Below are positions 1 through 64,000 of a DNA stretch of 64,000 nucleotides, piece after piece. Source of the DNA: a virus; IMG/VR virus record IMGVR_UViG_3300008107_007821, positions 1 to 64,000 of that record, one strand, 5' to 3'. The translations under genes and the position numbers were made by a program. The notes beneath the pieces are model-generated. The model was given only the letters and a program-made list of their open reading frames with translations. It did not search any database and was not told the DNA's origin. The stretch's first letter is position 1; every line of letters begins with the position of its first letter.

Positions 1-453
1 ATCACCTTGAGCACCAGCATCACCTTGTGCACCAGTGGCACCTTGAGCACCTTGGGGTCCTATATTACCTTGAAATCCTTGAGAACCAGTATCTCCTTGG
101 GCACCATTGGTTCCTGCATCACCTTGTGCACCAGCAGATCCTTGAGCACCTACATCACCTTGGAATCCTTGTGCACCTTGAGATCCAATATCTCCCTGAG
201 CACCTGTTGCACCTTGAGCACCAGCAGATCCTTGAGCACCAGCAGATCCTTGAGCACCAGTTGCTCCTTGAGGTCCTACATTGCCAATACTAATTACTGT
301 GGTCCCTATACCAACACCTAGAGTGTCCTGACGAATGAATAACTTTCCATCATAATGGTTAATAGCTAGTTCTCCCAGACCTAACTGCTCTACTGTGGGA
401 GTTTTTCCTTGAACTAACGATCTTTTGACCTTGATGGTAGGATTAGTATTCAT
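1..453 (-). CDS. Collagen-like tail-fibre/appendage protein, 3' part outside window
   Basis: The minus-strand frame is open from an ATG at 451-453 to the left edge, giving 151 residues of an incomplete protein. The N-terminus ([15 protein letters not shown], then a [10 protein letters not shown] segment) resembles the start of cyanophage fibre proteins. From about residue 57 to the edge the protein is unbroken Gly-X-Y repeat rich in GAQG, which predicts a collagen-like triple helix. It is the last gene seen of the minus-strand appendage block and follows the 64-aa coiled-coil gene. Role as a virion fibre is inferred; total length and C-terminal domain cannot be seen. Confidence 0.8.
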
Positions 454-502
454 TCATCCTCATTGGCGGTATATACCTTAATCCCCAATATATATGGGGT
501 TT

Positions 503-514
503 TATTTATTTATT
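503..514 (-). promoter_or_regulatory. Late-type promoter box (AATAAATA, two overlapping copies)
   Basis: Read on the minus strand, the 3' end of the 64-aa gene carries overlapping AATAAATA boxes about 50 nt upstream of the collagen-like gene at 453. This matches the T4-type late -10 element (TATAAATA family). A weak CCCC/GGGG stem lies at 483-499 in the leader. Confidence 0.45.
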
Positions 515-707
515 AAAAAGATTCAGATGAATCTACTTTTTTTCTAGTAGATTTTTGTGATTCAGTCTTATCAAGTTTAGAAGTCAATTCACTTATTGTT
601 GATGATAAAGAATTAATTTTAGCTTCATAAACTACAACTTGATTTGAAAGTTCAGAAACTTTCTTTTGATAGGCACTCAATAAGAATTGATAATCAACAT
701 CATTCAT
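513..707 (-). CDS. Small coiled-coil protein (64 aa), unknown function
   Basis: The 64-aa protein is mostly one heptad-rich helix (residues about 8-50, e.g. SELSNQVVVYEAKINSL and ISELTSKL), followed by a Lys/Ser-rich tail. The start overlaps the preceding gene's stop by one base (TAATG), which suggests translational coupling to the large structural gene upstream. Its position between two fibre genes suggests a fibre-associated trimerisation or assembly factor, but this is inference only. Confidence 0.7.
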   Translation of the reverse strand: MNDVDYQFLLSAYQKKVSELSNQVVVYEAKINSLSSTISELTSKLDKTESQKSTRKKVDSSESF

Positions 708-2527
708 TAGAATGTTCCTGCATCTACTGTAATATTTTCAAGGAATCTTTCCGCACCAGTACAAGAAATAACTTGTGAAGTTCCAGCACAATCAGTAACC
801 CAAAGTGCTCCAATTTCAACTGCAGCATATGCATTAGCAGTCAGAACACCTGAAGATTCAGTTACATCTGATGCAATACCAACTCTTCTTGCACTATCAT
901 CCCAATAAACTGATGCCTTCTTAGCAGAACCACTATACCAGTTAAGTAGGATACCAATATCAAGGTTTAAGTCTGAAATTGGAGGAATTAATTGTCCAGA
1001 ACCATTATCAATTAATCCAAGGTCAATAAGTGGATCTTGTACCTTTAATGTGTCTGTATTAACTTCAGTTGCAGTTCCTAATACATATAAATCACCACTA
1101 ATTACAACACTATTTGCAAATCCTACTGCACCAGTAGTGTTAGTGATAGTAATTGCAGATGTACCATCTGCTGCTCTAATAGCACCTGAATTAATATTTG
1201 GTGCAGATAATACATTAGTGTTTGGATTATATAATAGTTCAGCATCAACTCCTACAGTCTTTCCAGTTCCAGAACCATCAGTAAAGGTAAGATTATAATT
1301 TTGGTTAGTTGCAATTCCAACAGTATCAACTGATGTTGATGTGGTTGCAGTTGTGGCACTAGAAGCATTGCCACTTAAAGCACCATAGAAAGTTGTTGCA
1401 GTGACAGTAGTATCACTAACAGTAACTCCAGTTCCAACAGCAAGACGAACACCATCTGCCATGGTTGTGGTTCCAATAGCAAGACCATAATTAAATGCAA
1501 ATGCATCAGTAGAGAATCCAAGAGTTCCACTCTTAAACCACATTAATTGCTTATAAGTATCTGGAAGTGTATTAATTCCAGATGCAACAAATGAAACTAA
1601 TGGACTTCCAACTGTCGATGCAATAGCAACACCTGCATGATTTGCAGTATCATCATTTGGAGTTACTGCAGTTGTAAATCCAAGAATAATATCTTTATTC
1701 TCAATGTAAACATCTGCACTTTTTAATGTAATAGTAGTTCCACCAACAGTTACATTGCCAGTAACATTAATATTTCCTCCAACATGAAGGGATTTTTGTA
1801 TTCCTGCACCACCATTAACTCTAAAAGCCCCATTTTGAGGATTGGTAGAATCACTTGTATCTGATATTGTAGTAATGCCAAGAACTCTAAGTCCAGCATC
1901 AGCAAGAATATCTCCATCAACAAATAAGGTTGAACTTATTGTTGTAATACCAAGAACAGAAAGTTCTTGAATTTCCGCATGTGCTTGAACATCAAGAGTA
2001 TTATTGGCAACTGTCAATCCATTGAAGGTTGAAATTCCATTAACATAAAGATTTTGACCAATATTTACGCTCTTCTCAACGCCAATACCACCTTCTACTA
2101 TAATAGCACCAGTATCTTTGCTTGTAGAATCTGTGGTATCTGAGAATGTGGTAATGCCAGTAAAGGTAGCATTATTAGATCCACTCCCCCAACTTAAGTT
2201 TCCACTACCATCATTAGTCAGTACAGATCCTGATGATCCTTGAGATGCTGGAAAATAAAAAGTTATTGCTGCACCTACAGATGCTGGTGCAGCAAGAGTG
2301 ATAAAATCAGAACCACCTGTTGCTTCTACAAGATTGACTCCACTTCCCTTTGAAGCAGTTTCTTTCTTCCAATATCTATGAGAACCAACAAACTTATTAT
2401 TATTTGTGGTACTGTCAATGCCTACATAAAAATCAAATGAATCCGTGGTAAAGGCTGGTTCACCTGCTTTTAAACCTGGCAGATTTGATAAAGCACCTCT
2501 TTTAACCTGTAAGACTGGTGCTGGCAT
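707..2527 (-). CDS. Large beta-rich virion structural protein (606 aa)
   Basis: The N-terminus (MPAPVLQVKRGALSNLPGL, then GEPAFTTDSFDFYVGID) resembles the particle-attachment head of cyanophage fibre proteins; compare KVKRSLV in the neighbouring collagen gene. The rest is Gly/Thr/Ser/Val-rich with recurring blocks of the form GITTxSDTTDSTxxxxGAxxVxGGxGIxKSxxxGxN at about residues 120-260, as in trimeric beta-prism or beta-helix fibres. No enzyme motif is seen. It lies in the minus-strand appendage operon with a late-type box upstream. Identity as a tail-fibre or baseplate appendage is inferred from composition and context. Confidence 0.75.
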   Translation of the reverse strand: MPAPVLQVKRGALSNLPGLKAGEPAFTTDSFDFYVGIDSTTNNNKFVGSHRYWKKETASKGSGVNLVEATGGSDFITLAAPASVGAAITFYFPASQGSSGSVLTNDGSGNLSWGSGSNNATFTGITTFSDTTDSTSKDTGAIIVEGGIGVEKSVNIGQNLYVNGISTFNGLTVANNTLDVQAHAEIQELSVLGITTISSTLFVDGDILADAGLRVLGITTISDTSDSTNPQNGAFRVNGGAGIQKSLHVGGNINVTGNVTVGGTTITLKSADVYIENKDIILGFTTAVTPNDDTANHAGVAIASTVGSPLVSFVASGINTLPDTYKQLMWFKSGTLGFSTDAFAFNYGLAIGTTTMADGVRLAVGTGVTVSDTTVTATTFYGALSGNASSATTATTSTSVDTVGIATNQNYNLTFTDGSGTGKTVGVDAELLYNPNTNVLSAPNINSGAIRAADGTSAITITNTTGAVGFANSVVISGDLYVLGTATEVNTDTLKVQDPLIDLGLIDNGSGQLIPPISDLNLDIGILLNWYSGSAKKASVYWDDSARRVGIASDVTESSGVLTANAYAAVEIGALWVTDCAGTSQVISCTGAERFLENITVDAGTF

Positions 2528-2548
2528 GACTTCTTTTTTACTTTATTC

Positions 2549-2556
2549 TATTTATC
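2549..2556 (-). promoter_or_regulatory. Late-type promoter box GATAAATA
   Basis: GATAAATA on the minus strand, about 22 nt upstream of the ATG at 2527 and overlapping the stop of the 107-aa gene. It fits the late-promoter pattern seen before several other virion genes in this window. Confidence 0.45.
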
Positions 2557-2878
2557 AGAAGGTCCCAGCATCAAGATCAATTCTATCATCAAGGTCTGTA
2601 TCCAATCTATCTAGGAATGTATTTGCATAACCAACCAATCCTGGTTGAATAGTCTCTGTTCCTGCTGCATAATTCAATACTTCATCAGGATTCACCATCT
2701 TAAACTTCTGAATGGATGAATCATATACCATCACATACTTATCATTATTATTTGTATTATCAAAATCTACTGAGTCTTGGATTCTCATAATTCCAGGATC
2801 TGATTGTACTTCTTGTATAGATTGTGTAGTTGTTTCAACTGTAAATTGTGATGAAACTAATTCTACTTCTATAGTCAT
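2555..2878 (-). CDS. Conserved-looking small structural-block protein (107 aa)
   Basis: I do not recognise a family. The 107-aa protein begins MTIEVELVSSQFTVETTT and contains an Asp/Asn-rich middle (VDFDNTNNNDKYVMVYDSS) like the display segments of the neighbouring fibre proteins. It overlaps the 108-aa gene by one base (TAATG). The C-terminal RLDTDLDDRIDLDAGTF resembles the NITVDAGTF ending of the 606-aa protein, hinting at a shared terminal motif. Probably a small appendage component. Confidence 0.65.
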   Translation of the reverse strand: MTIEVELVSSQFTVETTTQSIQEVQSDPGIMRIQDSVDFDNTNNNDKYVMVYDSSIQKFKMVNPDEVLNYAAGTETIQPGLVGYANTFLDRLDTDLDDRIDLDAGTF

Positions 2879-3204
2879 TAGGATGCAGTTCCTTTTACTA
2901 TTACTGTACCTTCTACTACTTTATTTGGAACTCCACTTGTAGTAGATATTACATCATAAACATATCTTCCTGGAGGAATGGTTGCAGTAATTGTACTTGC
3001 CATTCCTATATTAATAATTCCAGTTGATGTAGAAGCTATGGAAACAGTAAATGGATATGATGTTGTTGCAGAATAATGCTTCTTCAACTTAGAAGAAAAA
3101 GTATATCCAGAAAGATTTAAAGCACCACCATCTAGTTTGATTTTTAGGGAAGTAGAAAATCTAGTTCCCTGATCAATTGATAGATTGACTACTGGTACTG
3201 CCAT
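2878..3204 (-). CDS. Small virion-block protein (108 aa), Ig-like or beta-sandwich
   Basis: The 108-aa protein is predominantly beta, with alternating hydrophobics and a PPGRYVYDVIS turn typical of small beta-sandwich phage proteins. The start MAVPVVNLSIDQGTRF and a segment FSSKLKKHYS are visible. A late-type AATAAATA box (3216-3223) lies 12 nt upstream. It sits between the 1316-aa collagen fibre and the 107-aa gene. Function is not known; an adaptor or decoration role for the fibre is inferred. Confidence 0.65.
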   Translation of the reverse strand: MAVPVVNLSIDQGTRFSTSLKIKLDGGALNLSGYTFSSKLKKHYSATTSYPFTVSIASTSTGIINIGMASTITATIPPGRYVYDVISTTSGVPNKVVEGTVIVKGTAS

Positions 3205-3215
3205 GGTTTTTTAAT

Positions 3216-3223
3216 TATTTATT
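3216..3223 (-). promoter_or_regulatory. Late-type promoter box AATAAATA
   Basis: AATAAATA on the minus strand at the junction between the 1316-aa fibre gene (stop at 3219) and the 108-aa gene. It is one of several such boxes that precede virion genes here. Confidence 0.45.
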
Positions 3224-6200
3224 GAGACTCAAGATCAGTAATTTTAGTTTGAAGTTCTTGAATCTGAGATTCTAATACTTCAATTCTTTCTATAGATTCC
3301 TGCAGTGCTTTTGTAAGAGGAGCAATAAATTCAGAATAACGAAGACCTTGATCACTATCTGGATTTTCTAAATCAGTTAATATCCAACCAGCAAAATCAT
3401 TTACTGCTGCATTATCAACTGCAGTCTTTACTTCTTGTGCAACAAATCCCCAGTGAGTTCTTACTCCAGGAACATCTTGTACTATTGGATTTCCTTCTTC
3501 ATCACTTCCAGTAACAATTCCACCACCAACTTTAAACTTATATGAAACTGGTCTCAGAGATTTAATAAAGGAAGTTCCTAGAACACTAGTTTCAATGTCA
3601 GTCTTATCTCTAAGATCTGATGTATTAATTGTTCCAGTGGCAGCAAAGACTGTAGCCCATCTATTACTAGACCCTCCCAAATTGAGAGTTCCATTTGTAG
3701 TAGGTCTAAAATTAGTATTTGTAACAACTACTCTATCTGCACCTACTGCTCCAAAAGTTAGATTAGTAGTTGCATTTGTCAATCTAACTGCATTGGAAGC
3801 ATTGAAGTTTCCAGAAACTGTCAGAGCATTATTAAATGTAGATGTTCCTGTTACAGTAATTCCACTTGAAGTAACTGTTAATCCACTAGTAAATGTAGTA
3901 GCATTATTAAATGTGGAACCTCCAGTTACAGTAATACCACCAGAGGAAACTATCAAAGCATTTTGAATAGTTGTAATTCCAGTAATGGTTGTTTGACCTG
4001 CTAATGTAAGTCCTCCACTACCAGGGGCAATTCTAATAGTACCTGTAGTAGTTTTGGATTCAATTACAAATTGATTTGATGAATTATATCCTATAGCTCC
4101 AAAAGTTGTTCCTGAACCACAGAATCTGATTATATCTCCAGAATTATTTCTATTTGCATTTATAGCTGCGTTACTATTTCTAGAAAAATATGATAATGCA
4201 CCAGATCCTCTTGTTTTAAAAACAATTCCCACAGCAGAGTTTCCTTCTCCAGGATTAATACCTGCATCTGCACCTATAGTAGGTTCAGTAATATTAATAG
4301 ACAGATCTCCAGTAAATCTACTGAATCCACCTAATCCATCACCTGTGTCTGGACTAAAGAAGAATCCTCTTGAATCAGTTAAAGATGAGTCTATTACACC
4401 CATAATACCAACAGTTTGACCAGCCCTTCTAAATTGAATTAGACCTCCTTGTTCTGATCCAGTTTTTATACTATTTCTATTGATAATTAATGGTGCCCCA
4501 CTTTCCCTAGAAATATTAATTCTTCCTCCAGATAGAGGACCTGTAGATCTAACAGCAACTCCTAGATCTGTGGCTGCTCCAGATCCTCCAGGATTTGGTT
4601 TGTTGATATCTGAGAATAAACCAAATCCATCAGTTTCACCAAAACTAAACTTAGAAGCATAAAGAACTGAACTTGCTGCATCATACTTAAGAGTGGTTGA
4701 TGTTCCAGAATCTAAAGCAGTTGTTCTTATTCTAGGAGTTCCTTGTGCACCAGAAACAAAGATTGGATAATAAGTTGTTCCTGTATTAGTGTCTGTTGCA
4801 GCAATGAAATTAGAAGGTCCTGGCTCCCCTTGAGGTCCCTGTGCTCCCTGAGGTCCTTGAGGTCCTCTTGCTCCCTGTGGTCCTTGTGGTCCTGTACCTT
4901 GTGGTCCTTGTGGTCCTACTGATCCTTGTGCTCCCTGTGGTCCTTGAGGTCCTCTTGCTCCCTGTGGTCCTTGTGGACCTGTACCTTGGGGTCCTTGGGC
5001 ACCTTGTGGTCCTTGAGGTCCTCTAGGTCCTGGAGCACCAATATCACCAGGATCACCTTGAGCACCTTGAGGTCCTTGTGGTCCTCTTAATCCTTGAGGT
5101 CCTTGTGGTCCACTACCTTGAGGTCCTTGGAAACCTTGAGGTCCTCTAGCACCTTGAGATCCTTGAGGACCTTGAGGTCCTTGTACACCTTGAGGTCCAC
5201 TACCTTGAGGTCCTTGGAAACCTTGAGGTCCTTGGAAACCTTGTGCACCTTGTGGTCCTTGAGGTCCTCTAACTCCAGATCCTCCCTGTGGTCCTTGAAC
5301 GCCTTGAGGTCCTAAAGCACCTTGAGCACCTTGAGGTCCTACAGCACCAATATCACCAGCATCACCTTGAGCACCTTGAGCACCTTGAGGACCTTGAGGA
5401 CCTCTAGTACCTTGAGGTCCAGTTACTGATGCTCCTTGTGGTCCTTGGAAACCTTGAGGTCCTCTAGCACCTTGAGGTCCTTGAGCACCCTGAGGTCCTT
5501 GTGGTCCTCTTGGTCCAGATAAAGATCCTAAATTATCCCAATCAGTTCCATTATAGAACCAAACATTGGTTGTATCTTGTGCAACTACACAATCTCCTGT
5601 TGTAGCTGGATACCAAGGATATACAGTGTCATCTGCAGTTAATGTAGTATTTGGTGGTGATGTTGTAACTGAAGGAACTGTACCTACTACAACAAGATCT
5701 GTTCCTGGAGTTCCTTGAGCACCTTGAGGTCCAATTGCTCCTTGAGGTCCTTGGAATCCTTGAGGTCCTTGTGCTCCTTGAGGTCCTTGTGGTCCTCTTA
5801 ATCCAGTTAAACCTTGATCACCAGTTGGTCCTTGTGGTCCTTGGAAACCTTGAGGTCCTCTAGCACCTTGAGCACCTGTTGATCCTTGAGGTCCTTGAGG
5901 TCCTCGGAAACCTTGAGCACCTTGAGGTCCTGAAACACCTTGAGGTCCTGAATCTCCAATTGGTCCTTGAGGTCCTTGGAAACCTTGTGGTCCTTGGAAA
6001 CCTTGAGGTCCTCTAGCACCTTGTGGTCCTTGTGGTCCTCTTAATCCTTGAGGTCCTTGTGTACCTTGTGGTCCTTGGAAACCTTGTGGTCCTTGAGGTC
6101 CTTGGAAACCTTGAGGTCCTTGAGTCCCTTGAGCACCTTGAGCACCTTGAGAACCTACTGGTCCTTGAGGTCCTTGGAATCCTTGAGCACCTTGAGGTCC

Positions 6201-7169
6201 TTGGAATCCTTGAGCACCTTGAGGACCTACTTCTCCCTGAGGTCCTTGGAAACCTTGAGGTCCTATTAATCCTTGAGGTCCACTAGAACCTGAAACACCT
6301 TGTGCACCTTGAGGTCCAATTATCCCTTGAGGTCCTTGGAAACCTTGAGGTCCTCTTACACCTTGTGCACCTTGAGGTCCAATTGCTCCCTGAGGTCCTT
6401 GGAAACCTTGAGGTCCTTGGAAACCTTGAGGTCCTTGTGGTCCTTGGAAACCTTGTGCTCCTTGAGGTCCTTGAGGTCCTTGGAAACCTTGAGGTCCTCT
6501 TTGTCCAGCAGCTAATGCCCAAGTAAATCCTAATCCCGGACCAAGAGACTTAAGATATTGATCCCCATCAGGAGATCCTACATATCCATCAGCATTAGCA
6601 AGATCTCCTTGCAATCTAACTGTAGATACTCCTACATCAAGTGAGTATTCTGGTTGGGTACTTCCAATACCAAGATTTTGAGTGCTTGGAATGAAAACTA
6701 ATTGATTTGGCGCAACATCAAAAGTAGTTACTACATCCCCATCCCTAGCAGTAGAAAACCCAATATATCTTGGATTAGAATCAACAGGTTCATCTACAAT
6801 TAATGCAGTTGCAATAGTAATAGTTGCTATTCCAAGTCCAGGAGTAATAGTTCCTGCTACACTAACTCCAGGTCCAACAAAATTTAACTGAGTAATTGAA
6901 CCAATACCAGCATTGCCACCAATTATATTTCCTTCGTCTCTAACTGTAATACCAAGTTCTATTTGTCCTGGTGGTATAGTTACCCAATATCTTTCCCCTG
7001 GATGCTCTTCCAGAGAAACTAACATATATTGTGTTCCTACTGGCAATTCATCACCAGGAGGATCTCCCAGATTAGGCTCAGCTTGGTTTAACCCAAGATA
7101 TTGATATCTGTCTGTTGTGAGTCTTGACTGAGGAGTTCTAACAACTCTTCTACTGATATACTTTGCCAT
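3219..7169 (-). CDS. Collagen-like tail fibre with C-terminal S74 intramolecular chaperone (1316 aa)
   Basis: Residues about 1-220 form a beta-rich head ([20 protein letters not shown] start). Two long collagen-like Gly-X-Y tracts follow at about 221-488 and 552-780, dominated by [10 protein letters not shown] and GPQGAQG units, separated by a short globular insert containing [13 protein letters not shown] beta-structured shaft spans about 790-1180. The C-terminus (about 1186-1316) is an S74 endosialidase-type chaperone: [13 protein letters not shown] has the Ser and Lys expected for self-cleavage, then [17 protein letters not shown], and a coiled-coil end ([15 protein letters not shown]). 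In this family the chaperone drives trimerisation and then cuts itself off. Late boxes and a repeated 19-nt leader precede the gene. Confidence 0.88.
4828..6510 (-). repeat. Degenerate 9-18 bp tandem repeats encoding Gly-X-Y
   Basis: The two collagen tracts of the 1316-aa fibre gene are DNA repeats built on ccttgaggtcc and ccttggaaa units on the plus strand. The unit register and near-identity of many copies make this a likely site of recombination and length variation. A similar tract occupies about 1-285 in the truncated fibre gene. Confidence 0.85.
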
Positions 7170-7172
7170 ATC

Positions 7173-7191
7173 TGGGTTCCACTATCCCCCT
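7173..7191 (-). repeat. 19-nt leader repeat, copy 1
   Basis: The plus-strand string tgggttccactatccccct lies just upstream of the 1316-aa gene's ATG and is identical to the string at 11281-11299 upstream of the 1227-aa gene. On the message it reads AGGGGGATAGTGGAACCCA. A late-type AATAAATA box (7201-7208) is directly upstream. Confidence 0.8.
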
Positions 7192-7200
7192 TAATAGATT

Positions 7201-7208
7201 TATTTATT
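7201..7208 (-). promoter_or_regulatory. Late-type promoter box AATAAATA
   Basis: AATAAATA on the minus strand about 32 nt upstream of the 1316-aa fibre gene, followed by the 19-nt leader repeat. It overlaps the stop of the 127-aa gene. Confidence 0.5.
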
Positions 7209-7590
7209 ATTGATTAAGAGTCTCTAAAAGAGAAACTGTATACTTAAGATGATTTGGATTGGTGCTTGAAATTCCAACCATTCTCAATCTGTCTGTTTTT
7301 AATGCTGTTCTTTCTAAAACCAGTCTTCCTTCCAATAGGACAATAGCATCATTTGGAGGAACTGTAACATTGTAAATTAATTCAGTAGTAGATGTTGTAA
7401 TTCCACCACCAGATAATCTATTGTCTCTTTCGTGATAAAAACTTACAGTTCCAATTCCACTTCCAGTATTAGAAACTTGAGCATACAGGACAATGCTAGT
7501 ATAACCAGTTTTGGTGGTGTAAATTCCAACATTAGTAGTTGAAACTACACCAGTAATTGTTTTATATTGATTTAAAGGTTGTTGAGCCAT
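7207..7590 (-). CDS. Small structural-block protein (127 aa)
   Basis: A 127-aa protein starting MAQQPLNQYKTITGVV. Features are short beta strands (VGIYTTKTGYTSIVLYAQVSN) and a PPNDAIVLLEGRLVLE segment, reminiscent of small beta-sandwich proteins found next to phage fibre genes. It follows the 1227-aa gene after 6 nt. I recognise no named family. A role as adaptor or decoration protein is inferred from context alone. Confidence 0.7.
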   Translation of the reverse strand: MAQQPLNQYKTITGVVSTTNVGIYTTKTGYTSIVLYAQVSNTGSGIGTVSFYHERDNRLSGGGITTSTTELIYNVTVPPNDAIVLLEGRLVLERTALKTDRLRMVGISSTNPNHLKYTVSLLETLNQ

Positions 7591-7596
7591 AATAGG

Positions 7597-10500
7597 TTAC
7601 TGTTGAAGGGCAATGATTAATGGTGTAACTTCTGCCTGCAAACTCTTACTGAATGCTTGTCCACTAATAGTTCCAGTATTTTGGTTAATAGTAATACCTT
7701 CACTAATTCTAAAGTCACCACTTTGGTCTGTGCTGGTAAATGGAACTTTACCACCATTAGTGGCTACCACTTGATTTTCGTCAATTGGAACTGCTCCTTT
7801 AGAAGGAATTGCATTAACAATATCTGTTCCTGTACCTATATATTCAAAAGTAATACTACTTGCAATAATTTTACTTGATTGATAGAAGTATACTGATGCT
7901 CCTACAGAGACAAGAGGAGAATAAGTAATAAATTCATCAAATACAACAGTTGTAGTACCACCTGCTGAAACTGAGGTTGCAGAAACTGGGTTAAAGAAGT
8001 ATGGTTCTAATATTGCAGTAGCTGTTGCTGTTGTTCCAATTCCTGGTCCAATTGCTGGAGGAGGAGCTATAGTTACTGTTGGGGGTGAAGTTGTTGCATA
8101 ACCAGTTCCAGAAACTAAGATTTCAATACCAGTAATTGTTCCACCTGCTCCAATATTATCTTCAAAGATAGCAGCTTCTGCTGGAATAAACAGATCTACA
8201 TTTTCTGGAAGGTCTATTGTTACTTCTACAGGAGATGCTGGATCATATCCATATCCAGGATTTGTAATTTCAAAACCACTTACAAAATAATACTGAGTTC
8301 CAATAACTGCAATTTGTCCATCATAAGGTCTTTGTCCTTTTGGAAGTATTAATGCAGGGGCAGCACCAGTTCCAATACCAATGATTGAAGTAATAATGCC
8401 TGCTCTTGATGCAATAAAATCATCAGTTAATGGAGAGGTTGTCATTCCAGAAACTATTACCTGAGGATAGCTTCCAATACCAGACTGATAACTTACATTT
8501 ACGGGGATATTTTGAATCAGATATGTAGATATTCCTGAAATAAATTGAATTGAAGCAATTTCTGCTTGCTTAACATATCCAGTAGATAATCCTGTTGGGG
8601 GTGGTGAAGTTTCATTCAAGTATGTTAAAGATCCATCCTCAGAATCTCTATATCCTAATCCAGCATTAATTGAATTTCCATTGCCTAATGTTAAAATATC
8701 TGAGCAGATTGCTTCTACAATAATTTTAGAATCTCTTCTGCAGAATTCTCTTCCCTTTACTGAACCACCATAATCAAATGCAGTTCCTGCAGCACCAAAA
8801 GGTCCACTTGTGGATGTAATAAATCCTACAACCTCAGAAGCAATAAATTCTTTATTTTGTCTTAAAATATTAACTGCATCTTTAAATTCTTGAGATGCAC
8901 CAACACCAACATTAATTACCAGTCTATCTACATTTTCACCTACTGGTTCTTCTGCTACTGTTCCAACATACTGCAGTGGTGTAGCACCATTTGAAACTAA
9001 TCCAAAATTACCAAATGATGAGTTTGAGTTGTTGAGGTCACAAACACCACCAGTATCACAGAATACTGCAGTATCACAGCAAATTGTAAATAGTGAAACT
9101 AACTGAGCATATCCAAAGTTGGTGATTGATACCCCAATGCCACCTTGATTATATTGAGTATAGGCATCAAGAACCATGGATTTAAATCCACCTGCTCTAT
9201 TGCCATCAATCCTCATTCCAATACTGTCTGGAACAAAGTTTGTACAATTCTGTACATATGGTGACTGCCAGTTCTGTTCAGTTCCATCAGCATATCCATA
9301 TCCCATTGTTGGGAATGAAACCATTGCTTTTCCTGGATTGCTTGGTCCCACAAAGGACATCTGTGCAACATAGCATCCTCTCTTTACATAGAAGAGGTCA
9401 GTTAGATCTCTAGTAGTAACAAGAGTTCTTCTTAAATCTTCTCCAACAACTGCAACTCTTTCGTTCAAACTAATAGGACCATCTTCAACATATAAACCAG
9501 CATATACTCTAATAGTATCTCCAGGTTCTGCTATAGATGCTGCTTTTTTAATTGTTAAGAAAGCATCTCCAGGACCAGTTCCTCCATTACTGTCACTGCC
9601 TAACTTATTAACAAACCACTCATTTCCAATTCTAGGTCCTGGTGGTTGCCAGGTTAACTCACCTGCAGGATAGTTAATGTTTGGTGCAGATGCAGTTCCT
9701 AATCCAATGATTGAAGTAATTATTCCAACACAGGATGCAACTGCAGAAACTACATTTGCACATCCATTTGGATTTGTATTTGAATCTCCATCTCCAATAA
9801 TTTCAGTATCAATCAGTTGAGTAATGCTGGATATACCAGATTGGAAAGATATTGGTAGTGGAGAATTGTTAACTACATACTGGGCAATATTTGCTATTCG
9901 TCCAATACCTGCAAGTGTTGCTACCTTTACATAATCAGCACCAAGTATTGCTTCAGTAGCAGGATTTGGGTCTAAATGCTGAAGAGTTGGTCCGTCATAA
10001 TAAGATAAACCTGCTCCTACTGACTGTGAATTTCCACCTCTGGAAATATCAAAAGCAATAGAATCAACAATTAACCCAATGTCCCTTTTACACTTTGATG
10101 GTCCATTGACAAGTCCTGCAAGTCCATAATCAAATAATGGACCATTAGATCCAAAGGGTCCACTTGTTGAAGTAATAAATCCTACAACTTCATTGGCAAT
10201 AAATTCTTTGTTTCTAACAAGAAGATTGGAAGCATCAATAAATCTTCCACTAATTCCTAATGCTTGAGATCCAAGAACTGAATATGCATATCCTACATTA
10301 TTATTAGAGTCTATTACTTCTCCTCTGACTCTCAAATCACCAGCGATATCTACTGTTCTGGTGGGTGTTAATGTATTGATACCAATGATTGGTTGAATTG
10401 TCTTCAGAAGAGTGTTATCTAATGAAGTTACTGTAGTGATACCAAAATTAGATGCTCTTGCTAAAGTTCCACCAATACCAATATCTAACTTAGCAGTTGT

Positions 10501-11280
10501 TGTAATACCAGTAACTAAAAGATTTTCAATGGTAGAAATGCCAACATACTCATTAGTAATAGTGGCAAAACCTATAGTTGCAACACCAATATAAGCATTG
10601 GTAATAGTAGCAAAACCTATAGTGGAAATTCCTACTCTCTCATTAGTGATACTGGCAAAACCTATAGTTGCAACACCAATATAAGCATTGGTAATAGTTG
10701 CAAGTCCAGTAACTCTAAGATCACCATCAATATCTACATCATATAATGGAGTTAATTGATTAACACCAAGATAACCCTCATTGGTTAAAACTACACTTTG
10801 ACCAGTGGATTTGCCTTTAAATTCAAAATCTCTTGCTGGAAGTCTTGTTCCAATACCAACAGAACCTACTCCAGTGATAACTACATTATCAGTAGATCCT
10901 ACTCCAAGAAATTCAAACTTTTGAGTGGGATTTACAAGTCCAATACCAAATGAACCAAAACCAGTTACTGCAACTGTTTCGCTTGGGGTGTCATTAATTT
11001 GAAGAATTTGTGTTGGATCTGTTATTGCAAGACCAACACCTCCTGTAAATATACCAACTCCTCTTACATCAAGTCTTTGGTATGGATCTGTTGTTCCTAT
11101 ACCAATTCTATTATCAACTAAAACATTATTTTCTGAAAAAATATCACCAGCAACATCTAAAGTGTAATCTCCTTGAGATTTACCTATGGATACTTGCTGA
11201 TCTGCAACACTAGCATATAAAGTATCTGTCCCTACACCTAAACCAGTTTTAACCTTAAAAAAAGTATCTTGTGATGGCAT
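7597..11280 (-). CDS. Very large beta-helical virion structural protein (1227 aa)
   Basis: The N-terminal part (to about 330) contains repeats of the type VGIGTxDPxQRLDVRG and ITNAYIGVATIGFA, as in trimeric fibre shafts. Residues about 560-720 look like a right-handed beta-helix (LTIKKAASIAEPGDTIRVYA, GLYVEDGPISLNERVAVVG). Flanking it are two copies of a domain of about 140 residues, each starting NKEFIAxEVVGFITSTSGPFG and containing SYQSGI or SFQSGI. No enzyme motif is evident. The domain style is that of cyanophage tail appendages, and the neighbouring 1735-aa protein carries a related beta-helix segment. Structural role confident, exact position in the virion unknown. Confidence 0.8.
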   Translation of the reverse strand: MPSQDTFFKVKTGLGVGTDTLYASVADQQVSIGKSQGDYTLDVAGDIFSENNVLVDNRIGIGTTDPYQRLDVRGVGIFTGGVGLAITDPTQILQINDTPSETVAVTGFGSFGIGLVNPTQKFEFLGVGSTDNVVITGVGSVGIGTRLPARDFEFKGKSTGQSVVLTNEGYLGVNQLTPLYDVDIDGDLRVTGLATITNAYIGVATIGFASITNERVGISTIGFATITNAYIGVATIGFATITNEYVGISTIENLLVTGITTTAKLDIGIGGTLARASNFGITTVTSLDNTLLKTIQPIIGINTLTPTRTVDIAGDLRVRGEVIDSNNNVGYAYSVLGSQALGISGRFIDASNLLVRNKEFIANEVVGFITSTSGPFGSNGPLFDYGLAGLVNGPSKCKRDIGLIVDSIAFDISRGGNSQSVGAGLSYYDGPTLQHLDPNPATEAILGADYVKVATLAGIGRIANIAQYVVNNSPLPISFQSGISSITQLIDTEIIGDGDSNTNPNGCANVVSAVASCVGIITSIIGLGTASAPNINYPAGELTWQPPGPRIGNEWFVNKLGSDSNGGTGPGDAFLTIKKAASIAEPGDTIRVYAGLYVEDGPISLNERVAVVGEDLRRTLVTTRDLTDLFYVKRGCYVAQMSFVGPSNPGKAMVSFPTMGYGYADGTEQNWQSPYVQNCTNFVPDSIGMRIDGNRAGGFKSMVLDAYTQYNQGGIGVSITNFGYAQLVSLFTICCDTAVFCDTGGVCDLNNSNSSFGNFGLVSNGATPLQYVGTVAEEPVGENVDRLVINVGVGASQEFKDAVNILRQNKEFIASEVVGFITSTSGPFGAAGTAFDYGGSVKGREFCRRDSKIIVEAICSDILTLGNGNSINAGLGYRDSEDGSLTYLNETSPPPTGLSTGYVKQAEIASIQFISGISTYLIQNIPVNVSYQSGIGSYPQVIVSGMTTSPLTDDFIASRAGIITSIIGIGTGAAPALILPKGQRPYDGQIAVIGTQYYFVSGFEITNPGYGYDPASPVEVTIDLPENVDLFIPAEAAIFEDNIGAGGTITGIEILVSGTGYATTSPPTVTIAPPPAIGPGIGTTATATAILEPYFFNPVSATSVSAGGTTTVVFDEFITYSPLVSVGASVYFYQSSKIIASSITFEYIGTGTDIVNAIPSKGAVPIDENQVVATNGGKVPFTSTDQSGDFRISEGITINQNTGTISGQAFSKSLQAEVTPLIIALQQ
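10540..10700 (-). repeat. Short direct repeats in the 1227-aa gene
   Basis: Near-identical units of about 50 bp (caccaatataagcattggta followed by atagt-gcaa-acctatagt) encode the ITNAYIGVATIGFA-type repeats. Two copies of the first string are exact. Confidence 0.65.
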
Positions 11281-11299
11281 TGGGTTCCACTATCCCCCT
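11281..11299 (-). repeat. 19-nt leader repeat, copy 2
   Basis: Identical to 7173-7191 and immediately upstream of the 1227-aa gene's ATG. An AATAAATA box lies at 11311-11318, so the order late box, 19-mer, start codon is the same in both places. Confidence 0.8.
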
Positions 11300-11310
11300 G
11301 TCTATAAAGT

Positions 11311-11318
11311 TATTTATT
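11311..11318 (-). promoter_or_regulatory. Late-type promoter box AATAAATA
   Basis: AATAAATA on the minus strand about 31 nt upstream of the 1227-aa gene, in the gap after the 1735-aa gene. Confidence 0.5.
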
Positions 11319-11329
11319 AAATGTTTTAA

Positions 11330-14300
11330 TTAACCATATACAACAAAGTAAATAACTTGAGTATCAGTTTCATCATTATTCTCTTTAGGATCAAATGTTC
11401 TAATAGCAAATTGTCCATTTCCTGGTGAAGCATCTGCATCTATGGAACAAATGTGATCACTGTCCTCTACTCCAGCATTGGCAATTACGATAAATTGCTC
11501 ATTTGCCCAAGTTGATTCTCCAGCACCAGGAGTATTTGTATTTGAATTATTTTGAAGTTTATTTACCATAGTGAATAAGTATCTTCCTTTGGCAGTTCTT
11601 TGTACAGAAACTTCTACATTACCTCCATATTCTACTTCAGGAGGATCATTGGGAGTCACGTCTGGATCACCATTTATCATTTTACCCCAAGCTCTTGCAC
11701 CAAAAACTGGTGCAGTATCTTGTTGCCCACCATTCAATTTTGCCGCGCTCACTGCACCATTTCTAATTTTTGAAGTAGTTACTGCTTCTGATCCATTAGT
11801 ACCATCCAATTTATCAGTTGTTACTGCTCCATTTGCTAAAGCATGAGTATGACTATTAGATGTGGTAGAGTTAGTTGAAGAGTTAGTAATGCTACTTGGT
11901 GTTCCTAAATCTACAACAACACTAGTACTATTATCAAATGCAGCTCCAGTTAGTCCTTCTCCAAATGAAAGATTATTTTCAAGAGGACCACTGAAAGTTG
12001 TAGAGGTTACAGTTCCTTCTGTGGTTATATCACCTTCTACTGTCAATTCTCCTTTGACTGTTAAATCATTGGTAGTTACATCTGCAGTTGAAGCATCTAA
12101 TGTCTTATTAACTGTCAAATAGTTAACTGTTAACTCATCAATAAAGTTGTCTTCTTCTCCTGGACCACTAACTGTAATTTCTTCGCCAGTAGTAGCATCA
12201 AATTTCTTTCTGCCAATGAAGAATTCACCATTGCTGTTCATTCCAGTGTAAACAACTAAACCACCATGAGATGGAAGTGCCTGAGAAATAAGAACTTCAT
12301 CATTAGATAACACTCTATCTTGGTTTGTTGGCATACCAGTTGAATAGTTGCCAGGACCAAATCCAGTGTATTCAAAAGTATGACCAGATGCTCTCAAGAT
12401 AGAATTTCTTCTAAGTTCAACTGGGAATACTTTAATTTTTCTAATTAGAGAGTTGATTAAGTGCTCAGTTGCTACTGTTCCTAAGACACCTCTAATGACA
12501 GTAATTGCTGATCCACTAACTCTGGTGATAAGAAGAATTTCATCATCAATTTGAATAAAATCACCTTTATTAAATCCTGATGTAGAAATTATAGATATCT
12601 GTGTTTCTGTAGTGTTTACATTTTCATCACAATATGCTATCAATCCATCAGTTACTACAAATTGTCTGGTAGAAATATTTTCTAATGCTGCATTGGTATC
12701 TCTAACTTGGGATGTTAATCCTGATGGATATACACTTAATGCTCCTGATGCATCTCCTTCAACTGTGAAGGTAGTAACTGAGGAAACACTTTGGACAACA
12801 AATGTTCCGATAACACCTTCAAATATTACACCATTTCCAGGTAAGTATGGGTGATATGCATTTAATGTGCTGTTTGTTGTTATTGTTGTGATATTTGTTC
12901 CTGCATTATAAGATGCACTTATAATGGATTGTTTTGGAATTGAGAATACTGCAACCACAGATGACACTGCAGATAATGAGGTCTCTGCATTTCCTGATGA
13001 ATTAGTATATGTAATAGTATCATAAGTTACTGAAGTAATGGGGAATACTCCATTATTTCCTTCATATCTTGATCCAAGAATTTGTATGCATCCTAAATCC
13101 CCAGGGGTTAGTACTGAAACTGTGCATGTAGTAGCATTGACTGATCCAGGTATTCCTCTAAGGGTAAGAGAATCTGATAATGCATATCCACTACCAGGGT
13201 TCATAACAGTAACTGATGTCACTGTTCCACCAGAAACAACTACCTTTGCAGTAGCATTTCTTCCAGTTCCACCACAAAGAGGAATGTCGTAGTAGGTTCC
13301 ATTATCATATCCAGATCCAGCAGAAGCAATGCTTAAGGTTCTTACCCCATTGAGTCCATGATTGACTTTTGTGTAAACAGTGCAGTTGGTTCCGGATTTA
13401 GTGATTGATGTGATACCAACACCACCATTAAAATCTTTCAAATACTGAATTGCAGTCTCTTTGGTTGAACTATTATAAGAGCTGTTAATGTCAACTTTAC
13501 CAATTAAAGATCTAGATGCTGCTGTAATTGTTGCTTCTGGATCTGAAGTAATGTTATCATAATCAATCTTAGGATAGATATTATCTAAACTTTGAGATAA
13601 CTTATAAGAAGTACTATCAAATGGAGAAGCTGCTGGAACATTCTTAAACACATTGGGAATAATGTGATAAACACCATCAGAGGTTCCTTCTTTGTACCTC
13701 TGAATTACCTTTATCTTATAGATCTGATGATCATTTGATGTTTCTTCACAAGTAAAGAAGGGAAGTTCACTTCTATTTGAAGAAAGAATTGTATAAGGTG
13801 CAACTCTATATGTTGAAGATGAGCAGTTTCTTACATCTAACCAAGATGCTGTAGATGTAGTTACTGTAGATATTCCACCAGGGTTTCTATCTATTGTATA
13901 TGTGAATTGAATATCACTTACAACTGAAGCAACTTCAAATTCTCCATTAAATCCAGTTCCAGTTCCTAATCCAATTGGAGAAGGTTCTGCATTACTACTT
14001 AAGTTATTAATCTTAATTTTATTTCCTTGTTCAAGACCATGGGGTTTGGATGTAACTACAGTTGCAGTTCCTCCATTGTACCAAGCATCTACTATAATTC
14101 CAGAATTTCTGACAAGACCAATTCTATTATCATCTAATGGATTTAATTCTGAATTGTTATCTGTGCCAAAAGTTGAATCTAATTCTGTTGAAGACTTTTG
14201 GATGATGAATCCTGAGGTTGGTTCAGATGCATTTGGTGATTCCTTAGGAATCACATATCTGTATCTGTATACCTTATCATCCAGACTTCTAGCATCAATT

Positions 14301-16537
14301 TTTCTCTTAATATAAGTGATTGGATCATCACCATCTTCTAAGTTATCAATAAAGGGTTCATCTTCTTCTATTTGTATGTACCATCTACCAGCAGTAGAAT
14401 CCCATTGGATGGGATTTCCTGGATTTCCTGGAGTGGAGTCTATAACTGAACTGACTAATTGAAGATTTCCTGAAGGAGTGATTCCTACTGTGGTTGTGAT
14501 TGCTATTGCATTACCAGTTCCAACATCCTTTAAACTTCCACAAAGTTTAACTGAGTTAGCAGATGGAATGGACTCCACATAGTAAACTTTATCATGCTCC
14601 AATCCATCAGGAAGAATTGCATTTCTTGCTGTTACTTTTACTGCTTGTCCAACAGACAGTGCACTAACATTTGCAGTTGCAGTTATGGTGTTAGATGCAA
14701 TGCTAGAAATGGTGTACTTAGTTTCGTAGTTTGGACTTATGGTAGCCTGTCTTTCTGTATTGGCATCAAGATAATATAACTTATCTGCATCCTTTGCACC
14801 TATGAAATAGGTTTTAACCTTAGGATTTGGTGGGGTGAACTGATCATCATAGTTCTTCAGATAAACTCTAGTATTTCCATTACTAGTTGCTTCATCTTTT
14901 GTTAATTCAGCATCTATTACAAATGTATTGATATTAAAGTCATTCTCTACTATCTCTTTTGGAGGAATAATATGAGTTATGAAACCATGATTATCCTTGG
15001 AGAGATTAAAGTCTTTAAATCCTTTGGAGTAAAGTGAAATAGATCCAAAGTTTGAGTTGGAGTTGGTGATGGATTGATCTCCACCAGAATCTGCTACAAA
15101 TTGCTTTGCATATCCAATGGCAAAGATTGAAACACACTGAACAAATGCATTATTAGATGCTTTTATGTGGAAACTTTCCCACTCAGGTCTATAAATTGAC
15201 TTTGAATCTTGGTGGAGTGAATAAAGGTTGCCCCACTGATCTTGATTTTTATATGTTCCTGTTGTCTCATCATACCTTACAAATGCTCTATCATCTTTCT
15301 GAAGTGAAATACCAGTGAACTGCGCAGTTACCATGCTTCTGAATCCAGTAGCTTTGGATCCATCAGCGTGCATACCATTCATCCCAAAAACTGATTTCAA
15401 ACTACAGTTAAAGATGTATGGTGAACTTGAATTAACTGTATCAGAAAGAACTCTTACTGTGGAATCAGTAACATCTGGTGCTGCAGTAGAAGTTGGAATT
15501 GAAGGAAGTAAATAAGTGAATGATGTTGTGCTTATAACTTGGAACACAACAAAGGATCCATTATATTCTGCTTCTGCTATCAGAGAATCAGTTCCAACAC
15601 CAGATACTTGTATCGGAGCAAAAGGTGTTAATCCATGCTCATCTTCTGTAGTTACTGTAATTGTTCTATTTGCAGTAACTCCATCCCCAGAAATAACACT
15701 CTGGATATTAATGACACCTTGACCAAGTTCTCCAACAATCTGATTCTCTTCTGGAGATGGTTGAAGGTTTGTTGTAGTATCAGGTATTTCTCTTCCCGAA
15801 AGTGGTCCAAATGCAAGAACTAATTTATAGTAATATGTTTCTAAATCTGTAAATGGACACTGTACGCCATCTTTTGTATAAAGATTTGTATCATCTGCAT
15901 ATTCAAATGCAGTCAATTTGTGGTGAGAATATGATGGAGATACTCTATTTGTAGAATAAGTGTTAAAAACTGTTCCTAATGGATCTCCATCAAAAATTGT
16001 AAATCCATAGATGTATGAACTTCCAGTTACCTTAAAGATAGCAGTTGATGGGAAATTATCATTTGCAGGATCAGGAACATATCTTGGTCTGATCTTAGTT
16101 TTTCTTAAATCAGTTGCAACTAAGGAAACACCTCTAGGGACTATAACGCCACCATCAACGCTATTATACAGATACAAAACATTATCTGTATTATCAATGT
16201 TAAAATCAGTATTAACAGAAAACTGAACTATAGACTTTGTTACATTATTGGCATCTTTCAGCACAGAACCATTGTAATATAATCCAGGTCTATTATCAAT
16301 ATAGTGAGTACCTGGAGAAATTAAAATAGTGGTCTGGTCAAATGTGTCGTTGTTTGATCCAGGAATATATGAAAATCTAGCTGCCTCAATTAAAGCTCTT
16401 TGGATGGTCTTAAATGGTCTAGTTCTAGAATTACCTCTATTCTCAATAGAATCTGTAGAGTCTAATTCATTAGGATCAACATAAATTGTATTACCACTGA
16501 GATTTTTTAAGAAATTCTCTAATCTAGCTAAAGGCAT
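11330..16537 (-). CDS. Giant virion structural protein with beta-helix N-terminal domain (1735 aa)
   Basis: The N-terminus (MPLARLENFLKNLSGNTIYV, then RTRPFKTIQRALIEAARFSY and ILISPGTHYIDNRPG) is typical of pectate-lyase-like right-handed beta-helix proteins, in which a width-and-depth phrase introduces the helix. Long stretches of beta-structured, Thr/Ser/Asn-rich sequence follow. Residues about 1500-1600 carry short repeats (LTVKGELTVEGDITTEGTV) typical of fibre shafts, then a globular end. No catalytic motif was identified. The first gene of the appendage block, it has divergent late-type boxes upstream. It is probably a baseplate or tail-fibre component; a gp10-like role is possible but not demonstrated. 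Confidence 0.8.
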   Translation of the reverse strand: MPLARLENFLKNLSGNTIYVDPNELDSTDSIENRGNSRTRPFKTIQRALIEAARFSYIPGSNNDTFDQTTILISPGTHYIDNRPGLYYNGSVLKDANNVTKSIVQFSVNTDFNIDNTDNVLYLYNSVDGGVIVPRGVSLVATDLRKTKIRPRYVPDPANDNFPSTAIFKVTGSSYIYGFTIFDGDPLGTVFNTYSTNRVSPSYSHHKLTAFEYADDTNLYTKDGVQCPFTDLETYYYKLVLAFGPLSGREIPDTTTNLQPSPEENQIVGELGQGVINIQSVISGDGVTANRTITVTTEDEHGLTPFAPIQVSGVGTDSLIAEAEYNGSFVVFQVISTTSFTYLLPSIPTSTAAPDVTDSTVRVLSDTVNSSSPYIFNCSLKSVFGMNGMHADGSKATGFRSMVTAQFTGISLQKDDRAFVRYDETTGTYKNQDQWGNLYSLHQDSKSIYRPEWESFHIKASNNAFVQCVSIFAIGYAKQFVADSGGDQSITNSNSNFGSISLYSKGFKDFNLSKDNHGFITHIIPPKEIVENDFNINTFVIDAELTKDEATSNGNTRVYLKNYDDQFTPPNPKVKTYFIGAKDADKLYYLDANTERQATISPNYETKYTISSIASNTITATANVSALSVGQAVKVTARNAILPDGLEHDKVYYVESIPSANSVKLCGSLKDVGTGNAIAITTTVGITPSGNLQLVSSVIDSTPGNPGNPIQWDSTAGRWYIQIEEDEPFIDNLEDGDDPITYIKRKIDARSLDDKVYRYRYVIPKESPNASEPTSGFIIQKSSTELDSTFGTDNNSELNPLDDNRIGLVRNSGIIVDAWYNGGTATVVTSKPHGLEQGNKIKINNLSSNAEPSPIGLGTGTGFNGEFEVASVVSDIQFTYTIDRNPGGISTVTTSTASWLDVRNCSSSTYRVAPYTILSSNRSELPFFTCEETSNDHQIYKIKVIQRYKEGTSDGVYHIIPNVFKNVPAASPFDSTSYKLSQSLDNIYPKIDYDNITSDPEATITAASRSLIGKVDINSSYNSSTKETAIQYLKDFNGGVGITSITKSGTNCTVYTKVNHGLNGVRTLSIASAGSGYDNGTYYDIPLCGGTGRNATAKVVVSGGTVTSVTVMNPGSGYALSDSLTLRGIPGSVNATTCTVSVLTPGDLGCIQILGSRYEGNNGVFPITSVTYDTITYTNSSGNAETSLSAVSSVVAVFSIPKQSIISASYNAGTNITTITTNSTLNAYHPYLPGNGVIFEGVIGTFVVQSVSSVTTFTVEGDASGALSVYPSGLTSQVRDTNAALENISTRQFVVTDGLIAYCDENVNTTETQISIISTSGFNKGDFIQIDDEILLITRVSGSAITVIRGVLGTVATEHLINSLIRKIKVFPVELRRNSILRASGHTFEYTGFGPGNYSTGMPTNQDRVLSNDEVLISQALPSHGGLVVYTGMNSNGEFFIGRKKFDATTGEEITVSGPGEEDNFIDELTVNYLTVNKTLDASTADVTTNDLTVKGELTVEGDITTEGTVTSTTFSGPLENNLSFGEGLTGAAFDNSTSVVVDLGTPSSITNSSTNSTTSNSHTHALANGAVTTDKLDGTNGSEAVTTSKIRNGAVSAAKLNGGQQDTAPVFGARAWGKMINGDPDVTPNDPPEVEYGGNVEVSVQRTAKGRYLFTMVNKLQNNSNTNTPGAGESTWANEQFIVIANAGVEDSDHICSIDADASPGNGQFAIRTFDPKENNDETDTQVIYFVVYG

Positions 16538-16568
16538 TTCAGATTATCCTTCGTTTATTTTCTTCTGT

Positions 16569-16588
16569 CTTATTTATCAATAAATAAG
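16569..16588. promoter_or_regulatory. Palindromic divergent late promoters
   Basis: CTTATTTAT-CA-ATAAATAAG is a perfect inverted repeat with 9-bp arms. Each arm supplies an ATAAATA box, one facing the 1735-aa gene (minus) and the other the 248-aa gene (plus, 21 nt downstream). This suggests a shared bidirectional late promoter. Confidence 0.55.
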
Positions 16589-16609
16589 ATTATTAGGATT
16601 TTTTGACTG

Positions 16610-17356
16610 ATGGCAATAAGCACAGAAAGAGAAGAATTGCTTAAATTTTATGAGCAGAAGATTAAATTAGATAAACAGCAGTTAACTCAGATAGAAGTTA
16701 TAGAGGCAGGATATATCATTGATGCAAAAAATGGCGATACTCCCATCAAAATGTGGGGTCCAAATGAGTTAATTTCATACTTTGATGTGCCTATTGAAAG
16801 TTTAGATACAGAAATTGTATCCATCAATGATGAAATTAGAGACTTGCAAGATTTGGTGCTCCAAATAGGTCAAGAAGCAAATTCAGTTGGATGTGGAACT
16901 ACTGCTTGGTCTGTTGGTTTCACTTCAATCACTGTAACTAGAGATCAATCAAGATATAGAGGTTATTCATATACTTCCCCTAACCCATTTTCTGGAATTG
17001 ATGGTGTTTTAAATTCTGGAAATGCTGGAATAGGAACCCAGGATTACATTAACCCTGTGTCTATTGGAACATACTTTGGTCCAATTAATACTTGCAATAA
17101 TCTATTCCTATGTACCAGTGAATTATGTACTGGATATGCAACTTCTATTACAAATATAAATTCTCAAATTTCTGATTTGCAAGATGAAAGGGATGATTTA
17201 ATTGTTAAAGTTAATGATTTTAAAATAAAAAGAATAGACTTTGAATTGCAGAATTATGCTTACACTGCATCTAAACAAAAACTCAACACTCAGATAGGAA
17301 TTGCAAGTGCTGCTATAGAATTCCTAAATGATCCAGCAAATGAACAGTGGTTCTAA
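16610..17356 (+). CDS. Coiled-coil protein of the structural region (248 aa)
   Basis: Residues about 1-35 and 65-100 are helical with heptads (EELLKFYEQKIKLDKQQLTQ; SLDTEIVSINDEIRDLQDLV). A Gly/Cys-containing middle (CGTTAWSVGFTSI; NTCNNLFLCTSELC) follows, and a second coiled coil spans about 180-225 (INSQISDLQDERDDLIVKV). No catalytic motif is visible. It is transcribed away from the fibre operon from a shared late-type palindrome and ends at a strong terminator. Probably a virion or assembly protein; unknown family. Confidence 0.75.
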   Translation: MAISTEREELLKFYEQKIKLDKQQLTQIEVIEAGYIIDAKNGDTPIKMWGPNELISYFDVPIESLDTEIVSINDEIRDLQDLVLQIGQEANSVGCGTTAWSVGFTSITVTRDQSRYRGYSYTSPNPFSGIDGVLNSGNAGIGTQDYINPVSIGTYFGPINTCNNLFLCTSELCTGYATSITNINSQISDLQDERDDLIVKVNDFKIKRIDFELQNYAYTASKQKLNTQIGIASAAIEFLNDPANEQWF

Positions 17357-17364
17357 AAAACTAT

Positions 17365-17404
17365 AGGGGCATTTTTTACCTAGAAATTTTTTTGCCCCTT
17401 TTTT
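17365..17404. terminator. Bidirectional rho-independent terminator
   Basis: AGGGGCA at 17365-17371 pairs with TGCCCCT at 17393-17399. On the plus strand the stem runs into TTTTTT, ending the 248-aa gene. On the minus strand the A-run at 17355-17360 provides a T-run, so it can also end the tRNA-Leu transcript. Confidence 0.7.
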
Positions 17405-17427
17405 GGAATAAAAAGTCAATTTTGAAA

Positions 17428-17511
17428 TAGGAGAGGGGGGACTTGAACCCCCACGGGATTGCTCCCAACAGATTTTAAGTCTGGTGTGTCTACCAATTCC
17501 ACCACACTCCC
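17428..17511 (-). tRNA. tRNA-Leu(UAA)
   Basis: The minus strand folds as a type II tRNA of 84 nt: acceptor GGGAGTG with CTCTCCT (one mismatch, one G-U), TGGTGG in the D region, anticodon loop CTTAAAA giving UAA, a long variable arm typical of Leu, and T-arm GGGGG-TTCAAGT-CCCCC. CCA is not encoded. It has its own sigma70-like promoter upstream. Confidence 0.9.
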
Positions 17512-17569
17512 AAATAAGGACTTACATAACTTAAAAGTTAATGCCTTTGCACTTCCTTCACACCTTATT

Positions 17570-17598
17570 ATCTTACTATAAACTCAACCTCTTGTCAA
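17570..17598 (-). promoter_or_regulatory. Sigma70-type promoter for tRNA-Leu
   Basis: Minus strand TTGACA, 17-bp spacer, TAAGAT. The -35 hexamer overlaps the stop codon of the 57-aa gene, and the tRNA 5' end lies about 59 nt downstream. Confidence 0.7.
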
Positions 17599-17768
17599 GC
17601 ATCAGGAGCAAGTTCACCCCTGAGTTCTGCCAGTTTAGCAGTAGCAAGGCACTCTACGCAAGTCCAATACAATTCACCACTGATAGGGAAATTTTCATCA
17701 GTAAAATGTGCTGCCATATCTTCCTGAATCCCTTGAAGTTCCTTCAGTTGCTCTCTGGTGATCTGCAT
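17595..17768 (-). CDS. Small conserved-type protein (57 aa)
   Basis: Frame from ATG 17766-17768 to TGA 17595-17597, 57 residues: MQITREQLKELQGIQEDMAA then HFTDENFPISGELYWTCVEC. The N-terminal half is an amphipathic helix; the C-terminal half has a CVEC pair that could bind a metal. Codon usage is like that of its neighbours. It lies 21 nt after the stop of the S74-domain gene. Function unknown. Confidence 0.7.
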   Translation of the reverse strand: MQITREQLKELQGIQEDMAAHFTDENFPISGELYWTCVECLATAKLAELRGELAPDA

Positions 17769-17789
17769 GGTGTTAGATGTCTTGCTTAC

Positions 17790-18527
17790 CTATCCAGTAT
17801 AGCAGGATCCTGAGCACTTTTGGCAACCAGTGGACAGTTTGCTGACTGTCTGCTTCAGATCTTCAATCTGCTTTTGCTGTTCTTGGATTGCACCTATCAA
17901 AACTGAAGTTAACTTACCATAATTAATTGACTTGTACTCACTATCAACAACAAATTTTTGTCCTACTACTTCAGGTACAACTTTTTCAACTTCTTGTGCA
18001 ATAAGACCTATTTCTGGTCTGCCCTTCACATACCTGGAAGGAACTAATTCTTCTATCCAGTTAAATGATACTGATTGAAGTTGGAGAACCTTGTCTAAAC
18101 AATTTTCTAAAGGTTGAATATCTTTCTTGAGTGAAATATCAGATGTCTCATCTGGTTCTCTGGAAATTTCTTCTCCTCTATATTTCCAAAAACCATTGAG
18201 ATTACCATCCCCAGAGTTAAAATCTATTCTTGAAGCACTAGATTCTAAATTAGGTTGAGCATCACAATGCCCTCCTACATCAACTCCAAACCCAAAAAGA
18301 TTTGCTAGTCCAATCTGTTCCCATAATCCAACACCATTATATAATCCAATTTCATTATGAACTCCAAGTTGATTTGTTATTGCTTCAATTTGATTAATGC
18401 CAAATATATGAGTACTAAATGGTCTATTAGGATCTAATGCTGGTTCAAATGTAGCAGCTGCTAATGGTGGGAGAACACCTTCTCCTACTTGAATATTAGT
18501 TGAATATATATCAGTAAAATTTGCCAT
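17790..18527 (-). CDS. S74 chaperone-domain tail protein (245 aa)
   Basis: The first 130 residues are a short beta-rich part that includes VGGHCDAQPNLESSA. From about residue 131 to the end there is an S74-type intramolecular chaperone: SDISLKKDIQPLENCL, SFNWIEELVP, EIGLIAQEVEKVVPEVV, YGKLTSVLIGAIQEQQKQI, then a coiled coil. The Ser-Leu-Lys-Lys start matches the self-cleavage site pattern. The very C-terminus (CQKCSGSC) is Cys-rich. It is the distal gene of the tail-hub operon, 3 nt from the spike gene, so it may trimerise a hub or short fibre component. Confidence 0.8.
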   Translation of the reverse strand: MANFTDIYSTNIQVGEGVLPPLAAATFEPALDPNRPFSTHIFGINQIEAITNQLGVHNEIGLYNGVGLWEQIGLANLFGFGVDVGGHCDAQPNLESSASRIDFNSGDGNLNGFWKYRGEEISREPDETSDISLKKDIQPLENCLDKVLQLQSVSFNWIEELVPSRYVKGRPEIGLIAQEVEKVVPEVVGQKFVVDSEYKSINYGKLTSVLIGAIQEQQKQIEDLKQTVSKLSTGCQKCSGSCYTG

Positions 18528-18530
18528 TAC

Positions 18531-19073
18531 TTACCATCCATTAAGAAACTGAGTTACTTTATTTACCACTCCCAATATTCCTGTAGGAATTAAACTTGTT
18601 AGTGGTTCTACATTAAAGATTTGACCCCCACTAGCAACCAAATAAACATTACCCTCAGATTTTACCACAGCATTTCTTGTTGCTGCTACAACAACATTAT
18701 TGCCCTTGATGCCAACATTTCCACTTGATTCTATTCTTATATTGCCATTATCATTTCTTAGAACAAAATCTCTTTCTGAACTTGTAGATTCAAACTTAAT
18801 TTGACTTGCTTTAATAGTAAGAGTTCCCTCACTTTGAATATTCAAGTCACCTTTAGAATAAATTTTTAATCCATCTGCAGACTTGCTAACTATAGCATCC
18901 CCAATAGTGGATGAGTCTACACTGGCAATTTGAAATCCACCATCCTTAAACAGTTTTACATTTGCTCCAGAACCAGATCCCATTTGGATCTGTCTAATTC
19001 TATTGGCATCAACATCCTCTCCAATGTATAAAACACCAGAGTCCTTATCTACAAAAGCAAATCCTTCACTCAT
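18531..19073 (-). CDS. Separate beta-helix spike (gp5 C-terminal-domain-like, 180 aa)
   Basis: Residues about 60-160 are short periodic repeats (KIYSKGDLNIQSEGTLTIKA, GNIRIESSGNVGIKGNNVVV) with the rhythm of the triple-stranded beta-helix of T4 gp5 and VgrG spikes. The gene overlaps the 3' end of gp5 by 8 nt, so the two are translated together. In T4 this needle is the C-terminal part of gp5; here it appears to be its own protein. A hydrophobic C-terminal stretch (TSLIPTGILGVV) could form the tip or bind a tip protein. Assignment is from repeat pattern and context. Confidence 0.7.
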   Translation of the reverse strand: MSEGFAFVDKDSGVLYIGEDVDANRIRQIQMGSGSGANVKLFKDGGFQIASVDSSTIGDAIVSKSADGLKIYSKGDLNIQSEGTLTIKASQIKFESTSSERDFVLRNDNGNIRIESSGNVGIKGNNVVVAATRNAVVKSEGNVYLVASGGQIFNVEPLTSLIPTGILGVVNKVTQFLNGW

Positions 19074-21126
19074 GATCTTCTGCGCACAATACTACTGATT
19101 TGATGAACTTTCTAGATGGAGGTGCTGGTTCATCTATTCTTCTAAATTCTAAAGTTGGTTCCAGAATTGCACCCTGTCCTGTAGTTGTATTTATTTGCAG
19201 ATCTGGGAACAGATTTACTTCAGTTCCTGGATTTGTGATATTGATTGCAATAATTCTTCCAACATCATCAACTTCAGGATATGCCTCTATATCATTCTTG
19301 CAATTTGCATCTACAATCTTGTCAGTATTTTTATATCCAACACCAGTGGATCTAACTAGTACCTTTTTCAATGAACCAGTGACTGCTAATCCATCTTCAG
19401 TAATAGGATATGTCTTACATGGGTCTTCATCTTCATTATTTTTAGGAGATTTATAATTTTTCCCTGGACCTTTGACAACTACATTAGTCACTTTTCCATC
19501 CTTAATTTCAGTATATCCATAAGCACCACCACCTTGGTCTCCACAATTACTATCTATAGAAATGTATGGAGGTGTTACATATCCAGAACCAGATGATTGT
19601 AACACTGCCCCAATGACTTGACCTGCAGAACTTATAACTGCTTGTGCAGATGCACCAGATCCTTGTCCACCAAAAATAGTGATGGATGGGAATCCACATT
19701 CTATGATGCCAGCATTACAAGAAAACTCAGAACCAGGAGGAACTGTTCCATCAGTGGAAAGACCAACAGATCCTGCCCAAGACTTGAAGTTACTTGAGAT
19801 TGAAGATATTCCTGCAGGAGTAGAAGATGAATAGGAAAGAATTTTTTGGAAGTTTGGATCACTAGCAGGAACCCAACCCTTATTCAGTTCATAATCATAA
19901 CTTTCATAGCAAGAAGGTGATTCACAAGAAAGAAGTGATAATAGTGATCTGGTAAATGAAATTGCTTGAGAGACAATAGATGAAACTTCTCCAATTGCTG
20001 ATCCAAATGAAGAATTCAATTCATCTAATGCACCACCAAGTGCTTCTGTTAATTCATTTCCAAGTGTACCAATTAAATTTCCTAAAAGTGCCTCAGCTGC
20101 ACAAATTGGAGCACTTAAAACTTGACCTACCATTGAGGTTAAGAAATTAATCACATAATTTAATAGTTGACTGAATATTTTTTCAAAGGCACATAAGATG
20201 CTATCAATTATAGTTTCTGTAGCAGCATGTTTTGCAATTTTTACTACTGGAGGAACTCCAGGTTTGCCAAAAAATATTGTTAATAGATTATAAATTCTTT
20301 TTAAAATTTCTTCTCTTCCCCACTTTAATATTCCTATCAACTCATCTTTTATAATTGTAGATACCCTCACAATTTCATCATCAATATTTGCTACTGCATT
20401 TAATGTGGGGTTAATATAAACATTGTTAACATTTTGAACTGTATTCAAAAACTGTATAAACCCTACTAATGCTCTCTGAATTGTGTTAAATTTTCTCTTG
20501 CCTCCAGCACACTCTGATGGAACAGAAATTATAATTCCATTAGACCCTTCAATATTTGACTTTGCTTGACCCTCAGTTATTTTTCTTTCTTCTTTTGCTG
20601 TTGTACCTATACCAACTGGACTCTTAACTTGTGCTATTTGTCCATTGGATCCTATTCCTCCTTTCTTGGTAACTATTCTTCCATCAGTAGCAATTACATA
20701 ACCACTAGTTCCTTGGGGTGGAGTGATTGGTTTGAATGATGATGTTCCTTTACTTAAAACTTCTTGCCAAGTTTGAGTTGGTGTTTGTTGTCCAATATCA
20801 CTATTTTGAAGAGCACCAACTATGACTGGCTGCTGTTCATCATCTCCATCTAAGAAAAATCCTATTACAATCTCTCCTCCATTCCAGTTATTGGATATTC
20901 CAGTATATCCATTACCTGCACCTAAAGTGAGTGGTGTCAGTACATGTGCCCATGGCAAATCTCCATCCTTAATTGTATTGTCTGCAGGATGACGTCCTAA
21001 TATTCTAACTCTTGCTCTTGCACCTTTAGAAGAGTCTTTAGAATTGTAAACTATCTGTCCTATAAACCAATTAAATCCATCTCTTCCTAAAAATTGAGGA
21101 TTAATTAAGGATTGTTCTAACATCAT
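19066..21126 (-). CDS. 5: Baseplate hub protein gp5 (OB-fold, no lysozyme domain, 686 aa)
   Basis: Residues about 10-120 form the gp5/VgrG OB-fold: FNWFIGQIVYNSKDSSKGAR, ARVRILGRHPADNTI, LPWAHVLTPLT, GGEIVIGFFLDGDDEQQPVI, VGALQNS. No T4-type lysozyme motif follows. Instead residues about 260-400 are strongly hydrophobic (LNYVINFLTSMVGQVLSAPI, ALLGNLIGTLG), followed by Gly-rich beta segments (GSGYVTPPYISIDSNCGDQG). Known family role: central baseplate hub that carries the membrane-piercing spike. It is linked by overlaps to the gp27-like operon upstream and the separate spike gene downstream. Confidence 0.85.
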   Translation of the reverse strand: MMLEQSLINPQFLGRDGFNWFIGQIVYNSKDSSKGARARVRILGRHPADNTIKDGDLPWAHVLTPLTLGAGNGYTGISNNWNGGEIVIGFFLDGDDEQQPVIVGALQNSDIGQQTPTQTWQEVLSKGTSSFKPITPPQGTSGYVIATDGRIVTKKGGIGSNGQIAQVKSPVGIGTTAKEERKITEGQAKSNIEGSNGIIISVPSECAGGKRKFNTIQRALVGFIQFLNTVQNVNNVYINPTLNAVANIDDEIVRVSTIIKDELIGILKWGREEILKRIYNLLTIFFGKPGVPPVVKIAKHAATETIIDSILCAFEKIFSQLLNYVINFLTSMVGQVLSAPICAAEALLGNLIGTLGNELTEALGGALDELNSSFGSAIGEVSSIVSQAISFTRSLLSLLSCESPSCYESYDYELNKGWVPASDPNFQKILSYSSSTPAGISSISSNFKSWAGSVGLSTDGTVPPGSEFSCNAGIIECGFPSITIFGGQGSGASAQAVISSAGQVIGAVLQSSGSGYVTPPYISIDSNCGDQGGGAYGYTEIKDGKVTNVVVKGPGKNYKSPKNNEDEDPCKTYPITEDGLAVTGSLKKVLVRSTGVGYKNTDKIVDANCKNDIEAYPEVDDVGRIIAINITNPGTEVNLFPDLQINTTTGQGAILEPTLEFRRIDEPAPPSRKFIKSVVLCAEDHE

Positions 21127-21332
21127 AGGTCAAAAATTTTACACTCAGGGCAGTCTGGATTTTTGTAACAGTACAATTGAAATGCATTAGGACATTCTTC
21201 TGCATTTGGATAATGATTTGCATAATCGACAAGAGAATCTAATTCATCTTCAAGATGTCTCTTTCTTTGCTTATTAATCTCTGGATTGTCCAGTTCTTTT
21301 TCTAAATTGTTAATTTGTTCTTGAATTTTCAT
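21123..21332 (-). CDS. Small Cys-containing protein in hub operon (69 aa)
   Basis: 69 residues: a charged N-terminal helix (KIQEQINNLEKELDNPEINK) and a C-terminal CPNAFQLYCYKNPDCPECKIFDL-like end with five cysteines in all that may bind a metal. Both boundaries are 4-nt ATGA overlaps, with the gp27-like gene upstream and gp5 downstream. No named family is recognised; position suggests a hub assembly role. Confidence 0.75.
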   Translation of the reverse strand: MKIQEQINNLEKELDNPEINKQRKRHLEDELDSLVDYANHYPNAEECPNAFQLYCYKNPDCPECKIFDL

Positions 21333-22669
21333 TTTGGTGGAACTCCATAAGAATCTCTGATGAGTTTGAGTCCAGTATACCCCTGATTTGTCTCAAACAA
21401 ATGAGATAGTTCTTTGATTAAATAATTTCCAGATTTTAAATCATCTCTCAATCCTTTTCTGGATTCATCCAATGTAATACTACCAAAGTCTAACTTAATA
21501 ACATCACCCACTGTTAGATTTAAATTCAAGGGTACTGTTATATTTAACATCTGACTAAATGCTAAGTTGTATCTTGCAATAGATTGTGACTGATAGAATG
21601 GTCTTTGATCTATTCCTGAAGTTTCTTCTGAACTTTCTGGTTCTCCTACCAATTGATCAATAACTTTCACCATAATTCTGGATGGACTATCTTCAAGATA
21701 CTTTGGAACTCTTGGTTTCTCTGGATTAGCAGCAGAGTTTTTCATAACATCAAGACTCTTTGAGAGTTTGTATTCCTCCTGCTTCAAGTCTCTAGTATTA
21801 GCATCATAAAAATAATTAATGCTTGAGTACATTCCTATTCTCATATTCTCAAGAACATTAACATTCTTTTCGAAGAATGGAACACTAACTATCTTAAAGT
21901 TAGAGTTTACATCTGCAGGAGCATTAACTTTCTCATCATATCTGTAAGTAGCAACTGGTGTAGATTGTCCAGTGGAAGAAAGTGTTTCAAATAAAGAATC
22001 TAAACTTCTAAAATTATATCCATTTATATTTTCATAGAACAAAAATCCTGCTGTGCCACTAGCAGTTGAAGATTTCCCTGGTGGGATTGATTTTGGTCCT
22101 AACCAAGTTAAAACTGTAAAAGGCTTCTTAGAGTTTCCAAAGAAATGATAACTATTTTTTGTAACATCTATATTTCTTTTCTTTGTGGTCTTTAATACTC
22201 CAGTTAATATTTGTTCTACTGATTGATCTATAGTTTGTTTTGAACCAGATGATTCTGGATATCTTCTAAAGACTCTGGTTGTTTCATTGGAAAACACTTC
22301 AAGTGGAGCTATGTCAATCACAAACATTTCTTTTGTGGATTGTGTAGTGGATCCACTTATCTTATAGATGTAATATGGATTAGTTGTCTCATTAATATCA
22401 ATAGTCTTTTTAGTTTCTGTTTGCTCTATGGTCAATACAACCTGCTCTCCACCCTTCAATCCAGGTTTGATTTTAGAATCAGTGGATGGAAGTGATGTTA
22501 ATAAACCTTGAGTATCAACTACAACTAATCTTAAAAAAATTGCAGGAGAAAACAAATCTTCAAAGTATTGCACAGAAGATTGTGTTTCAGTCATATTAAT
22601 AACTGTCTTCTCATCATGAGATATGATTAAAAATTTTTTAATCTTATAATTTGTGTATGATCCTGCCAT
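21329..22669 (-). CDS. 27: Baseplate hub subunit, gp27-like (446 aa)
   Basis: The protein starts MAGSYTNYKIKKFLIISHDE and shows the hub layout of beta-barrel segments seen in T4 gp27 and relatives: IFLRLVVVDTQGLLTSLP, EQVVLTIEQTETKKTI, MFVIDIAPLEVFSNETTRVF, and near the end NLNLTVGDVIKLDFGSI, the tail-tube-like domain. No catalytic motif is present. Gp27 forms the trimeric ring under the tail tube and holds gp5. Here it lies directly upstream of gp5, with one small gene between. Assignment rests on length, fold pattern and synteny rather than strong sequence identity. Confidence 0.7.
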   Translation of the reverse strand: MAGSYTNYKIKKFLIISHDEKTVINMTETQSSVQYFEDLFSPAIFLRLVVVDTQGLLTSLPSTDSKIKPGLKGGEQVVLTIEQTETKKTIDINETTNPYYIYKISGSTTQSTKEMFVIDIAPLEVFSNETTRVFRRYPESSGSKQTIDQSVEQILTGVLKTTKKRNIDVTKNSYHFFGNSKKPFTVLTWLGPKSIPPGKSSTASGTAGFLFYENINGYNFRSLDSLFETLSSTGQSTPVATYRYDEKVNAPADVNSNFKIVSVPFFEKNVNVLENMRIGMYSSINYFYDANTRDLKQEEYKLSKSLDVMKNSAANPEKPRVPKYLEDSPSRIMVKVIDQLVGEPESSEETSGIDQRPFYQSQSIARYNLAFSQMLNITVPLNLNLTVGDVIKLDFGSITLDESRKGLRDDLKSGNYLIKELSHLFETNQGYTGLKLIRDSYGVPPK

Positions 22670-24693
22670 TATTTCAATGTATTGAGAAGAACTTTCTTAT
22701 AAAAACTATTTAACAGTTGTTCCTCAGAAGGTCCAGATATTATTACAGGACCAGAAGAACCTTGTGCCATCATCTGCTGTTGCATCTGCTGAACTATTGG
22801 ATATGGAACAATTGTAGGTTCAGCATATCCTGATTGGTAAGGAAGATTTGTTGCTATTGGTCTTGAAGGTTGTTTAGGTGCAGACATTTGAGCTGCTGGT
22901 CTACCTCCAATATTAAATCCTCCAGGTCCAATAGACAAACCTGTAGATCCTTGTTGGAACAAAGGAGAAATTGCAAAACTTGCTCCAGGTTGTGCAGAAA
23001 CTTGAGGTGAAGTATCATTTTGCTGTTTTGCTCTTTCTCTTGATAGGGGAGAAGAAATTCTATTCTTAACTGATTTTACATGAGGAAGGGGATCAGTATA
23101 AGAACCATTATTAGAAATGCCAAAATGTAAATGAGTATTTTGTCCAGATGGATATAATTTTGCTATCTGCTGACCTCCATATACTTCCTCTCCAACAGCA
23201 ACCATAGGAGATGTGTGATAGTATAAAGTTCTTAATCCTCCTCCATGGTCTATTTCAACATATCCATTATAACCATTTGAAACTGCTGCTACAACTTTTC
23301 CAGTTTTATAAGCAACTACAGCAGCATCTAAGGCTCCTTGATGATGAGTCATATCTAATCCTTGGTGAGATCTAGATCCTCCATCTCTTGATGCTCCAAA
23401 TGCTTGAGATGAACTAACAACACCTTGTGTCCCAACATCACCTCCAGGGAGGGGGAAAAATGTATCCCCAGAAATTGGTCCTTCATACCCTGCTCCTGGT
23501 ACTACTGGAGTTGGAGCAGGCATTGGGGGCTCATCAAATTCTCCTCTTGCAGTAAGTTTAAAATGTTTAGAGACCTGTTCAAATTTATTAATTACTTTTT
23601 CATATCTATCCAAAGTTTTAGAGAATGTTAATTGTCCCCTAGATTCTTTTTTTCTTTCTACTAATTTTTTTTGTTGCTCTGTTTGTTTTTTTAATTTATC
23701 TTGACCACCTCTTCCTAATATTGTTCCATCAAATGCTCCAGTTTCTCTGGCTAGATCTACACCAAGAGCTGCCCACCCAATGACTGGAATGGCACTTACT
23801 GCAGACAAGATTCCCCCAACAACATCACCTTGACTAAATCTATATGCAGATAATCCAACACTAAGTGCTGTTCCTAATAGAGGAATAGCTCTTGCTCCAA
23901 CACCTGCTGCTTTTGCTGCAGCAGTTCCCCCTGCTCTTGTTGATACCTGTGCAGCAGAACCTCCTCCTCTAGTAGCTATTTTTTCTGCTATACTTCCAAT
24001 TCCAAATCTGCCCCCTGTAGCAACTCTTGCCCTATCACCAATATTAGCAGTTCCTTGAAATAATCTTTCATTAGATGCTGCAAATCTACTGGCACTTCCT
24101 CCTGCTGCTCTTTGTGCCCAACCTGGAAGATTTCTTTGTGCTTGCATACCTGCATATGCTTTTCCTGCCTTTGTTTGTGCACCTCCTCCAGAAGATGGTG
24201 CTCCTCCAGGTGTTGGGGTTCCTGCTCCACCCCTATTCATCATGGAACCAATTCCACGACCTAATAAAGAAGGACCAAATAATATTCCAGCAGCAATGAG
24301 TCCTGGTCCAGCAGCACCCATAAAATCACCTTTACCAAGTTTTGATGCTGCACTAAATGCTGCTAATGCTCCAATTGATTTTAATGGATCACTAACAGAT
24401 CCAGCAGTAAATAAATTTCCAGCATATTTTTTTATGTCTGGAAGTTTCATTTTGACTTGTTTCTTCTGAACAAATCTTTTATCATTCTGCTTTTGTATTG
24501 AATCTAATCTTTTCTTGTATCTGTTGAGAATTGATAATTGTGTTTTCTTTTGATATGTCCCTCTTTCAAAAACTCTTCTCAACTTAGTAGAAGATTTTTT
24601 TATACTATCAGATGACTCAACAAGACTATTAATCTTGGTAATGTGAGCAGTGACTCTTAACTTAGGTCTATTTAAAAGAGTTGTTGGGTTCAT
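22669..24693 (-). CDS. Tail-hub protein with M23 metallopeptidase domain (674 aa)
   Basis: Residues about 1-60 are basic and helical. Residues about 80-310 contain hydrophobic Gly/Ala segments (GLIAAGILFGPSLLGRGIG, VVGGILSAVSAIPVIGWAAL) like a tape-measure or membrane-active region. Residues about 410-540 are an M23 domain with zinc ligands in SHQGLDM and THLHFGIS and the usual GYVEIDHGGG and VAVGEEVYGGQ strands. M23 enzymes cut peptidoglycan cross-bridges, so this is a candidate virion lysin. It abuts the gp27-like gene. The C-terminal part is Pro/Gln-rich. Confidence 0.82.
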   Translation of the reverse strand: MNPTTLLNRPKLRVTAHITKINSLVESSDSIKKSSTKLRRVFERGTYQKKTQLSILNRYKKRLDSIQKQNDKRFVQKKQVKMKLPDIKKYAGNLFTAGSVSDPLKSIGALAAFSAASKLGKGDFMGAAGPGLIAAGILFGPSLLGRGIGSMMNRGGAGTPTPGGAPSSGGGAQTKAGKAYAGMQAQRNLPGWAQRAAGGSASRFAASNERLFQGTANIGDRARVATGGRFGIGSIAEKIATRGGGSAAQVSTRAGGTAAAKAAGVGARAIPLLGTALSVGLSAYRFSQGDVVGGILSAVSAIPVIGWAALGVDLARETGAFDGTILGRGGQDKLKKQTEQQKKLVERKKESRGQLTFSKTLDRYEKVINKFEQVSKHFKLTARGEFDEPPMPAPTPVVPGAGYEGPISGDTFFPLPGGDVGTQGVVSSSQAFGASRDGGSRSHQGLDMTHHQGALDAAVVAYKTGKVVAAVSNGYNGYVEIDHGGGLRTLYYHTSPMVAVGEEVYGGQQIAKLYPSGQNTHLHFGISNNGSYTDPLPHVKSVKNRISSPLSRERAKQQNDTSPQVSAQPGASFAISPLFQQGSTGLSIGPGGFNIGGRPAAQMSAPKQPSRPIATNLPYQSGYAEPTIVPYPIVQQMQQQMMAQGSSGPVIISGPSEEQLLNSFYKKVLLNTLK

Positions 24694-24696
24694 TTA

Positions 24697-26406
24697 TTAA
24701 ACAATCTGATAGACTAATTTTGAATACATTGTCAAGAAGTTATCAGAATAAGAAGTATCTATTTCAGGAACAGTATCATTTACTGCAGCAGTTGCTGATG
24801 CCTGTGGTGATCCTGAAGTTCCTCCCACTGGCATAGGGGCAAGAACAAAATTTGGTTGCTGGGACGATGGTGAGGGAATACTTCTAGGAGCTGCTGCTCT
24901 TGGTGTTGGAGAAGGTGGGAAAGAAGAGGATCCTGCTTGCCTCAAGTAAGTTTCAAAATTTCTGTAGAATGAAGAAGTATGAACATTTTGTTGACTTCCT
25001 CCAGGAAGAGAAGGCCAAACTCCTCTTAATCTATTAACAACCTCACTAATTTTTCCAGATCTAATTAAGTTTACTATCTCTTGCTCCCCTCCAGAAAATA
25101 AACTAGCAAGATATGCTCTATTAATTTTATATTGATTCTCTGCATTAAAAAGAGCAGTTGATGGATCTAGTCCAGCAGCAATAGTTCTTGCTCTTAAAAA
25201 TTCTGACATCTGTTGCATATTTCCCATGGCACCTGAAGTTTTACCTTGTGCCTTAAGTGCTTCAACTTTTGCTATAGCTTGATCAACTGTCATTTGAGAA
25301 AGACCTGGCATAGCACCTATTGTATTAACAGATTCTAATCCACCCTCACCACCAGATATAGATGACATCAAAGCATTGATTTCAGCAGGGGCTGGTCCAG
25401 AAATAGGTTGTCCTGGAGGTTGTGTAGGACCGCCTCCACCTCCTCCTCCAGATTGTCTTGATTGAGAGGTTCCTTCCCCCTGTCTCTTAATTAAAAAATC
25501 TAATGCTGCTTCAAACTTTTTATTAAGATCCTCAAACCTTTTTAAATCATTCTGAGGTAATGGCACTAAACCTGAGGGTTGTGTTAATGCTTTTTGCTCT
25601 TGAGTTAATTCTTCTAATCTTTGTTGGGTTGTATTTTGAGAATCTTTTTTCCCAAATAATGAACTTGCTAGTGCTAATCCACCACCAACAAGAGCTGCTT
25701 TACCTGCAAATCTACCAAGTCCTCCTAGTCTGGATGCTCCTGCCGCTGCACCTCCTGCAGCACTTGCAGCAGCTCCACCACCTCTGCTGAATAAAGACTT
25801 AACTAATTTTGAAGTTAAGGTTGTTGCTATTCCTCCAATGATAGCAGGAATATAAGTTGCACCAATTCCCAGCAATGGACCTATGATCTTTGAGGGATCT
25901 CCACTTAATAATCCTTGGAGAAGATTGAACATTGCCAACCCTCTAATTGCTCCACCAGCACCACTAAAGAATGATCCCGTATATTTCTTTACTGCTCCTA
26001 AAATATCTACCTTACTATCACCAAGTTCTTTCTTACCAAATATTCTACCTCTATTTGCAATTCTTTTTCTATACTCTTCTGATTCTTTTCTGTTCTGATC
26101 TTGAGTATTTTTATAATCTTCAGATATAACCTGAAGGATTTTTTCTAAATTATTTCTAGTTTGTTCTAAGTTTAAGGTTATTTTCCCTAAGGATGATACA
26201 TCTCTTTGGGATGTTGCTATGCCATCATCTCCTGAGGAAGATACTTTTAATCTTTCTGCTAGTTGCTGAGGAAGAGATCTATTTGGTATTAAAGATATTC
26301 TTCTAATGTTTGGAGCACCAAAAGACCTAGATTTATTTCCAAGACTTGTGCCTGAAATAAATCTAGTTACTCTTTGCCTAAAATAACTAAAGTCTTCTGG
26401 GGTCAT
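24697..26406 (-). CDS. Tail-hub protein with lysozyme-like domain (569 aa)
   Basis: N-terminal residues are basic (YFRQRVTRFISGTSLGNKSR). A Gly/Ala-rich hydrophobic part (about 150-260, e.g. GLAMFNLLQGLLSG, AALVGGGLALASSLFG) suggests a tape-measure or pore-forming segment. Residues about 345-485 look lysozyme-like: catalytic Glu candidate in SISGGEGGLES, then GAMGNMQQMSEFL, and RGVWPSLPGG, reminiscent of lambda-type muramidases. It overlaps the gp26 extension frame by ATGA. Together with the M23 protein it could replace the lysozyme that T4 keeps inside gp5. Which of the two acts as tape measure cannot be settled here. Confidence 0.7.
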   Translation of the reverse strand: MTPEDFSYFRQRVTRFISGTSLGNKSRSFGAPNIRRISLIPNRSLPQQLAERLKVSSSGDDGIATSQRDVSSLGKITLNLEQTRNNLEKILQVISEDYKNTQDQNRKESEEYRKRIANRGRIFGKKELGDSKVDILGAVKKYTGSFFSGAGGAIRGLAMFNLLQGLLSGDPSKIIGPLLGIGATYIPAIIGGIATTLTSKLVKSLFSRGGGAAASAAGGAAAGASRLGGLGRFAGKAALVGGGLALASSLFGKKDSQNTTQQRLEELTQEQKALTQPSGLVPLPQNDLKRFEDLNKKFEAALDFLIKRQGEGTSQSRQSGGGGGGGPTQPPGQPISGPAPAEINALMSSISGGEGGLESVNTIGAMPGLSQMTVDQAIAKVEALKAQGKTSGAMGNMQQMSEFLRARTIAAGLDPSTALFNAENQYKINRAYLASLFSGGEQEIVNLIRSGKISEVVNRLRGVWPSLPGGSQQNVHTSSFYRNFETYLRQAGSSSFPPSPTPRAAAPRSIPSPSSQQPNFVLAPMPVGGTSGSPQASATAAVNDTVPEIDTSYSDNFLTMYSKLVYQIV

Positions 26407-26588
26407 TTATTTGCTCTTTGTGCCTTTTCCTCTTCTTCTTGAATATGATTTTCAAGCAATGACAAATAAATTTCCCTTTCCCAAGGAATCATATTTTCCA
26501 GTTCAGTCAATGAGTATTTATGATACTGCATCAAGGCAAAATTAGTTCTATAATAACTCTCCAAATCTTCATGACCAATTACTATCCG
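26403..26588 (-). CDS. Probable -1 frameshift extension of gp26 (61 codons)
   Basis: A frame overlaps the end of gp26 and runs 61 codons past the slip point to TGA 26403-26405. It includes YYRTNFALMQYHKYSLTE, LENMIPWEREIYLSL and a Glu-rich end. The frame has no ATG, GTG or TTG in its first 24 nt; the first candidate starts are TTG 26562-26564 and ATG 26529-26531, both inside the conserved-looking part. At 26588-26594 the gp26 message reads T_TTT_TTC in register, a canonical -1 slip site. A fused product would be about 303 aa. It overlaps the lysozyme-like gene by ATGA. Confidence 0.7.
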   Translation of the reverse strand, partial: RIVIGHEDLESYYRTNFALMQYHKYSLTELENMIPWEREIYLSLLENHIQEEEEKAQRANK

Positions 26589-27313
26589 AAAAAACTTGAA
26601 AGTCCCTCTAATACTATTTCATTTTCAACACCAGTATTTGGATTCTTAATATTAAAAGTATGGGATAATTTGGGCATAGTATCAAAGAAATTTTCTATCC
26701 CTTTAAACTGATTTGCATCAAAGGTTTGTAACCATTCAACTATCTCTTTTTTGGTTAAGTCTGATGCTGACCAAGATTCATCTGCAGTGTATACCATATC
26801 AATGCAGGATGCAACTATCTCAAATGATTTGTTAATAGTATCTTTGCTGGTTGCATTTGCAGCAAAATTAAAATTATTATCAATAAATTCTTGCAGTGAA
26901 GGATACTTCATTTTGATAACAATGTTATCATCCACTTTAATTTCTGATGTATGTCCTTCAGGGATTACAACTTCAATCTCATCAATATTCACCTTTACAT
27001 CTACTTGTGTTTGATTGTCATCTGGACAAGTAACAATCAAATCTACAGATTCACCTACAGACTTTGCTCTAATATTTAAAAACAAATACTCAATATCAAA
27101 ACTAGGAAGAGAATCTATCTTAATTCCTCTAGTCAAGATGCACTCTTTAAGAGTATTTTTTACTGCACTAGTAATTTCTTTGGTATCATTACTCTCCATA
27201 GCAAGGATAAGAATTTTTTCTTCTCCAACTAGGAAAGGTCTATATTTAACTGTCTTTTTATTTGAAGGTAGAATCAACTCATAGGTTGGAGTTGCAACTT
27301 TTGGTAAAGGCAT
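26582..27313 (-). CDS. 26: Baseplate hub/assembly protein gp26 (243 aa)
   Basis: The start MPLPKVATPTYELILPSNKK and the following KYRPFLVGEEKILILAMES match the T4 gp26 family well. The body is alternating alpha and beta with VDLIVTCPDDNQTQVDVKV, and the C-terminus is NEIVLEGLSSFFG. T4 gp26 is needed for baseplate hub assembly. It heads the hub operon with a late-type AATAAATA box 27 nt upstream. The last codons (AGT TTT TTC GGA TAG) contain a slippery heptamer that gives access to the extension frame. Confidence 0.88.
   Translation of the reverse strand: MPLPKVATPTYELILPSNKKTVKYRPFLVGEEKILILAMESNDTKEITSAVKNTLKECILTRGIKIDSLPSFDIEYLFLNIRAKSVGESVDLIVTCPDDNQTQVDVKVNIDEIEVVIPEGHTSEIKVDDNIVIKMKYPSLQEFIDNNFNFAANATSKDTINKSFEIVASCIDMVYTADESWSASDLTKKEIVEWLQTFDANQFKGIENFFDTMPKLSHTFNIKNPNTGVENEIVLEGLSSFFG
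26588..26594 (-). promoter_or_regulatory. Programmed -1 frameshift site T_TTT_TTC
   Basis: On the message the gp26 frame reads AGT TTT TTC GGA TAG, so U UUU UUC fits X XXY YYZ in the zero frame, two codons before the stop. After a -1 slip the next codons are CGG ATA GTA, leading into the 61-codon extension. No clear downstream pseudoknot was found by eye. Confidence 0.65.
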
Positions 27314-27339
27314 TTTGAAATATAAAATTCAGATATGAT

Positions 27340-27347
27340 TATTTATT
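27340..27347 (-). promoter_or_regulatory. Late-type promoter box AATAAATA (gp26)
   Basis: AATAAATA on the minus strand between the gp54-like gene and gp26, about 27 nt upstream of the gp26 ATG. Confidence 0.5.
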
Positions 27348-28146
27348 CAATGCCAGACCACCTCTCAATGGGACCTTGATTTCTTCCTACCAATGGAAGA
27401 CCTGCCTCAACTCTTCTATCTCTAAATCTTGAAGATGGAATGCTTGCCTTAGAGGTTCCTGATATTGGAACATTATTTGGTTTTGGATCTTTTCCTGGTC
27501 CAACTACAGTGCCAGTTCCATTATCATCAGTTCCAAATGGATCTGTTACTCTCTTAAAATTATAAACATCATAATTAAATGTAACAGTGGTTCTTAATAC
27601 ATTAGATCCTTCATAAGAAACTGGAACAGATATTAAATTAATTGGGTATGCATTTCTCAATGTATATTCAACATAAGTTTTTGGGGGACCATAAACTCCA
27701 TCCTTAACAAGTTTATTTGCATCATCTCTAAACAATCTTTCAAATTTAGTAATAATCATATCTACCTCATAGGTCTCAGGATAATTAAATTTAACATATG
27801 AGGTTCTAGAATCTCCAATGTTTGGAGAAATTGCTGCCATCCAATCTTCAAAGTACCTAAGAACATCATAATTACTATCAATATAAAAACTTACATCCAC
27901 TGCAGGATAAACTCTTCTTGTTGGATATTGTTCTATTCTTCCCTGTCTATCTCCATAAACTTGTGCTAACTCATAGGAATTGCCAGGAAGCACTGCATCA
28001 TATGCTAAAAAATTTATTTGCTCACTATTAACTACACCATAAGTTTCAGGAATATAAACATCAAAAACATTAGATAATGAAGGATTAAACTTTTTAATTA
28101 ATTCTTCAGTGCTAAACCATAAATTTTTATAGTTATTTCTTGACAT
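27343..28146 (-). CDS. 54: Baseplate tail-tube initiator, gp54-like (267 aa)
   Basis: The sequence has the tail-tube fold pattern: VDVSFYIDSNYDVLRYFEDW, YEVDMIITKFERLFRD, YTLRNAYPINLISVPVSYEG, VLRTTVTFNYDVYNF. T4 gp54 and gp19 share this fold; the length (267 aa) is closer to gp54 (320 aa) than gp19 (163 aa), and the C-terminal tail is Pro/Gly-rich and probably disordered. It lies between gp26 and, on the other strand, gp4 and gp48, as expected for a baseplate cluster. A tube-like paralogue is the main alternative. Confidence 0.65.
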   Translation of the reverse strand: MSRNNYKNLWFSTEELIKKFNPSLSNVFDVYIPETYGVVNSEQINFLAYDAVLPGNSYELAQVYGDRQGRIEQYPTRRVYPAVDVSFYIDSNYDVLRYFEDWMAAISPNIGDSRTSYVKFNYPETYEVDMIITKFERLFRDDANKLVKDGVYGPPKTYVEYTLRNAYPINLISVPVSYEGSNVLRTTVTFNYDVYNFKRVTDPFGTDDNGTGTVVGPGKDPKPNNVPISGTSKASIPSSRFRDRRVEAGLPLVGRNQGPIERWSGIE

Positions 28147-28177
28147 CTAAATAATTTGAAGTGCTTATATTATATGT

Positions 28178-28612
28178 ATGAGTTATAAGGGAATATTCAA
28201 ACCTTCATATCCTGAAAAATATATTGGTGATTATAGAAATATAATTTATAGATCATTGTGGGAATTGAAGTTTATGAACTACTGTGATAGGAATGAAAAT
28301 ATAATTAAATGGTCTAGTGAAGAAATTTGGATTCCATACTTGTCTCCATTAGACAAAAGAGTTCATAGATACTTCCCAGATTTTTATATCAAATATAAAA
28401 ACTCTGATGGATTGATTAAAGAAAGTCTAATAGAGATTAAACCAAAGAGGCAAGTGCAAGGTCCAAAGGTTGGAAAAAGAGTTACAAAAAAACAACTAGT
28501 TGAAATAAATGAGTTTGCAAAAAATCAAGCTAAGTGGAAGGCAGCAGAAGAATTTTGTGCTGATAGAAGATGGACTTTCCAAGTTCTAACGGAGGATAAT
28601 CTTGGCATATAA
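28178..28612 (+). CDS. 4: Head completion protein gp4 (144 aa)
   Basis: Matches the T4 gp4 family from the start (MSYKGIFKPSYPEKYIGDYR) with YRSLWELKFMNYCDRN, IKWSSEEIWIPYLSP and RYFPDFYIKYKN, then SLIEIKPKRQV. The spaced E...D...ExK residues (W-E-L-K-F; PDFYI; IEIKP) give a PD-(D/E)xK nuclease-like core as expected for this family. Gp4 completes heads before tail joining. It opens a plus-strand block with the 179-aa gene, gp48 and gp53. Confidence 0.87.
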   Translation: MSYKGIFKPSYPEKYIGDYRNIIYRSLWELKFMNYCDRNENIIKWSSEEIWIPYLSPLDKRVHRYFPDFYIKYKNSDGLIKESLIEIKPKRQVQGPKVGKRVTKKQLVEINEFAKNQAKWKAAEEFCADRRWTFQVLTEDNLGI

Positions 28613-29141
28613 AACTATCTTCGAGTCAATCAAAGAAAAGACTGGTGGAAGAACTCAATCTAGAGAATGGTATAGAGAACAAGTATTAGGAAGAAGTCCA
28701 GAAGACATTATAACAGAAGAGAGATCTGATGAAATTGGTGATGTTCTTGAACGTGATTTCAATAGAACCACATCATTTCCTTTACTGTTCAACTTAATGT
28801 TTTATAAGTATAAAGCAAAGACCAGAAGAGATCTTCCATTCTATGACAAGTATCCTCTAGCATTTGTTTTAGAGATGGATGCAAGGTCTTTCTTTGCTGT
28901 GAACCTACACTACTATTCTCCAGAAGAAAGGATGGGAATTGTTTCAAGTTTGGCAGAAGATAAAATACCAAAGTTTCGTAAGGGAGCACATAAATACTTA
29001 TTATCAGAGGTAAGAAGTCCTTACTTAATTTTAGCACAACAAGAATGGCAAACCATGTGTCTATTACCTGTAGAGGAATTTGTAAGGGACTTGGGTGGGG
29101 TAGAAATACCAATTCCATCAAACAAAGTGTGGGGTAGATAA
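28602..29141 (+). CDS. Conserved-type protein between gp4 and gp48 (179 aa), TTG start
   Basis: The first residues are MAYKTIFESIKEKTGGRTQS from a TTG at 28602 that overlaps the end of gp4 by 11 nt. A GGAGG motif 6 nt upstream (28591-28595) supports this rare start. The protein is helical and charged, with FPLLFNLMFYKYKAKTRRDL and FVLEMDARSFFAVNLHYYS. I know no named domain. Its place between gp4 and gp48 suggests a tail or neck assembly role; this is inference. Confidence 0.78.
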   Translation: MAYKTIFESIKEKTGGRTQSREWYREQVLGRSPEDIITEERSDEIGDVLERDFNRTTSFPLLFNLMFYKYKAKTRRDLPFYDKYPLAFVLEMDARSFFAVNLHYYSPEERMGIVSSLAEDKIPKFRKGAHKYLLSEVRSPYLILAQQEWQTMCLLPVEEFVRDLGGVEIPIPSNKVWGR

Positions 29142-29143
29142 CA

Positions 29144-30745
29144 ATGCCAAATCAAATACCATCAGGATGGGCAGGTGATCCTACTTTACAAACCTTAATG
29201 GGAACACCAAACAATGAAGTTCCTATCAAATCAGTTGTAACTATACCAAACAATCCACAAAAATATGCTGTGGTAACTGATTCTAGAGGTGGATATAAAG
29301 TTTATCAAGGTGGAACTGGATTTGATCAGACCATAGATTCATTTGGAACTACATTAATCCTTAGTGCAGACCCTAATGGCACTATAACTAATGGTCCTGG
29401 ATGGAACAATCAAAATATAAAAAACAATCTTGGAGGAAATGCTGGTCTAGGACAACTAAAAAATGTTGCACAAAAGCAAGTATCTCAAACATTTTCTACG
29501 TACCTTACATCAGAAGAAAGAAATAATTTAAAAAATGCTAATTTAAAATCTTCTATAGAAAATTCTCAATCAGCACCACCAAGCAGAGATTCTAATGGTG
29601 ATCAAAGGTCAGATGAAAATTCTGCAAGCAGTGGACCTCAACCTCCACAAAATCCAGAATTCAAAGGAATAGAAGCTTTAAATCCTGAATCATTTGAAGA
29701 GGATAAATTTAGATCCTATAAGTATCCATTAACAATTAATCCTAGTCAAGATAGAATTTTAATACAACAACTTAAATATGTAAGAAGTGGAGTAATACAA
29801 AATGAATCTGATTTGGTAGACAGGGGAGGAAACACTAAATTAAAGCAACTTGGCAGCGTTACATTACCAATCCCAAATGATATATCAGAATCTAATAGTG
29901 TTGGATGGGGAGAGGATGGATTGTCTAACATTGCTGCTGTAGCAATGGGACCATTAACAGGGATGGTGGCAGGTATAGCAGAAAAAGATCTTGGGCAAAT
30001 ACCTAATGGAGTATCTAAACTTTTAGAAGTTTTTAATAGTAAATCAGTAGGAACTAGAGCAAAACAATTTTTAACAACTAGAGCAGCTGCTTCTATAGTT
30101 GGTAAAATAGGTATCCAAATAAATCCAGAAGCATACATTACTAGAGTAACTGGTGCTGCAATTAATCCAAACTTAGAACTTCTTTTCAATGGACCCAAGT
30201 TAAGGCAATTTGGATTCCAGTTTAAAATGACTGCAAGGAGTCAAGCAGAAGCAGCAGAAATAAGAAGAATTTTAAAGTTCTTTAAGAAGGGTATGGCACC
30301 TAAGAGATCTACTCTAGAAGAGTCTGCATTCTTCTTAGGCACCCCAAATGTTTTTAAAGTTCATTTTAAATCTGGAGAAAATGAATTAAAGAGTATAGGA
30401 AAGTTTAAAACCTGTGCCCTAACAGCATTTAGTACAAATTATACTCCTGATGGATTCTATGCTGCATTTAATGATGCTGCTGCAAATGGATCACAACCAA
30501 TAGCAGTTACTATGCAATTAGCATTTACTGAATTGACTCCAGTATTTAATGATGAGTATGATAATGATCCAGAGTCTGATGATGTTGGTCCAAATAACTT
30601 TACTTATGAATCACCTTTAAAAATAGATAATAAAAATAACTCTTCAGGGGACAACACAAATACTGAAAATGATACAAGAAGTAGTAGTTCTCCTGGAGCA
30701 ATAGATTCAACCAGTACAAACAGAGCAAGACCCACAGGAAGATAA
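29144..30745 (+). CDS. 48: Baseplate tail-tube cap gp48 (533 aa)
   Basis: The second half contains the gp48 signature: YITRVTGAAINPNLELLFNG, LRQFGFQFKMTARSQAEAAE, IRRILKFFKKGMAPKRS, and FKTCALTAFSTNYTPDGFYA. The N-terminal half is Asn/Gly/Ser-rich, and the C-terminus is a polar tail. Gp48 caps the baseplate and, with gp54, seeds tail-tube polymerisation. It ends one base into the gp53 start (TAATG), so the two are coupled. The protein is longer than T4 gp48 (364 aa), mainly from the polar ends. Confidence 0.85.
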   Translation: MPNQIPSGWAGDPTLQTLMGTPNNEVPIKSVVTIPNNPQKYAVVTDSRGGYKVYQGGTGFDQTIDSFGTTLILSADPNGTITNGPGWNNQNIKNNLGGNAGLGQLKNVAQKQVSQTFSTYLTSEERNNLKNANLKSSIENSQSAPPSRDSNGDQRSDENSASSGPQPPQNPEFKGIEALNPESFEEDKFRSYKYPLTINPSQDRILIQQLKYVRSGVIQNESDLVDRGGNTKLKQLGSVTLPIPNDISESNSVGWGEDGLSNIAAVAMGPLTGMVAGIAEKDLGQIPNGVSKLLEVFNSKSVGTRAKQFLTTRAAASIVGKIGIQINPEAYITRVTGAAINPNLELLFNGPKLRQFGFQFKMTARSQAEAAEIRRILKFFKKGMAPKRSTLEESAFFLGTPNVFKVHFKSGENELKSIGKFKTCALTAFSTNYTPDGFYAAFNDAAANGSQPIAVTMQLAFTELTPVFNDEYDNDPESDDVGPNNFTYESPLKIDNKNNSSGDNTNTENDTRSSSSPGAIDSTSTNRARPTGR

Positions 30746-31410
30746 TGACTTATTTCAGAGAAGTATCAGACTTACTTTATCAGTCTCAATTACCAAATAG
30801 AAACTCTTCATATGACTTTGTAAAAGTCAAGAATCTTTTTCGTAGAGCAAAGATTCGTGAGGACTTCTTCCAAAGTTTAACTGTATTTACAAAGTATAAA
30901 ATTATTGGAGAAGAACGACCAGAGCAAGTAGCAGAGAAAGTCTATGGAAGTTCAGAATTTGATTGGGTTGTTTTAATATCAAACAACATTATTAATGTAA
31001 GAACAGAATGGCCAATGTCTGAATATGATTTCAATCAATACCTATTCAGAAAATATACTCAAGAAGAGTTATATGAAGCACATCATTGGGAAACCACAGC
31101 GTTGTTTGATACAAGTGGAAAATTAATTGTTCCTGCAGGTAAAATAGTAGATGAAGATTTCTCTGTTCAATATTATGATGCACAGGATTCAATCAATTTA
31201 ATTACAGAGTATCCAGTAAAGCAAGTAACTAACTTTGAATATGAAACTTCAAAGAATGATAGTAAGAGAAACATTTACTTACTAAGACCTAGATTCCTGC
31301 AGACTGCTGTTGATGATATGAAGGAAATTATGTCTTATGGATTCTCTTCTCAGTACATAGATGAGAAAACAAAAAAGGGTGATAACTTAAGAATTATCAC
31401 CCAAAGATAA
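30745..31410 (+). CDS. 53: Baseplate wedge protein gp53 (221 aa)
   Basis: Homologous to T4 gp53: residues about 60-90 read PEQVAEKVYGSSEFDWVVLI then SNNIINVRTEWPMSEYDF, corresponding to the ANAIYGNPQLYWVLLMCN block of T4. The N-terminal YFREVSDLLYQSQLP and C-terminal RPRFLQTAVDDMKEIM also fit. Gp53 bridges baseplate wedges. Its stop is directly next to the gp32 stop on the other strand, and its last codons contain the gp32 terminator hairpin. Confidence 0.88.
   Translation: MTYFREVSDLLYQSQLPNRNSSYDFVKVKNLFRRAKIREDFFQSLTVFTKYKIIGEERPEQVAEKVYGSSEFDWVVLISNNIINVRTEWPMSEYDFNQYLFRKYTQEELYEAHHWETTALFDTSGKLIVPAGKIVDEDFSVQYYDAQDSINLITEYPVKQVTNFEYETSKNDSKRNIYLLRPRFLQTAVDDMKEIMSYGFSSQYIDEKTKKGDNLRIITQR
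31377..31402 (-). terminator. gp32 terminator inside the gp53 coding sequence
   Basis: GGGTGATAA (31377-31385) and TTATCACCC (31394-31402) form a perfect 9-bp stem with an 8-nt loop. On the minus strand the hairpin is followed by TTTTTT (complement of the AAAAAA just left), so it works for gp32 rather than gp53. It lies within the last codons of gp53. Confidence 0.75.
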
Positions 31411-32331
31411 TCACTCTTCTGCAAGTCTTGCAAAGTAAGAGAGGGTATCATCCTCATCTTCATCAGAAGATACAGAAGGACTTTGTGAACGAGTCCCACC
31501 ATACTTTCCCTCAAGAACTTCTTCACTAGAAGGAACAGGACCACGATTATCATCCTCATCATCAAAAGATTCATCCTTCTTAGGAGCAGTCTTTTGACCC
31601 AGAACTGACTTGAGACGAGCATCAAGTTGTTCATAGGATTTGAAGGTGTTGGGATTTACATACTCTTCAAGAGAATATGCTTTCTTCCAGATACCTTCAA
31701 GAACATCATCATCAAAATCTCCAAGAGTTCCAGGAGATTCAAATTCAGATTTATCATAGTTCCAGTAACCATCCTTCTTGGTAATCTTTACCTTGAAGTT
31801 AGCACCTTGCCAGAAATCAAAAGGATCAATGGGAGTTTCATCATCAAACTCTGGTTGCATTGCTGCAGAAATCTTATCAAAGATTTTCTTACCATACTTG
31901 AAGAGGAAGACTTTGCCTTCATTTTCAGGGTGTGCTTTGTCACTCACAACATAGATGTTGGAGTAGTAAGAAAGTTTGCGCTTCCTTTGACGAACAATCT
32001 CTTGATTTGATTTGCTCCCTGTGTTCCACAGTTCTCTGTTTGCTTCACACACTGGGCAGTTCTGATTGATTGTAGTCAGACAGTTATCAATCAACCACCC
32101 ACCAGAACCTTGGAAGGCATGAGTATAAACTTTTGCCCAAGGAAGTTCTTCACCTTCTGGGGCAGGCAGGAAACGAATAACTGCAAAACCATTTCCTGCT
32201 TTATCTACTTCAGGTTTCCAGATGCGTTCATCTGAACCACCACCTGAAGTATTCATCTTTTCAACTTCATTGAGAAGTTTAGATGTAAGTGAACCAAGAG
32301 AAGATTTCTTCTTAAGTTCTGAAAAGGACAT
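31411..32331 (-). CDS. 32: Single-stranded DNA-binding protein gp32 (306 aa)
   Basis: T4 gp32 family: N-terminal self-interaction region (FSELKKKSSLGSLTSKLL), an OB core with RFLPAPEGEELPWAKVYTH, and a zinc-binding site formed by H71, C84, C92 and C95 (THAF; DNCL; NCPVC). The core also has YYSNIYVVSDKAHPENEG and DPFDFWQGANFKV. The C-terminus is acidic and serine-rich (DEDEDDT), the protein-interaction tail. It has its own sigma70-type promoter, a repeat-bearing leader and a terminator. Function: coats ssDNA in replication, recombination and repair. Confidence 0.93.
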   Translation of the reverse strand: MSFSELKKKSSLGSLTSKLLNEVEKMNTSGGGSDERIWKPEVDKAGNGFAVIRFLPAPEGEELPWAKVYTHAFQGSGGWLIDNCLTTINQNCPVCEANRELWNTGSKSNQEIVRQRKRKLSYYSNIYVVSDKAHPENEGKVFLFKYGKKIFDKISAAMQPEFDDETPIDPFDFWQGANFKVKITKKDGYWNYDKSEFESPGTLGDFDDDVLEGIWKKAYSLEEYVNPNTFKSYEQLDARLKSVLGQKTAPKKDESFDDEDDNRGPVPSSEEVLEGKYGGTRSQSPSVSSDEDEDDTLSYFARLAEE

Positions 32332-32369
32332 TCGGATTACCTCGGATTAATTGGATTGATTGGATTGCT
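32332..32369 (-). promoter_or_regulatory. gp32 leader with CAATC/AATCC repeats, candidate operator
   Basis: The leader just before the gp32 ATG consists of short AATCC-type units (CAATCCAATCAATCC, then AATTAATCC and GTAATCCG) and looks unstructured. T4 gp32 represses its own translation by binding cooperatively to an unstructured leader; a similar role is inferred here. Confidence 0.5.
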
Positions 32370-32379
32370 CCACCTAGAC

Positions 32380-32408
32380 ATCATACCATATGTGGGGTCA
32401 TGGGTCAA
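32380..32408 (-). promoter_or_regulatory. Sigma70-type promoter of gp32
   Basis: Minus strand TTGACC, 17-bp spacer, TATGAT, ending about 49 nt upstream of the gp32 ATG. The -35 lies in the last codons of the DUF1825-like gene. Confidence 0.72.
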
Positions 32409-32730
32409 CCATGACTTTGTTCTTGAGATTTTCTATGGTCATCTTCATGCTTTTGAAAATGCTGTTGACATCTGCATTTCCAAACCCAAGCATTCTTGAT
32501 GAATCCACAATCTGCTTCTTCATTTCAATTGCTTTAGGATCATCAGACAGACTTAATCTAGTGTAAAGAAGCTGTTGCTTTTCTAAAAGATCAGAAAGAA
32601 GTTGCATGTGCTCATACTTTTCTTCCTTTGTCATTGTAGGAAATACAAAAAGTTCTTTTCCTATTTTCCTTTGTAGACTGTTAATATCGTCCATTTCTTT
32701 TTGGACAATTTCTGAATCAAAAAAAGACAT
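32398..32730 (-). CDS. DUF1825-like protein (110 aa)
   Basis: The N-terminus MSFFDSEIVQKEMDDIN and the phrase RLSLSDDPKAIEMKKQI resemble DUF1825, a family otherwise known from cyanobacteria (GFFDSEIVQ start). The protein is all-helical. It sits between gp59 and gp32, starting directly after the gp59 stop, so it may act with the replication proteins. No function is known. The family assignment comes from memory of the motif and should be tested by profile search. Confidence 0.7.
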   Translation of the reverse strand: MSFFDSEIVQKEMDDINSLQRKIGKELFVFPTMTKEEKYEHMQLLSDLLEKQQLLYTRLSLSDDPKAIEMKKQIVDSSRMLGFGNADVNSIFKSMKMTIENLKNKVMVDP

Positions 32731-33324
32731 TTATTCTCCTCCTACAATGGTCCTCAACATATTCTTATAAATTCCCACATCAATATTTAGAAATGGAGAA
32801 TACTTTTTAATTTTCAAAGATATGGTTTCCCACACTGGGTCTAAGAGTTTCTTATCAAACTCTTTCCCTATTTTAAATATCTTATCATAGACCACCAAAG
32901 TTTCTATAGAAATATTTCCCTTCAAAAAATTCTTAACCACTGGTGGATGTTGCTTTGAACAATCAAATAGTTCATTCAGGTTGTATTCAGAAAACATCTG
33001 TTCTGATTGTTCCTTCACCAAATATGCTAAACTTTGCTGTCGTTTTTTCCAAGATACAAAAGTAGACTCACCTGTTCTGATGATTTCTCCAATCCACAAT
33101 CTACCTGGATCATCTACCTCAACAAAGTTTGCAATAAAAAAGTTTTTTATATCCTCATCACTCTTTTGCCTGGATAGTTTCTCATACCAATACCTATCCT
33201 TACGTTTATTGAAAGACTCTATTGATGCTCTAGTTTTACCTGCATATTTAATGTAATCATAATTTGGTTTACTAAAATGATTTTTAAGTGCTAGGTAAGT
33301 TCTATAAGCATCAAAAGGAGTCAT
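32731..33324 (-). CDS. 59: Helicase loader gp59 (197 aa)
   Basis: T4 gp59 family by the N-terminal PFDAYRTYLALKNHFSKPNY, then DYIKYAGKTRASIESFNKRK and DRYWYEKLSRQKSDEDI. The all-helical body with FFIANFVEVDDPGRLWIGEI and the length (197 against 217 in T4) fit. Gp59 loads the gp41 helicase on gp32-coated ssDNA. It overlaps gp33 by 4 nt (ATGA), the T4-like gene order. Confidence 0.85.
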   Translation of the reverse strand: MTPFDAYRTYLALKNHFSKPNYDYIKYAGKTRASIESFNKRKDRYWYEKLSRQKSDEDIKNFFIANFVEVDDPGRLWIGEIIRTGESTFVSWKKRQQSLAYLVKEQSEQMFSEYNLNELFDCSKQHPPVVKNFLKGNISIETLVVYDKIFKIGKEFDKKLLDPVWETISLKIKKYSPFLNIDVGIYKNMLRTIVGGE

Positions 33325-33578
33325 ATCAAAAGTTTAGCTCTAGATGTACGTTTCAAGAAGTTCAAATTAATAGCATCACATTTAAGTTTTTCCTTAAGTG
33401 GTTTACTAATCAATTTAGATACAGAATCAACTTCAATGTTATTCTGTTCACAATAAAATACTATTGCATCAATATAATTCATATCACTATTAACTTTTAC
33501 CAAGTCTTCAATGATAGTAGAAAATTTTGACTGACATAAAAACTTTGTTTCCAGTGCTTTTTCTAATTTATTTTCCAT
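33321..33578 (-). CDS. 33: Late transcription coactivator gp33-like (85 aa)
   Basis: The 85-aa protein contains a helix-rich body (FSTIIEDLVKVNSDMNYIDA) and ISKPLKEKLKCDAINLNFLK, which aligns in pattern with the C-terminal half of T4 gp33. The gene order 33-59-32 is the T4 one. Gp33 bridges RNA polymerase and the sliding clamp to activate late promoters, which fits the many ATAAATA boxes in this window. Sequence similarity is weak, so context carries much of the call. Confidence 0.72.
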   Translation of the reverse strand: MENKLEKALETKFLCQSKFSTIIEDLVKVNSDMNYIDAIVFYCEQNNIEVDSVSKLISKPLKEKLKCDAINLNFLKRTSRAKLLI

Positions 33579-34248
33579 ATTCTTTTAGTTTAGAGTTTAT
33601 AAAATCTTTAATATAAGATGATAAAAGTTTGATGTATTTTGCTTTATCATATTGTTCATATACAACACAATCTCCATCTTCACACGCCATTAGAATAACA
33701 AGTTTCTTAACTGGAATGTTAGTTAGTTCATAGAACATACAAGCATAAGCTGCTGCTTGGACAAAGTAATGTTCAATCCATTCTACAGGTTTTGCTTGCT
33801 TTGATGTTTTAAAATCAATAACAGAAAGTTCTCCATTGTATTCTGCAATACAATCAACTGTTCCAGCAATTCCTAATACTGAACTGTATAATGAACTTTC
33901 TAATGCATAGATATTATTTATCTTATTTAATTCTGGTTTAATAATTCTAAATAAGTGTTTTGAAATGGCAGAAGATTCTGGAAGTTCAGTAACATTGCAA
34001 AGATGATTTTCAACTAGACTATGCAAATCAGTTCCTCTACTAGTTGCTTGTTTATTAATTCTATTAGCAACTTCCTCTCCTACCTTTTTCCTCCAGTCTT
34101 CAAAAATATGTCTATTGTGATGACTAGTTACTGATGTAATTGATACAAACTTTTGTACTTCATCTTTATTTGGTACTTTATAGTATCTAACTCCATCAAT
34201 AGTCTCCCTCTCAAGTTGAGGGAGACTTACATGACAATGATTATACAT
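33568..34248 (-). CDS. PD-(D/E)xK exonuclease, RecB/MGME1-like (226 aa)
   Basis: Core motifs of the RecB/Cas4/MGME1 type are visible: GTDLHSLVENHL (early His), GIAGTVDCIAEYNGELSVID then FKTSK (Asp and D-x-K), and a Gln/Tyr motif in YFVQAAAYACMF. The start region (YYKVPNKDEVQKFVSITSVT, then FEDWRKKVG) is also usual for phage exonucleases of this group. It is coupled by one base to phoH upstream and overlaps gp33 downstream. Likely role in DNA processing or recombination. Confidence 0.82.
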   Translation of the reverse strand: MYNHCHVSLPQLERETIDGVRYYKVPNKDEVQKFVSITSVTSHHNRHIFEDWRKKVGEEVANRINKQATSRGTDLHSLVENHLCNVTELPESSAISKHLFRIIKPELNKINNIYALESSLYSSVLGIAGTVDCIAEYNGELSVIDFKTSKQAKPVEWIEHYFVQAAAYACMFYELTNIPVKKLVILMACEDGDCVVYEQYDKAKYIKLLSSYIKDFINSKLKEYGK

Positions 34249-35006
34249 TAAAATCCAGCAGCAATTTTATTTACAATGTAAGACTTAACAAGACCAGATC
34301 TTACAATATCATCTACACCAAACTCAATAGACTCAAACTCTGGCATTCTTTGAATGATTTTCATAAAATCTAAAATGCCATTCTTTTCGTTTGTTTTGGT
34401 AAGATCAGTTTGGGTAGCATCACCACAGAACATAATTCTTGAATTATCACCAACCCTAGTAATTATACTATCAAGTTCATGGAAGTTCAAGTTTTGTGCT
34501 TCATCAACAATGATAATTGAATTATCTAAAGTAGTACCTCTGATAAAAGATGTACTCCAAAAAGTAACAGTTTCCTGAGTCTTTAGATTTCCATAAAGCA
34601 TTTCAAAGGAAGCATCATCAGGCATTTCGAACATGTACTTAACCATGTTCTTATATGGAATCTGATACAGTGAAGACTTATCTTCATGGTCCCCAGGAAG
34701 GAAACCAATTTCTCTGGTAGCAACAAGTGATCTTACAATCACAATCTTTTGATAAGGTGTAATCTCACTCAGAACATCTTTAAGTGCTAGGTAAAGAGCA
34801 CAGAATGTTTTACCAGTTCCAGCACAACCATAAACAAATAAATGTTTGTCTGAATTGTAAGATTCAAAAAGTTTCTTTTGGTTCTCTGTTACTGGTGATA
34901 TATCACAAAGTAAATCACTACTAATAGGTTTCCTTCTCTTCATCTGCTTTGCAGTCATACCAATTCCAATTGGTTGCAAATCATTGTTCCTTCTTTTTCT
35001 TGCCAT
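34248..35006 (-). CDS. phoH: PhoH-like ATPase (252 aa)
   Basis: Walker A GCAGTGKT at residues 60-67 and Walker B IIIVDEAQN at about 164-172 identify a PhoH-family P-loop ATPase, supported by IVIVRSLVATREIGFLPGD and SRIMFCGDATQTDL. PhoH is a common cyanophage gene linked to the host phosphate regulon, but its biochemical role is unsettled. The N-terminus is basic. It lies in the minus-strand replication operon, starting on the last base of the 80-aa gene. Confidence 0.93.
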   Translation of the reverse strand: MARKRRNNDLQPIGIGMTAKQMKRRKPISSDLLCDISPVTENQKKLFESYNSDKHLFVYGCAGTGKTFCALYLALKDVLSEITPYQKIVIVRSLVATREIGFLPGDHEDKSSLYQIPYKNMVKYMFEMPDDASFEMLYGNLKTQETVTFWSTSFIRGTTLDNSIIIVDEAQNLNFHELDSIITRVGDNSRIMFCGDATQTDLTKTNEKNGILDFMKIIQRMPEFESIEFGVDDIVRSGLVKSYIVNKIAAGF

Positions 35007-35248
35007 TAGATTTTCTTTACACGTGAACCTGGAGCTTTGCTTGCCTTTGCAAGTACGTCATTCCATCCTGGATTTTTGCTGATTAGTTTGTTTCTCCAAT
35101 CACCTGTTTCTCCAGGACTTGCACAACCTTCTGACCAATCCCTTTTCCATTCAGGATTGTCTGCATACCATTGTTGAATGTCGTGGACACTCATTTCAAC
35201 CTCTTTCTTTTCCCCAGTTTCTACATGGATAACGGGATAAATTGCCAT
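35006..35248 (-). CDS. Conserved-type cyanophage protein (80 aa)
   Basis: 80 residues starting MAIYPVIHVETGEKKEVEMS, with an aromatic-rich middle (IQQWYADNPEWKRDWSEGCA) and a C-terminal KASKAPGSRVKKI. This pattern recurs next to phoH in other cyanophages as I recall them. No domain or catalytic motif is seen. It overlaps phoH by one base and follows thyX by 25 nt. Confidence 0.75.
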   Translation of the reverse strand: MAIYPVIHVETGEKKEVEMSVHDIQQWYADNPEWKRDWSEGCASPGETGDWRNKLISKNPGWNDVLAKASKAPGSRVKKI

Positions 35249-35273
35249 AAGTTATGAATTCAAGATAAATTAT

Positions 35274-35906
35274 TTAGATCCATTCTAGTGCTTCTGCTAC
35301 TGATGGGAACTGCTCTTTAAAGATTTCTTTGCAAGCAAGTGCAATATCCATATGCTCTTTTTGAGTTCCATTTGCAGAACGAAGATTAATATAATGAATC
35401 CATGACCTGCATGAGCCAGTCATATAGATTCTAGTTGGAGTTGCCAAAGGAAGCACAAACCTTGCACACTCCTTCGCTACACCATGAGAAAGAAGACGTT
35501 TGTAGAGACTATTAGCAGAAGCAAAATGCTGTTGAATCTCTGCCTGCAACTTCAGTTTCAAATAACCTTCAAGGTCATCAGTAGAATTCTGACGATTCTT
35601 TGTATCCTGACGACGAAGTTCTGGAACAGGAATATATTCTGTTAGAAGATTTGTGTCTGCATACCTTTGTGAAAATTCCTGATATGTGAAGGACCTATGA
35701 CGCAAAATCTGAGCTGCTATGCCACGATTAGTTTCAATCTCAAGGGTCATAGTAGCCTGTTCAAAAACAGACCAATGATTATGCTTAATACAATAAGCAA
35801 GCAACTTGGCATAGTTTTCATTGTCTTGATTCGCAGGATTGCTAACTCTAGCAATGTATGCCATTGTTTTTTCTGCATCTGGCGTGATTGAAATTAGTTT
35901 AATCAT
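35274..35906 (-). CDS. thyX: Flavin-dependent thymidylate synthase ThyX (210 aa)
   Basis: The ThyX signature RHR(x)7S is present as R69-H70-R71...S79 (RHRSFTYQEFSQRY). NHWSVFEQATMTLEIETNRG before it and the later CARFVLPLATPTRIYMTGS, then HINLRSANGTQ complete the family pattern. The enzyme makes dTMP from dUMP with FAD, supplying thymidine for an AT-rich genome. It overlaps the small downstream-start gene at 35903 by 4 nt. Confidence 0.95.
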   Translation of the reverse strand: MIKLISITPDAEKTMAYIARVSNPANQDNENYAKLLAYCIKHNHWSVFEQATMTLEIETNRGIAAQILRHRSFTYQEFSQRYADTNLLTEYIPVPELRRQDTKNRQNSTDDLEGYLKLKLQAEIQQHFASANSLYKRLLSHGVAKECARFVLPLATPTRIYMTGSCRSWIHYINLRSANGTQKEHMDIALACKEIFKEQFPSVAEALEWI

Positions 35907-36064
35907 TTTCCAAACCCTCTGTAGTCCATTCTTTTAGCAAGTTTTACCTGTTCTTCTATGACCTTTAACTGTGACCTCATGTACTCCAACTCTTCTTCTG
36001 AGTAAAGATTAGGTTTTTGTTCTACTGCTTCTTTGAGCAGTCTCATTATTTTATTAACCCTCAT
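35903..36064 (-). CDS. Small helical protein upstream of thyX (53 aa)
   Basis: A 53-aa frame from ATG 36062-36064: MRVNKIMRLLKEAVEQKPNL, then a helical SEEELEYMRSQLKVIEEQVK and a basic end RMDYRGFGK. A longer upstream start (36118) would overlap the 54-aa gene more, so the internal start is preferred; a second in-frame ATG at 36046 is also possible. It overlaps thyX by 4 nt. Function unknown. Confidence 0.65.
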   Translation of the reverse strand: MRVNKIMRLLKEAVEQKPNLYSEEELEYMRSQLKVIEEQVKLAKRMDYRGFGK

Positions 36065-36218
36065 CTGAGTACACTTCATCATAGTCACTAGACATATATG
36101 AAGAAAGGTAGTCTTCATACTTCATAGATTCTACCTTTGGTTCTGAAATTTCTTCCTTCAAACACCTAACAAGACATTCCATATTGTTGACAATAAGTTT
36201 AATTTTTTCTACATCCAT
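36054..36218 (-). CDS. Small acidic protein (54 aa)
   Basis: ATG 36216-36218 to TAA 36054-36056 gives 54 residues: MDVEKIKLIVNNMECLVRCL, then EISEPKVESMKYEDYLSSYM and an acidic SSDYDEVYSDEG end. Overlap with the next gene (11 nt) and its codon usage support it as real. I recall similar short proteins in other cyanophages, but no function. Confidence 0.65.
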   Translation of the reverse strand: MDVEKIKLIVNNMECLVRCLKEEISEPKVESMKYEDYLSSYMSSDYDEVYSDEG

Positions 36219-36253
36219 AAATTGAATAGTGTTTTTCTAATTGTACATAAAAA

Positions 36254-36279
36254 AAGAGGGGAAGTCAAGTTCCCCTCTT
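36254..36279 (-). terminator. Rho-independent terminator
   Basis: AAGAGGGGAA and TTCCCCTCTT form a perfect 10-bp stem with the loop GTCAAG. On the minus strand the run TTTTTTT follows. It ends transcription of the two small genes at 36285-36520. Confidence 0.8.
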
Positions 36280-36284
36280 AAGTA

Positions 36285-36386
36285 TCAACCAATCTGTGGT
36301 TGCTTTGCCATATTAATTTGTGCAAGTTTAAGAAGTTTTTCCCTCTTTGCCTTATTCTTAAGGTACTTTACAAAATAAGTATTCAC
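36285..36386 (-). CDS. Tiny basic protein (33 aa), GTG start
   Basis: GTG 36384-36386 to TGA 36285-36287 encodes 33 residues: basic helix YFVKYLKNKAKREKLLKLAQ and end INMAKQPQIG. An AAGGAGG ribosome-binding site lies 7 nt upstream, and the GTGA overlaps the stop of the 45-aa gene. The strong RBS supports expression in spite of the size. Confidence 0.6.
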   Translation of the reverse strand: MNTYFVKYLKNKAKREKLLKLAQINMAKQPQIG

Positions 36387-36520
36387 TTGTGCCCCTCCTT
36401 TACAAACTTAACCCCACGATAGGTTTCATTGAATTGTTGAGGTTGTTGCATCATTTGTTGCTGATACTCAAGACGCTTTTGAGTATCATATTCAACGCCA
36501 CGATAGACTACTTTGGACAT
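36383..36520 (-). CDS. DUF4278-like YRGV protein (45 aa)
   Basis: 45 residues from ATG 36518-36520: MSKVVYRGVEYDTQKRLEYQ, a Gln/Met-rich middle, then FNETYRGVKFVKEGHK. The paired YRGV motifs are the signature of DUF4278, common in cyanobacteria and their phages. It is coupled to the 33-aa gene by a GTGA overlap and both end at the 36254-36279 terminator. Function unknown. Confidence 0.7.
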   Translation of the reverse strand: MSKVVYRGVEYDTQKRLEYQQQMMQQPQQFNETYRGVKFVKEGHK

Positions 36521-36575
36521 AGGTTTGCTCCTTTACTAAAAGTAAATTTGCGTTCCTTCGGTATTCCTACTTCCG

Positions 36576-36597
36576 TTCTCTATTTGCAAATAGAGAA
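36576..36597. repeat. Perfect 22-bp palindrome upstream of the small-gene pair
   Basis: TTCTCTATTT-GC-AAATAGAGAA is a perfect inverted repeat with no T-run, lying about 56 nt upstream of the 45-aa gene. Smaller inverted repeats flank it: TTTACTAAAAGTAAA near 36533 and TGTAAC/GTTACA near 36630. It may be a leader stem-loop or an operator. The gap 36521-36644 holds no gene that I can see. Confidence 0.6.
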
Positions 36598-36644
36598 TGA
36601 ACGTGTTTTATCTATAAGAATAATTTTGTAACTTTTGTTACAGT

Positions 36645-36962
36645 TTAATCTCTTTGTCTCCAATCATCTGGTTTATCCCCAGAAAAGAAATCTATAATAT
36701 CATCAACACCACCAAATCTGGATTTATGGTTTGAAGGATCTGGGTCTCCCAGATCAAGTTGATTCAAAAAATCATCCATACTACCCTCCTGCATATCAGG
36801 ATTAGATGCACGTCTTCTTGCTTGCCTTAGAATTGTTGCTGCAGATCTATTTGATTTTGCTAGTTTCTCTGCCCAAATAATGTCTTCTAAACTTACCTCT
36901 TCTTGCTTTGCAATTCTATTGCAAATTTCCTCAAGACGCAATCTATAAGCAGTAGAGAGCAT
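36645..36962 (-). CDS. Conserved-type cyanophage protein (105 aa)
   Basis: 105 residues beginning MLSTAYRLRLEEICNRIAKQ, with EVSLEDIIWAEKLAKSNRSA, ATILRQARRRA, and a C-terminal GVDDIIDFFSGDKPDDWRQR. The N-terminal half is a basic helical bundle and the C-terminal half is acidic. I recognise the pattern from other cyanophage genomes but no function. It follows speD by 28 nt and is probably co-transcribed with it. Confidence 0.75.
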   Translation of the reverse strand: MLSTAYRLRLEEICNRIAKQEEVSLEDIIWAEKLAKSNRSAATILRQARRRASNPDMQEGSMDDFLNQLDLGDPDPSNHKSRFGGVDDIIDFFSGDKPDDWRQRD

Positions 36963-36990
36963 ATGTAATCTCCAGATATAGTGTATTTAG

Positions 36991-37320
36991 TTATCGCTCA
37001 ATATAACTCAGTGTATGATCTTGAGCATAAAGTTGATGGATAATCATATCACATCCAATCTTAGGATTACAATCTCCACAGGTATATACATCAACTGCTG
37101 CTTTACCTTCCTCTGGCCAGGTGTGGATACTAATATGACTCTCTGATAACAAGCATATTACCGTAACCCCTTGGGGTTCAAACTTCTTAGAGATAGTTTG
37201 AACTACTGTAGCACCACTTGCTATTGCTGCACTTTCCAGCAAATCTATAAGACAACGTTCATCATCCAAAAGGACAAATGAACATCCATACAAATTGAGA
37301 AGATAATGCTTTCCCATCAT
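36991..37320 (-). CDS. speD: S-adenosylmethionine decarboxylase (109 aa)
   Basis: Bacterial class SpeD: the processing site SESHISIHTWPEEGKAAVDV has Glu60-Ser61, where self-cleavage makes the pyruvoyl group, plus His66 and Cys81 (YTCGDCNP), the expected catalytic residues. The product, decarboxylated AdoMet, feeds polyamine synthesis. SpeD is a recurrent cyanophage auxiliary gene. It overlaps the upstream 82-aa gene by 4 nt (ATGA). Confidence 0.93.
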   Translation of the reverse strand: MMGKHYLLNLYGCSFVLLDDERCLIDLLESAAIASGATVVQTISKKFEPQGVTVICLLSESHISIHTWPEEGKAAVDVYTCGDCNPKIGCDMIIHQLYAQDHTLSYIER

Positions 37321-37565
37321 CTTTTCTTCTTTGGTTTATCAATTCCCCATAATTTGGGGTTCACAGTTCCTTCAGTCCATTGAATTTTTTGAAGCACCCC
37401 ATCACCATACTTATCATAATAGTGATCAAATATTTCAACCATAGAATTAGATTGAACTATATCATAGTTCCAATCATCTAGGATATAACTGACAAGGTAA
37501 GAATTTCTGGGTAGGGTTTTATCTTTAGACAATTCCTTGTCACATTGACTATGAATTATTTTCAA
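37317..37565 (-). CDS. Unknown protein upstream of speD (82 aa)
   Basis: 82 residues starting MKIIHSQCDKELSKDKTLPR, with SYLVSYILDDWNYDIVQSNS and a basic C-terminus (LWGIDKPKKKR). It appears alpha/beta. Coupled to speD by an ATGA overlap and 4 nt after the 144-aa gene. No family is recognised. Confidence 0.72.
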   Translation of the reverse strand: MKIIHSQCDKELSKDKTLPRNSYLVSYILDDWNYDIVQSNSMVEIFDHYYDKYGDGVLQKIQWTEGTVNPKLWGIDKPKKKR

Positions 37566-37569
37566 TTAT

Positions 37570-38004
37570 TCACCCCCAAACAATTTCAGGAAATGCCTCA
37601 GATACTACTGCTTTAGTAATCCTATATTTCTTATGAAGCTCTTTATCCTTGGTAGCACACAAGACTTCTGCTTCTGAACTGTGCAGTGATTCACACAGTT
37701 GAATGAACATCACTTCTCTTTTTGTTTGAGGAAGATCACTGACTCCCTTAACAAAATGATTGAACTTTCTCCACTCTTGGATGAGCTTAGAATGTTCTGT
37801 TCCTTCTGGAGCATCATTGGGGGTATAAGGAACTTCTCCATTAGGAATACAAGATTCAACTTTAGAATCAAAATTCCAAATTAAAACGGACCTAAGAGCA
37901 ACACTATCATAGTGCTTTAGGATTTCAATTTTTTCTTCTCTAGTTTTTGCATTAGATACTCTTTGCAAAATTTCAGAGATCAGTTGATCTGGGGGCAATT
38001 TCAT
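37570..38004 (-). CDS. DUF6433-like cyanophage protein (144 aa)
   Basis: 144 residues: MKLPPDQLISEILQRVSNAK, then REEKIEILKHYDSVALRSVL, IPNGEVPYTPNDAPEGTEHS and FVKGVSDLPQTKREVMFIQL. This is the pattern I associate with DUF6433, a family of marine phages without known function. The protein is mostly helical. It lies in the speD operon. Confidence 0.72.
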   Translation of the reverse strand: MKLPPDQLISEILQRVSNAKTREEKIEILKHYDSVALRSVLIWNFDSKVESCIPNGEVPYTPNDAPEGTEHSKLIQEWRKFNHFVKGVSDLPQTKREVMFIQLCESLHSSEAEVLCATKDKELHKKYRITKAVVSEAFPEIVWG

Positions 38005-38021
38005 TGATAAACTCCAATTAA

Positions 38022-38240
38022 TTAATCTTCTGGTTCTTCCTCTTCATCATACTCTCCATCAAAACTAAATGCTATAATTGAATCTGGAACTACATTTCCA
38101 TTCTCATCAAACATTTCTGGATGTAAGTTCAATGGGTGTTGAGAATCAGTGTATTCTTTGTATAACCAACCAACAACTGCTCCTAATATCAAAGATGTAA
38201 TAAAGAACATTACACAAAAAACTAATGTTACAGCAATCAT
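38022..38240 (-). CDS. Single-pass membrane protein with acidic tail (72 aa)
   Basis: Residues about 3-27 (AVTLVFCVMFFITSLILGAV then VGWLY) are a transmembrane segment, followed by KEYTDSQHPLNLHP and an acidic C-terminus (FDGEYDEEEEPED). The orientation is probably N-out, C-in given the charged tail after KEY. It starts 15 nt after the 59-aa gene. Function unknown; a role at the host membrane is inferred. Confidence 0.72.
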   Translation of the reverse strand: MIAVTLVFCVMFFITSLILGAVVGWLYKEYTDSQHPLNLHPEMFDENGNVVPDSIIAFSFDGEYDEEEEPED

Positions 38241-38255
38241 TTTATATCTCCTATG

Positions 38256-38435
38256 TTAGTTATGGTTCCTTACATCAAAGGAAAAATGAAAGGAGATGGT
38301 TATATCCTTTTTAAAGAGGGAAACCATCTTTTCAAAGTAAAAAGAAAATGTTTTCTTTTTAGGTTTCCTCCTTCTTAATATGATGTCAACACCCCTGTTA
38401 ATGTCAGAGGTCTTATTGTTATTTATAGTTGCCAT
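38256..38435 (-). CDS. Small basic protein (59 aa)
   Basis: Start ATG 38433-38435 (TAATG overlap with the glutaredoxin stop) is preferred over the longer frame to 38480, which lies inside the glutaredoxin gene. 59 residues: MATINNNKTSDINRGVDIIL, then RRRKPKKKTFSFYFEKMVSL and FKKDITISFHFSFDV. Highly basic middle, alternating beta end. Similar short proteins occur beside cyanophage nrdC genes as I recall; no function known. Confidence 0.68.
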   Translation of the reverse strand: MATINNNKTSDINRGVDIILRRRKPKKKTFSFYFEKMVSLFKKDITISFHFSFDVRNHN

Positions 38436-38683
38436 TACAACAAAGATTTTTCCTGCAGATATTTTACTGTATCTGCACATCCACCAATATGTTTCTGTTC
38501 ATGTACAACTTGTGGGAAAGTTGAACCTTCTCCAAACTCTTTATAAAATTCTTCTCTAGAAAAATGTGTGTCTAAAGTATATTCTCTAACTGAATATCCT
38601 TTATCAACACTTAAAGAATTTAAAACATTAATAACTTTGGTGCAATAAGGGCAACCTCTTTTTGAATAAACTGTGAAATTCAT
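38435..38683 (-). CDS. nrdC: Glutaredoxin (82 aa)
   Basis: Thioredoxin-fold protein with the active site CPYC at residues 11-14 (YSKRGCPYC), the cis-Pro TFPQVV and the C-terminal GGCADTVKYL glutathione-binding motif. T4 NrdC and cyanophage glutaredoxins supply electrons to ribonucleotide reductase; it could also recycle the phage peroxiredoxin. Coupled by a one-base overlap to the basic 59-aa gene downstream. Confidence 0.92.
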   Translation of the reverse strand: MNFTVYSKRGCPYCTKVINVLNSLSVDKGYSVREYTLDTHFSREEFYKEFGEGSTFPQVVHEQKHIGGCADTVKYLQEKSLL

Positions 38684-38685
38684 AT

Positions 38686-39948
38686 TTAAATTCTTACTGG
38701 GTGTGGTCTACGTTTGTTTGATTTTACAGCACATAACCAAGCATTTACAACTGCTATGTTATTGTCCCACCAATTAGTTTCAAGTCTAAATTCTTGAAAC
38801 TTAATATCAGTGTTTCTAATAAATTGTGCTTGTGCTTGTCTGGTATAATACCAAAAACTATTTTCATTCCAATAACTAACATGGGTTGGGTCTTGCCATG
38901 CTCCTCTACCATCAGTAGAAGGGACTTCAATAAATGCCCAACCTCCATCAACAAGCACTCTATATATCTCACTCATTGTTTTGATTGGATCTTTCAAGTG
39001 TTCAATCACATGACTAGCATTGATAACTCCTACGCTATTATCTGGCAAAGGAATTCCTTCATTCAAGTCACAGGTAATATCAGCACCTTCTTGGTCTATT
39101 GTAACATATCCAGGTCTAGGAAACAACCCTCCACCAATATCCACTTTCATCAATCCATTTAGATCAGCATCCCTCTCTGCAAGAAGTTGTCCATATTGAT
39201 GAAACAATTCAAATGTCTTAATCTGAATGTCTGCATTCCTCTGCAGTTGAGTATTATCTCCACCAGGAAGCCATCTATAATAATAAAGAACTTTTGGAAT
39301 AAAATGGAACTTTGTTTCTAAGTATGTCCTAATCATTAACTCATGATCATCACAGACATTTAAATCTGGGTTGTGTCCGCCAAGTTTATGGTACACACTT
39401 GTTCTCCAAGATCTAACATGATCAGGGGCATACCAAATGATACCAACACTATGACTTGTTGCAGGGAAGCTATCAATCTTAATAAAATCTTCCCCTCTAA
39501 AGTTCATCCACTTATAGGTCCACCCATTATCAGGATTCCAAGGAATCTTATATTCAGGTCCTCTCATATCATAAAGTAGGTCTTCACTATAAACAAAACC
39601 TACTTCAGGATCTTGATATGCCAGATTCAATTCCATCAAACAATCTTCATGAAGTAAATCATCATGATCTGCTTCAACAAGAACATCTCCTCTGCCAAGA
39701 TAAAATGCTTTGTTTTTAATAAATCCAACATTAGGGTGAGTAATTCCATCATAAATTTTAACTCTGGAATCTTCCTTTATTTCCTGTGGGATGTTTACAA
39801 CTTTACAATTGCCATTTAAGTATAAGACCCACTCCCAATTAGTATATGTTTGAGATTTAATAGTCTCATAAAGCTCTAATAAGAATGGTATATTTTCTTT
39901 CTTATGCTCAGGTGTAATGATGCTAAATTTATAATCCATATCAATCAA
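38686..39948 (-). CDS. GT2 glycosyltransferase fused to SAM methyltransferase (420 aa)
   Basis: Residues about 5-235 form a GT-A glycosyltransferase 2 domain: SIITPEHKKENIPFLLELYE, WEWVLYLNGN, and EADHDDLLHED with the DxD-like metal site, then CDDHELMIRTYLETKFHFIP. Residues about 265-400 are a class I methyltransferase: VDIGGGLFPRPGYVTIDQEG (GxG SAM loop), SVGVINASHVIEHLKDP (DxVxxxHVIEH type) and YRVLVDGGWAFIEVPS. It may build a methylated sugar on a glycan. It is the 3'-most gene of the first sugar module, overlapping the DUF6445 gene by 8 nt. Confidence 0.87.
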   Translation of the reverse strand: MIDMDYKFSIITPEHKKENIPFLLELYETIKSQTYTNWEWVLYLNGNCKVVNIPQEIKEDSRVKIYDGITHPNVGFIKNKAFYLGRGDVLVEADHDDLLHEDCLMELNLAYQDPEVGFVYSEDLLYDMRGPEYKIPWNPDNGWTYKWMNFRGEDFIKIDSFPATSHSVGIIWYAPDHVRSWRTSVYHKLGGHNPDLNVCDDHELMIRTYLETKFHFIPKVLYYYRWLPGGDNTQLQRNADIQIKTFELFHQYGQLLAERDADLNGLMKVDIGGGLFPRPGYVTIDQEGADITCDLNEGIPLPDNSVGVINASHVIEHLKDPIKTMSEIYRVLVDGGWAFIEVPSTDGRGAWQDPTHVSYWNENSFWYYTRQAQAQFIRNTDIKFQEFRLETNWWDNNIAVVNAWLCAVKSNKRRPHPVRI

Positions 39949-40528
39949 AAAAGAACATGTGAAATAGTCTAGAGTCTTCTAGGGTTTGACCAAAGTATTG
40001 GGAAGCTGAATGAATACATTTGCCATTGAAAATAACTAATCTATTAAAAACATTTCCCACTGTATCCACCAACTCAAATTTAGTTTTATCATAGAACCCA
40101 CCATTAAATGCAGCATCTATTCCAGGTTCAGAAGCATGTCTTACCCTAGTTTCTCTATGTGCATACATTGAGGTCCCACTTTCATAAGGAGCATTAGGAG
40201 TTAGGTATACCATACCTGCCCATTGTTGTCCATCAATATGATAAACCAAAGGATCTTCTGCAGTACATGACTGAAAAACTCCATTTACATTATACTCATC
40301 CCATACTGCAATCTTTTGCCCTATGATTTCTTCAAATGCGTTTCTAGTTCCAGGAACAATATATCTTTCTGTAGTTCTTTTCCCCTTGAAGTATCTAAGG
40401 TCTGGTTGAAAATCTCCATTAGATAGAGCAAATTCTCTAACAGCATAAGGATCTTCATAAAAATTATCCACTACAAAAATTCTTTTATCTGGATTTAAAT
40501 TTAAATTACTTACTGTTAGAAATTTCAT
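39941..40528 (-). CDS. DUF6445/2OG-Fe(II) oxygenase-like protein A (195 aa)
   Basis: Cupin or 2OG-oxygenase-like barrel: DNFYEDPYAVREFALSNGDF, CTAEDPLVYHIDGQQWAGMV with an H-x-D pair, YLTPNAPYESGTSMYAHRET, and a distal His in GKCIHSASQYFG. This layout matches DUF6445, related to 2OG-Fe(II) dioxygenases. Substrate unknown; neighbours suggest a sugar or glycoprotein. A paralogue lies at 42692. It overlaps the UDP-galactopyranose mutase gene by 23 nt. Confidence 0.72.
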   Translation of the reverse strand: MKFLTVSNLNLNPDKRIFVVDNFYEDPYAVREFALSNGDFQPDLRYFKGKRTTERYIVPGTRNAFEEIIGQKIAVWDEYNVNGVFQSCTAEDPLVYHIDGQQWAGMVYLTPNAPYESGTSMYAHRETRVRHASEPGIDAAFNGGFYDKTKFELVDTVGNVFNRLVIFNGKCIHSASQYFGQTLEDSRLFHMFFFD

Positions 40529-41603
40529 TTTTAATTTTATTCATAGAGGACTCTATTACCACATGCATATCCATGTACTTATACTCAGACAATCTACCTC
40601 CAAATATAAAATTAGTCAAGGTCTTTGATTTGTCTCTATATTGTCTATAGATTGTTTGATTGGAATCTGTGTTAATAGGATAGTATGGAATCATTCCTGG
40701 TTTAAAGTCCAAAGAATATTCTTTTGTAACTACACTCTTATCAGAATCTACCATCTCAAAATGTTTGTGATCAATAGATCTAGTGTATTTTACAACATGG
40801 TCACAATAATTTTTAACTGCAACTCCTTGAACATTAGATTGATTTACTACTTTATGTTCAAACTTAAGAGATCTATATTCTAATTGTCCAAACTCATAAT
40901 CAAAAAATTCATCTATGCATCCAGTGTAAACTACTTTCTTTGCCAAAGAATTAAAGTAGAATCTATCATCAAAATAATCAGTATTTAATTTAACATCAAT
41001 TCCACTCAACATTTTTTTCATCATAGAAGTATATCCTCCTATGGGAATTCCTTGATAGGTATCATTAAAATAATTATTATTAAAAGTAAACCTCAAAGGA
41101 ATTCTTTTGATAATTGATGGGGGAAGTTGTGTGGCATGTCTTCCCCACTGCTTCTCTGTATAACCTTTAATTAAGGTTTCATATATGTCTTTGCCAACTA
41201 ATGACAGTGCTTGCTCTTCTAAGTTAGTTGGGTCTCCATGAAATTTTTGACTTTCTATTATTAGTTTTGCATGTTCAGGTACAGAAGTTTCCCATAACTC
41301 ATAGAAAGTATTCATATTAAAAGGCAGAGAATAAACCTTATGATTAGAAACTGCCTTTGGAGAATTAATAAAATTATTAAAAGTTGCATACTGATTTACA
41401 AAATCCCAAACAAATTTATTGCTTGTGTGGAAGATATGAGGTCCATAAGCATGAACATTGATCCCTTCTATCTTCTCTGTGTAACAGTTGCCCCCAATGT
41501 GAGATCTTTTATCAATAATTAAACAAGACTTGCCAGCATCAGCAGCAAGTCTTGCAAATGTTATTCCAAATAATCCACACCCAACAATCAGATAATCATA
41601 CAT
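40506..41603 (-). CDS. glf: UDP-galactopyranose mutase (365 aa)
   Basis: FAD-binding N-terminus DYLIVGCGLFGITFARLAAD with GxGxxG and IIDKRSHIGGNCYTE. GPHIFHTSNKFVWDFVNQY, YTEKQWGRHATQLPPSIIKR and IPIGGYTSMMKKML are standard for Glf, and the length (365) is normal. The enzyme interconverts UDP-galactopyranose and UDP-galactofuranose. It is unexpected in a phage and suggests that the first sugar module builds a galactofuranose-containing glycan. It overlaps the neighbour at 41596 by 8 nt. Confidence 0.93.
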   Translation of the reverse strand: MYDYLIVGCGLFGITFARLAADAGKSCLIIDKRSHIGGNCYTEKIEGINVHAYGPHIFHTSNKFVWDFVNQYATFNNFINSPKAVSNHKVYSLPFNMNTFYELWETSVPEHAKLIIESQKFHGDPTNLEEQALSLVGKDIYETLIKGYTEKQWGRHATQLPPSIIKRIPLRFTFNNNYFNDTYQGIPIGGYTSMMKKMLSGIDVKLNTDYFDDRFYFNSLAKKVVYTGCIDEFFDYEFGQLEYRSLKFEHKVVNQSNVQGVAVKNYCDHVVKYTRSIDHKHFEMVDSDKSVVTKEYSLDFKPGMIPYYPINTDSNQTIYRQYRDKSKTLTNFIFGGRLSEYKYMDMHVVIESSMNKIKNEISNSK

Positions 41604-42690
41604 TTTCTATCTTATTTTTGATATCATTGAACAAATTATGGACATATGTTCCAGTATCTTGATAGCATTCATTATGAATTAGAAATGCCAAGTTTGGAAA
41701 GGGATTAACTCTATCCTTACTCATTATTTTAGTGCAAATTGAATAAGCAGTTTCATAATCTTGAAGGATATTATAAGTTTCAACTAATCCACAAAGATGT
41801 TCATTTCTCATTGAGCAAAACATATCACACTTCTTATATGCAATGATAGCATTTTGAAAGTCTTGGCAGAACTTATAAGCATTTCCTATCAAGTACTGAG
41901 CATAATAAAACATTTCATCTGAATTTCCTTTATAGAAATATTGTATGAATTGCTCAAAGTAAAAGATACATCTTCTTGCATATTCTTTTTGCTGAGCATA
42001 TCCAAGAGGAAATACATCTGCTCCATAGCAGTCATTATAGCTCTTCCCAACATAAAAGAAATGATAAGGATCAGATAACAAAGTATTCTGAGATATGTTT
42101 TGATTCTCTAGTTCTAATGCATCAGTTAAAAACTTAGTTGGATTAACCCATGTTTCTCCATCATTGGTAATGATATGTCTAAATGACTTAGGCAAATTAA
42201 GTCTTTGAAATTCTTCTCCAACATCAGGAAGATAGATACACTCATGCCTTTTATCATGCTTGAATCTCCAAGGAAAATTGGCATTCCAAAACCAAGTTCT
42301 ATAATAAAAAGAACCAGGAGAGTTTGCAGTAATATTCCAACTTTGCACTTCTGTTTGATCTAGTAGACTCCAATCAAAATCATCATCTATGCTTAATTGT
42401 TCATCAGCATCCATCCTGAGAATCCAATCACAGTTATGGTCTGCCTTTAGACACTCTTGAAGAGCATGATCTCTATTCCATCCAGGAAAATTCCATGCAA
42501 TCTCATATGTAAATCCAGGAATATTCTTTTCCTTAAAGAACTCATCTATAATATTTCTAGTTCCATCATTACCATTACATTGAATTACATAGTAATCAAC
42601 ATACTTATAGCAAGATTCAAGCATCCTCAAAATTACTTTCTCTTCATTTCCTACCATAGAATGAAGACATATTTTAGATCTCTTATTCAT
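41596..42690 (-). CDS. GT2 glycosyltransferase with helical-repeat C-terminus (364 aa)
   Basis: The start at MNKRSKICLHSMVGNEEKVI (ATG 42688-42690), just after the upstream stop, is preferred over 42735. GT-A features: VIQCNGNDGTRNIIDEFFKE, WNRDHALQECLKADHNCDWI, and LRMDADEQL with the DxD motif. The C-terminal third is TPR-like (YAQYLIGNAYKFCQDFQNAI, IAYKKCDMFC, LVETYNILQDYETAYSIC). The TPR part may hold an acceptor or partner. It lies between two DUF6445 paralogues and glf. Confidence 0.83.
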   Translation of the reverse strand: MNKRSKICLHSMVGNEEKVILRMLESCYKYVDYYVIQCNGNDGTRNIIDEFFKEKNIPGFTYEIAWNFPGWNRDHALQECLKADHNCDWILRMDADEQLSIDDDFDWSLLDQTEVQSWNITANSPGSFYYRTWFWNANFPWRFKHDKRHECIYLPDVGEEFQRLNLPKSFRHIITNDGETWVNPTKFLTDALELENQNISQNTLLSDPYHFFYVGKSYNDCYGADVFPLGYAQQKEYARRCIFYFEQFIQYFYKGNSDEMFYYAQYLIGNAYKFCQDFQNAIIAYKKCDMFCSMRNEHLCGLVETYNILQDYETAYSICTKIMSKDRVNPFPNLAFLIHNECYQDTGTYVHNLFNDIKNKIENV

Positions 42691-42691
42691 A

Positions 42692-43258
42692 TCAATATCT
42701 TGTGTTAAAGAAAAATGTTTGGAATAATCTCCCATTCTCTAAGTTGTTACCAAAGTAATCAACAGAGGCATGGAAAAGACTTCCTGGATATAGGATTAAT
42801 CTATTATAAACATTACCAATCCTATCAACAACTTCCCACTTTGTATAATCCCTTGCATGTTCTCCATGATCAGAACTTCCTACTGATTTTCTATCCCCGC
42901 TTTCCTTATGAATATACAAAGCAGTGCCACCACTAATAGGAGCATTTGGAGTCAAATAACAAACCCCTGCCCACATATTATTATAATCAGAATGGATCCA
43001 AGTCCTATCTTCTGCTGTACAAATTTGAAATGCTCCAGTATATCCATCTCCATTTTCATCAAGTAACCAATCAGTTACACTCCCTGCAGCATGTGACACA
43101 AGAGCATTGATAACTTCCTTATGACTATCATTTAGAAAAGATCTGGTTCTAAGTCCAGGGTAATTTCCTCTTACAGCAAACTCCTGCTGCAAAGCAAAAC
43201 TCCTTACTGAATCAGGATCATTATAAAAATTATCAGCTACTATTAGATTAACATTCAT
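42692..43258 (-). CDS. DUF6445/2OG-Fe(II) oxygenase-like protein B (188 aa)
   Basis: Paralogue of the protein at 39941: DNFYNDPDSVRSFALQQEFA, CTAEDRTWIHSDYNNMWAGV with H-x-D, YLTPNAPISGGTALYIHKES, and distal His in GSLFHASVDYFGNNLENGRL. The two share the whole fold but differ in the central loops, so they may act on different substrates. It overlaps the GT gene at 43255 by 4 nt (ATGA). Confidence 0.72.
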   Translation of the reverse strand: MNVNLIVADNFYNDPDSVRSFALQQEFAVRGNYPGLRTRSFLNDSHKEVINALVSHAAGSVTDWLLDENGDGYTGAFQICTAEDRTWIHSDYNNMWAGVCYLTPNAPISGGTALYIHKESGDRKSVGSSDHGEHARDYTKWEVVDRIGNVYNRLILYPGSLFHASVDYFGNNLENGRLFQTFFFNTRY

Positions 43259-44007
43259 TCTACTACAGATCCAGTTTTAGAACAATATTTTACATTAGGG
43301 TCAATATATTTAAATCCATCCCATCCAGGTTCATTTTCTGCAACTCTTTTTCCATGAAAATAATCTCCAATGTGATTAACCATGATTCCACCTTCAGAAG
43401 TCTTTAATAGTCCTGACCCAATATTATACTTATGCTGCAAGTAATTAGCAATAACAGACTCTGATGGATTGAATCCTGTCTCTTCCAAAATAGGTTCTCT
43501 AGCAATCCATGCAGGATACAGAGACATCAGCATCCAAAAGTATGGAGTTGCTTTTTCATACCTATAGTGCTTAAACATTACATCATCATCTTTAGGACCT
43601 ATTTCTTCTGTTTCAAAATTATACCAATTATTTCTTTTTAACTGAACTTGGGAAAGTGTATTATCTTGCTGAAGAATTTCAACCATATCCATAATTTTTA
43701 ATGGATGCATTACTTCTACATCATCTTCATGATGAAAAATATAATCATAATCACTATCCTTAACTATATCAAAAAGTTGCTGCCAGGTTTTAGTGATCCC
43801 CATATTTTCTACATGGAGAATTGCTTCATTATATCCATTAGAAAATACAAATTCTAATAGGGAATTATCATCTCTTCCCATTGGATAGTCATCAATGAAT
43901 AGATGATGGACATCCAATTCACTGAAATCTAATTTTTTATTTGCTTCAAATGTTTTTTTAAGAAACTCTACTCTGTTAGTAGAAAAAACTACATGAAGTA
44001 ATTTCAT
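43255..44007 (-). CDS. Glycosyltransferase, GT-A type (250 aa)
   Basis: KLLHVVFSTNRVEFLKKTFE, VHHLFIDDYPMGRDDNSLLE, and IFHHEDDVEVMHPLKIMDMV with an EDD metal site give a GT-A fold. VENMGITKTWQQLFDIVKDS and PYFWMLMSLYPAWIARE are family-type segments. Donor and acceptor are unknown. Overlaps the 104-aa gene (44004) and the DUF6445 gene by 4 nt each. Confidence 0.8.
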   Translation of the reverse strand: MKLLHVVFSTNRVEFLKKTFEANKKLDFSELDVHHLFIDDYPMGRDDNSLLEFVFSNGYNEAILHVENMGITKTWQQLFDIVKDSDYDYIFHHEDDVEVMHPLKIMDMVEILQQDNTLSQVQLKRNNWYNFETEEIGPKDDDVMFKHYRYEKATPYFWMLMSLYPAWIAREPILEETGFNPSESVIANYLQHKYNIGSGLLKTSEGGIMVNHIGDYFHGKRVAENEPGWDGFKYIDPNVKYCSKTGSVVE

Positions 44008-44318
44008 ATGATTACAGGTTCTCCTTGTCCTTCTGGAAGTTTAATTTGAGGCAACTGATTAATTTTTTCAACCATCCAATCTTCTTGATGTTTTTTATAA
44101 GATTCTGTATTAATAGTTATTTCATTGGTTGGAAGTGCCTTTGGAGTTTCAACATCTATCACTTGATCCATCAGTACCTTGTTTTTGACAATTTCACGAT
44201 TTGGTCCATCCAGATGCATCATCATTCTTGCATCTTCAAAACTACCACAATCACAAATTTTCTTATGAGTCCTTCTTTCTCTGACTGTATAGTAATCTTC
44301 ACTATTGTACTTTTTCAT
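44004..44318 (-). CDS. Unknown small protein (104 aa)
   Basis: 104 residues starting MKKYNSEDYYTVRERRTHKK, with a CDCGSFEDARMMMHLDGPNR segment and a C-terminal LPQIKLPEGQGEPVII. The N-terminal half may bind metal through CDC. It overlaps the glycosyltransferase gene by 4 nt and the 41-aa gene by 17 nt. I know no family; it may be an accessory to the sugar module. Confidence 0.7.
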   Translation of the reverse strand: MKKYNSEDYYTVRERRTHKKICDCGSFEDARMMMHLDGPNREIVKNKVLMDQVIDVETPKALPTNEITINTESYKKHQEDWMVEKINQLPQIKLPEGQGEPVII

Positions 44319-44427
44319 TTTTTAAAGTCTTTTGATTATTATAGGTCTTTGATGGTGGTCTGTAAAGTCCAGGCCAAGTATCCCTAATTATTTCTGCAAG
44401 TTTATATGGAGTTGTAGAGGTTATCAT
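44302..44427 (-). CDS. Tiny protein (41 aa)
   Basis: ATG 44425-44427 to TAG 44302-44304 gives 41 residues: MITSTTPYKLAEIIRDTWPG, then LYRPPSKTYNNQKTLKN. An ATGA overlap with the stop of the 348-aa gene and a 17-nt overlap with the 104-aa gene suggest a real coupled gene; the length is too short to be sure. Function unknown. Confidence 0.5.
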   Translation of the reverse strand: MITSTTPYKLAEIIRDTWPGLYRPPSKTYNNQKTLKNEKVQ

Positions 44428-45470
44428 AAATTTGGATCAGGTGGTCTAGGAGTTGGTTTAAACATACATTCTGAGGCATCAAGTCCCCAATTACGATAGA
44501 AGTCCGAGCGATCTATAAATCCATTTTCATTCACAATTGTTCCATATCCATCATCACGGAACATCCAACTACCAACAGAATCGTCGAAATCAACCCAATC
44601 ATTTAAGAAATCATCTCTTCCCCATACTAAACAATATTCATTGATAAATGCACCATTTGGATGTTGATCTTTCCAATCATTTTCAAGAGTACCAAATCTA
44701 GCATTTTTATCTGATACTGATTCAACCACATAAAAACGTGAAGGTTCTTGTTTAACAAGATATGTAATCCACTGCCAAACATCATTGGCAAGAATATTTC
44801 CATTATAATCAAGTATGGGTTGACTTTCATCTTGCACAAACCCTCTTGTGTCTACCCATTCATCACATCCCCAGTTACATTGTTTGCATGGACTGAACTG
44901 TGGACTTTCACCAAACCAAAATCCAATTTTCCATTTATCATATGGGAAACACTTTTTAAGAACTTGTGCTTTACACTCTCTACTAACTACAGTGAGTGCT
45001 TCATTATAAGGAACAGATGCATAAACAAAATCAAATGTATCAAAATCTGCAACTTTGACTACATTATTCTTATAGGTCCATACATCATTAATATGTTGAT
45101 CTGGATATGAAACCACAGGAGCAATCATCTTATCTTTGATAGTGGTGATTGTCTCAGTCAATCTTTCATAGCAACTTGAAATATTTTCATTCAAGTTTGG
45201 ATAGTCTTGCAGATTATCATGAATAGATTCTACAAATGCTCCAAGGACCCAAGATATAAGTTCTCTTTGAGGAAGTGCTTCTATACTACCAATTAAATCA
45301 AAAGCAGTCCAAAAAAGATTTGAAAGGAAGGATTGTCCAACTTCTTTATTATCTTGCTCTTGTAACTTTAGATAAATTTCTGGTATTGCAGAATTCATAT
45401 TATTCTGCAACTCACTAAGAAATGCATTTAATGTTTGAAAATTTGCAACTAATTTTGAATGTTCCATCAT
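44424..45470 (-). CDS. Unknown protein of the sugar module (348 aa)
   Basis: The N-terminal 130 residues are helical (ANFQTLNAFLSELQNNMNSA; ISWVLGAFVESIHDNLQDYP). The rest is Trp-, Cys- and Asp-rich (WKIGFWFGESPQFSPCKQCN; WGCDEWVDTRGF; DWVDFDDSVGSWMFRDDGYG). The CKQC and C pattern could bind a metal. I recognise no family. It is the 5'-most gene of the first sugar module, with a long leader toward psbA, so it may be the module's unusual member. Confidence 0.75.
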   Translation of the reverse strand: MMEHSKLVANFQTLNAFLSELQNNMNSAIPEIYLKLQEQDNKEVGQSFLSNLFWTAFDLIGSIEALPQRELISWVLGAFVESIHDNLQDYPNLNENISSCYERLTETITTIKDKMIAPVVSYPDQHINDVWTYKNNVVKVADFDTFDFVYASVPYNEALTVVSRECKAQVLKKCFPYDKWKIGFWFGESPQFSPCKQCNWGCDEWVDTRGFVQDESQPILDYNGNILANDVWQWITYLVKQEPSRFYVVESVSDKNARFGTLENDWKDQHPNGAFINEYCLVWGRDDFLNDWVDFDDSVGSWMFRDDGYGTIVNENGFIDRSDFYRNWGLDASECMFKPTPRPPDPNL

Positions 45471-45573
45471 AAATTATATTCTTTTCTATGTATCATAAGT
45501 CTTGGGTGATAGACATAATAAACATAAAGAGTCCAAAAAGTTGAAAGAATAAAAGAATAGTAAACATAAAAAA

Positions 45574-45594
45574 AGGAGTTCTTTTGGAACTCCT
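45574..45594 (-). terminator. psbA terminator
   Basis: AGGAGTTC (45574-45581) pairs with GAACTCCT (45587-45594), loop TTTTG. On the minus strand the stem is followed by TTTTTTTAT. It lies 24 nt after the psbA stop. The rest of the 45471-45617 gap holds nothing I can identify. Confidence 0.75.
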
Positions 45595-45617
45595 CTATTT
45601 ATTTTTTATTGTTTATA

Positions 45618-46700
45618 TCAACCAATTGCAGGTGCAGTAAGAGCAACAGGAGTTGCTTCAACACTTGCAAGATCAAGTGGGAAGTTGTGAGCATTGCGCT
45701 CATGCATTACCTCAAATCCAAGGTTGGCACGGTTGAGGATATCTGCCCAGGTGTTAATCACATGACCATTGTTATCAAGCAGTGACTGGTTAAAATTGAA
45801 ACCATTCAAGTTGAATGCCATCGTGCTAACTCCCAGAGCAGCGAACCAAATACCAACAACAGGCCAAGCAGCCAGGAAGAAATGTAGACTGCGAGAGTTG
45901 TTGAATGATGCATATTGGAAGATGAGTCTTCCAAAGTATCCGTGTGCTGCAACGATGTTGTAAGTTTCTTCTTCTTGTCCAAATTTGTATCCATAGTTTT
46001 GTGACTCGTTTTCTGTAGTTTCACGCACCAGTGAAGAGGTTACAAGTGAACCGTGCATTGCACTGAACAGTGAACCACCAAACACACCAGCAACTCCAAG
46101 CATATGGAAGGGGTGCATCAGGATATTGTGTTCTGCCTGGAACACAAGCATGTAGTTAAAAGTACCAGAGATGCCAAGAGGCATTGCATCAGAGAAGGAA
46201 CCTTGACCAAAAGGATAAACCAGGAATACTGCAGATGCAGCAGCAACAGGTGCAGAGTATGCAACACAAATCCAAGGACGCATACCCAGACGGTATGAGA
46301 GTTCCCATTCACGACCCATATAAGCATAGATACCAATAAGGAAGTGGAAGACTACAAGTTGGAAAGGTCCCCCATTGTAGAGCCATTCATCTAGGGAAGC
46401 AGATTCCCAGATGGGGTAAAAGTGCAGTCCAATAGCATTGGACGAAGGGACAACAGCACCAGAGATGATGTTGTTTCCATACATTAGAGAACCAGCAACA
46501 GGTTCACGAATACCATCAATGTCCACAGGAGGTGCAGCAATAAATGCAACAATAAAGCAAATTGTTGCTGCGAGTAATGTTGGAATCATCAAGGTTCCAA
46601 ACCACCCCACATAAAGACGATTATCGGTTGAAGTTACCCAGTTGCAAAACTGTTCCCAAATATTTGATTGTGATTTTTGACGTGAAAGTGTAGCAGTCAT
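45618..46700 (-). CDS. psbA: Photosystem II D1 protein (360 aa)
   Basis: Full-length D1 of cyanophage type: five transmembrane helices, [20 protein letters not shown] start region, [15 protein letters not shown], the catalytic Mn/quinone residues in the usual blocks and the C-terminal [20 protein letters not shown]. His332, Glu333, His337, Asp342 and Ala344 are all present by count, followed by a normal 16-residue extension removed by the C-terminal protease. Phage D1 replaces damaged host D1 and keeps photosynthetic electron flow during infection. It has a sigma70 promoter, a long structured leader and its own terminator. Confidence 0.98.
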
Positions 46701-46750
46701 TTTTAATTAAGAGTAAGTAAATCCATCAGGGAAATGGTGGAATACTTATT

Positions 46751-46773
46751 TCTCTGTCACCCTCAGACAGAGA
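46751..46773 (-). promoter_or_regulatory. psbA leader stem-loop
   Basis: TCTCTGTC (46751-46758) and GACAGAGA (46766-46773) form a perfect 8-bp stem with a 7-nt loop, about 50 nt before the psbA ATG. It could control translation or mRNA stability. Confidence 0.6.
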
Positions 46774-46785
46774 TATGAGAGACTT

Positions 46786-46793
46786 CATTTATA
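46786..46793 (-). promoter_or_regulatory. Late-type promoter box TATAAATG (psbA)
   Basis: TATAAATG on the minus strand within the psbA leader, about 86 nt upstream of the ATG. It is one base off the TATAAATA late consensus; a second match GATAAATA occurs at 46864-46871, overlapping the sigma70 -10. Confidence 0.45.
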
Positions 46794-46826
46794 CTCCCCA
46801 TAGGTCTCGGTTAATGGGAGTTACAA

Positions 46827-46856
46827 AGGTTAATGAAATGTCACATTCCTTAACCT
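46827..46856 (-). promoter_or_regulatory. Long imperfect leader hairpin of psbA
   Basis: AGGTTAA (46827-46833) pairs with TTAACCT (46850-46856), and the inside (GAAATGT/ACATTC) extends the stem. It lies just downstream of the sigma70 promoter, so it should form near the 5' end of the psbA message. Confidence 0.5.
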
Positions 46857-46868
46857 GTTGATGTATTT

Positions 46869-46897
46869 ATCATAACACTTCTTCAGAGTCCTGTCAA
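46869..46897 (-). promoter_or_regulatory. Sigma70-type promoter of psbA
   Basis: Minus strand TTGACA, 17-bp spacer, TATGAT: a near-perfect host-type promoter about 165 nt upstream of psbA. It overlaps the upstream region of the divergent 63-aa gene. Confidence 0.8.
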
Positions 46898-46935
46898 GGG
46901 GTTTAAACTAAATACTTAAAACTGCTTTCCCACAA

Positions 46936-47127
46936 ATGCCAAGGGAATGGAATACTCCCATCAGGGAACCTTGGAATGCACCTATCCATAATACTCTTAA
47001 AGCAATAGACAATCACACTCAAGAGTACTTCAAGAGTGGCAATAAATGGCATCTAGAAAAAGCAGATATGTTAAGACAATACTTAAGGGAACTCAAGGAT
47101 TTCATACATAAACAAGAAGGAAGATGA
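46936..47127 (+). CDS. Small helical protein (63 aa)
   Basis: 63 residues: MPREWNTPIREPWNAPIHNT, then helices HTQEYFKSGNKWHLEKADML and RQYLRELKDFIHKQ. Soluble and basic. It runs divergently from psbA and its stop overlaps the 55-aa frame (ATGA at 47124-47127). No clear RBS. Similar proteins occur downstream of cyanophage psbA as I recall; no function known. Confidence 0.7.
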   Translation: MPREWNTPIREPWNAPIHNTLKAIDNHTQEYFKSGNKWHLEKADMLRQYLRELKDFIHKQEGR

Positions 47128-47291
47128 AAAAGATTTTTCTTATTGGACTATTGATTATAAGACTCATCACTAATGAAGGAGTATTTCTCAATGCCAGAAG
47201 AATCCCACCAAAAAGACAATTCCCAGAACTCATCAGATTCATCAGAAGACCAGCAAAAAGAGGCAGGAAAAAAGGTAAGTTTATTAAGTAA
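47124..47291 (+). CDS. Basic membrane-anchored small protein overlapping the 106-aa gene (55 aa)
   Basis: ATG 47124-47126 to TAA 47289-47291 gives 55 residues: a hydrophobic N-terminus (MKKIFLIGLLIIRLI) resembling a signal anchor, then a very basic tail (IRFIRRPAKRGRKKGKFIK). The ATGA overlap with the 63-aa gene supports it. About 100 nt of it is read in another frame by the 106-aa gene, an unusual arrangement. Reality is uncertain. Confidence 0.5.
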   Translation: MKKIFLIGLLIIRLITNEGVFLNARRIPPKRQFPELIRFIRRPAKRGRKKGKFIK

Positions 47292-47511
47292 CCTGATAGT
47301 AGCAATTTGTATTACTACTGTTTGTTATGTTGGAGTTACATTTTTAAACTGCAACTTTCTAATTCCAGGTTCTATGGAAAGAGCAGATGCATTAGGTGGA
47401 TTAAAAAATCCTCCTCCTTTGGATTGTAAAGAATCCGAAAGAAGAGGATATGATGCCTTATTTACTTTATTTACTGCACTACTTGGACTAAAAGCAAAGA
47501 TGGAAGATTAA
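47191..47511 (+). CDS. Single-pass membrane protein (106 aa)
   Basis: ATG 47191 is preferred over 47173 because AAGGAG lies 9 nt upstream. The N-terminus is hydrophilic (MPEESHQKDNSQNSSDSSED), a transmembrane helix follows at about 31-52 (LLSNLIVAICITTVCYVGVT), then a C-terminal domain with RADALGGLKNPPPLDC and LFTLFTALLGLKAKMED. The topology is N-in, C-out by charge. It faces the endolysin operon on the other strand, so a holin-like or spanin-like role is conceivable; unknown. Confidence 0.68.
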   Translation: MPEESHQKDNSQNSSDSSEDQQKEAGKKVSLLSNLIVAICITTVCYVGVTFLNCNFLIPGSMERADALGGLKNPPPLDCKESERRGYDALFTLFTALLGLKAKMED

Positions 47512-48101
47512 ATATTTTCTACAATACTATCTCTCCACTCTTCACTCATATTCACCATAATGGATTCTGCTGCTTCTGGTGTTTCAGCATATCCTTCATC
47601 AAGTAAGTGTGAGAGGATGATATCATAGATGTCTACTTGTTCATTTCTTGGATTTGGACCTTTCCACTGGTCAGTTTTTCCCCCTCTGGTTCTCTTATCA
47701 TCTTTACGAATTGGAGACTGATAAAGATTTGATTTTTCATCAGATGCTCCTGGTTTAGGAGTTCCTCTAGTTCTTCTCAACTGACCAATAGTTTGCTTTT
47801 TACCTTTATCAGTTCTTATTGGTAAATCACTAAACTTGTGAGTTGATTTATCTTTTTTCTTTGAAGCACTGGATTGTTCATCATCAACAGATTTCATAGC
47901 ACCATATCTAGCATAATCTTTATCTGTTGGAGATTTTTTAAGATCTTCTACACCAGTTCTTTCTCTCTTTGCTCTATTCTTTTCTGCTGGTGTATGCCCA
48001 CTTTGAAGTGGATTTTTAGGGTCATTCCAAGGAACTTTGCCTTCACCCATAACAACTTCCATATATGCTTCTTGAAGATTGCGAAGTTCTCGTGTGTCCA
48101 T
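47508..48101 (-). CDS. Late-expressed basic protein (197 aa), unknown
   Basis: Long disordered, Lys/Arg/Ser-rich middle (KNRAKRERTGVEDLKKSPTD; GKKQTIGQLRRTRGTPKPGA) between an N-terminal helix (TRELRNLQEAYMEVVM) and a C-terminal helical domain (IYDIILSHLLDEGYAETPEA then AESIMVNMSEEWRDSIVE). The N-terminal LQEAY phrase recurs in cyanophage proteins. A perfect late promoter precedes it, which suggests a virion or head-assembly protein. It converges with the 106-aa gene, overlapping by 4 nt. Confidence 0.72.
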   Translation of the reverse strand: MDTRELRNLQEAYMEVVMGEGKVPWNDPKNPLQSGHTPAEKNRAKRERTGVEDLKKSPTDKDYARYGAMKSVDDEQSSASKKKDKSTHKFSDLPIRTDKGKKQTIGQLRRTRGTPKPGASDEKSNLYQSPIRKDDKRTRGGKTDQWKGPNPRNEQVDIYDIILSHLLDEGYAETPEAAESIMVNMSEEWRDSIVENI

Positions 48102-48122
48102 TTTTATGAATACTTTTTTAAG

Positions 48123-48131
48123 TATTTATAG
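48123..48131 (-). promoter_or_regulatory. Late promoter CTATAAATA
   Basis: CTATAAATA on the minus strand, 22 nt upstream of the 197-aa gene, a perfect T4-type late -10. It overlaps the end of the endolysin gene. A small AATACTT/AAGTATT hairpin lies just downstream. Confidence 0.65.
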
Positions 48132-48746
48132 TTTAAACAAGTTCCCTTCTGCTTTTCTTCTTCTTGCTAGACCTGCCTCAACATTAGTACCAGGATTTCT
48201 ATAAAGATACAAAGCATCAGGAACTTTATCCCATTCCTTGTTCTTCAAGACCCTTGTAATAGTATTGAAGTTAGAAGCACCATAAAAACCTGCACCAAGA
48301 TTATATGCAAAAGAAAGTAAAGCCCCTCTTTGGTTGTCATTCATCTCACTCCAGTAAGGTATTTTTTGCAGTGAAGGAAGAAACTCTCTTCTGAGTTGAA
48401 AATATAAAAGGTCATCTGCCTCATCTTGAGTAATGGTATTTCCAATCATAAAACGAGTTCCATCCTTTCTTCTGGTAGAACCCCATCCAATTGTAATAGG
48501 TAATCCACCAGTAAGAGGGTCATAGTATGCTCTTAAATGACAACCTTCAAATTCTTTAATTAGTTCTACACCTGGAATTGGGAGACCATCCAATGTTGGT
48601 TCTACTTTTTCATTACGATATCTTCTAGCAAACTCATCAAGTATTTCTTTATGAACTGATGACTGAAGAAATGCCCAGGCATCATTTTGATGAGGCAAAC
48701 CTTTATGATTTTCAGCAGCATCAATAAATTTAATAGTCATATTCAA
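48126..48746 (-). CDS. GH24 lysozyme endolysin (206 aa)
   Basis: T4-lysozyme-type catalytic block: ELIKEFEGCHLRAYYDPLTG, then GLPITIGWGSTRRKDGT, giving the expected Glu, Asp and Thr. NQRGALLSFAYNLGAGFYGA and GLARRRKAEGNLF are also family features. The N-terminal 50 residues are an extra segment without signal peptide. The enzyme cuts the glycan strands of host peptidoglycan. It overlaps the L,D-transpeptidase gene by 4 nt (ATGA), so both wall enzymes are co-translated. Confidence 0.9.
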   Translation of the reverse strand: MNMTIKFIDAAENHKGLPHQNDAWAFLQSSVHKEILDEFARRYRNEKVEPTLDGLPIPGVELIKEFEGCHLRAYYDPLTGGLPITIGWGSTRRKDGTRFMIGNTITQDEADDLLYFQLRREFLPSLQKIPYWSEMNDNQRGALLSFAYNLGAGFYGASNFNTITRVLKNKEWDKVPDALYLYRNPGTNVEAGLARRRKAEGNLFKL

Positions 48747-49264
48747 CCTTCTTGGAAGACAGAAACATAGACTGTACCAGTTTTAGTCAGAGGAAGAACT
48801 TTGTCTCTCAAATCTTGATTGTGCATTCTTACACATCCATGAGTGGAATATAGAGGTTGCTTTGCTGCCCAAGCACCAGGCCAACCACAAGCAGAACCAC
48901 CACCATGAATCATAATTCCAGCACGACCATACTTTGCTTCTTGACCTTCAAGTTCAACAAGGTCAAAACTATACCAACCAAATGCCATTACATCTCTAGA
49001 GTATGGGGGATTTGAGTTGCGTTCATAATCTTTATAGATTGTTCCAATCTTATAAAGACCTGGAGGAGTATCAGTATTAGTGAATTTAAATTCAAAATCA
49101 CTACCCTGACCTCTTGCTAATGCTGGAAGTTCCCAAAGAAGTTTTCCAGTGAAATCATATGCCTTTGCAGTTTCTGAAATATCATTCACAATGATATGAG
49201 TATCACCTTGTTTAAATCCAAAGTCTTGTGGTTTCTTTTTTGGTCCGATCATCTTATTCCCCAT
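48743..49264 (-). CDS. L,D-transpeptidase (YkuD family, 173 aa)
   Basis: The YkuD signature is complete: GIMIHGGGSACGWPGAWAAK (His), then STHGCVRMHNQDL with the catalytic Cys. The N-terminal half is a beta-rich domain resembling the FlgD/Ig-like hook-capping part (DFTGKLLWELPAL; DFEFKFTNTDTPPGLYKIG). These enzymes form 3-3 peptidoglycan links or attach proteins, so in a phage it may alter the wall or compete with host cross-linking. No signal peptide is seen. Coupled to the endolysin gene. Confidence 0.85.
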   Translation of the reverse strand: MGNKMIGPKKKPQDFGFKQGDTHIIVNDISETAKAYDFTGKLLWELPALARGQGSDFEFKFTNTDTPPGLYKIGTIYKDYERNSNPPYSRDVMAFGWYSFDLVELEGQEAKYGRAGIMIHGGGSACGWPGAWAAKQPLYSTHGCVRMHNQDLRDKVLPLTKTGTVYVSVFQEG

Positions 49265-49276
49265 TTAAAAAATTAT

Positions 49277-49438
49277 TTAGACTCTATACTCATCTATCTT
49301 GTCTAATATTTTATTCAAATACTTATGAGCAATTCCTTTTGGATCCGATGTCCAAGAAACATTCTCATAATATAATTCATTTTTAATTTTTAAAATATCA
49401 CACTTAATACTATCTTTAGTAAGTTGCCCTCTTGGCAT
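49277..49438 (-). CDS. Small conserved-type cyanophage protein (53 aa)
   Basis: ATG 49436-49438 to TAA 49277-49279, 53 residues: MPRGQLTKDSIKCDILKIKN, then ELYYENVSWTSDPKGIAHKY and LNKILDKIDEYRV. I recall closely similar short proteins from several cyanophage genomes. Helical; function unknown. It is 12 nt upstream of the L,D-transpeptidase gene and follows the 49449 terminator. Confidence 0.72.
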   Translation of the reverse strand: MPRGQLTKDSIKCDILKIKNELYYENVSWTSDPKGIAHKYLNKILDKIDEYRV

Positions 49439-49448
49439 AATACAAAAA

Positions 49449-49476
49449 AACTCTGCTCAATATTTAGAGCAGAGTT
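49449..49476 (-). terminator. Terminator of the redox operon
   Basis: AACTCTGCTC and GAGCAGAGTT form a perfect 10-bp stem with an 8-nt loop. On the minus strand it runs into TTTTTTT. It lies 21 nt after the peroxiredoxin stop. Confidence 0.8.
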
Positions 49477-49496
49477 AAGTATGATTACTTATTATT

Positions 49497-50024
49497 TCAA
49501 ACTTGTGCTGTTTCCCTGACAGTTGATTTCACATAATCCAAAACTGCTTCTGGAGTAGTTGCAACATAAGGATCTTCTGGTGCATTGTCTCTCTTTCCAG
49601 GTTCTTCAAAGAGTTTTTCAATAACTCCATTATCTACCACAGCAGCATATCTCCAAGAACGCTCACCAAAACCAAGATTGGTCTTGGTAACGAGTTGACC
49701 CATAGAACGAGTGAAGTAAGCATTGCCATCTGGAATAAGTTTTACATTCTTGATGTTCTGATCTTGTGCCCAGGCATTCATCACAAACCCATCATTAACA
49801 GAGATGCAGTAAATATAGTCGATGCCACTACCAATAAAGTCTTCATATTTCTCTTCGAATCCAGGTAACTGATAGGCACTGCAAGTAGGAGTGAAAGCAC
49901 CAGGGAGACTAAAAATGACCACACGTTTTCCATTAAAGAGTTCAGAAGAAGTACGAGTTATAAACTCACCATTCTCACGAAAAATAAATTCTACTTGTGG
50001 GATTTGATATTGCTCTTTACGCAT
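49497..50024 (-). CDS. Peroxiredoxin, Prx5/hybrid type (175 aa)
   Basis: The start at ATG 50022-50024 (MRKEQYQIPQVEFIF) is chosen because GGAGG lies 5 nt upstream; a longer frame would run through the hli gene. The peroxidatic Cys is in SLPGAFTPTCSAYQLPGFEE; IDYIYCISVNDGFVMNAWAQ, GFGERSWRYAAVVDNGVIEK and the C-terminal end fit the bacterial Prx5 group, whose relatives are often fused to glutaredoxin. It reduces peroxides, probably using glutaredoxin (one is encoded at 38435). Last gene of the hli-ferredoxin operon. Confidence 0.87.
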   Translation of the reverse strand: MRKEQYQIPQVEFIFRENGEFITRTSSELFNGKRVVIFSLPGAFTPTCSAYQLPGFEEKYEDFIGSGIDYIYCISVNDGFVMNAWAQDQNIKNVKLIPDGNAYFTRSMGQLVTKTNLGFGERSWRYAAVVDNGVIEKLFEEPGKRDNAPEDPYVATTPEAVLDYVKSTVRETAQV

Positions 50025-50035
50025 AGTAACCTCCA

Positions 50036-50143
50036 TCACCAAATTCCAGGAATAATTTGACCAGTTACTGCATAAGATCCAATAGCAGCAACAATGCCAA
50101 TCATTGCAGCCCAACCATTAATACGTTCAGCTCTTTCGTTCAT
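50036..50143 (-). CDS. hli: Minimal high-light-inducible protein (35 aa)
   Basis: ATG 50141-50143 to TGA 50036-50038, 35 residues: [20 protein letters not shown], then IGSYAVTGQIIPGIW. The ERxNGxxAMIG helix is the chlorophyll-binding motif of HLIPs, reduced to its core. It overlaps the 92-aa gene at its start (ATGA), and its stop TGATG overlaps an ATG in the peroxiredoxin frame. Known role: photoprotection and pigment binding at photosystem assembly. Confidence 0.87.
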   Translation of the reverse strand: MNERAERINGWAAMIGIVAAIGSYAVTGQIIPGIW

Positions 50144-50418
50144 TGTTTTTCTCCTTGATAAGAATGTTTTTGTTTAAGTTCAGGGTTTGGTTGTGAAGGA
50201 ACAATAGGGTTCCTTGATTTATTTTTAATTACGATGAAAGCATCATTTTGATAGGTCACTGTTCCAAATGGTTTTGCCCATTTAGGGTTTGCATTTGGGT
50301 GAGTAGCAGTCCCTGTAACTGCTACACCACCTATCTCAACTGTGATGTCATCATCTTTATCCCATCCAAGTGTTTCAAGAGCAATAGCAAATTGCCCCAA
50401 CATACCAGCACTGCTCAC
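50140..50418 (-). CDS. Unknown protein between ferredoxin and hli (92 aa), GTG start
   Basis: The start is taken as GTG 50416-50418, overlapping the ferredoxin stop as GTGA and preceded by AGGAAGAG; ATG 50401-50403 is the alternative. The body contains [40 protein letters not shown] and [16 protein letters not shown]. It looks beta-rich and soluble. I recognise no family, but it is locked in a redox/light operon and may be a partner of the ferredoxin or HLIP. Confidence 0.7.
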
Positions 50419-50705
50419 AGATTCTCTTCCTGTTCGGTCAGGATCACACAATCGCTGGTGGGGTATGCTACACAAGTCAGGACCCAACCATCAGCAAGTT
50501 GATCATCATCAAGGAAAGATTGTTCTTCATTATCTACGGTGCCAGAGATGAGTTTTCCTGCACAAGCTGAACAAGCACCTGCTTTACATGAAGAAGGAAG
50601 GTCAACACCTGCTTCTTCTGCTGCTTCAAGAATGTATTGGTCATCTTGGCATTCAATTGTAGTTTCAGTGCCATCAGGGGATTGAAGTGTAACTTTAAAT
50701 GTCAT
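50415..50705 (-). CDS. petF: Plant-type [2Fe-2S] ferredoxin (96 aa)
   Basis: Cysteines C40, C45, C48 and C78 fit C-x4-C-x2-C-x29-C exactly ([33 protein letters not shown]). [19 protein letters not shown] and the acidic C-terminus are standard for cyanobacterial PetF. In cyanophages such ferredoxins may feed electrons from photosystem I to bilin or nucleotide biosynthesis. It overlaps the 28-aa gene by one base (TGATG). Confidence 0.95.
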
Positions 50706-50791
50706 CAGTAAGTTTCAGAAAGTTGTTCTACAGCATAACCCAGAATCACAAAAAATGCAACTGCTGTGATTGTCCAAACTGCCTCAATCAT
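50705..50791 (-). CDS. 28-aa single-span membrane peptide
   Basis: ATG 50789-50791 to TGA 50705-50707 encodes 28 residues: [20 protein letters not shown], then VEQLSETY. It is one transmembrane helix with a short acidic and polar end, the size class of small photosystem or cytochrome b6f subunits (PetG, PetN, PsbT). Both ends overlap neighbours: ATGA with the 69-aa hli and TGATG with the ferredoxin. No homologue is named here; the tight coupling argues that it is translated. Confidence 0.65.
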
Positions 50792-51000
50792 CAGATGACT
50801 CCGAAGAAGAGTTTACCAGTGCTAGCATAAGAAACAATAGCAGCAATAAAACCGAGCATTGCCCAACGCCCATTCATCTTCTCCGCTTTCTCTGCATAAG
50901 GTTCAATCCCATAACGATCAAGATCCTCCTTTGTCATGTACATTGAAGGCTCTTTTGCCCACATATTCATTTGACCAAATTCATTTTTGGTTACAGTCAT
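50791..51000 (-). CDS. hli: High-light-inducible protein (69 aa)
   Basis: The HLIP helix AEKMNGRWAMLGFIAAIVSY is at about residues 38-57, with the ExxxNGRxAMLG core. An N-terminal extension (MTVTKNEFGQMNMWAKEPSM) precedes it, and TGKLFFGVI ends it. Such proteins bind chlorophyll and carotenoid and protect photosystems. It is the first gene of the redox operon, 28 nt after a sigma70 -10. Confidence 0.93.
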   Translation of the reverse strand: MTVTKNEFGQMNMWAKEPSMYMTKEDLDRYGIEPYAEKAEKMNGRWAMLGFIAAIVSYASTGKLFFGVI

Positions 51001-51027
51001 TGTACTTTTGTATCAAATTGTTACAAC

Positions 51028-51056
51028 AGTATATAGCAAAGAGTGCCCTATGTCAA
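51028..51056 (-). promoter_or_regulatory. Sigma70-type promoter of the redox operon
   Basis: Minus strand TTGACA, 17-bp spacer, TATACT, 28 nt upstream of the hli ATG. The -35 lies exactly in the loop of a perfect 10-bp hairpin (51040-51065). Confidence 0.8.
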
Positions 51057-51065
51057 GGGCACTCT
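51040..51065 (-). terminator. Perfect hairpin containing the -35 of the hli promoter
   Basis: AGAGTGCCCT and AGGGCACTCT form a perfect 10-bp stem; the loop TGACAT is part of the TTGACA box. The T-run is short (TTT), so it may be a weak terminator for the glycosyltransferase operon upstream as well as a DNA-level control site. Confidence 0.6.
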
Positions 51066-51083
51066 GTAAGTATTTATACTTAC
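51066..51083 (-). promoter_or_regulatory. Palindromic late promoter TATAAATA
   Basis: GTAAGTAT-AA-ATACTTAC on the minus strand is a perfect palindrome containing TATAAATA (51071-51078). It lies just upstream of the sigma70 promoter, so the redox operon can be transcribed both early and late. Confidence 0.6.
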
Positions 51084-51098
51084 TTGTGTCAGGATTTA

Positions 51099-51881
51099 CT
51101 AACCCACCAAAGGTTCCCAGAACCCATAGAAGTCATAATCTAAGAGATTTTTAGTATCCAACTCAGGAGGTCTGTTCTTCCAGAAGTTTAAAACACCCTC
51201 TACATTATTCTTATGAAAGATTTCTACATGATCTTGATGTATTCCAGAACTAAAATCATATCTATAAGTAAACAAAGGCATTGAATATGTTCTACCTGAA
51301 TTATAGATTACTTCCTCAGATGCTGCCCTTGGTTTTAAATTTTGATCCAGTCTAAACTTGTTTCCTCTGATATGATGCTTAACTATTTTCTCTGCATGAT
51401 GCCTTGTAATAACATAGAAGGCAGCACAGAAATCATTAATCAATCTTGGGTGCAGGTTTGCTCTAAGGTTTTTTGTGCTGGTAATTGCACACTGTAATAC
51501 ATCCCAATCAAAAGGAACAGATCCCATAAATCCAGACCAAGTAAATGGCCAGTAAGGGACCGTATCAAATACAATATCATCTTCACATATAATAATATGA
51601 TCTAAACTAGTCTCTTCATAAAAATATTTAATTGCTTTCAAATGAGACATTGTACAAGCAAGTTCTCCAGGAGTTATAAGTTCTGGCCATTTACCAACTA
51701 AAAACTCACTTACATCATTGTTTCCTCTGCCATCAATGGCAGAAATCCTTGTGTTCTCTATACCATAAAAGTTAAACAGATCATTCATATGTTGTTGTCT
51801 GTCAACTTCAGTATCCAAATTAATCCAGAGAATTGGACCAATTCCATTAAGTTTCTTTTTTATTGTAGATGTGTCAGTCAT
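51099..51881 (-). CDS. GT25-like glycosyltransferase (260 aa)
   Basis: LOS/LPS-type glycosyltransferase 25: GIGPILWINLDTEVDRQQHM, NLDTEVDR, then ITPGELACTMSHLKAIKYFY and IIICEDDIVFDTVPYW with the EDD metal motif, and DVLQCAITSTKNL. Acceptor unknown. It is the 3'-most gene of the second sugar operon, 1 nt after the GT gene at 51883, and is followed by the hairpin-promoter region. Confidence 0.83.
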   Translation of the reverse strand: MTDTSTIKKKLNGIGPILWINLDTEVDRQQHMNDLFNFYGIENTRISAIDGRGNNDVSEFLVGKWPELITPGELACTMSHLKAIKYFYEETSLDHIIICEDDIVFDTVPYWPFTWSGFMGSVPFDWDVLQCAITSTKNLRANLHPRLINDFCAAFYVITRHHAEKIVKHHIRGNKFRLDQNLKPRAASEEVIYNSGRTYSMPLFTYRYDFSSGIHQDHVEIFHKNNVEGVLNFWKNRPPELDTKNLLDYDFYGFWEPLVG

Positions 51882-51882
51882 T

Positions 51883-52575
51883 TTATCTATTACTATATTG
51901 AATGATTAAATCTCTATAATTATCTAACTGATTATCGTTTTCATCAAATGGTTCTCCTATGAAAGCATAATCATCAAGTTCCCTATTTCTATTAATAGGA
52001 ATTGATTTACCTTCAAAATTAACAAATTGATCATTGATAAATGCATGATCCTTAGCAACTGGATAAATGCATTCTTTTAAAAACCATTGATCTACTTCTC
52101 TAACATCTGCCCATTTGCTAGTTTTAAAATATTCAGTCATAGAGTCTTGTATATTTTCAACAAATCCTCCAACACATCCCCACATACCTGCATTAATTAC
52201 CCATGTATGTCCCCAAGGATGTTCTCTAATAATGTGGAATGGACTTCCAGATTCAATCCATTGATTAACAGAACAAACATCCCTTTCAAAAAGTCTAGAG
52301 TCACAATCTCTAGAAATAAAATACTCAATAGAATTATCTTGTGCAGGAAGAAACCTCCAAAGAGAATTTCTTGGACCTTCTTCAACTTCCATATTAATTA
52401 ACTTAACTTTATTTTTACTAAGAGAAGTTAACGTTTGATCAGGAACAGAATCATTATGATAAACCCACATTTCCCAATCAGGAAAAAATTTTGCATAAAG
52501 TTCAGAGTTTTTAATAGCTCCAACATTATACTTTGGAGAATCTCCATACAATGAAAAGGAAATAACTTTTGTCAT
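51883..52575 (-). CDS. Putative glycosyltransferase (230 aa)
   Basis: KVISFSLYGDSPKYNVGAIK, ELYAKFFPDWEMWVYHNDSV, and YFISRDCDSRLFERDVCSVN give a GT-A-like pattern, with RDCDSR as the likely metal-binding DxD. HPWGHTWVINAGMWGCVGGF and DQWFLKECIYPVAKDH follow. I cannot place it in a CAZy family. Overlaps the GT25 gene upstream by 4 nt. Confidence 0.7.
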   Translation of the reverse strand: MTKVISFSLYGDSPKYNVGAIKNSELYAKFFPDWEMWVYHNDSVPDQTLTSLSKNKVKLINMEVEEGPRNSLWRFLPAQDNSIEYFISRDCDSRLFERDVCSVNQWIESGSPFHIIREHPWGHTWVINAGMWGCVGGFVENIQDSMTEYFKTSKWADVREVDQWFLKECIYPVAKDHAFINDQFVNFEGKSIPINRNRELDDYAFIGEPFDENDNQLDNYRDLIIQYSNR

Positions 52576-53219
52576 GGTTTACCCCACTGTGGATATCTAT
52601 GATGCTTCAGAAAAGTATAGTCTACGTTTACTTTTTCAATATCAGAATAACTATTCCTTTGCCATGTTAAGTGGGGAATAATTACATATGCATTAATTTC
52701 TTTATGAGACTCTGCATAATGAACATCACAAGGTTTTGTAATATCAATTAGTTTATCAATAAATTTATCAAATACCTTATTATTAAAAGCAACTGAGTGT
52801 GCTGCTAAAGTATACTCACACTTATAAACATGTTCAGAAACCTGCTGAAGATTCATTCCATGGAAATGCTGCCCCCCAAGATATAACATATCCCAATCGG
52901 AAGGAACCTCTTTGATATATTGATCAAATAGTTCATTAACATTTTCATCAAATTGAATATCATCTTCTAACAAAAGAAAAGTATCAAGACCTAATTGTTT
53001 GGCGTATTTGATACAGAAAAACTGAGAAAGAGCACATCCTACAGCACCCTCTTTAATCTCTGGAGGGAAGTCAAGATTCAACTTAGACCCCTCAATTCCA
53101 GGAACTCTTTCTACATTAAATGAATGCTTTGCAAATTCTTTCTGTGCTTCTTCCCATCTATCTGGTCTTGAGTCTAAGTTAATACAAAAAGTTCTATCAA
53201 AATAATCAGTTAAAGTCAT
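52572..53219 (-). CDS. GT25-like glycosyltransferase (215 aa)
   Basis: Start ATG 53217-53219 (ATGA overlap with the GT11 stop) is preferred over 53231. YFDRTFCINLDSRPDRWEEA, KEGAVGCALSQFFCIKYAKQ, and TFLLLEDDIQFDENVNELF with LEDD, then DWDMLYLGGQH, are all GT25 features. It lies between GT11 and the 230-aa gene in the operon. Acceptor unknown. Confidence 0.85.
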   Translation of the reverse strand: MTLTDYFDRTFCINLDSRPDRWEEAQKEFAKHSFNVERVPGIEGSKLNLDFPPEIKEGAVGCALSQFFCIKYAKQLGLDTFLLLEDDIQFDENVNELFDQYIKEVPSDWDMLYLGGQHFHGMNLQQVSEHVYKCEYTLAAHSVAFNNKVFDKFIDKLIDITKPCDVHYAESHKEINAYVIIPHLTWQRNSYSDIEKVNVDYTFLKHHRYPQWGKP

Positions 53220-54016
53220 AGTGTTTCCCACCCATTACAATAAAGATCTGAAGTATCATGATCCATCAAAGAAGATCCAAACCAAGTTTTAGGAGCAATA
53301 ACTTTTTCACTTTTTGCCAACCAAGCACCCCACCAACTGAATGAACTATTTGCAATGATATGATACTTACACATAGTCATAAAGCACATATCATGCTCAG
53401 CTGAATTAGATTGAGATATAAAAAATCTGTTAGGATCAAATACACTTTGCTTCATACACCAATCAATATCATCAGTGAATATTAACACAGGAACATTAGG
53501 AAGTTTTTTCAATGATTCAATGTAATACTCAATTGGAGGAACTGGATGAAATGTCTGAAGGTGCAAGTAATCACTTCTTCTAATATGCAAAGAAATTAAT
53601 TCAGTAGTTCCTATTTCATTGGTAATAATATCTTCACAAGATTTTACAATATTATCCCCAAAAGTAAAATCTTTCCTAATCTCATCTTCAATATGTTTGA
53701 AGTACTTTTCCGATTGGAAGTATCCATAAAGATCTGTGTTATCATCACAAGTGTTAAACAGATCCTCATCAAAATGAAACCCAGATTCTTTTACTATAGT
53801 ATTATCTGGAATACCTTGAGGATATTTACTAATGTCAAAAGCAGTGTAAATGTTTGTTGGACAATTTTTTACATTTAGATCACTAACACCAAATACATTT
53901 TTTGGGGGAATACAAAAATCAAATCCTCTATTAGCAGCAATGCCCCTTAAGGAAGCATACTGAAACATTTGATTGCCAAGTCTTCCTAAATTTCCCAGAC
54001 TATTAAATGATATCAT
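53216..54016 (-). CDS. GT11 alpha-1,2-fucosyltransferase-like (266 aa)
   Basis: GT11 signature: LGRLGNQMFQYASLRGIAAN, SLHIRRSDYLHLQTFHPVPP with HxRRxD for GDP-fucose, and YHIIANSSFSWWGAWLAKSE near the C-terminus. Donors of the family are GDP-L-fucose, and some members use GDP-colitose, which fits the GDP-sugar genes at the head of the operon. It overlaps the GT10-like gene upstream by 4 nt. Confidence 0.92.
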   Translation of the reverse strand: MISFNSLGNLGRLGNQMFQYASLRGIAANRGFDFCIPPKNVFGVSDLNVKNCPTNIYTAFDISKYPQGIPDNTIVKESGFHFDEDLFNTCDDNTDLYGYFQSEKYFKHIEDEIRKDFTFGDNIVKSCEDIITNEIGTTELISLHIRRSDYLHLQTFHPVPPIEYYIESLKKLPNVPVLIFTDDIDWCMKQSVFDPNRFFISQSNSAEHDMCFMTMCKYHIIANSSFSWWGAWLAKSEKVIAPKTWFGSSLMDHDTSDLYCNGWETL

Positions 54017-54816
54017 TGTAGATAATTAATGTAAATAAAGTCTTCAAGAACTTCAATTTTTTTTACTCTTTCCAGATTGTCTTTTATAGCATCTAATTTA
54101 CTTTGATAAATCTCCTCTGACACTTCAAATTCTTCACTCAATTGAATGATTCCATCTTTGTTAAAATGGTCTGCAATGTCAGGAGATCCCAAATAAACAG
54201 GGATAGTACCAGTAGCAAAACAATCAAGAATCTTCTCTGTGTAGTATGACTCATAAATTCCATTTTCAATTACTACTGAGAACATATAATCACAAAGACC
54301 TTGTTCTTTATTTACAATTTCATTAAATCCTCTACCATAAAGATCTACTTGATCTCCAATTCTTTCTACCCACTTAATCCTATTCTTTTGACCTTCAGTG
54401 AAAGATTTATTAGATGAAATCATAGAAATCATCTTAGTCTTTTCATATAATTTTGGTTCTTTAATCCAAAATCCTTGAGCAGGACACCACTTAAATCTAG
54501 GATCTAAAGAAAAAAGTTCTTTATCATGTGTAAAAATATATTTAAATACATTAAAGTATTCTTCTAAATTTGATTTGATCCTTTCAGATATTCCAGGAAT
54601 AACAAATTTAGACTCTAGAATCCATGCATATTTAGTTCCACTTATTCCATCTGTAAATGCTTGATCTATAGTCTGATCTACATAAAAAGTTTCATCTGCA
54701 GAAAAATCAGATACCCATTCTATGTGCTTAGACTCTTTCCCATGAACTGAGTATCCCATATTTCCGCCAGTAAGATGGGTAAAACAATTATCTACTAAAT
54801 TAAATTTACTTTTCAT
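54013..54816 (-). CDS. GT10-like fucosyltransferase (267 aa)
   Basis: The donor-binding part reads VVIENGIYESYYTEKILDCF, then ATGTIPVYLGSPDIADHFNK, the alpha-1,3-fucosyltransferase (GT10) motif. MISMISSNKSFTEGQKNRIK and VDLYGRGFNEI also fit. The N-terminal half is more variable. It overlaps GT11 by 4 nt (ATGA). Together with the second GT10-like gene it suggests use of GDP-fucose or a derivative. Confidence 0.83.
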   Translation of the reverse strand: MKSKFNLVDNCFTHLTGGNMGYSVHGKESKHIEWVSDFSADETFYVDQTIDQAFTDGISGTKYAWILESKFVIPGISERIKSNLEEYFNVFKYIFTHDKELFSLDPRFKWCPAQGFWIKEPKLYEKTKMISMISSNKSFTEGQKNRIKWVERIGDQVDLYGRGFNEIVNKEQGLCDYMFSVVIENGIYESYYTEKILDCFATGTIPVYLGSPDIADHFNKDGIIQLSEEFEVSEEIYQSKLDAIKDNLERVKKIEVLEDFIYINYLQ

Positions 54817-55526
54817 AAAAATTCTATAGTGCTTGGTAATTGATTTTGTTCATATAAACTTGCATTATTTTTAAAAACTTCTTCATCATCATTATAATGC
54901 ATAGCCACCTTATCTGTAAACAAGGAACAAACTTTAATATTGCGAAGATCTTTTACTTTGTATCCAAATTTATATGCTCGATAAGCCATATCTGCATCTG
55001 CATAATAATATTTGTATTCATTATTATACATTCCAATTCTTTTAAATATTTTTTTTTTATACAACCCATAATTCATAACAATAGATTTTTCATCTATTTT
55101 AGTATTATTTAAAAGACACCATCCATTATCATCAAAAGTAAGTCCACTTAACCAATTTGGGTCTTCTATAGATTCATATGATCCATACTTCCAATTAAAT
55201 AAGTATACATCATATTCCTCTTCTACACTATCAATAACTTCTTGCCAATCATTTGCCAAAATAACATCATCATTCCACTGACAAACAATATCATATTTTG
55301 CATTTTTAATAGCAAGATTCATAAAGTGTGGATAACTACTTCTACATCCAACTTCTATTAATTTAATTTGGGAATTGTTTTCTTCTTTAATATATTCTAT
55401 TGTTCCATCAGTACTTCCACCATCAACTAAAACTAATTCCAAATTTGGATTAGTTTCAACTGTATTTTCTATTAATTTTTGAAGTAATGGTCCTCTATTT
55501 AAAGTTCCAGTAATAATACTAATCAT
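54813..55526 (-). CDS. GT2 glycosyltransferase (237 aa)
   Basis: MISIITGTLNRGPLLQKLIE, LELVLVDGGSTDGTIEYIKE and NAKYDIVCQWNDDVILANDW with a NDD metal site are a clear GT2 fold. YNNEYKYYYADADMAYRAYK near the end is the usual acceptor-side segment. It overlaps both neighbours by 4 nt. Confidence 0.87.
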   Translation of the reverse strand: MISIITGTLNRGPLLQKLIENTVETNPNLELVLVDGGSTDGTIEYIKEENNSQIKLIEVGCRSSYPHFMNLAIKNAKYDIVCQWNDDVILANDWQEVIDSVEEEYDVYLFNWKYGSYESIEDPNWLSGLTFDDNGWCLLNNTKIDEKSIVMNYGLYKKKIFKRIGMYNNEYKYYYADADMAYRAYKFGYKVKDLRNIKVCSLFTDKVAMHYNDDEEVFKNNASLYEQNQLPSTIEFL

Positions 55527-56440
55527 GTTTCTACCAAAATTTTCATTAATTCTACAATATATTCTTTACTAAAAATATTATCTTTAGTGTCTTCTACATA
55601 TTTTTGATTTATATAATCAAAATATAAATTATCATCAGAGTCAATTTCAATAACTTTGTCAACTACATCATTCAAATTATCATAGTCATGAACATTAATT
55701 ATACATTTAGTATTAATATCATTAGATATATCAGCATTTCCCCAATAAATTGGTATGGTATTTGCTAACATTGCCTCATATAATTTTTCAGTGAAGATGC
55801 CAGATTTACTAATAAGAGTTGAATCTGAAAAAGATTTTATACATCCTTCAGAATTATCAAAACAAATATTAAATTTAAAATTTGATAAGTATTTTGTTTT
55901 TTCTACTGATCCACTTAATGTCCCAATATTCCCAGGAACTAGTGAAGAATTATTACACAAACTTCCAGAAGCAGTTACAAACTTATATTGACTCAACAGA
56001 TCAAAAAATTCTTTTCTTGGATAAGTTGGATTTCTAGATACAAAAGAACAAAAATCATTAGGAATATTTTTTATTTCAGGAGTATGATTTAGAAAATATT
56101 CATAGTCATCTATAAGTCCATGAGAGAAATATTCATAATGATACCATAAACATAAAGGAACTCTTTTTAAAAATGGATCATTAAAATTAAAGGTTGAGAT
56201 AGCATGTGAAAATTTAGATCTATCTAAAGTCCCATCTGAAGTTAAAAACCAAGGTTCTGATTGATAAAAAATTAATTTAGATTTTTTATCCTCAAGTAAG
56301 TGATTAGTAGTAATTAATAAATCTGGAGAATCTTTATCAATAATAACATCATATGATTGAGAAAGAGCCCATGTAAAAATATTATTTTGATAATTAAATT
56401 CTGGCCAAAAATTATCAAAATAAAGTTTTATTTTTTTCAT
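55523..56440 (-). CDS. GT10-like fucosyltransferase (305 aa)
   Basis: Contains CSFVSRNPTYPRKEFFDLLS, FKFNICFDNSEGCIKSFSDS, and GIFTEKLYEAMLANTIPIYW, then GNADISNDINTKCIINV, the GT10 donor site (TEKxxxAMLxxTIPIYWG). Somewhat longer than the other GT10-like protein. Acceptor unknown. Overlaps the GT25 gene upstream by 4 nt. Base composition here (about 54-58 kb) looks even more AT-rich than the neighbouring genes. Confidence 0.85.
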   Translation of the reverse strand: MKKIKLYFDNFWPEFNYQNNIFTWALSQSYDVIIDKDSPDLLITTNHLLEDKKSKLIFYQSEPWFLTSDGTLDRSKFSHAISTFNFNDPFLKRVPLCLWYHYEYFSHGLIDDYEYFLNHTPEIKNIPNDFCSFVSRNPTYPRKEFFDLLSQYKFVTASGSLCNNSSLVPGNIGTLSGSVEKTKYLSNFKFNICFDNSEGCIKSFSDSTLISKSGIFTEKLYEAMLANTIPIYWGNADISNDINTKCIINVHDYDNLNDVVDKVIEIDSDDNLYFDYINQKYVEDTKDNIFSKEYIVELMKILVET

Positions 56441-57087
56441 CTTTTAAAGTCTCCCCTATCTACCATAGCAAGAATAGATTCCAATCCCTCATGCTCTACT
56501 ACTTTAGGAACTGTAGCATAAACATCAATATCATCTTCCCTAATCAATCTTTGAATAGATCCATCAGCAGTATTGTTTATAGTTTTATTTGCATCATATA
56601 GTTTAGAAGCAAAATCTTTAGTTATTGCAAACCCAAAAGTACAATCCAAAACAACATAATTTTTAGAAGAAAATTTAAATAAATGATCAGAATAATTAGG
56701 ATGAATATAATGATAGTTTATATACCCAAGGTAAACTAACTTCCAATCTGAAGGAAGTTTAGATAAACAATCTTCAATATATTGAATATCTTCTGTTATA
56801 ACTGCATCATCTTCCAATATAAGACAATTAGATATATTGTTATTAATGATATATTGATATAAATTTAAATGATTTACTGCACAAGATATTTGACCATCAG
56901 TTATGGGCTCACATCCATTTTCCCTATAAAAATCAATGTTCATATCTGCAGCATGTGTCCCATAGAAAAATTCATATTCTAGATTTTTACTTCTAGTTTT
57001 AAACCTCTCTATCCTGTCCTTACATGACTCATGAGTTGTGGTAAGAACTATAACTTTATCAAAAAATTTATTTAAAGGATGTTTCAT
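56437..57087 (-). CDS. GT25-like glycosyltransferase (216 aa)
   Basis: FFDKVIVLTTTHESCKDRIE, DGQISCAVNHLNLYQYIINN, and NCLILEDDAVITEDIQYIED with LEDD, then DWKLVYLGYIN, are GT25 features. DCTFGFAITKDFASKLYDAN follows. Third GT25 member in this operon. Overlaps the 296-aa gene by 4 nt. Confidence 0.82.
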   Translation of the reverse strand: MKHPLNKFFDKVIVLTTTHESCKDRIERFKTRSKNLEYEFFYGTHAADMNIDFYRENGCEPITDGQISCAVNHLNLYQYIINNNISNCLILEDDAVITEDIQYIEDCLSKLPSDWKLVYLGYINYHYIHPNYSDHLFKFSSKNYVVLDCTFGFAITKDFASKLYDANKTINNTADGSIQRLIREDDIDVYATVPKVVEHEGLESILAMVDRGDFKR

Positions 57088-57974
57088 GATTCTAAAATTA
57101 AATCAAATATAGAAGACTTTAAATCTTCATAATTAGAATATTCTTCAAATATGAAATTACAATTTACATTTAAATTCCAAGGAGGGCAATCAGTTTCATT
57201 AATACCAAACACATAGAATGTTTTTGTAGGATCATTCATATTTTCTGAGTTGCAACAAAAACAAAGTGGACCAGAAGCTCTTCCAACAATTAGATCACAA
57301 GACAAAGAAAGATAAGCAATTTCATTCAAATCTGTAGAATCAGATTGAATAATATCATCAGTAAATTTAATGTTGCTAATATTAGATTCGAACTTATGAG
57401 TTGCTATAAAAATTTTGTTAGGATTTTTTTCTGCCAATTCAATTATAATAGATTTCATGTCACCAGAATATTCACATTGTCCAGATAAACATGGTCCATT
57501 ACAAAAAAGAATTTTTTGATTTTGATGCTGTGAAACAAAATCAGAAACTTTAAAAATATTATATTTGGTATAATCTATTAATGGAAAATAATTTTCAGGA
57601 TTTGATAGTTTTAAATTGGTTCCAAATATTTTATTTAATTCTTCGTATATGTGTGAAAACATATTGTATATACTGACTAAAGAACAATTGCCAGTGTATT
57701 CATTTTCAGGTCCAAAAGAAGACCCAATCCAAGTGTTGATATACAAAGTATCTTCAATTTGAGAAAGTTTTGTAGTTATACTTAAAGAACTCAAAATATC
57801 ACTAGAAGCATTTTGTATATTTAAATCTTTAATTATGGCAGGATTATTTGGATGAGCATAGTAATATTCAACATCAATGTGTTGAATTATTTCTTCCACA
57901 AATGCCCTGTTATTTACAATATCTCCATTATGATAATGATTGAAGAAACAAATTTTTTTAATTTCAGTCATCAA
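57084..57974 (-). CDS. Unknown protein, possibly GT-B type (296 aa)
   Basis: IKKICFFNHYHNGDIVNNRA at the start and KIFIATHKFESNISNIKFTD, then YLSLSCDLIVGRASGPLCFC, resemble the two halves of a GT9/heptosyltransferase-like GT-B fold (NGD..., and CDLIVG-SGP for the donor site). Similarity is weak and could be a related non-enzymatic fold. NWIGSSFG-type Trp/Gly motifs occur in the middle. It overlaps the GT25 gene by 4 nt. Confidence 0.6.
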   Translation of the reverse strand: MMTEIKKICFFNHYHNGDIVNNRAFVEEIIQHIDVEYYYAHPNNPAIIKDLNIQNASSDILSSLSITTKLSQIEDTLYINTWIGSSFGPENEYTGNCSLVSIYNMFSHIYEELNKIFGTNLKLSNPENYFPLIDYTKYNIFKVSDFVSQHQNQKILFCNGPCLSGQCEYSGDMKSIIIELAEKNPNKIFIATHKFESNISNIKFTDDIIQSDSTDLNEIAYLSLSCDLIVGRASGPLCFCCNSENMNDPTKTFYVFGINETDCPPWNLNVNCNFIFEEYSNYEDLKSSIFDLILES

Positions 57975-57984
57975 CTGTTATTCC

Positions 57985-58332
57985 TCAAACCCCCTTATAA
58001 AGTTTTACAGAGTCTTCTCGTAGACTTTTTTCATTTGTAATTGCATCATCAATCATAATGTTGATTGCTTGTACCAACTTAGGTCTTTTTACTTTAAAAC
58101 AGATATCAATTTTTCTTTTTAAATGAGCAATCTCTTCATCTGTTGTTGCTTCTTGAATTGCATCTTCAAGCATCCATGTTCTGATGTGAAGGATCGCTAG
58201 TTTCTCAACAATTTCTCCAAGATTATCAGTTGCAATGTATTCTACATCTGGAACTTCTTCACCAGAAAAAAGAACTCTATCTACTGTTTCCTTAATAATG
58301 TTTTCAATAAATTCACCAAGTTTTTCCATCAA
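57985..58332 (-). CDS. Helical protein in sugar operon (115 aa)
   Basis: 115 residues, all-helical: MMEKLGEFIENIIKETVDRV, VEKLAILHIRTWMLEDAIQE, HLKRKIDICFKVKRPKLVQA then INIMIDDAITNEKSLREDS. The RTWMLEDAI and KRKID pattern recalls small helical proteins found in LPS loci next to nucleotide-sugar genes. No function is known. It overlaps the ColD-like gene by 4 nt (ATGA). Confidence 0.7.
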   Translation of the reverse strand: MMEKLGEFIENIIKETVDRVLFSGEEVPDVEYIATDNLGEIVEKLAILHIRTWMLEDAIQEATTDEEIAHLKRKIDICFKVKRPKLVQAINIMIDDAITNEKSLREDSVKLYKGV

Positions 58333-59492
58333 ATTTCTCCAATAATTTCTTTAATGATTTCGATTTCTTTATCAGAAACAAACTGACTATTACCTATGTA
58401 TACCCCATTTTCGTGAAGGATATCTACATTCAAAACCTTCGAAGGGCATTCCACTGAGTAGTTTACCATATATGGTTGTCTAAGTAAATTACCTCCAACA
58501 ACAGGTCTATATTCTATAGAATACTTATCAAAGAGACTAATCAGTTTTTGTTTGATTTCTTTTGTTTTACAAATAAATGGGAAACAAAAACAACTATTAC
58601 CCAAACTTGGATAGACTGGATGTAGATTTTTATTTTCATATACAGCACCAAGAAACTTAAAATAGTTATCTCTTCTTATTTTGATAAACTGATCAAGTCT
58701 TTTAAGTTGAGAAAGACCTAGAACTGCTGCAAGTTCGGTATTTCTAAAGTTATATCCATCAGTTACAAAAAGGAATGATCTTTCAATTTCTGGATTTTGA
58801 TTTGAATAATATTCAAATTTATCAGATACTCTTGCAAGACCATGAGACCTTTTAAGTTTCATCAGATCATACAGTTCACTATCATTAGTAGAGATCATAC
58901 CACCTTCAATGGTTGACATGTGATGACCAAAATAAAAACTAAAAGTTGCACCCAAACTTTTTGAACCCACTTTAGATCCATCATAAGAAGTGCATCCATG
59001 AGATTCACAAACATCATCTAGAATAATTGCATCTGGAAAGATCTCTTGATACTTAGCATTGTCAGCAGGAATGCCTAACAGATGTGTAACAAATATCATT
59101 TTAATATCTGAATGTTTCTCAGATATTCTCCTCAGATTATCAATATCAAAACTGTAATTTTGAAGATTGATATCACAGAAGATTGGAGTAAGACCTAACT
59201 GAAAAATAGGATTGATATTTGTAACCCATGTACATGCAGGAAGAACTACTTTATCTCCAGGTTTCAATCCATATTTTTCCATCACAGCAGCAACTAACAG
59301 AAAATTTGCAGTGCTGCCAGAAGTTACAAACAGGGAGTGTTTAGATCCAATCCACTCAGACCAAGCATTTTCAAATTCTTGAACTTTTTTACCTTGAGTA
59401 AACTTATCTGATGATAATACAAACTTCGCAAGTTTTACCCTATCCAAAAAGGAGAGAGTATTTTTCATAAGAGGCCACTTATACTCTGACAT
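58329..59492 (-). CDS. ColD-like PLP-dependent sugar 3-dehydratase (387 aa)
   Basis: DegT/DnrJ/EryC1 fold starting MSEYKWPLMKNTLSFLDRVK (ATG 59490-59492, preferred over 59522). HSLFVTSGSTANFLLVAAVM, AIILDDVCESHGCT, and TFSFYFGHHMSTIEGGMI are seen. In ordinary aminotransferases of this family the block is FSFxxxKxxTxxEGG; here a His (H190) takes the place of the PLP lysine, as in ColD (GDP-4-keto-6-deoxymannose 3-dehydratase) and the E1 dehydratases. It lies directly after gmd and fcl, so GDP-colitose synthesis is the likely pathway. Overlaps fcl by 14 nt. Confidence 0.85.
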   Translation of the reverse strand: MSEYKWPLMKNTLSFLDRVKLAKFVLSSDKFTQGKKVQEFENAWSEWIGSKHSLFVTSGSTANFLLVAAVMEKYGLKPGDKVVLPACTWVTNINPIFQLGLTPIFCDINLQNYSFDIDNLRRISEKHSDIKMIFVTHLLGIPADNAKYQEIFPDAIILDDVCESHGCTSYDGSKVGSKSLGATFSFYFGHHMSTIEGGMISTNDSELYDLMKLKRSHGLARVSDKFEYYSNQNPEIERSFLFVTDGYNFRNTELAAVLGLSQLKRLDQFIKIRRDNYFKFLGAVYENKNLHPVYPSLGNSCFCFPFICKTKEIKQKLISLFDKYSIEYRPVVGGNLLRQPYMVNYSVECPSKVLNVDILHENGVYIGNSQFVSDKEIEIIKEIIGEI

Positions 59493-60423
59493 AATTCTCC
59501 CTATTTTGTAAAAACCAATCAATAGTAACTTTCAATCCATCCTCTAGTGATGTCTTTGCTTTCCAACCAAGAGAATCCATTTTGGAAGTATCCAATGCTC
59601 TTCTAGGAGTTCCATTTGGTTTAGTAGTATCCCAAACAATATTTCCTTTATATCCAACAAGATTAGCAACAAGTTCAGACAACTCTTTGATACTTACTTC
59701 TCTCTGTGGACCTATGTTAATAATTTCTGGATCATTGTAGTTGTTCATCAAGAAGATAAGACCATCTGCAAGATCATCAGAGAACAAAAATTCTCTAGTT
59801 GGAGTTCCATCACCAAAGCAAACTACTTCATTAAGATTATTTTCTTTTGCATGAATAAACTTGTTAATGAAACTAGGAATTACATGACACTGTTCAATAA
59901 TAAAGTTATCATTAATTCCGTAGAGGTTATTTGGCATAACAGAAACAGTTGGGAATCCATACTGTTCTGTATACTTTTTACACATCAAATATCCAGATAT
60001 CTTTGCAAGAGAATATGCAATATTAGTTTCTTCAAGGGGTCCAGTCATTAAGTATTCTTCCTTAATTGGAACTGGTGCATGTTTAGGATAGATGCAAGCA
60101 GAACCTAAAAACAAAAGTTTCTTACAACCATTTCTATATGAAGCATCAATTACATTAGTTTGAATTTGAAGATTTTCTCTAATAAAATCTGCTGGGTTTT
60201 CTTTGTTATGTCCAATTCCTCCAACTTTAGCTGCAGCAAGAAACACATACTCAGGTCTTTGAGTTTCAAAGAACTCTTCTACTTGTTCTTGAGAAGTGAG
60301 ATCTAATAAAGATTTTCTCAAACCAAGAACATTAGTATAACCAAGTTCTTTTAACTTCCTAGTAATAGATGATCCAACTAATCCTCTATGGCCAGCAACA
60401 AAAATTTTACTATCTAACTTCAT
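59479..60423 (-). CDS. fcl: GDP-L-fucose synthase / GDP-colitose synthase (314 aa)
   Basis: Start [20 protein letters not shown] (ATG 60421-60423) is chosen over 60453 because it just overlaps the upstream stop. The SDR motifs are GHRGLVGSS for NADPH, LGSACIYPKHAPVPIKEEYL, and NIAYSLAKISG with the catalytic Tyr and Lys. KVGGIGHNKENPADFIRENL and TREFLFSDDLADGLIFLMNN confirm the Fcl family. It converts GDP-4-keto-6-deoxymannose to GDP-L-fucose; the ColC relatives do the same step on the 3-deoxy compound. Confidence 0.94.
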   Translation of the reverse strand: MKLDSKIFVAGHRGLVGSSITRKLKELGYTNVLGLRKSLLDLTSQEQVEEFFETQRPEYVFLAAAKVGGIGHNKENPADFIRENLQIQTNVIDASYRNGCKKLLFLGSACIYPKHAPVPIKEEYLMTGPLEETNIAYSLAKISGYLMCKKYTEQYGFPTVSVMPNNLYGINDNFIIEQCHVIPSFINKFIHAKENNLNEVVCFGDGTPTREFLFSDDLADGLIFLMNNYNDPEIINIGPQREVSIKELSELVANLVGYKGNIVWDTTKPNGTPRRALDTSKMDSLGWKAKTSLEDGLKVTIDWFLQNRENYVRV

Positions 60424-60976
60424 AGTACCAACACCCCTCCCTAGCAACAACATCAGTTAAACCATTATCAGAAACTGCTTTAATCACTGGGGGATAGTGG
60501 TAATCATGTCCAGATAAAACACCTCCTTTCTTTATTTTTTTTATCCAAAAATTAATATCCTCAAAGACATATTCATATTCATGATTACCATCAATAAAAA
60601 CAAAATCTAAAGAGTTATCTTCATATTGCTTAACTGCTTCCATAGAAGTTAACTTTATTGGATTTAGATATTCTTTTACTGGGTTTACATTATTCAAGAA
60701 AGTTTCATGCAAATTTTGACACATAGTTTCAAAATATTCACCTTCAGGTTTCCAATCTGGCCAAGGATCTATACAATCAAACTGTATAGACTTTCCTGAG
60801 TTTGCAATTTCTACTGCCATGTAAGCAGAAGACTTCCCTTTCCAAGATCCAATTTCAACAAAATGACTTCCTGAGGGAAATCTATTTACCATCTCAGAAT
60901 ATAATCTTGAATAAGAAAACCAATCTTCCCCAAATTGGGGTTGATCATAAATATGATTTATTTTTTTATTGTCCAT
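60410..60976 (-). CDS. Class I SAM methyltransferase (188 aa)
   Basis: Start [20 protein letters not shown] (ATG 60974-60976). SAM-binding motif [32 protein letters not shown], then [20 protein letters not shown] and [18 protein letters not shown] are the Methyltransf_24 pattern of sugar or LPS loci. The substrate is probably a sugar in this operon. It overlaps gmd by 11 nt and fcl by 14 nt. Confidence 0.88.
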
Positions 60977-61967
60977 GAATGCACATATCCTCAACTAATT
61001 GTTTAAATGAAATCTTAGGTTCCCAACCTAATTTTTCCTTTGCCTTAGTGGCATCACCTAATAAAGTCTCTACTTCAGCAGGTCTGAAATATTTAGGACT
61101 GACTCTAATGATCACATTACCACTATACTCATCAATGCCAACCTCATCTAGACCTTCACCTTCCCATCTAATTTTCATTCCAAAGTATGGTGCTGCTTCC
61201 TCTACAAACTCTCTGACTGAATACTGAACTCCAGTAGCAATCACAAAGTCATCTGGTTGATCTTGCTGAAGCATTAACCACATTGCTTCTACAAAGTCTT
61301 TGGCATGACCCCAATCCCTCTTTGCATTCAAGTTACCAAGATAAAGACAATCTTGAAGACCAACAGAGATTCTAGAAAGACCTACTGTAATCTTCCTAGT
61401 AACAAATGTCTCTCCCCTGCGAGGTGATTCATGATTAAAAAGAATCCCAGTGCAAGCATAAAGACCATATGATTCACGATAGTTTTTGGTAATCCAATAA
61501 CCATAGATCTTTGCAACACCATATGGGGACCTTGGATAAAATGGTGTGGTTTCCTTCTGAGGAGTTTCCTGAACCAATCCATAAAGTTCAGATGTTGATG
61601 CTTGGTAGATTTTAGTTTTCTTCTCCATCCCAAGAAGTCTAACTGCTTCTAGAACTCTCAAGGTTCCTAAAGCATCAACCTGTCCAGTATACTCAGGAAC
61701 TTCAAATGAAACTTTTACATGACTCTGAGCACCAAGATTATAAATCTCATCAGGTTGTACTTTCTGAATAACACTAATCAGATTAGTAGAATCAGTAAGA
61801 TCACCATAATGAAGATGTAATTTTTGATAAATGTGATCAATTCTATCAGTGTTGATTAAGGATGCTCTTCTAACAATTCCATGAACTTCATATCCTTTTT
61901 CCAAAAGAAGTTCTGCAAGGTAGGATCCATCCTGCCCAGTAATTCCAGTAATTAATGCAACTTTCAT
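60966..61967 (-). CDS. gmd: GDP-mannose 4,6-dehydratase (333 aa)
   Basis: SDR fold with [57 protein letters not shown], and [19 protein letters not shown] (catalytic Tyr and Lys). [20 protein letters not shown] is diagnostic for Gmd, and the length (333) is typical. It makes GDP-4-keto-6-deoxymannose, the shared precursor of GDP-fucose, GDP-rhamnose and GDP-colitose. First gene of the operon, with a sigma70 promoter 21 nt upstream of the ATG. Confidence 0.96.
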
Positions 61968-61987
61968 ATATTAGAACATTTTTTACT

Positions 61988-62016
61988 ATTCTAATGATAT
62001 TCAGTCATTGTGTCAA
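61988..62016 (-). promoter_or_regulatory. Sigma70-type promoter of the GDP-sugar operon
   Basis: Minus strand TTGACA, 17-bp spacer, TAGAAT, starting 2 nt after the 3' end of the CAT tRNA and 21 nt before the gmd ATG. It probably drives the whole 51-62 kb operon. Confidence 0.75.
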
Positions 62017-62017
62017 G

Positions 62018-62090
62018 TGCTCCTTGTGAGGATCGAACTCACCTTTCTTGTCTTATGAGGACAGTGCTTTCACCAGAGAGCTAAAGGAGC
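62018..62090 (-). tRNA. tRNA with CAU anticodon (Met or Ile2)
   Basis: 73 nt: acceptor GCTCCTT/AAGGAGC, discriminator A, T-arm GTGAG-TTCGATC-CTCAC, anticodon loop CTCATAA. The anticodon stem and D-stem are weak (mismatches). CAU could read AUG, or AUA if the C is changed to lysidine. CCA not encoded. Confidence 0.85.
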
Positions 62091-62093
62091 AAG

Positions 62094-62165
62094 TAGGACT
62101 GCAGGGAATTGAACCCTGTTCACACCGTTATAAGCAGTGGGCTTTAACCAATAAGCAACAGTCCC
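62094..62165 (-). tRNA. tRNA-Ile(UAU)
   Basis: 72 nt: acceptor GGGACTG/CAGTCCT, D-stem GCTT/AAGC, anticodon stem CACTG/CGGTG with the loop CTTATAA, so the anticodon is UAU for AUA codons, and T-arm CAGGG-TTCAATT-CCCTG. It is 3 nt from the CAU tRNA and the two are probably processed from one transcript. Confidence 0.88.
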
Positions 62166-62171
62166 ATAAAA

Positions 62172-62360
62172 TCACGATCCTTCTTCGTGATCAGTATGAA
62201 TCCTCACTAATTCATCATCAGTAATAGATTCAATTTCTTTGTGAGGAAGAATTACTACATTTCCAGACTCACTTGTAATGATAAATGTTTCACCATTTTC
62301 TACTCTTGAGAAAAGTTCATCGAAGTTTTCTTCAAATTCCTCAACTGTAAAAGATTTCAT
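62172..62360 (-). CDS. Phd/YefM-like orphan antitoxin (62 aa)
   Basis: MKSFTVEEFEENFDELFSRV and ENGETFIITSESGNVVILPH are the N-terminal dimerisation part of the Phd/YefM antitoxin family. The C-terminal part is acidic (THDHEEGS-like: RIHTDHEEGS). No toxin gene adjoins it: the neighbours are tRNAs and tiny unknown genes. It may neutralise a host toxin or act as a transcription factor. It overlaps the tiny membrane gene upstream by ATGA. Confidence 0.75.
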   Translation of the reverse strand: MKSFTVEEFEENFDELFSRVENGETFIITSESGNVVILPHKEIESITDDELVRIHTDHEEGS

Positions 62361-62455
62361 TCTTTGTTTGATTGATTTCCTAAGAGCATGATACCTGTTA
62401 TGGGAACCATTGTCAAGAGAGTTGCTAGAAAAGAAACAAACAAATCATTTTCCAT
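62357..62455 (-). CDS. Tiny membrane protein (32 aa)
   Basis: ATG 62453-62455 to TGA 62357-62359, 32 residues: MENDLFVSFLATLLTMVPIT then GIMLLGNQSNKE; one transmembrane helix. A longer start at 62479 (40 aa) overlaps the upstream gene and is less likely. Coupled to the antitoxin gene by ATGA. No RBS of note. Function unknown. Confidence 0.55.
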   Translation of the reverse strand: MENDLFVSFLATLLTMVPITGIMLLGNQSNKE

Positions 62456-62459
62456 TAAA

Positions 62460-62618
62460 TTACTGATTAAATGTATCATGATTTAAAAATTTTTCTAATG
62501 GATCTTTACCAGTTTTAACAATTGCACATGCTCTCTTATAGAACATGTTATCTGTATTACCAGATTTTTCAAATGTTTCTTTTATTTTCAACCAATTACT
62601 AAAAGTATGATTGTCCAT
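62460..62618 (-). CDS. Small conserved-type cyanophage protein (52 aa)
   Basis: ATG 62616-62618 to TAA 62460-62462: MDNHTFSNWLKIKETFEKSG, then NTDNMFYKRACAIVKTGKDP and LEKFLNHDTFNQ. Helical. I recall this pattern from other cyanophage genomes without function. Confidence 0.68.
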   Translation of the reverse strand: MDNHTFSNWLKIKETFEKSGNTDNMFYKRACAIVKTGKDPLEKFLNHDTFNQ

Positions 62619-62683
62619 AAAATTTGTATCTTAGATTTACTATTTACAGATAGTAGTTTTAGATACAAATTTATGTGTTGATT

Positions 62684-62839
62684 TTAAAACTTGTCCAAAT
62701 GATCTTCCAGTCTATGCAATAGTTTTTCCATTTTTGGAATATCTGGTATTTCTAAATTTGAAACATACAGATATTCATCTAATGCAATAGTGAGTAGTTC
62801 TACATCACCCTTTGAAAGTTTTGGGGTTTCCCAAGTCAT
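62684..62839 (-). CDS. Small acidic protein (51 aa)
   Basis: ATG 62837-62839 to TAA 62684-62686: MTWETPKLSKGDVELLTIAL, then DEYLYVSNLEIPDIPKMEKL and LHRLEDHLDKF. Helical and acidic. It overlaps the end of the zinc-ribbon gene by 4 nt (ATGA). The 65-nt gap before the next gene holds nothing I can see. Confidence 0.65.
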   Translation of the reverse strand: MTWETPKLSKGDVELLTIALDEYLYVSNLEIPDIPKMEKLLHRLEDHLDKF

Positions 62840-63087
62840 TTAATATCAAACTCCAGTTTTCTAATTTTACGATGTTTTCTTGCTTCTTGCCAAGCAATAT
62901 CTTCCTTTGAAAGAACATTTTTTGATTCCTTCTTTACCATGTTACTGATTAACTCTACCTTTGTCAAGTCAATAGCAGTAATAGTTTCACCTTTAACTGT
63001 GGTTAAATTATCACAACCACAGCATTTAGATTTAGTAGGATGTGATATTAATTCTATGTTACAATTCTTGCATCTTATTTTTATCAT
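62836..63087 (-). CDS. Zinc-ribbon-like protein (83 aa)
   Basis: ATG 63085-63087 is chosen because the longer frame would run into the tRNA. Sequence: MIKIRCKNCNIELISHPTKS, KCCGCDNLTTVKGE, and a basic helical C-terminus (WQEARKHRKIRKLEFDIK). CxxC and CCGC give a plausible zinc ribbon. Function unknown; nucleic-acid binding is possible. Confidence 0.72.
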   Translation of the reverse strand: MIKIRCKNCNIELISHPTKSKCCGCDNLTTVKGETITAIDLTKVELISNMVKKESKNVLSKEDIAWQEARKHRKIRKLEFDIK

Positions 63088-63105
63088 TGTATGTACCTCA
63101 AATAA

Positions 63106-63176
63106 TGGCGGGTGAGGGAATTGAACCCTCTCCTGAAGCTTATGAGACTTCTGTGCTACCTTTACACTCACCCACG
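63106..63176 (-). tRNA. tRNA with CAU anticodon (second copy)
   Basis: 71 nt: acceptor CGTGGGT/ACCCGCC with a C1-C72 mismatch, D-stem GTGT/GCAC, anticodon stem GAAGT/GCTTC with loop CTCATAA (CAU), T-arm GAGGG-TTCAATT-CCCTC. The 1-72 mismatch recalls initiator tRNAs, but the three G-C pairs of initiator anticodon stems are absent. CCA not encoded. Confidence 0.82.
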
Positions 63177-63198
63177 GTAAGGAGGCAGGTGCCCCCAA

Positions 63199-63206
63199 TA
63201 TTTATA
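63199..63206 (-). promoter_or_regulatory. Late-type promoter box TATAAATA
   Basis: TATAAATA on the minus strand just after the pstS stop, 23 nt upstream of the CAU tRNA. It could drive the tRNA and the small genes to 62172. Confidence 0.5.
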
Positions 63207-63211
63207 CTAAT

Positions 63212-64000
63212 TTATTGCCCAATGCGACCAACAGCAATCCTTGCACGGTTCAGGATAGAACCAGACAGAGGAACATATCCAAGATCATCAGCAATAGATT
63301 GTGCTTTAGAACTCAGAGCATAGTTTAGAGCAGCACGAATATCATCTGCCTTAGCACCATTGCCAGTACGATATGCAAGAACCCAAGTCAAAGTAGAAAT
63401 AGGATATGCAGTTGCACCAGCAGGATTTGCATTTTCACCAGCAAGGTTTGCGTCCAGTTTGATGTTATTCAGAGCAGCAGCACCAGATGCAGCAGTAGGA
63501 AGAACAAACTTACCTGCTCGGTTTTGAATTGCTGCTGCTTGAATACGATTTGCTTTTACAAATCCAGTATTCACATAACCGATAGAACCAGGAGTCTGGC
63601 GAATTCGTCCAGAAACACCTTCATTACCTTTTGCACCAACACCAGTAGGCCATTTAACTGCCTTACCTACACCTGGACCCCAACCACCAAAGGCATCAAG
63701 AGAGTTAGTGAATGCATAAGTGGTTCCAGAACCATCAGAACGATACACAGGAGTAATGGGACCAGCAGCACATCCAAGTGCTTTCCAATCTCTAATACGA
63801 CCAGCAAAAATATCTACAGTTTGCTTTTGAGTAAGTCTCAGATTACATCCAGGCTTATTGTAAGCCACAGCAATCGTTCCACCCACCATAGGAATCTGAA
63901 CAACACCACGCTTCACTTTGGAGGCATCTGCTGCGGAGATTGGTTCGTCACTTGCTCCGAAGTCAACTGTGCCCGCAATGAATTGACGAACACCAGCACC
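63212..64000 (-). CDS. pstS: Phosphate-binding protein PstS, 5' part outside window
   Basis: The frame is open to the right edge, giving 262 residues of the C-terminal part. Phosphate-site segments are GTVDFGASDEPISAADASKV, YRSDGSGTTYAFTNSLDAFG, and GSIGYVNTGFV. In bacteria PstS is the periplasmic component of the high-affinity phosphate ABC transporter; cyanophages carry it to raise phosphate uptake during infection. The signal peptide and start lie outside. GC content is visibly higher than in most of the window. Confidence 0.93.
   Translation of the reverse strand, partial: GAGVRQFIAGTVDFGASDEPISAADASKVKRGVVQIPMVGGTIAVAYNKPGCNLRLTQKQTVDIFAGRIRDWKALGCAAGPITPVYRSDGSGTTYAFTNSLDAFGGWGPGVGKAVKWPTGVGAKGNEGVSGRIRQTPGSIGYVNTGFVKANRIQAAAIQNRAGKFVLPTAASGAAALNNIKLDANLAGENANPAGATAYPISTLTWVLAYRTGNGAKADDIRAALNYALSSKAQSIADDLGYVPLSGSILNRARIAVGRIGQ

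Follow-up and report, generated by a model that had tools for sequence, protein, structure and literature searches.

A conserved slippery site at the end of gp26 in a cyanophage-like virus probably directs a -1 frameshift giving short and long forms of a tail assembly chaperone related to T4 gp26 and gp51

The gp26 gene is located on the minus strand (26582-27313) of a window of 64,000 nt, the whole stretch of DNA analysed here, which lies within the 71,460-base IMG/VR record of an uncultured, cyanophage-like virus. The gene upstream of gp26 (27343-28146, minus strand) encodes a tail tube protein (PF23849, E=5e-14; phrog_45, E=8e-34), and the next gene downstream (24697-26406, minus strand) encodes a protein of 569 aa, an unproven candidate for a tape-measure or tail-lumen protein. 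The zero-frame product of gp26, of 243 aa, matches PF12322, known as 'T4 bacteriophage base plate protein' (E=5e-75), and the baseplate hub family phrog_150 (E=6e-82), and the biggest group of its relatives among annotated phages comprises Synechococcus and Prochlorococcus myoviruses. An NCBIfam search gave no match and PADLOC nothing meaningful. Read on the minus strand, gp26 ends CTT TCA AGT TTT TTC GGA TAG, such that a slippery heptamer, T_TTT_TTC, stands in the zero frame (26588-26594, minus strand) 10 nt before the stop codon, with one sense codon between it and the TAG (26584-26582). Slippage by one base would lead into an extension (26403-26588, minus strand) of 61 codons in the -1 frame (26588-26406), closed by a TGA (26405-26403) which the ATG of the 569-aa ORF (26406-26404) overlaps as ATGA. 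Searched by itself, the extension hits phrog_634 (E=6e-28), the family of T4 gp51, whose label is 'baseplate hub assembly catalyst'. A first-pass annotation had proposed a programmed frameshift here on the strength of the terminal codons, the in-frame heptamer, the open -1 frame and the ATGA overlap, and each of these features is present in the sequence as it described them. The predicted fusion is of 303 aa, with a predicted junction peptide ...GLSSFFRIVIGHEDLESYYR...; in it, gp26 would supply the short form (TAC-N, resembling lambda gpG) and the extension the C-terminal domain of the long form (TAC-C).

The heptamer string occurs 26 times in this AT-rich window, with 37 copies expected, and because a string so common is of little value in itself, one genome alone proves nothing; it is the position of the heptamer, not its presence, that carries the weight. 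When the window was scanned for ORFs of at least 100 aa having an in-frame XXXYYYZ motif no more than 12 codons from the end and a -1 frame that stays open for 60 nt or more beyond the stop, only two were returned, gp26 and one at 44433. The latter (minus strand, 44302-45470) has AAATTTA (44433) 7 nt before its stop and an ORF of 41 codons in the -1 frame, but this ORF begins at an ATG of its own within an ATGA overlap of the ordinary kind, and we rejected the motif as a frameshift site; it is probably a chance occurrence. For the gp26 site, chance is excluded as the source by its pattern of conservation among related loci.

Such loci were gathered from IMG/VR and from annotated phages and, once duplicates had been removed, came to 145 distinct examples, in all of which the -1 frame is open. 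T_TTT_TT(C/T/A) is found near the gp26 stop in 141 of the 145, and precisely 10 nt ahead of it in 140; in C48C1 the site is T_TTT_TTT and lies 7 nt from the stop. The remaining four (Kuttervirus Se_EM1, VAP7, Kuja and D494) carry NTT_TTY, so that the association of heptamer and second frame, on which the first-pass annotation had staked its claim, holds throughout the collection with these few variants. The codon ahead of the slip-site Phe pair is variable (AGT, TCT, GCT, GAT, CGT) and its third base is always T, and Pseudoalteromonas phage XG4 has TTA (Leu) as its second slip codon, which alters the protein and retains a slippery T_TTT_TTA. In a test of synonymous variation across 134 relatives, with similar sequences down-weighted to an effective n of 72, synonymous variation was absent from the slip codons TTT and TTC and from no other of the 98 testable columns. 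At the slip site TTC is fixed, though in the remainder of the gene it makes up 31% of Phe codons. The final C of this codon is under double constraint because it is also the first base of an invariant Arg codon in the -1 frame; the T positions of the heptamer are free of that second constraint.

The NTT_TTY loci (L004, L089, L092 and L095, from Ackermannviridae and Vibrio phage D494) have ATT TTC, GTT TTT, CTT TTC and CTT TTT near the stop; the tandem heptamer is absent and the -1 extension is retained. This suggests that a single tRNA-Phe could slip from TTY to TTT. The same loci bear on whether the frames are joined by the polymerase and not by the ribosome, since the gene has a run of six T, into which the insertion of a single U would give access to the -1 frame. 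Slippage by polymerase usually requires runs longer than six T, however, and the four related loci, with runs of only four or five, keep the extension all the same; moreover, the phase of the tandem slip and the invariable T at the end of the preceding codon fit ribosomal slippage. We consider transcriptional slippage highly improbable.

The extension itself is, judged by its pattern of substitution, under strong purifying selection, as had been predicted for a translated frame. Its median dN/dS is about 0.13 (0.16 for gp26), and it is without stops in 134 of 134 sequences, each of the other two frames having stops in all 134. In many cyanophage records this region is annotated as a separate small gene, 'gp51', which would be translated from its own internal start codon, and in the KVP40 group an ATG in the right frame does overlap the gp26 stop (TAATG). 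Start positions are not conserved, however: no position among the 20 codons that follow the slip site holds a start codon in more than 19% of sequences, and the first starts seen most often, at codons 20-21, would drop conserved residues from the N-terminal part, including an invariant Leu and an Asn-Phe pair. Conservation of the extension reaches right to the slip site, beginning with the invariant Arg, and the T4 gp51 protein is continuous across the corresponding point. An independent gene is thus very unlikely, and the extension does not appear to rely on an internal start. In the window, the first-pass annotation had reported no ATG, GTG or TTG near the beginning of the extension; this stands for ATG and GTG, and the earliest candidate is a TTG nine codons into the extension, at 26564. 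Ribosomes that terminate at the TAG might also reinitiate nearby and make the extension as a free polypeptide, given that the frames overlap closely, that such coupling is frequent in phage tail operons and that in a few groups an ATG coincides with the stop or lies close by. In the window, though, there is no start codon close to the TAG, and reinitiation has no need of T_TTT_TTC, yet nothing else in the gene is so tightly constrained; the probability that we attach to reinitiation is slight indeed. Frameshifting within a single gene is the reading that we follow below.

Comparison with T4 bears directly on the predicted fusion. T4 gp51 is a single continuous protein of 249 aa, whose N-terminal 200 residues match PF12322, as does T4 gp26, and whose C-terminus matches the -1 extension of the window. 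A profile comparison with hhalign, of nine predicted fusions against six T4-type gp51 proteins, aligned 243 columns through the slip-site Phe and the junction (E=1e-23), and the extension alone aligned with the gp51 C-terminus at E=6.6e-13. T4-type gp26 aligns to the zero-frame part only, up to the slip-site Phe (profile position 245). We regard this homology across the predicted junction as the strongest evidence for the fusion. Since T4 gp51 is continuous and aligns with the fusion, T4 would have two genes, 26 (short form) and 51 (long form), for what the window phage is predicted to encode as one gene with a frameshift. The slip site has been lost from T4, where gp26 ends GAG TTC TTT GAG TTA CTA TAA and gp51 reads GTG TTT AAG, in one frame, at the corresponding site. 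Both forms appear to come from one gene in cyanophages, in KVP40-type phages, in Aeh1 and in others. In phage RB43 (L096, 3001-4294), gp51 is followed by an ORF on the same strand that ends in a gp26-like motif, LRGLEAFLKVVG, in contrast to T4, where genes 26 and 51 are on opposite strands.

The presence of both domains in one frame in T4 could also be taken to mean that an old frameshift mutation, or an error of assembly, has split a single gene and left the extension as a relic. The split is the same, however, across dozens of independent contigs and across isolates of Kyanoviridae, Straboviridae, Menderavirus and Ackermannviridae, with purifying selection on both halves; the conservation already refutes such an origin, to which we assign a negligible probability.

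With regard to what might promote slippage, a Shine-Dalgarno-like element (around GAGGGA; 26600-26607, minus strand) has its core about 8-10 nt upstream of the heptamer. In windows starting 14-17 nt before the heptamer, the mean anti-Shine-Dalgarno pairing energy of the relatives is about -5.5 to -6.1 kcal/mol, where the remainder of the gene averages -0.06, and it is at or below the 5th percentile of the background in 95-97% of sampled sequences. No start codon lies at the right distance from the element. Part of this signal arises because a Glu-Gly dipeptide is conserved there, but codon choice is biased as well: the Glu codon is GAG in 62% of cases in the element and in 27% elsewhere, and GAA is paired with GGG in 26 of 49 instances but GAG with GGG in only 5 of 81 (p=2e-9, a value uncorrected for relatedness of the sequences). 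The element, conserved at the nucleotide level, may therefore be a stimulator of slippage. We found no conserved RNA structure downstream of the site among the relatives (mean z about -0.7 to -0.9) and none downstream in the window itself (z -0.9 to +0.4). A comparable combination is known from the -1 frameshift of bacterial dnaX, which takes place at A_AAA_AAG with an internal Shine-Dalgarno sequence about 10 nt upstream and a hairpin downstream. The gp26 site would share with it the slippery heptamer and the upstream stimulator, and differs in its heptamer and in the lack of a detected downstream structure.

Our working model is that gp26 and the -1 extension are one gene that gives rise to two proteins. 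Most ribosomes would terminate at the TAG and release the short form of 243 aa. A minority would slip back by one base on T_TTT_TTC, both tRNA-Phe re-pairing with UUU, probably aided by the Shine-Dalgarno-like sequence 8-10 nt upstream, and would then translate the 61 further codons to give the long form of 303 aa. The two forms would act in the manner of lambda gpG and gpGT, as chaperones for the assembly of the tail tube on the tape measure, and this chaperone step would be what T4 genetics terms hub assembly. We place the probability that one gene gives a short and a long tail chaperone through a -1 slip at roughly 0.93; it is from comparative data that we infer the slippage, its frequency and the chaperone function, the last by homology to T4 gp26 and gp51 and by analogy with lambda gpG and gpGT. 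An elaboration of the model, for and against which we are evenly poised, holds that the internal Shine-Dalgarno sequence (GAG with GGA or GGT, or GAA with GGG) sets the frameshift ratio, that sites of the Ackermannviridae type, NNT_TTY, operate by a single-tRNA slip, and that T4 escaped the need for frameshifting by duplication and splitting of the gene.

The lambda-like role had been proposed in the first-pass annotation, and it is strengthened here by T4 gp51, in effect a natural in-frame fusion; the accompanying placement of gp26 ahead of a tape-measure-like gene is less firm, as the 569-aa ORF has no detectable similarity to T4 gp29. Chaperones of the lambda type are characterized by a long form made at a few per cent, by the absence of both forms from the virion and by binding to the tape measure. 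The lambda G/GT pair (PMC5009743) shares with the window the production of a short and a long product by -1 slippage near the end of the upstream ORF, a location in the tail gene cluster and a small C-terminal extension. In contrast, lambda gpG had no sequence similarity to gp26 in family searches and uses a different heptamer, and the window differs from it in having the upstream Shine-Dalgarno-like element and an adjacent gene that is not a recognizable tape measure. An AlphaFold2 model of gp26 (pLDDT 86) matches other gp26-type proteins in a viral structure library. In a structure search of the PDB, the HK97 tail assembly chaperone 2OB9 ranked second and fourth (E 0.86-1.0, TM-score about 0.4 by target length), a likeness which, at such E values, is only a hint; PDB sequence searches with gp26 and gp51 gave no match.

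T4 gp26 and gp51 have been called hub assembly chaperones, and gp51 is needed for assembly yet absent from the final particle (PMC3004832). The gp51 of cyanophages has been reported to be about 20% of the usual length, lacking the first ~200 residues, and gp51 to be 'missing only in Aeh1' (Sullivan et al., PMC3037559). If one frameshifted gene is the counterpart of T4 genes 26 and 51 together, the 'truncated gp51' of cyanophages is explained, its missing part being, on the alignments above, gp26 itself. The 'truncated gp51' or 'hypothetical protein' that follows gp26 in hundreds of cyanophage records would then be the frameshifted tail of gp26 and not a gene of its own, and a widespread annotation error would be corrected. 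The same comparison supports the view that T4 gp26 and gp51, long termed 'hub assembly factors' of unknown function, are short and long tail assembly chaperones. In Aeromonas phage Aeh1 (L003, 4708-4884), gp26 has a TTTTTTC site and is directly followed by a -1 extension that bears no annotation. Among annotated phages, it is the freshwater cyanophage Synechococcus phage DSL-LC03 (L185, 2001-2175) that matches the extension best; there too the extension is unannotated, and the slip site, GGAGGGACTTTCTGATTTTTTCGGCTAG, is intact.

The arrangement described here is real but not new in kind, frameshifted tail assembly chaperones of T4-like phages having already been described. Genes 26 and 51 of T4 are reportedly named by Vladimirov, Gautam & Davidson (Virology 2022, 566:9-15). 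According to one later source, some T4-like phages dispense with frameshifting and carry a short chaperone gene together with a fused long one (PMC10885494, citing Vladimirov, Gautam & Davidson 2022), and another attributes to the same authors the poly-T slip sites that TAC-N genes have in T4-like phages (PMC12846349, citing Vladimirov et al. 2022). The T4-like chaperones share with the window phage the PF12322/phrog_150 homology, the short form, a C-terminal domain continuous with the N-terminal one and, according to these accounts, the poly-T sites; T4 itself differs in having two separate, diverged genes in place of one gene with T_TTT_TTC. A further likeness is to the GTTTTT sites of Vandenendeviridae and Andersonviridae (PMC12846349), where a poly-T -1 frameshift again ends a chaperone gene, and which the VAP7-type site, GTT TTT CGC, resembles; these are other phage families, and the likeness is one of the site and its place at the end of the gene. 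What the present analysis adds is a dense set of conservation statistics, a Shine-Dalgarno-like element, an account of why cyanophage gp51 looks truncated, and a record of the variants of the site. Most else follows published work; the proposed stimulator upstream of the slip site is an addition that can be tested.

The genes that follow gp26 are less readily placed. The 569-aa ORF contains one hydrophobic stretch and has a weak match to phrog_90; with no detectable similarity to T4 gp29, its candidacy as a gp29 homologue was rejected. The same protein (24697-26406, minus strand) has a weak match of endolysin type, and the 674-aa protein encoded two genes downstream of gp26 (22669-24693, minus strand) contains an M23 peptidase domain (E=2e-17). 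Either the 674-aa or the 569-aa protein could be a tape measure with a cell-wall-degrading domain.
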